Positions 1-24,013 of a stretch of DNA of 24,013 bases are shown in pieces. The DNA is from a virus, in the IMG/VR virus record IMGVR_UViG_3300004151_000043, positions 1-24,013 of that record. One strand, 5' to 3'. The notes beneath the pieces are model-generated. The model was not told where the DNA came from and did not search any database. It saw only the letters and a list, made by a program, of their open reading frames with translations. Each line of letters starts with the position of its first letter. The stretch's first letter is position 1. The position numbers were made by a program, and so were the translations under genes.

Positions 1-7687: not shown

Positions 7688-8221
7688 TTATTCAGGTTGT
7701 ATTGCACCTGTAATATTGATTGCAGAATTATAAGCAGTTGAACCAGTAGCACTAACCCAAACGATTGGTCTTCTTTCTTCTGTTTCAAATGCTAATGTGA
7801 ATCCTGACATATCTTTTCTTGCTCCACCAGTTCCAATTTTAATTGATTTTAACTCACAACCTAATTCTGCTCCAGCTAATAATATAGTTCCATCAAATTT
7901 TTCTATAAATATTTGTGGACGTCCGTAAGCTAAAAGTTTAACTTCATCTCTTGTTGCTCTATCTAAGATAGGTAATACTAAGTTTAAAGTACCAGTATAA
8001 ACTGTAGTTCCAGTACCTCTATCTGGAGTTCCCTCTTCATCATAATTATTACCATCATTCTTTAATTCATATCTGTAAACAGACCCTGTTAAACCAACTC
8101 CATCAAATGTATCATCTGCATTAAGAGTTAATTTTTTATATGGTAAAAAAGAAACTGCCTTAATACCTGAGAATCCAGTTTTTGTATTAAGTAATCTACT
8201 TTTTGAAATTTCATTTGCCAT
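7688..8221 (-). CDS. major tail (tube) protein candidate
   Basis: A 177-aa protein, Gly/Thr-rich and probably all beta, with a TLNLVLPILDRATRDEV segment followed by a beta sandwich-like C-terminal half (IVWVSATGSTAYNSA). Size, composition and its own flanking terminators (high expression) fit a tail tube protein. It lies immediately after the major capsid gene, which is where an alternative call, capsid decoration protein, would also fit. No motif is decisive. Confidence 0.5.
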   Translation of the reverse strand: MANEISKSRLLNTKTGFSGIKAVSFLPYKKLTLNADDTFDGVGLTGSVYRYELKNDGNNYDEEGTPDRGTGTTVYTGTLNLVLPILDRATRDEVKLLAYGRPQIFIEKFDGTILLAGAELGCELKSIKIGTGGARKDMSGFTLAFETEERRPIVWVSATGSTAYNSAINITGAIQPE

Positions 8222-8242
8222 TTTTTAATGTTATTTTTTAAT

Positions 8243-8273
8243 AAAATGGTGGTTTATTACCAACCACCATTTT
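8243..8273 (-). terminator. hairpin after the capsid gene
   Basis: A 12-bp inverted repeat (8243-8254 with 8262-8273, loop TATTACC) with a T4 run on the minus strand. It sits between the capsid stop (8279) and the next start (8221). The short T-run suggests partial termination, which would set capsid to tail protein ratios. Confidence 0.7.
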
Positions 8274-8278
8274 TATTT

Positions 8279-9178
8279 TTATCCTTTGTATAGGTAGATT
8301 TCAGAACCATCTACATATCCAACTGCTGCAATGAATTGAACTTTGTGTTTAACTTTTGCATCAATTTTAGATAACTCTTCAATAACAATTTCATTCATAT
8401 CACTTTCTTGACCAGTTACAAAGTGAACATTAGAAACTCTATAAGCAGCAATTGTATTTTGTGGATAACCTCTATTTACTTCAAGTCTGTAACCCATATA
8501 ATCTAACTCTTTATCACCAACAGTTGTATTAACTCCCATAGTGTTTTGAGCTCTTTTGTATGCTTTTGCAACATCTGGAGAAACAACATAAACGAAGTCT
8601 ACTTCTTCTTGTAAATCTGCATTAACTAAGTCTTCTAATTTTTCAAACTCTGCAACTACATTTGCTTTAGAAATAGCTGTAGCACCTGATACTTTAGATA
8701 CAGTTGAATCAGCTACCCATTGAGTTAATAAACCATTCATTGAACCTGTAGCTCCTGAACCATTCCAAATATTTTGGTCAATTTTATATGCAGCATCATT
8801 AATCATCATTAAAAGAATTGCTTCTTTGATGTCAGTTGGGATTTCTGAATGTGCAGAGAATAAACCTTGATTTTGAGCTTGGAAAGTCTTAGCAAAAGTT
8901 TCTTTACATAACTCATTCTCTATTTTATATTTTCTTGTAACAACTTCTTTTTCAACTAAACTTATTGAACCTTGTGGATTCCATCCTGAACAAGCTCCAG
9001 TTACTTCTTGTAAAGTACTTGAATAAGTTAATTGTGGTAAATAGTAAGAACCTATTACACCTGTATTAACAGTGATTAGATTTTTTGAAAAGGTATCTGC
9101 CTTTTTGAATACTTGAAGGAAAATATCTTTAGAATCAATCCCTTGAAAGTGTGTAGTAACGTTTACATTTGTTGCCAT
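8279..9178 (-). CDS. major capsid protein, HK97 fold
   Basis: A 299-aa protein that would form the icosahedral shell. It has the composition and layout of small HK97-fold capsid proteins: a variable N-terminal arm, a long central helix region (SKANVVAEFEKLEDLVNADLQEE), then FVYVVSPDVAKAYKR and a C-terminal axial domain with YRLEVNRGYPQNTI and EIVIEELSKIDAKVKH. It follows the protease/scaffold gene by 9 bp, as expected, and is followed by a terminator. No N-terminal delta domain is obvious, consistent with a separate scaffold. Confidence 0.85.
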   Translation of the reverse strand: MATNVNVTTHFQGIDSKDIFLQVFKKADTFSKNLITVNTGVIGSYYLPQLTYSSTLQEVTGACSGWNPQGSISLVEKEVVTRKYKIENELCKETFAKTFQAQNQGLFSAHSEIPTDIKEAILLMMINDAAYKIDQNIWNGSGATGSMNGLLTQWVADSTVSKVSGATAISKANVVAEFEKLEDLVNADLQEEVDFVYVVSPDVAKAYKRAQNTMGVNTTVGDKELDYMGYRLEVNRGYPQNTIAAYRVSNVHFVTGQESDMNEIVIEELSKIDAKVKHKVQFIAAVGYVDGSEIYLYKG

Positions 9179-9187
9179 ATTAAATTA

Positions 9188-10828
9188 TTATTTTTTATTT
9201 TTTAATGCCTCTCTGATTACATCCAATGTTGATTTTGGAGTTTGTTTATCAGATTCTACATTTTTTAAATTGATACCTTCAACTTTTGGTTGATTTGCCA
9301 ATTGTACTGCCTCTTCTTTTATACTAACCAATTCTGCTTTTAATGATTGGTTTTCAGTTTCTAACTCAGCAATTCTTTTTGTTGCTAAATCCAATTCTTC
9401 TTGAAGTTTAGTTACTTCTACTGATGGTGTAGTTTCTGCTGTTGTAGTGTCAGTTTCTGCCATTGTTACATCTTCTTTTGGTGCAGGTACATCTTCTACA
9501 GAAGTGATAACACCATTTTCATCAGTCTTATAGATTTTATTTTCTAATGTGAATTCAGTGTTTGCTAATGGATTATTATCTTTATCAAATACAACCATAT
9601 CTTTTTCTAATATCTCTGCATAAACTGTTAGAGTATCATCAATTTTAAATTCTTGAAGATTAGCTTCTAATAGAATTTGTGCCATAACCATTTCTTTTAC
9701 TTTTGAGTAATTCATTTTTTCGATTTTATTTTTTGTGTTTTTTTGAACTCCTAATCTGCTATCAATTGAGAATCCTGTAATAAGTCCAGTCTTAACATAT
9801 TCATCCCAAATCTTTTGATTTTCAACTTTCATTGACATCATCCAAGTTCCTTCGGGTACATCAAAACCTAACTCATTAGATTTATCATTTTTTGGGTTTT
9901 TAACTAACCAACTTTCAAAAAAGAAAACACCTTCTATTACCTCTAAATGTTCTAATGTTGAGTTCTTTTGATATTCTTTTTTAAAGAAGTTTTGTTGTAG
10001 TTTTTCAATGGTATCGGCAGATAAGAACACATTACACTGCTCACCATCAAGATTCCTATAAATATTTTGTTCAGGTATTAAAACTGGGCTTGTAAGTATT
10101 CTTTTTTCCTCACTTGCCATTTTAAAATCTTTAATTTCAGTAGATAGTTTCCAGTAGTTATTTGAAGAGGATGCAACTTGATTAACTTCACTTGGATTAG
10201 TTTCTATAGTTGCTTTTTGTGCTGTTTTTTTATCTAAAGAACTAATATATTTTAGTGCTTCAAATACACTTAATTTTTGATTATTTTTTCTTAAATAGAT
10301 TTTTCTTGTCCAGTAATGTTGACAATTCACACCACCTTTATACAAGAAGATATTGTAAGTATTTGAACCACCTGCACCAAAGCCAGGATTTGCATCTGAT
10401 GAAATCAAATCTTCTTTCTTAAATGAAAGTCCACTTGATGCCATTTTTATACAAAAGTTTCTACTATTCTTTGATGTATATGATGGTGAATAATCATAAC
10501 GAATCATAAATAATTCATTGTCTTGAGAACTTTCACCATCAGTTTGTGTTGGTAATGTTGCTAAATCAATACTATATACATCTTCATTATCAACTAACTT
10601 TTCATCTACTAATTCCCAGTTTGATAAATCAATTTTTTCACCTTTTGAAATAATTGAATCAATTAGTTCATTTGATATATCATCACTTGAAAAATTACAA
10701 TCTTGTTGATTAGAAAATTTAATTGCTTGAATCTGTATAGCAGGGTCATTTACAAGTGAAACACCATAAACACCTTCCATATTTTCTTCATCAAACACTA
10801 ATTCATATCTTGGTAATTTGCCTTCCAT
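9188..10828 (-). CDS. XkdF-like prohead protease with scaffold-like C-terminus
   Basis: A 546-aa multidomain protein. About 1-60 is an N-terminal segment with SLVNDPAIQ. About 120-180 is a Cys/His-containing domain (SRNFCIKM ... GGVNCQHYWTRKIYLR), common in Bacteroidota phage head genes. About 241-357 matches the XkdF phage serine protease family (ILTSPVLIPEQNIYR ... STLEHLEVIEGVFFFESW ... GTWMMSMKV ... TGFSID). About 470-512 is a coiled coil (KLQEELDLATKRIAELETEN) of the kind that acts as internal scaffold. The combination suggests one polypeptide that supplies scaffold and maturation protease. It starts a new transcription unit after a terminator and lies directly upstream of the capsid gene. 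Confidence 0.75.
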   Translation of the reverse strand: MEGKLPRYELVFDEENMEGVYGVSLVNDPAIQIQAIKFSNQQDCNFSSDDISNELIDSIISKGEKIDLSNWELVDEKLVDNEDVYSIDLATLPTQTDGESSQDNELFMIRYDYSPSYTSKNSRNFCIKMASSGLSFKKEDLISSDANPGFGAGGSNTYNIFLYKGGVNCQHYWTRKIYLRKNNQKLSVFEALKYISSLDKKTAQKATIETNPSEVNQVASSSNNYWKLSTEIKDFKMASEEKRILTSPVLIPEQNIYRNLDGEQCNVFLSADTIEKLQQNFFKKEYQKNSTLEHLEVIEGVFFFESWLVKNPKNDKSNELGFDVPEGTWMMSMKVENQKIWDEYVKTGLITGFSIDSRLGVQKNTKNKIEKMNYSKVKEMVMAQILLEANLQEFKIDDTLTVYAEILEKDMVVFDKDNNPLANTEFTLENKIYKTDENGVITSVEDVPAPKEDVTMAETDTTTAETTPSVEVTKLQEELDLATKRIAELETENQSLKAELVSIKEEAVQLANQPKVEGINLKNVESDKQTPKSTLDVIREALKNKK

Positions 10829-10866
10829 ATTAGTATAACCAATAGTTGAAATAGTGATTGGAATTC

Positions 10867-10894
10867 AAAAAAAACCAACTCTAAAGTTGGTTTT
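10867..10894 (-). terminator. terminator after the tape measure gene
   Basis: A perfect 10-bp stem (10871-10880 with 10885-10894, loop CTAA), followed on the minus strand by a run of T (A8 on the + strand at 10867-10874). It lies between the tape measure stop (10919) and the protease/scaffold start (10828). Confidence 0.85.
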
Positions 10895-10918
10895 ATATTT
10901 ACATTAAGTCAGAATAGT

Positions 10919-12883
10919 TTAAAACTTTGCACCAGTAGTAACCTGTCTATCTAATGATTGAGCTGAATTAATATCACCTACTGTTACATAAGCCTTTACT
11001 GGTTGAGAATTTCTCTCTTTTGCTGAGTTTTGAATTGTATCACTAATCTGAGATTGTGCTGTATTTTGAAATGAAACACTTGGTTTTGCGGGAACTGAAG
11101 GTGTACTTGCCCCACCTGCTCCTGCTCCACCTTTCGTAGGAACTTTAACAGATACTATTTTCTTAACTGTTGCTAAACCACTTGCAATAGCTGCTGCTGC
11201 TGCAACTGCCCCTGCTGCAACACCAACTGGACCCGGTATTGCAGCAACCATTCCTTTATATGCAGATACAGAAGACTGAAATGTATCAATTGTAGTCCCT
11301 GCAATAGCAAGTGCTTTACCTGCAACAGTATGTTCTCCTAACAATTGAGCTGCTGTTTGTAAAGTTTGTCCAATAGCAGCCACTTTTTTCTTTTGGTCTT
11401 CTTGTTCTAAATCACCAATTCTTTTTTTAGCATCAGTATTTTGTTGTTCTAATGATAGGTCTTGTTGTCTAAATCCCTCTTTTAAAGCATTTAATTGTGT
11501 TTCATTTGCACCTAAATCAATTGCTTTTTGTAACTCTTCTGCTTGTTTTGCTCTTAATTTTTCTTGAGCATGTAAATAGATAGTATTAAGTTCATCAAGG
11601 TTCTTAGCATCAGATAAGGATTTCTCAATAACATTTCCATTTATCAAACCTTGAATATCCTTTTGTCTCTGTTCTTCTTTTAAAACATTTTCTTTATCGA
11701 GTTTATCTTTAAGTATTTTATACCTAGTATCTAATAAGTCTCTTAATATTTGTTTTTCAGTCTCAGTTTTACCTTTTAGGTTATTTATCTCTTCTAATTC
11801 TCTTGCCTTTTGAGTATTTAATTTAGCCTGTTCAGATTCATCTTGAATATCTTTTAAACTATCTCTTAATTTCTTTTCTTCTGCTAAATAAGCATCATCA
11901 TTTTTCTTCTTATCAGCTGCAGCTTTATCATCAATTTCTTTTTGTTTTGCTCTTCTATCATCTGATGCCTTTTTATCAATTTCCTTAACTCCAAGTTCAA
12001 AACCTGCTTTTTGATTTTTTAAATCATTAAGTTTCTTCTCTGTTTCACCAATTGTTTTTTCACCTTCTTTTGCAACTTCATCAGGGTTAAAAATTAAACC
12101 TGCTGCTTTGTCTCTGATAGATTTAGTCTTAGCCTCAAGTCCATCAACTAATCCAAAATTCATCCCAAGTGCCTTACCAACACCATCAATTGCACCTAAC
12201 ACTAATCTCAATGGAATACTTAACCACATTAACATACCTGAAAGGATTTCTTTATTCCTTTTTGCAGCTGCTACTTGTGCTTTTAATTGAGTTCTTTCTT
12301 GTTGAAGTTGTAATTCAACATTCTTAATAACTTCTGCTGTTTGAGCAGCTTTAATTTTAAGAATGTCCCTTTCAGATTTACCCTGTTGTTTAAGAATGTT
12401 ATCTTGATTATTAAGAGTATCAAGTTTACTTTCAGAATCTGCAGTAGCTTCTTTTTGTGTTTCAAGTAACTTCTTTTGAGAAGCAGAAACACCATCAACT
12501 GCACCTTTAATATCATCCCAATATGCGACAATTACACCTAATGCAATTACTAATAATCCAACACCTGAAGCAGCCAGAGCAGCTTTCCAACCTTTCATAG
12601 AACCTTGGAATAAATCTGATGCTTCAACAGTGTCTTTAATGGTCATTGCAAGACCTCCAGTCATGTCATTTAGGAGACCCATTGCACCACCATTATCTAA
12701 TGTAGATTTGAATAATCCTTTATTAGATTTTTCAAGTTTATCAGTGTTTTTTACTAATTTATTAACTGAATCTGATGCCTTATCAGTTGTTGTTTCATTT
12801 AATGAATTGTTTAAACTATCTATTTTACTTTTTACTTCATCTGCATTTGTTTTAAAGTTAAGCTCAGCAACTTTTTTAATCAT
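10919..12883 (-). CDS. tail tape measure protein
   Basis: A 654-aa protein that would set tail length and enter the channel during infection. It is mostly helical and charged, with a hydrophobic segment at about 101-122 (AALAASGVGLLVIALGVIVAYW), a long coiled-coil middle (about 140-500, Lys/Glu/Gln-rich), and an Ala/Gly-rich hydrophobic stretch near the C-terminus (about 565-590). This arrangement is diagnostic of tape measures. At about 0.15 nm per residue the tail would be close to 100 nm, a known relation used here only as a guide. Its start overlaps the 50-aa ORF upstream by 8 bp. Confidence 0.9.
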   Translation of the reverse strand: MIKKVAELNFKTNADEVKSKIDSLNNSLNETTTDKASDSVNKLVKNTDKLEKSNKGLFKSTLDNGGAMGLLNDMTGGLAMTIKDTVEASDLFQGSMKGWKAALAASGVGLLVIALGVIVAYWDDIKGAVDGVSASQKKLLETQKEATADSESKLDTLNNQDNILKQQGKSERDILKIKAAQTAEVIKNVELQLQQERTQLKAQVAAAKRNKEILSGMLMWLSIPLRLVLGAIDGVGKALGMNFGLVDGLEAKTKSIRDKAAGLIFNPDEVAKEGEKTIGETEKKLNDLKNQKAGFELGVKEIDKKASDDRRAKQKEIDDKAAADKKKNDDAYLAEEKKLRDSLKDIQDESEQAKLNTQKARELEEINNLKGKTETEKQILRDLLDTRYKILKDKLDKENVLKEEQRQKDIQGLINGNVIEKSLSDAKNLDELNTIYLHAQEKLRAKQAEELQKAIDLGANETQLNALKEGFRQQDLSLEQQNTDAKKRIGDLEQEDQKKKVAAIGQTLQTAAQLLGEHTVAGKALAIAGTTIDTFQSSVSAYKGMVAAIPGPVGVAAGAVAAAAAIASGLATVKKIVSVKVPTKGGAGAGGASTPSVPAKPSVSFQNTAQSQISDTIQNSAKERNSQPVKAYVTVGDINSAQSLDRQVTTGAKF

Positions 12884-13028
12884 TTTTAGCCATTAATTTT
12901 CTCTTGGTATTTATCAATACCTCTCTTATAGTTTCAGGATATTTATTAATACCTTTTGCTATATCAATTTCTTTATCAACACCATAGAATCCATCCAATC
13001 TTAGCATCTGATTTATTAACTTGAACAT
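12876..13028 (-). CDS. 50-aa small protein ahead of the tape measure
   Basis: A short frame from ATG at 13028 to TAA at 12876-12878, overlapping the tape measure start (ATGATTAA arrangement) and so translationally coupled to it. It begins MFKLINQMLRLDGFYGVDKE and ends basic. Its start context (TATATAAGTATG) is identical to that of the 133-aa gene. No family recognised; a small tail assembly factor is one possibility. Confidence 0.6.
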   Translation of the reverse strand: MFKLINQMLRLDGFYGVDKEIDIAKGINKYPETIREVLINTKRKLMAKND

Positions 13029-13062
13029 ACTTATATAACATTATTTTTTATGTTTGATTTTT

Positions 13063-15732
13063 TTAGATTGTAACTGATGAACTACCAAGTAGAATATCAT
13101 TATCATCATAACACCAAACTGTAAGAGTAATTGTGTTACCAGTTCTTGCTCTTAACTGGCAATTAATTGGTGAGTTATAACCACCCCAAATTGCTGCATT
13201 ATCAAGTGTATAAGTACCTACTGGAATGAAGTTATTTATTGTAGTCGTATGTGAACCTACAGCTTGTCCACTTGGTTCATTAAAATCAAACCATAATAAA
13301 CCCTGTAATCCATAAGCTGCAGTTGAAGTAAACATAACTCTTGCATCAGAATAAGTTTGTGTAGTTAAATTATAATCTAATCTCCAACAAAGTTTAGCAG
13401 TATTTATTGGGTATGAAATATTAATATTTTTCTCAATGAATCCACCTAAACTATCATTGTAAAAAATTGAACTAATAACATCTACAAAGAAACTAACTCC
13501 ATCTATCCCTGTAATACCATCCATTTCAGGAATATCATTTTCTTCAAATACATTATTTAGTTTAAGTTTAGTATTACCTGAAAGAAGATTAATAGTTAAA
13601 TCATTAATAGTATATCTATTATTACCTATTACCAAATGAGTGCCTAAATTAAGGTTTGTATAGATTGATTTTGGTAGATTTGCTTCTACTTCATACTCTC
13701 TTGAATATCTTGAATTAATTCCAGTTACAATCTTCTTATAATTATTATAATAGAGTGATTTTGTTCTAATATTTGAGTTAAAAAACCCTTCATTAGAGAA
13801 TGTATTTGTTGTTGTATAATCAGTAAACTCTAAACTATCAACATTTGAAAAAATTGAATATTGAGTTATTGGTGAACTAACATTATTAATATCTGTAAAT
13901 GCTAATTTTTTATTAGAGGGTGTTTGTGATTTTTCATTGTAGAAAAAAATTGTTGGTTTGTTAAAAACACCTTTTGAAAAATCTTCATTTAAACTATCAG
14001 AAGTAATCCAAGATTGATTAAGTAACATTTCACCTGAACTTGTCATACCTGCATTTAACATCTCTCTAAAGATTAGAAGATTGAATTTAGTCTCTACTTT
14101 CAATTCACCATCATCACCATTTGGATACTCTTCTTTAAAACTTCCATATTCTCTTATTGGAGTTTGACTATTCTTAAAAATTATGTTAGTTCCATAACTT
14201 GAATCTGCATGTTTAAATTCATACTTTTTATAGTTTTTAACTGAATTAATTTTAACTGCTCTGTTGGTATAATTTGTAATATCAACACTATTGTAATTAT
14301 TGTAGTAACTATTGTAATACTCTAATTGAAATACATTTTGAGATTGTAATAAACTTTGAATTTGTGGATTTGTAACTGGTAATATTACAAGATTAAACAT
14401 CTTTATAACTGATGTAATAAAATCTTGAACAGTTATTTCAGGTAAATTTAATTGTATGTTGAAAAGAGCTGGAAATACTATAGGTGTAGTTGAATTTAAA
14501 CTTACAACACCTTGTTGAAATACACCTAAACCTGGCAAAGAGTGATTGAAATAATGATTTGTAATCATTATCTTTACTGATGAAATTGTTAGGTCTCCTT
14601 GAGTTTCAATTGCCAACCTATATGCTAATTTTGTTCCTACAGGATATCTACTCATTCCTACACCATAATTTAGAGTTTTAGTTCCTGTAACCCAATCAGT
14701 AGAAGCTACAAATCCAGAATTATCTTGTGCAAATGAATTAACTTCATCTACTGTACCATCAGTATTCAAAATAATCTGTTGAAGAAAAATTTTATACTTA
14801 GTTGTGGTGTTTGAAGTGTTTATTTGATTGTAAATTCCATAGTGATAGTTTATAAATGATTTTCTTGTGATTGTAAAATAATCATTTGGAATATCAAAGT
14901 AAACTGAATTAGTTAAACCAGTAATAAAGTTTGATGGTACACTGGATGTTCCAGTAAGATTTAAAACCTTTGCTGATGTTTTAAAAGGATTTTCATTTCT
15001 GTTTAACCATAAATATAAACTATCAAGTTTAGAATCATTACTTGAATGAAAATTACCAACAAACCTAACATCAAAATTATTTTCAATTGCCTCAAAAATT
15101 GCTCTAAATTTTATTGCTGGTCTTAACTCTTCTTTTTTTATACCATTTGCTGTAGAGGGATTTGCATATTGAAAAGCTGTAAAGTTTTCAAGTAATCTTG
15201 TTGTAGAAATTAATGGGAACTCGATAGTTCCATTTGAATTATTTATAATACCACCTAATACAACACTATCATTATATTGAAACTCAACATCAGGCACACA
15301 ACCTGTAAAATCTAAATCACCAATTTTCTTATCACCAAATTTATCTTTCAATGATTTCAAATCTGAAGTAAAGTTTACTAAATAGTGTTTGATTTTTCCA
15401 TTTGCATCTTTCTGAGCACCTTGAATTTTCAATAAGCCTCTTTTAAATAAAACTCCTCCTATATCAATTCTACAAGGTATATTTCCGGCTGTTGGTAATT
15501 GACCATCATAAAATGTATCATACCAATATTTAAAAGTTTTATTATTCTTTGGTGATGCTGGAATTGTAAATGGTTGAGAATAGTCTGCATAGTTTGTAGA
15601 AATATCTCTAATATCAGTTTGTTTTAAAACAATCTGAATGTTTTCATCATCAAATAAATCTAATTCAGTTCCATTTAAAATTATATCTTTATTGTTAATA
15701 TCATCACTTACATAAATCCTAACTCCATTCAT
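13063..15732 (-). CDS. large tail-tip/baseplate protein
   Basis: An 889-aa structural protein. The N-terminal part (about 1-130: QTDIRDISTNYADYSQPFTIPAS) is a pattern seen in large tail-tip proteins of Bacteroidota phages, in which early residues describe a beta-rich hub. The middle is an extended, Asn/Thr/Tyr-rich beta region. The last 140 residues or so, after TGIDGVSFF, look like an added beta-sandwich domain that could bind carbohydrate. It lies between the tape measure and another tail gene, overlapping the upstream gene by 1 bp (15732). A hub or receptor-contacting role is inferred. Confidence 0.6.
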   Translation of the reverse strand: MNGVRIYVSDDINNKDIILNGTELDLFDDENIQIVLKQTDIRDISTNYADYSQPFTIPASPKNNKTFKYWYDTFYDGQLPTAGNIPCRIDIGGVLFKRGLLKIQGAQKDANGKIKHYLVNFTSDLKSLKDKFGDKKIGDLDFTGCVPDVEFQYNDSVVLGGIINNSNGTIEFPLISTTRLLENFTAFQYANPSTANGIKKEELRPAIKFRAIFEAIENNFDVRFVGNFHSSNDSKLDSLYLWLNRNENPFKTSAKVLNLTGTSSVPSNFITGLTNSVYFDIPNDYFTITRKSFINYHYGIYNQINTSNTTTKYKIFLQQIILNTDGTVDEVNSFAQDNSGFVASTDWVTGTKTLNYGVGMSRYPVGTKLAYRLAIETQGDLTISSVKIMITNHYFNHSLPGLGVFQQGVVSLNSTTPIVFPALFNIQLNLPEITVQDFITSVIKMFNLVILPVTNPQIQSLLQSQNVFQLEYYNSYYNNYNSVDITNYTNRAVKINSVKNYKKYEFKHADSSYGTNIIFKNSQTPIREYGSFKEEYPNGDDGELKVETKFNLLIFREMLNAGMTSSGEMLLNQSWITSDSLNEDFSKGVFNKPTIFFYNEKSQTPSNKKLAFTDINNVSSPITQYSIFSNVDSLEFTDYTTTNTFSNEGFFNSNIRTKSLYYNNYKKIVTGINSRYSREYEVEANLPKSIYTNLNLGTHLVIGNNRYTINDLTINLLSGNTKLKLNNVFEENDIPEMDGITGIDGVSFFVDVISSIFYNDSLGGFIEKNINISYPINTAKLCWRLDYNLTTQTYSDARVMFTSTAAYGLQGLLWFDFNEPSGQAVGSHTTTINNFIPVGTYTLDNAAIWGGYNSPINCQLRARTGNTITLTVWCYDDNDILLGSSSVTI

Positions 15733-17168
15733 TATCTTATATCGTTAATTTTATTGTTGGCACCTTCAAATTTTAGTGTCCATTGTATTTTTGCTCTTTC
15801 ATAAAGTCCTAATTTTTCTTCAAAATTCTTATCTGTTAATATCACTGGAATAATTTCAGAAGTCAGTGAATTGATTAAAAACCATCTATCAGATTCAAAC
15901 AACTCTTCCATATATTTATTCTGATTTTCATCTAATAATTCAGTGTTTAAAATCCACTGTTCCAAACCATTTCTTGATATAATTCTACTTGTTGAATTCT
16001 TTATATTGAATACATCAGGTCTTTCTTGATATGAGTTATATTTTTCATTTGTAATGTTCACTGAACGTTTAGAAACTCTATTACATAAAACACTATCAAA
16101 CACTCCAAAACGATTTAGAAATACTACCTGCCATTCTCTATGTTCATAAGAGTAAATCACATTATTGGTAGTAATTGGTGTTCTTAAAATCAAATTATTT
16201 GAGTTTGTTGCTGAACCAAGTGTAGTTATATAGTTTTGTGTGGTAGTTGTTGAGTATTTGTCAACTGGATTTACAAATATGTTTGAAGGTGGATTAACTT
16301 CATTTAATATGTTATTATAGTAGTAACCCAATGATGCTGCTTTAATATTTGATTCAACTGTTTCAAATAAATAACCAACACCACTAACAATTTTATAACT
16401 TCTAACTTTCCATTTAACCCAACAAGTCTCATTTAGATTTGTTGGTGTCCCAGTGAACCAAGAAATATTAAAAGAAGGTTCAATATTAGATTTTATATAA
16501 TCTGAAATATCCCAGTATATGTAATCATCAGTTGTCCTTACTTTATATATTGTTGCAGGATATGTAGCTTGTGACTGCACAGAAATGTCACCACTCCAAA
16601 CAAATAATTCAACAATACAATAATCAAATAATGATGCTGTAGCTGAATAAGTTATATAAACTGGTGAATCTGCTAATAGGAAATCTTGATTTAACCCTGA
16701 AAATGTAGTTGATATTGGTGTACTTCCTGTTGAACCTGTACCACCCGTACTTCCTGTACCACCAGTTGAACCTGTTGCACTAATCTCATAAGAATTATTA
16801 ATATTGAATTGTACTGATGTTGGATTTGTATATGATGTGAAATATCCATTTACATAAAATTCAATAGTTCCATACATTGAATTAATAGAAGTAATCTCAA
16901 CTTCATTACCAACTCTTGAATAAGTATATCCACTCAAATCTAACTGAACTGCATTTAAGTAGTTAATAGCAGTGTTTTCACCTATAATTGATGTTGAACT
17001 TGTTGCTGTAGTAACTTGATGATAAGTACTTCTATTCAAAACAAAATTTTCAACAAATGCAGTTGATGTTGGAGTTCCAAATAATGGTGAAGAATTAATA
17101 TCAAATCCTACTTCTTGTCCTACTGATAATTCTTGAGTGAACTTTATTTTAATTGTACTATATGACAT
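15732..17168 (-). CDS. tail structural protein with Gly-X-Y linker
   Basis: A 478-aa protein with two beta-rich parts joined by a short Gly-Ser-Thr linker at about 133-150 that reads as repeated Gly-X-Y triplets (GST, GGT). The C-terminal part (about 330-478) has REWQVVFLNRFGVFDS and ends in a region shared by distal tail proteins of related phages (VILTDKNFEEKLG ... IQWTLKFEGAN). It is coupled to the 889-aa gene. A distal tail role is inferred from neighbours. Confidence 0.55.
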   Translation of the reverse strand: MSYSTIKIKFTQELSVGQEVGFDINSSPLFGTPTSTAFVENFVLNRSTYHQVTTATSSTSIIGENTAINYLNAVQLDLSGYTYSRVGNEVEITSINSMYGTIEFYVNGYFTSYTNPTSVQFNINNSYEISATGSTGGTGSTGGTGSTGSTPISTTFSGLNQDFLLADSPVYITYSATASLFDYCIVELFVWSGDISVQSQATYPATIYKVRTTDDYIYWDISDYIKSNIEPSFNISWFTGTPTNLNETCWVKWKVRSYKIVSGVGYLFETVESNIKAASLGYYYNNILNEVNPPSNIFVNPVDKYSTTTTQNYITTLGSATNSNNLILRTPITTNNVIYSYEHREWQVVFLNRFGVFDSVLCNRVSKRSVNITNEKYNSYQERPDVFNIKNSTSRIISRNGLEQWILNTELLDENQNKYMEELFESDRWFLINSLTSEIIPVILTDKNFEEKLGLYERAKIQWTLKFEGANNKINDIR

Positions 17169-17187
17169 TGTAAATATTTATTTTTTT

Positions 17188-17691
17188 TTAATCATCAAAC
17201 CCATTTAATAATTCTGTTGCTTTTGCTTCTGCTATGTAGTCTGCTAATTTTGAATACTCTTCATCTAATGTTGATTCAAAAAAATGAATCCCTTTTATAC
17301 CTCTTCTCCAAATAGAATTTTGAACAGCATAAGGATTTAAACCTTTTGAAATAGACCATGCAGAGATTGCTTTTAATGGAGGTTTTTTGTCTTTAAATGA
17401 ATAAGGTGAACTAGTTACAACTGATTTATTAGAATTAAATCTTTTATCAAGATTTCCTTTTTTTGTTTTTTGAAATCCAACACCATTGACACCTTCATCA
17501 ATAAATTCCATATAAGATTCTGCATAAATATTCATTTGAATATCATCACCAGTACCCTCTAACTGAACATCTAAACTATCTAAGAGTTTACCTGACCAAA
17601 TACCTCTACCTGAGTTTTGAAGTTTCTCTTTTACTCTCTTTCTGAATGTTGCAGAGAATAATTTATAGGCTTGTTGTTCAATATTATCCAC
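17188..17691 (-). CDS. HK97 gp10-like tail/neck protein
   Basis: A 167-aa protein with the pattern of the HK97 gp10-like family: an N-terminal helix, then YMEFIDEGVNGVGF, a loop with a KPPLKAISAWSISKGL helix, and a C-terminal RRGIKGIHFFESTLDEE. In tailed phages this family joins head and tail or completes the tail. It overlaps the upstream gene by 8 bp (17684-17691). Confidence 0.75.
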   Translation of the reverse strand: MDNIEQQAYKLFSATFRKRVKEKLQNSGRGIWSGKLLDSLDVQLEGTGDDIQMNIYAESYMEFIDEGVNGVGFQKTKKGNLDKRFNSNKSVVTSSPYSFKDKKPPLKAISAWSISKGLNPYAVQNSIWRRGIKGIHFFESTLDEEYSKLADYIAEAKATELLNGFDD

Positions 17692-18148
17692 GAGTATCTA
17701 TTTCATTTTGGATAGATAGAATTATTGTACATTCATAACCATCTAATAGGTTTTTACTTGAAAATATTACAGGTTGTGCAGGTGTCGAACTAACAAGTAT
17801 TATATCATATTCATTTCTTTGAAGTGAAATCTTTGTAATCTCTTTTGTTAATACTGCAATTGATGTATTTAGGTTATCAATCAAGTTATCTCCAAATAAT
17901 TTATTATTTGGTTTATTAGATTTAGTTCTAATGTTTGCAACTACTATGGTGAATTCACTTTCTAACCTATTTTCAACAATATTTACAGGGCCTGGCATAA
18001 TATGTGCCAATGGGAAAATGTTTTCTTTATTCAAATCAATGTTATCACCTGTTTCAAATATTGTGGTATTAATTAGTGGATTTGAATAGAATGATTCAGC
18101 TAAAAATAAAGCTGTAGTTGCGTAAGGATTGTTTTTTGAAGTTATCAT
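17684..18148 (-). CDS. tail terminator-like protein
   Basis: A 154-aa protein of alpha/beta composition in the size range of tail terminators. Its C-terminal half (YDIILVSSTPAQPVIFSSKN then a beta strand) and its place next to the gp10-like gene support this. Its ATG overlaps the TGA of the -1 frame extension of the upstream chaperone gene (ATGA at 18145-18148), which implies coupled translation. Confidence 0.55.
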   Translation of the reverse strand: MITSKNNPYATTALFLAESFYSNPLINTTIFETGDNIDLNKENIFPLAHIMPGPVNIVENRLESEFTIVVANIRTKSNKPNNKLFGDNLIDNLNTSIAVLTKEITKISLQRNEYDIILVSSTPAQPVIFSSKNLLDGYECTIILSIQNEIDTRG

Positions 18149-18432
18149 TCATAACTATTATTTTTATCGTGTCTATCGACCTCTATTTTTCTCTTTTCAA
18201 TCATATAAGCTGCCCAATAGAGAAACTCATGACAGTTTAATTTGTATATTTTTTGTATCTCAATAACACTACCATTACCTAAGAGCCAAATAATTTCTGT
18301 ATATCCACCCCACTTAGTAACAAATTGAGTTTCTCTTGATAATCCGTGTCCTTCATCTTGTGTTTCTTCACCATTTTTTGGGTATATTTCAGGGTAGCAA
18401 TCATTAATTTTTTGTATAAATGCAAAAAAAAA
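18145..18432 (-). CDS. -1 frame extension of the tail assembly chaperone (GT-type)
   Basis: After a run of nine T on the minus strand (18432-18424), a second frame continues FFFAFIQKINDCYPE and runs to TGA at 18145-18147. It includes GYTEIIWLLGNGSVIEI and FLYWAAYMIEKRKIE, a helix-rich ending of the kind seen in flavobacterial phage tail chaperones. The 0-frame site reads T TTT TTG, a classical X XXY YYZ slippery heptamer. A -1 shift there gives a 257-aa fusion. The stop overlaps the start of the next gene, which argues that this frame is translated. A true indel in the homopolymer, or a sequencing error, would look the same. Confidence 0.7.
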   Translation of the reverse strand, partial: FFFAFIQKINDCYPEIYPKNGEETQDEGHGLSRETQFVTKWGGYTEIIWLLGNGSVIEIQKIYKLNCHEFLYWAAYMIEKRKIEVDRHDKNNSYE

Positions 18433-18917
18433 GAGATAACACCTTCAAATATGTCATAACGAAGCTTTAAAAACTCAGAATGTGATTCCTCAAATGGTTC
18501 TATTTGATACAATCCATTAGATTGTTTAGTAATTGGTCTGTATAGAATTGATAATAATCTTGCATAATCTTTATTCTGTAAATACCTATCTAATAAAACC
18601 AACTCTTCTGCTGTAATATCACTATCAAAATCAGGAATTAAACCATAATTTACTTTATTAAAAGTGAATGTTGTATGTAATTCAGATTTTGTACTTAATA
18701 CATTATTTAGATTCACTAAAATTTCATCTACTTCTGTTTGTTTCAATTTCATTGAATACTGAGTAGGTACTTTACAGAATATTTCTAACATTCTTTTTTG
18801 TAAAAAATCCTCTTCTATTCCATCTTCATTAACAATCTTTTCAAACTCAATCCAATCTGCTAAAACTATATCTGCTTTTGATGTTGGAATACTATAACTT
18901 ATCTCTATTTTACTCAT
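18279..18917 (-). CDS. tail assembly chaperone (G-type)
   Basis: A 212-aa protein, first gene of the minus-strand structural block. The N-terminal part (MSKIEISYSIPTSKADIVL ... WIEFEKIV) and the helix ending RYDIFEGVISFF resemble chaperones of flavobacterial phages that bind the tape measure during tail assembly. The last 47 residues, after the T9 run at residue 163-165, are a Lys-rich tail that may be a frameshifted read; the other frame continues into a more family-like domain (separate entry). It starts in the context TATATAAGAGTATG, with the probable late promoter in the structured intergenic region upstream. Confidence 0.65.
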   Translation of the reverse strand: MSKIEISYSIPTSKADIVLADWIEFEKIVNEDGIEEDFLQKRMLEIFCKVPTQYSMKLKQTEVDEILVNLNNVLSTKSELHTTFTFNKVNYGLIPDFDSDITAEELVLLDRYLQNKDYARLLSILYRPITKQSNGLYQIEPFEESHSEFLKLRYDIFEGVISFFLHLYKKLMIATLKYTQKMVKKHKMKDTDYQEKLNLLLSGVDIQKLFGS

Positions 18918-19027
18918 ACTCTTATATATTATATAACCAGTATTCCCTTGAATGATTTTTTGAGTATTTCCGATCTGTCAGACTTGTTTATAGTCAGTAT
19001 ATTTTTCCAATAGAAAAGTTATCTACG

Positions 19028-19070
19028 TGAGCAGTCAGTCGCTATGGCTTGAGGCCTCGCTTCTTGCTCA
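19028..19070. other. GC-rich hairpin, candidate origin or ncRNA element
   Basis: TGAGCA (19028-19033) can pair with TGCTCA (19065-19070), enclosing a smaller stem GGC/GCC around TTGAG (19046-19056) and the 8-bp palindrome GAGGCCTC (19051-19058). It could be a DNA cruciform, part of an RNA, or a protein site. No promoter or terminator T-run is attached. Confidence 0.4.
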
Positions 19071-19107
19071 TAAACTAATTTGTAAAATAATTTAGTTAAG
19101 TGTTTAG

Positions 19108-19147
19108 GATTGTGGTGGGAAGTTTTTGAAGAGATTAAGATTGTGGT
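19108..19147 (+). repeat. two GATTGTGGT direct repeats, 31 bp apart
   Basis: GATTGTGGT occurs at 19108-19116 and 19139-19147. The 31-bp period is about three helical turns, so a protein could bind both on the same face. They might be iterons or operators for the downstream wHTH polymerase-like protein. Confidence 0.45.
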
Positions 19148-19202
19148 AGTAATAGAAATATATAATAATAATTTTTTTTTAATAATAATAAATTAATATG
19201 TG

Positions 19203-19343
19203 GGAACTTTTTTACTATTTATCAATAGGGAGCAGTAATAACTTTATATATACATTATGAGAATATCTAATATTCGATGAGAGTTCCACCAGAGTAGCTA
19301 CTGGTGGTTAGTCCCTCTCTAAAAGGACAGAAAAAAGGACTAA
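19203..19343 (+). promoter_or_regulatory. structured 5' leader with competing pairings and a hidden Shine-Dalgarno
   Basis: Several stems can form: GAATAT/ATATTC (19261-19266 with 19270-19275); CCACCAG/CTGGTGG (19286-19292 with 19301-19307, with the palindrome TAGCTA in the loop); GAGAG/CTCTC (19279-19283 with 19315-19319) enclosing the latter; TTAGTCC/GGACTAA (19308-19314 with 19337-19343), which crosses it as a pseudoknot; and GGAACT/AGTTCC (19203-19208 with 19282-19287), which excludes two others. GGACTAA contains the AAGGA-like ribosome site (19335-19339) before ATG 19351. A second GGAC (19325-19328) can compete for GTCC (19311-19314). This looks like a translational switch or structured RNA. 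Confidence 0.5.
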
Positions 19344-19350
19344 TAAAATA

Positions 19351-20532
19351 ATGTATAAAGTATTTATACCAACAAAACTTGTAGATGAAATTGAAAACTA
19401 CATATTAATAGAAAGTGATTTATCAAATACTACTGATAAACAAAAGAAGAACTTAACAAAACAACTTATTACACTATGGTATTTTATCTATAATGAACAA
19501 ATAGAAAGTTCATTAGATAACCTAAATCTATTCCTAAATATACCAAAAGAAAAATTAGAAGTATTCTATATAAAAATTAATAATAAAAAATTTGGATATA
19601 GAGTTCTTTTAGAAATGTTACAAAAGAATAATCTAATAGAAATTAATGATAAGTTTTCTACTGGTAAATTTTCTAAAGGATATAAAATAAAAACAGATTT
19701 TCTTTCAAGTAGTCATTATACAGAAATAGAAATTGACTTTGAAAAAGTATTTTATAAAAAACATAGTAAAGATTTTTGGTTAAAAAAATATCCACAATTC
19801 CAAAATCTTATTGAAGATTCTTATGCAACTAAAATAGATTTAGATGAATATTTATTTTGGATGAAAAATAATATTGGTATCAAACTTAAACCAGTAATTA
19901 TAAATGGAATTGTAAAAGAAAGATTTCTAACAGAAGAAAGAATATATCTTCATACAAACTTAGCTCTAAAACTAAACTTTGAAAATATTTGGTTTAAACT
20001 ATCTAATGAAGGTAGATTATACTCTACAATTACAAATTTACCATATACAACATTACCATTTTTTAAGATGTATAGAAGAAATGTTCTTGATATTGATATT
20101 AAGAACTCACAACCACTACTTCTATCGACACTGATAGACAATCCTACTTATAAAAAAGATGTTGAATTAGGTCAATTCTATGAGAATATGGCCAATGAGC
20201 TTGGTATGAAACGAAATGATTTTAAAATTCTTTCATATAGATATATCTTCTTTTCACCTAAACCAACTAAATCCGGTAAAGTATATGATGCTCTACAAAA
20301 ATTGTATCCTGATTTTATTGAAAGTTTAAATGAACTAAAAAAAGAAGTAAATGTTGCACATAAATTACAGGAAATGGAATCTGAAATATTTGTAAATAAA
20401 CTTGGAAAACTACCAATTAAAAAATTACTAAGACACGACCAAGTTCTTATACACAAAGAAGATTATGAGTTAACAAAAAAGTTCTTAGTAAATGAATATA
20501 AAAAATTAGGATTGAATATCAATCTTGACTAA
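19351..20532 (+). CDS. winged-helix protein with compact family A polymerase-like motifs
   Basis: A 393-aa protein with no family I can name. About 30-120 looks like a winged-helix domain of the replication-initiator type (FGYRVLLEMLQKNNLIE ... KFSKGYKI). The C-terminal half has motifs in the order of PolA or T7-like RNA polymerases: a motif A-like strand VLDIDIKNSQPLLL with Asp247/Asp249; a motif B/O-helix-like R288-x3-K292-x3-Y296-x3-F300; and a motif C-like H362-D363-Q. YPDFIESLNELKK between B and C fits the fold. Spacing (39 and 75 residues) is shorter than in E. coli Pol I (about 49 and 128), so fingers and exonuclease parts are missing. It has no reverse transcriptase YxDD. Role could be replication, repair or an accessory/defence function. 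It forms an operon with the GIY-YIG gene 15 bp downstream. Confidence 0.6.
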   Translation: MYKVFIPTKLVDEIENYILIESDLSNTTDKQKKNLTKQLITLWYFIYNEQIESSLDNLNLFLNIPKEKLEVFYIKINNKKFGYRVLLEMLQKNNLIEINDKFSTGKFSKGYKIKTDFLSSSHYTEIEIDFEKVFYKKHSKDFWLKKYPQFQNLIEDSYATKIDLDEYLFWMKNNIGIKLKPVIINGIVKERFLTEERIYLHTNLALKLNFENIWFKLSNEGRLYSTITNLPYTTLPFFKMYRRNVLDIDIKNSQPLLLSTLIDNPTYKKDVELGQFYENMANELGMKRNDFKILSYRYIFFSPKPTKSGKVYDALQKLYPDFIESLNELKKEVNVAHKLQEMESEIFVNKLGKLPIKKLLRHDQVLIHKEDYELTKKFLVNEYKKLGLNINLD

Positions 20533-20547
20533 AAATAATTATGAATA

Positions 20548-20994
20548 ATGAATAATATAGATGAATATTTAAAAAATATTGTAAGTAATGGATATGTATA
20601 TTTTGTTTATAGTGATGTTACAAACAAAATATATGTTGGTGAAAGTATTAGTAAAAAAAGAATTGATATTTATAAATCAATAATAAATGAAGATGATGAT
20701 AAAGTTAGAATTCGTTTATATAAATATTATACAAAATCAAATGCGATTAATTATGAATTGGCAGGTGATATGGTAAATAGAAATAATAATTTTAAAATAA
20801 TAGAAATAGAAACTAAATATCACAAACATTTAGAACAAACATATATTAGGTTTTTATATGATAAAAGCTATGAACTTTATAATAGTAAGTTGTATAAAAA
20901 ACATAAATATTCAGATATAGAACTTGATAAAGAGATTATTTCTTTATTAATAAATTCTTTAGAACCAGTTAAAAGAAAGAAATTGGATTGCTAA
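20548..20994 (+). CDS. GIY-YIG nuclease-like protein
   Basis: A 148-aa protein that matches the GIY-YIG fold by motif: GYVY at 15-18 (GIY part), KIYVG at 27-31 (YIG part), Arg38, Glu96 in KHLEQTYI, and Asn112 in ELYNSKL. The Glu-to-Asn spacing of 16 is close to that in I-TevI (15). The insertion between Arg38 and Glu96 is longer than in minimal domains. No DNA-binding add-on (NUMOD or HTH) follows, so it is more like a stand-alone nuclease than a typical homing endonuclease. It is co-oriented and closely spaced with the polymerase-like gene, and both are very A+T-rich (line 20581-20640 has 14 G/C in 60). Confidence 0.65.
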   Translation: MNNIDEYLKNIVSNGYVYFVYSDVTNKIYVGESISKKRIDIYKSIINEDDDKVRIRLYKYYTKSNAINYELAGDMVNRNNNFKIIEIETKYHKHLEQTYIRFLYDKSYELYNSKLYKKHKYSDIELDKEIISLLINSLEPVKRKKLDC

Positions 20995-21006
20995 TTTTTC
21001 AATTAG
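20991..21006 (+). terminator. weak hairpin after the cassette
   Basis: CTAATT/AATTAG with loop TTTC, overlapping the stop of the GIY-YIG gene. The stem is all A+T apart from the outer pair and lacks a T-run, so termination is doubtful. Confidence 0.2.
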
Positions 21007-21062
21007 GTATATTTAATATAAGTCCTTAAATTCGCACTTCAAAATTAAGTGGTGATATAAAA

Positions 21063-22025
21063 ATGAGTAAAAAATATACAGTAGGTAGTTTATATGCAGG
21101 GATTGGTGGGATATGTATGGGTTTTAAGAAATCAGGATTTGATTTACTTTGGGCTAATGAATATGATAAATCTGCCTGTATCACTTACAGAAATAACTTT
21201 AAACATAATTTGATTGAAGGTGATGTTCTACAATTAGATTTAGATAAAATTAAACCTGTAGATGTTCTAACTGCAGGCTTTCCTTGCCAACCATTTTCAG
21301 TAGCAGGTTACAGAAAAGGTTTTGATGATAACAGAGGTAATCACTTCTTTAGAATACTTGATTTTGTTGATACAATGAGACCAAAAGTAGTATTCCTTGA
21401 GAATGTAAAAAACCTTACTACTCACGACAATGGTAAAACAATGAAAGTAATTGAACAATCTCTAAGAGATAGAAAATACTCATTTCAAGCTAAGGTTTTA
21501 AACACTAAAGACTATGGAAATATCCCTCATAATAGAGAGAGAATTTTTATGGTTGCTTTTGATACAGAAATTTATCCAAATGCAGAATCTTTATTTGAAT
21601 TTCCTAAAGAAGAAAAATTATCAAAGTCAATTAAAGATTTAATTTCTAAAGATAAAGTAGAAGATAATTTCTACTATGGTGAAGATAAGTATATGTATGG
21701 TATGCTTGAAGAAACAATGAAATCAGAAGACACTGTTTATCAATTTAGAAGACAATATGTAAGAGAAAACAAATCTAATGTTTGTCCTACTCTTACTGCA
21801 AATATGGGAACTGGTGGCCACAATGTACCACTTATTAAAACTGAATATGGTTTTAGAAAATTAACTCCAAGAGAGTGTTTAAGATTCCAAGGATTTCCTG
21901 ATACATTTAAAATTCCTACTCAAATTGCAAACTCAGCAGTTTACAAACAAGCAGGAAATTCTGTTAGTGTTCCAGTAATACAAGCAGTATCAAAAAAAAT
22001 ATTAGAAGTGTTAGAGAGCTTTTAA
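21063..22025 (+). CDS. C5-cytosine DNA methyltransferase
   Basis: Transfers a methyl group from S-adenosylmethionine to C5 of cytosine within a recognition sequence. The family motifs are present in order: I, YAGIGG (11-16); II, NEYDKSA; IV, GFPCQPFS with catalytic Cys75; VI, FLENVKNL; VIII, HNRERIF; then a variable target-recognition region (about 185-255); IX, RKLTPRECLRFQGFPD; and X, QAGNSV. Length 320 is close to M.HhaI (327), so it is probably complete. It converges on the nuclease gene on the other strand, overlapping it by 15 bp, which suggests a restriction-modification pair. Alternatively it may protect phage DNA as an orphan enzyme. Confidence 0.95.
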   Translation: MSKKYTVGSLYAGIGGICMGFKKSGFDLLWANEYDKSACITYRNNFKHNLIEGDVLQLDLDKIKPVDVLTAGFPCQPFSVAGYRKGFDDNRGNHFFRILDFVDTMRPKVVFLENVKNLTTHDNGKTMKVIEQSLRDRKYSFQAKVLNTKDYGNIPHNRERIFMVAFDTEIYPNAESLFEFPKEEKLSKSIKDLISKDKVEDNFYYGEDKYMYGMLEETMKSEDTVYQFRRQYVRENKSNVCPTLTANMGTGGHNVPLIKTEYGFRKLTPRECLRFQGFPDTFKIPTQIANSAVYKQAGNSVSVPVIQAVSKKILEVLESF

Positions 22026-22769
22026 AGTTTTCACTAAATTTTCAATCAAACCTAAATCACCACTTTGGATGTAATAGTTACTTGCATCCATTTTGGTGTA
22101 ATGATTTAATATTGAGTTTTGAGGTAAAATATAGTTGTTAGCTATGGTTGCAATTAGATATTCATTTGTTGTATAACCTGCAATATCAAAACTCCACTTA
22201 TTTTTAAAGATTATATCTTCTATTACAGACTTTTCAATTTCATTACTATACATCAATCTTTCTGCCTTAAACAACTTTTTAATATCAGGGCTAATCCTAA
22301 CTAAAATAAAGTAATCATAGGTAGTTGTTGTACCATCATTTCTCAAAAGATTAGGTATATATTGACCTTGTGGATTCCAATCTTTTGTTTCTAACAAAAG
22401 TAAATTTGATTGAGAAGCAGCAGACTTTACATTTATTTTTTTACCCTTAATTTCTAAATCAGAATCGTCCCAAATACCCTCTGCATAAATACCAAAATCA
22501 GGTTCTTGAGATTCCAATCCTTGAGATTTGAAATAGTTATAAAGAGCTACCTCCGCTAATTTACCTTGAAATGTATTGCAAAACTTTTCACCACCCTTTC
22601 TACCATATTGTCCACCAGTTCTATGGTCTCTATGGTGACCTTGACCAAAACACATTTCATAAGCAAAGTCTATAACTTTTTGAATATCTTCTTTTGATAT
22701 TGGTATACCATTAAACCCTCTTGGATTACTTACATAATAATTGTTTAAACCTTGTTTATCCAGTCTCAT
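22011..22769 (-). CDS. putative type II restriction endonuclease (PD-(D/E)XK)
   Basis: A 252-aa protein with a PD-(D/E)XK-like layout: GKLAEVALYNYF (69-80, helix Glu73), then DDSDLEIKGKKINVKSA, giving Asp104 and Lys115 with Asn113 in the usual acidic position of the D/E-x-K half, followed by LLLLET and a long C-terminal part. The N-terminal YGRKGGEKFCNTF may contact DNA. The fold and its tail-to-tail overlap with a C5 methyltransferase suggest the cognate restriction enzyme. It is translationally coupled to the upstream nuclease-like gene by TAATG (22767-22771). The recognition site cannot be predicted from this. Confidence 0.65.
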   Translation of the reverse strand: MRLDKQGLNNYYVSNPRGFNGIPISKEDIQKVIDFAYEMCFGQGHHRDHRTGGQYGRKGGEKFCNTFQGKLAEVALYNYFKSQGLESQEPDFGIYAEGIWDDSDLEIKGKKINVKSAASQSNLLLLETKDWNPQGQYIPNLLRNDGTTTTYDYFILVRISPDIKKLFKAERLMYSNEIEKSVIEDIIFKNKWSFDIAGYTTNEYLIATIANNYILPQNSILNHYTKMDASNYYIQSGDLGLIENLVKTLKAL

Positions 22770-23686
22770 TACTTAGCAGTTTTAGTATCTGCTACTTCTG
22801 AGATTATATTCCAATTCTCTTTATAATGTTGAAGTGTAGATAAATTAATACTTGTAATCTGTTCTTCAGGTAATCCATCAACATAGTTCATAGGTATCAA
22901 ATAACAAATACCCACTTCTTTATCAACTGCCACATAAATATCACAATCTGCTGAAGTAATTCTCTGTCCTTTATTCCTTTCGTGTTTGTGGTCAATTCCT
23001 TGTCCTCCTCTATCTCTATCTTTAAAACTAATTGAGTTACCACTTGAAACACCTTTAATTTGAAGTCTTAATAATACATTGTTGAAATCTACAACTGCAT
23101 CATATCTACTTGACCTAACATCAACATTAGAACAGTTATAACCTGCTAATATTGCTCTTGCTAAAAACAAAAACTGAGCACTATCACCTGCATTTGCAGT
23201 CATAATACCAGTATTTATATTCAATAAGTTTGTTGGAAATCCATTAGAAAAAATAAAATCATATTGTTTCTCTAAAATCTTTTTTAGTGCAGTCTTTGTA
23301 TATGCAAAATGATTAGCGTCTGCTACACTTGCTTGGATATACTCAAGTGAACTGTTAATAAAAGTATCTTTATTTACTTCATCTGCTAATGCTCTTTGAA
23401 GGTAATCATCATAAAATGATTCCAAATCTGATTTTGCTATCAAATATTTATTAGCAATATCCTTGATTTTTACCTTCTTAAATTTTTCAATTCTAAAATC
23501 TCTAATAAGTTCCTGTTGAAAAGCAACATCATTCAATCTGTATATGAAATACCCTTTCATATAAGATTTCAAATTTGTTATTGAACCAAATAAATCAACT
23601 CCACCAGCTGTCTTAGTTATATCAAATTTAACATCATTAATTGCTACTATATTAGCTTTTAAGTATTCTATCTTTTCATTAGGCAT
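22769..23686 (-). CDS. second PD-(D/E)XK nuclease-like protein
   Basis: A 305-aa protein. The N-terminal half (about 1-130) is helical and may include a small DNA-binding helix pair (KVKIKDIANKYLIAKSDLESF resembles an HTH). The C-terminal half shows GDSAQFLFLARAILAG, then SSRYDAVVDF with Asp196 and Q209-I-K211, and YVAVDKEVGICYLIPMNYV, the layout of PD-(D/E)XK proteins similar to PF11645-type nucleases; Gln replaces the middle acidic residue, as some members have. Coupled to the 252-aa gene, it may be a second restriction subunit, a specificity factor, or a separate nuclease. Confidence 0.55.
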   Translation of the reverse strand: MPNEKIEYLKANIVAINDVKFDITKTAGGVDLFGSITNLKSYMKGYFIYRLNDVAFQQELIRDFRIEKFKKVKIKDIANKYLIAKSDLESFYDDYLQRALADEVNKDTFINSSLEYIQASVADANHFAYTKTALKKILEKQYDFIFSNGFPTNLLNINTGIMTANAGDSAQFLFLARAILAGYNCSNVDVRSSRYDAVVDFNNVLLRLQIKGVSSGNSISFKDRDRGGQGIDHKHERNKGQRITSADCDIYVAVDKEVGICYLIPMNYVDGLPEEQITSINLSTLQHYKENWNIISEVADTKTAK

Positions 23687-23699
23687 ATAAACTAATTTT

Positions 23700-23713
23700 T
23701 AGGTTATAACCTA
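23700..23713. promoter_or_regulatory. 14-bp perfect palindrome, operator candidate
   Basis: TAGGTTATAACCTA is a perfect palindrome placed 14 bp before the start of the minus-strand nuclease gene and 60 bp before the + strand gene at 23773. It lies where a dimeric regulator of divergent genes would bind. A second, looser inverted repeat (TCTATA at 23751-23756, TATAGA at 23765-23770) is next to the + strand start. Confidence 0.45.
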
Positions 23714-23772
23714 CAAATTTAAAAAAATTAATTCCTCTTGCAATAGAAAATCTATAGTTTAATATATAGACT

Positions 23773-24013
23773 ATGAACCTACTACCTAAAGACAGAGTAT
23801 CTATGACACTACTGCGAACAGATTGTAAAGCACTCTTTAAATATACAAAACAAGGAATCCTTTTAACTATAGGATTCACCACAATCAATTTAACAGAGCT
23901 TTTTATATCTGAGTCTAATAATGTCTATGAATTATTAGATAACCTCTTAGAACAAGAATTAGATAGTTATTCTATGAAGTTGGTTGAAGATGTAAAAAAA
24001 GATTTCAGGAAAG
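23773..24013 (+). CDS. unrecognised gene, cut by the window edge
   Basis: The frame opens with ATG at 23773 and is still open at the last base (80 codons). The product begins MNLLPKDRVSMTLLRTDCKA, includes a mildly hydrophobic stretch (about 28-45), then a Leu/Glu-rich helix (VYELLDNLLEQELDSY). It diverges from the nuclease genes with a palindrome between them, so it might regulate them, although no HTH is visible. No family recognised. Confidence 0.55.
   Translation, partial: MNLLPKDRVSMTLLRTDCKALFKYTKQGILLTIGFTTINLTELFISESNNVYELLDNLLEQELDSYSMKLVEDVKKDFRK

Follow-up and report, generated by a model that had tools for sequence, protein, structure and literature searches.

A compact family A-like polymerase gene and its predicted pseudoknot leader in a viral contig

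Two neighbouring genes in a viral contig raise the question of whether they form, together with the DNA in front of them, a defence or mobile cassette, as a preliminary description of the locus had proposed, or whether the locus serves phage replication, the alternative that it had also named. The window analysed here is an IMG/VR virus record in its full length of 24,013 bp, with terminal repeats absent. It carries a tyrosine integrase gene (186-2021) and a minus-strand structural block (portal, tape measure and others). Between this block and a C5-methylase gene (21063-22025, plus strand), which is followed by two minus-strand genes, one of them with a PD-(D/E)XK match, we confirmed two co-oriented open reading frames of 393 and 148 aa (19351-20532 and 20548-20994, plus strand) with a 15-bp gap. 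Phage replication fits this locus best. What it holds is a variant of known polymerases behind an undescribed leader element, which is more interesting than the cassette first proposed.

The 393-aa protein and its family

Searched alone against Pfam, PHROGs and PDB sequences, the 393-aa protein had no match. An alignment-based search found relatives in 108 viral-contig stretches, 80 of which were retained, and in 36 bacterial genome loci, mostly from Bacteroidota but also from Planctomycetes, Verrucomicrobia and Ignavibacteria. Matches in huge-phage genomes of 595-735 kb were obtained by tblastn with the polymerase. In a 595-kb phage (L003 3794-6240), a 428-aa ORF comes immediately after the compact polymerase, and Pol A-like motifs (FDY, VYG, HIHD) were recognised in it by eye. 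The first 86 viral sequences gathered, the window's included, are 380-442 aa long; intact family members span ~350-630 aa, and those scanned contain no nuclease domain. The 39 neighbours of bacterial homologues include three integrases and no consistently recurring defence family. The subfamily of the window protein is rare, with 3/397 and 1/395 genomes carrying it. Among the closest relatives, identity to the window protein is 51% in L123, 45% in L087 (a Flavobacterium azizsancarii prophage), 42% in L007, 31% in L124 and 27% in L137. The closest syntenic relatives are L007 and the F. azizsancarii prophage, where the divergent polymerase gene and its leader keep their place beside the same structural block as in the window.

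The family A polymerase-like motifs noticed earlier in this protein are real. In an alignment of 55 sequences, motif A (D249-I-x-N-S-Q-P), the fingers motif R288xxxK292 and motif C (H362-D363) are conserved, and R222, D249, N252, Q254, P255, K292, F301, E343 and D363 are invariant. This set includes the catalytic residues D249 and D363, the motif B lysine K292 and the template-side R222, which the AlphaFold2 model places between strands 215-217 and 223-225; the fingers arginine is replaced by lysine in some relatives. The model, built with 52 sequences (pLDDT 90, pTM 0.85), contains a polymerase palm and fingers. Residues ~135-393 matched mitochondrial RNA polymerase about as well as family A DNA polymerases (Z 11.4-12.7 for apicoplast Pol, T7 DNAP, Taq and mitochondrial RNAP), up to a match to 5dkt at Z 12.7 and 4.1 Å over 229 residues, and all 50 matches listed belong to the polymerase superfamily. 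Among predicted viral structures the best matches were ~400-aa phage proteins, one of them annotated as DNA polymerase I (E 9.7e-14), with a Rheinheimera Barba phage polymerase ranking lower. We are nearly certain, from this predicted structure, that the 393-aa protein has a compact fold of the family A or single-subunit-RNAP type, a fold that by itself would suit an RNA polymerase or a repair enzyme just as well.

The preliminary description had also proposed a wHTH-like N-terminus, and structure matches support it. When folded on their own, the first 136 residues look like winged helices (~1-115 in the full protein), the top match being the plasmid initiator 4pql at Z 6.4 over 97 residues, which is under the tool's trust level of 8. 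Three of the six best matches (4pql, 4pt7 and 5kbj) are a plasmid initiator that we take to be RepA_N, and ORC winged helices come next (Z 5.5-6.4). A closest likeness of this domain to RepA_N initiators is suggestive at Z values under 8, and a winged helix encoded beside a repeat-bearing intergenic region fits an initiator.

The polymerase core fits the description of TV-Pol, a group of 400-600-aa proteins from Bacteroidetes, Planctomycetes, Verrucomicrobia and phages for which a primase-polymerase function was predicted from context (Iyer, Abhiman and Aravind 2008, PMC2579912); the placement is by description and not by homology to a named TV-Pol. The two agree in size range, hosts and a minimal core comprising a beta-hairpin with a conserved arginine before the palm (R222), two aspartates, RxxxK in the fingers (R288xxxK292) and no exonuclease in proteins of roughly 400-600 aa (~350-630 aa here). 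They differ in the N-terminal domain, a winged helix here and predicted to be all-helical there, and in the D5-like helicase, which was found neither fused to the polymerase nor encoded near it among the L007 ORFs examined. As the helical N-terminus and D5 helicase occur in subsets of TV-Pol, we regard the polymerase as a variant and file it as TV-Pol-like only. A search of Microcystis phage LMM01 with the A2 profile returned no match, an empty answer from the tool that carries no information.

Stand-alone family A domains are likewise found in the CcPol-MP and PolA-SSB primases of SCC mobile elements (eLife 2020, PMC7581432; Rice 2023, PMC10061031), and CcPol-MP, which is counted as TV-Pol, has primase activity (PMC10061031). 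This likeness too is one of description, and, unlike in those elements, no OB-fold partner gene or helicase was recognised beside the window gene. The divPolA2 proteins of ~430 aa, described as accessory to PolB in barbaviruses and possibly DNA or RNA polymerases (Yutin et al. 2024, PMC11348598), share an active palm, an N-terminal globular domain, the lack of an exonuclease and a comparable likeness to DNA polymerases and mitochondrial RNA polymerases, but no leader was described for them. With hhalign, divPolA2 AUR84708 aligned weakly (P 0.021) over 165 colinear columns, including the regions of motifs A, B and C. The first gene of phage immuto_3-5A, annotated as DNA polymerase family A and presumably its divPolA1, gave P 0.19 over 41 columns.

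Large phages and mobile elements commonly carry compact family A-like polymerases, but the domain libraries searched lack them, and the question at stake is whether such proteins act as primases, polymerases or RNA polymerases. A small phage with one of them as its sole recognised replication protein makes this question testable. The other large ORFs of L007 are of terminase, recombinase, tail fibre, lysis or structural kinds, so the polymerase is the only replication enzyme recognised there; no helicase, primase or second polymerase was found among the ORFs scanned or matched in this contig, which may be incomplete. The role may vary across the family, because jumbo-phage relatives may coexist with other polymerases.

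The leader upstream of the polymerase gene

An AT-rich element (TTATATATACA, 19244-19254, plus strand), putatively a promoter, lies ~107 bp before the polymerase start, and a similar one is found at a similar place in relatives. The leader proper opens with the 5' arm of a helix, S1 (GAGAG, 19279-19283), which pairs with a 3' arm at 19315-19319 (CTCTC). Enclosed by S1 are an inner hairpin, b (CCACCAG, loop AGTAGCTA, CTGGTGG; 19286-19307), and a seven-nucleotide element, X (TTAGTCC, 19308-19314). Past an A-rich loop stands copy 1 (GGAC, 19325-19328), a short complement of X, and then copy 2 (GGACTAA, 19337-19343), its full complement, 7 nt before the start codon; all these elements are on the plus strand. 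Since S1 encloses X but not its two partners, pairing of X with either copy would make an H-type pseudoknot whose A-rich loop spans S1.

The window, L007, L087, L123 and L124 have one layout in common over the 70-90 nt that lead up to the start codon. It begins with S1 (5 bp), a two-nucleotide joint, hairpin b (6-7 bp), X (seven nt; six in L124) and the 3' arm of S1; an A-rich linker then leads to copy 1 (4-6 nt), and a spacer rich in A and T separates this from copy 2 (6-7 nt), which is followed by the start codon. In the leaders compared, copy 2 lies 1-13 nt ahead of the start codon. The loop of hairpin b is conserved in the relatives as AGTAATTA, the window version being AGTAGCTA. A DNA pattern derived from the leader matched five viral contigs only, three already known and two more, L136 and L137. 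The L137 element stands before another member of the polymerase family, a divergent one of 401 aa with 27% identity, and the L136 element before a 183-aa protein with weak Pfam matches of winged-helix type (DnaD_N, E 0.036), in which hhalign with the polymerase N-terminal profile found nothing. Six of the seven leader elements thus precede this polymerase family and one a winged-helix-like protein. Copy 1 was found in all five leaders tested and is visible in both later ones.

Across the seven sequences, all 125 cells of S1, hairpin b and X:copy 2 are paired, and changes on both sides occur in 15 of the 18 pairs: 4/5 in S1, 5/6 of those counted in hairpin b and 6/7 in X:copy 2, which is 100% paired in the seven phages. 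The covariation score was 0.984, compared with 0.206 for shuffles and 0.14-0.26 for slid controls; in the underlying alignment the stretch from S1 to its 3' arm was joined straight to copy 2, the linker was omitted and two rows were padded with N. Because the helices were picked for complementarity, the share of paired cells is inflated, and the number and variety of both-sided changes are the stronger evidence. When the 3' regions were shuffled, 7-242 of 20,000 trials reproduced the X/copy 1/copy 2 property. Every one of the 125 cells is a Watson-Crick pair, with no G-U pair and no one-sided change; this absence of G-U, unusual for RNA, may mean a role as DNA or just strong selection.

A covariance model built from four leaders recovered the held-out L087 leader (35.8 bits), L136 and L137. 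When the RNA model was run against ~790 Bacteroidota genomes, it returned the F. azizsancarii prophage, already known, and one match inside housekeeping genes that we judged to be chance. An Rfam search of the leader gave no credible match.

The preliminary description had a structured region of ~320 bp, and in that extent it was not borne out: folding energy was no better than that of shuffled sequence for 19000-19350 (z -0.17) or 19225-19350 (z -0.79). What stood is its last 72 nt (19279-19350), which we call structured on covariation, since energy gives no such signal. There is hardly any doubt in our minds that the leader is an evolved pseudoknot structure. As its sequence predicts, it is an undescribed H-type pseudoknot, in which two helices are nested and a 7-nt element has its complement in each of two repeats ahead of the start codon. 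A loose detector of this arrangement of X, copy 1 and copy 2 could not separate polymerase leaders from control ORFs, and our claim for the element therefore does not extend to the polymerase family at large. A putative look-alike, with X ahead of hairpin b, was seen in L089, L088 and L090.

Possible roles of polymerase and leader

We favour, with a probability of about 0.5, the reading that the locus is the replication module of a temperate Bacteroidota phage, in which translation of a polymerase-initiator is switched by the pseudoknot. The protein, a minimal polymerase of family A type whose winged helix is initiator-like, would bind DNA close to its own gene and make primers and/or short DNA, from which phage replication would start, the host doing the remainder. 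That the polymerase has some role in replication we hold to be reasonably probable.

For the leader, translational control is the simplest reading, and we put its chances at about even. Within the mRNA leader, S1 would enclose hairpin b and X; pairing of X with copy 1 would leave the start-codon region free, and pairing with copy 2 would cover the ribosome site and block translation. The leader would then be a translational switch, perhaps triggered by binding of the polymerase. Pseudoknots upstream of the start codon control translation of replication genes in the T4 gene 32 and IncI-alpha repZ leaders, and the T4 polymerase and single-strand binding protein repress their own mRNAs. The present leader shares the placement of those pseudoknots but has no sequence relation to them, and its 3' strand is duplicated, as copy 1 and copy 2, around an A-rich linker. 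Such a built-in alternative partner predicts exact compensatory mutants. The polymerase need not be the ligand, because the L136 element precedes a different protein. This hints at an element that regulates early replication genes, or at an origin, more than at a partner dedicated to the polymerase.

The pseudoknot could also act as DNA, as a hairpin-type origin or priming site on single-stranded DNA where the polymerase starts replication and where X, copy 1 and copy 2 permit realignment of the first primer. We regard this as possible but doubtful. Replication origins often adjoin initiator genes, and the purely Watson-Crick pairing and the copy before a winged-helix-like protein point the same way. 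So do the repeats in the intergenic region before the leader, two imperfect ones of 31 bp in the window (19089-19150) and a tandem array in L007 (~5585-5760), which from their sequence are possible iterons. The element nevertheless abuts a start codon in every case, as an mRNA leader would, and has a promoter-like element upstream. A more specific version, in which a minimal family A primase-polymerase starts phage replication on the cis-acting pseudoknot or hairpin, as single-stranded DNA or transcript, and realigns or extends the first product through the duplicated complement of X, seems to us unlikely; if true, it would be a new initiation mode and a new class of structured element.

Equally unlikely, in our view, is a phage RNA polymerase of the mitochondrial or T7 kind, serving to transcribe phage genes, perhaps with TTTAATATATAG-like motifs as its promoters. 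DNA polymerases carry Glu at motif A D+5, where this protein has Gln254, and its matches to mitochondrial RNAP reach Z ~12. The motif TWATATATA lies 13-50 nt ahead of many phage ORFs on the same strand, although it fits a bacterial -10 region as well, and the L007 phage has a sigma-like PHROG match (E 0.0065). At 393 aa the protein lacks most promoter-binding parts of the known enzymes. The same option was left open for divPolA2 (Yutin et al. 2024, PMC11348598).

We find it improbable that the leader is a non-coding RNA that remains attached to the polymerase and gives it a template or guide, as happens in retrons or with defence-associated reverse transcriptases. A strongly conserved structure with a repeated complement does adjoin the polymerase gene, but for most of the family, found in jumbo phages and bacterial genomes, nothing like this leader rose above controls, one leader stands before a gene that does not encode a polymerase, and the genes sit amid phage structural genes.

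The GIY-YIG-like gene and the surrounding sequence

The 148-aa protein (20548-20994) had been described as GIY-YIG from its motif residues, and the resemblance is plausible, but the single PF01541 match in the window (20590-20703, E 0.047) reached 9 bits against a cut-off of 22.6. No homologue was found in the viral contigs or phages searched. The gene 3' of the polymerase differs in each of the closest relatives and is in none of them GIY-YIG (ORFs of 125 aa in L087, 121 aa in L123, 133 aa in L124 and 141 aa in L137), and L007 has no gene close behind the polymerase. Among 41 relatives' records, 19 had PF01541 matches, none adjoining the polymerase; the nearest, by reading of coordinates, lies ~4 kb away (L077 record). 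Because GIY-YIG is not beside the polymerase in any relative examined, we take the window gene to be cargo and are confident that it is not part of the polymerase module; homologues never neighboured by GIY-YIG genes were what the preliminary description itself had named as a refutation. That leader, polymerase and GIY-YIG protein make up one defence or mobile unit is hardly credible: the two window ORFs lie only 15 bp apart, but no relative examined keeps the pair and the second protein has no detectable homologue.

GIY-YIG restriction enzymes exist, and the 148-aa ORF before the C5-methylase gene recalls, by analogy, such enzymes as Eco29kI. With the C5 cytosine methylase and the two minus-strand genes it forms a stretch (20548-23686) that resembles a restriction-modification cluster; one minus-strand gene has a PDDEXK_5 match (E 3.4e-5) and the other encodes 252 aa with a PD-(D/E)XK-like stretch, IKGKKINVKS.

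TWATATATA, which is likely a phage promoter judging by its placement, occurs in the window at 2701, 7634 and 18931 (minus strand) and at 19244 and 23760 (plus strand), a count weakly above chance, and also in the L007 contig, L087, L133 and L137. Sigma-factor-like proteins are encoded in relatives at L124 3391-3981, recognised by eye, and at L130 5977-6471, by the PHROG sigma-factor match in the L007 phage. A GC-rich inverted repeat (GAGCA...GAGGCCTC...TGCTC, 19028-19071) at the left edge of the intergenic region is perhaps a terminator or part of an origin.

A 216-aa protein encoded at 2022-2672 of the window is kept in L007, L087, L136 and L137 (28-44% identity); its L007 homologue matches phrog_13596, of unknown function, and in L136 its homologue adjoins the pseudoknot element. 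The L007 phage encodes a 577-aa serine recombinase (L130 7703-9436) where the window phage has a tyrosine integrase, which points to integrase swapping.
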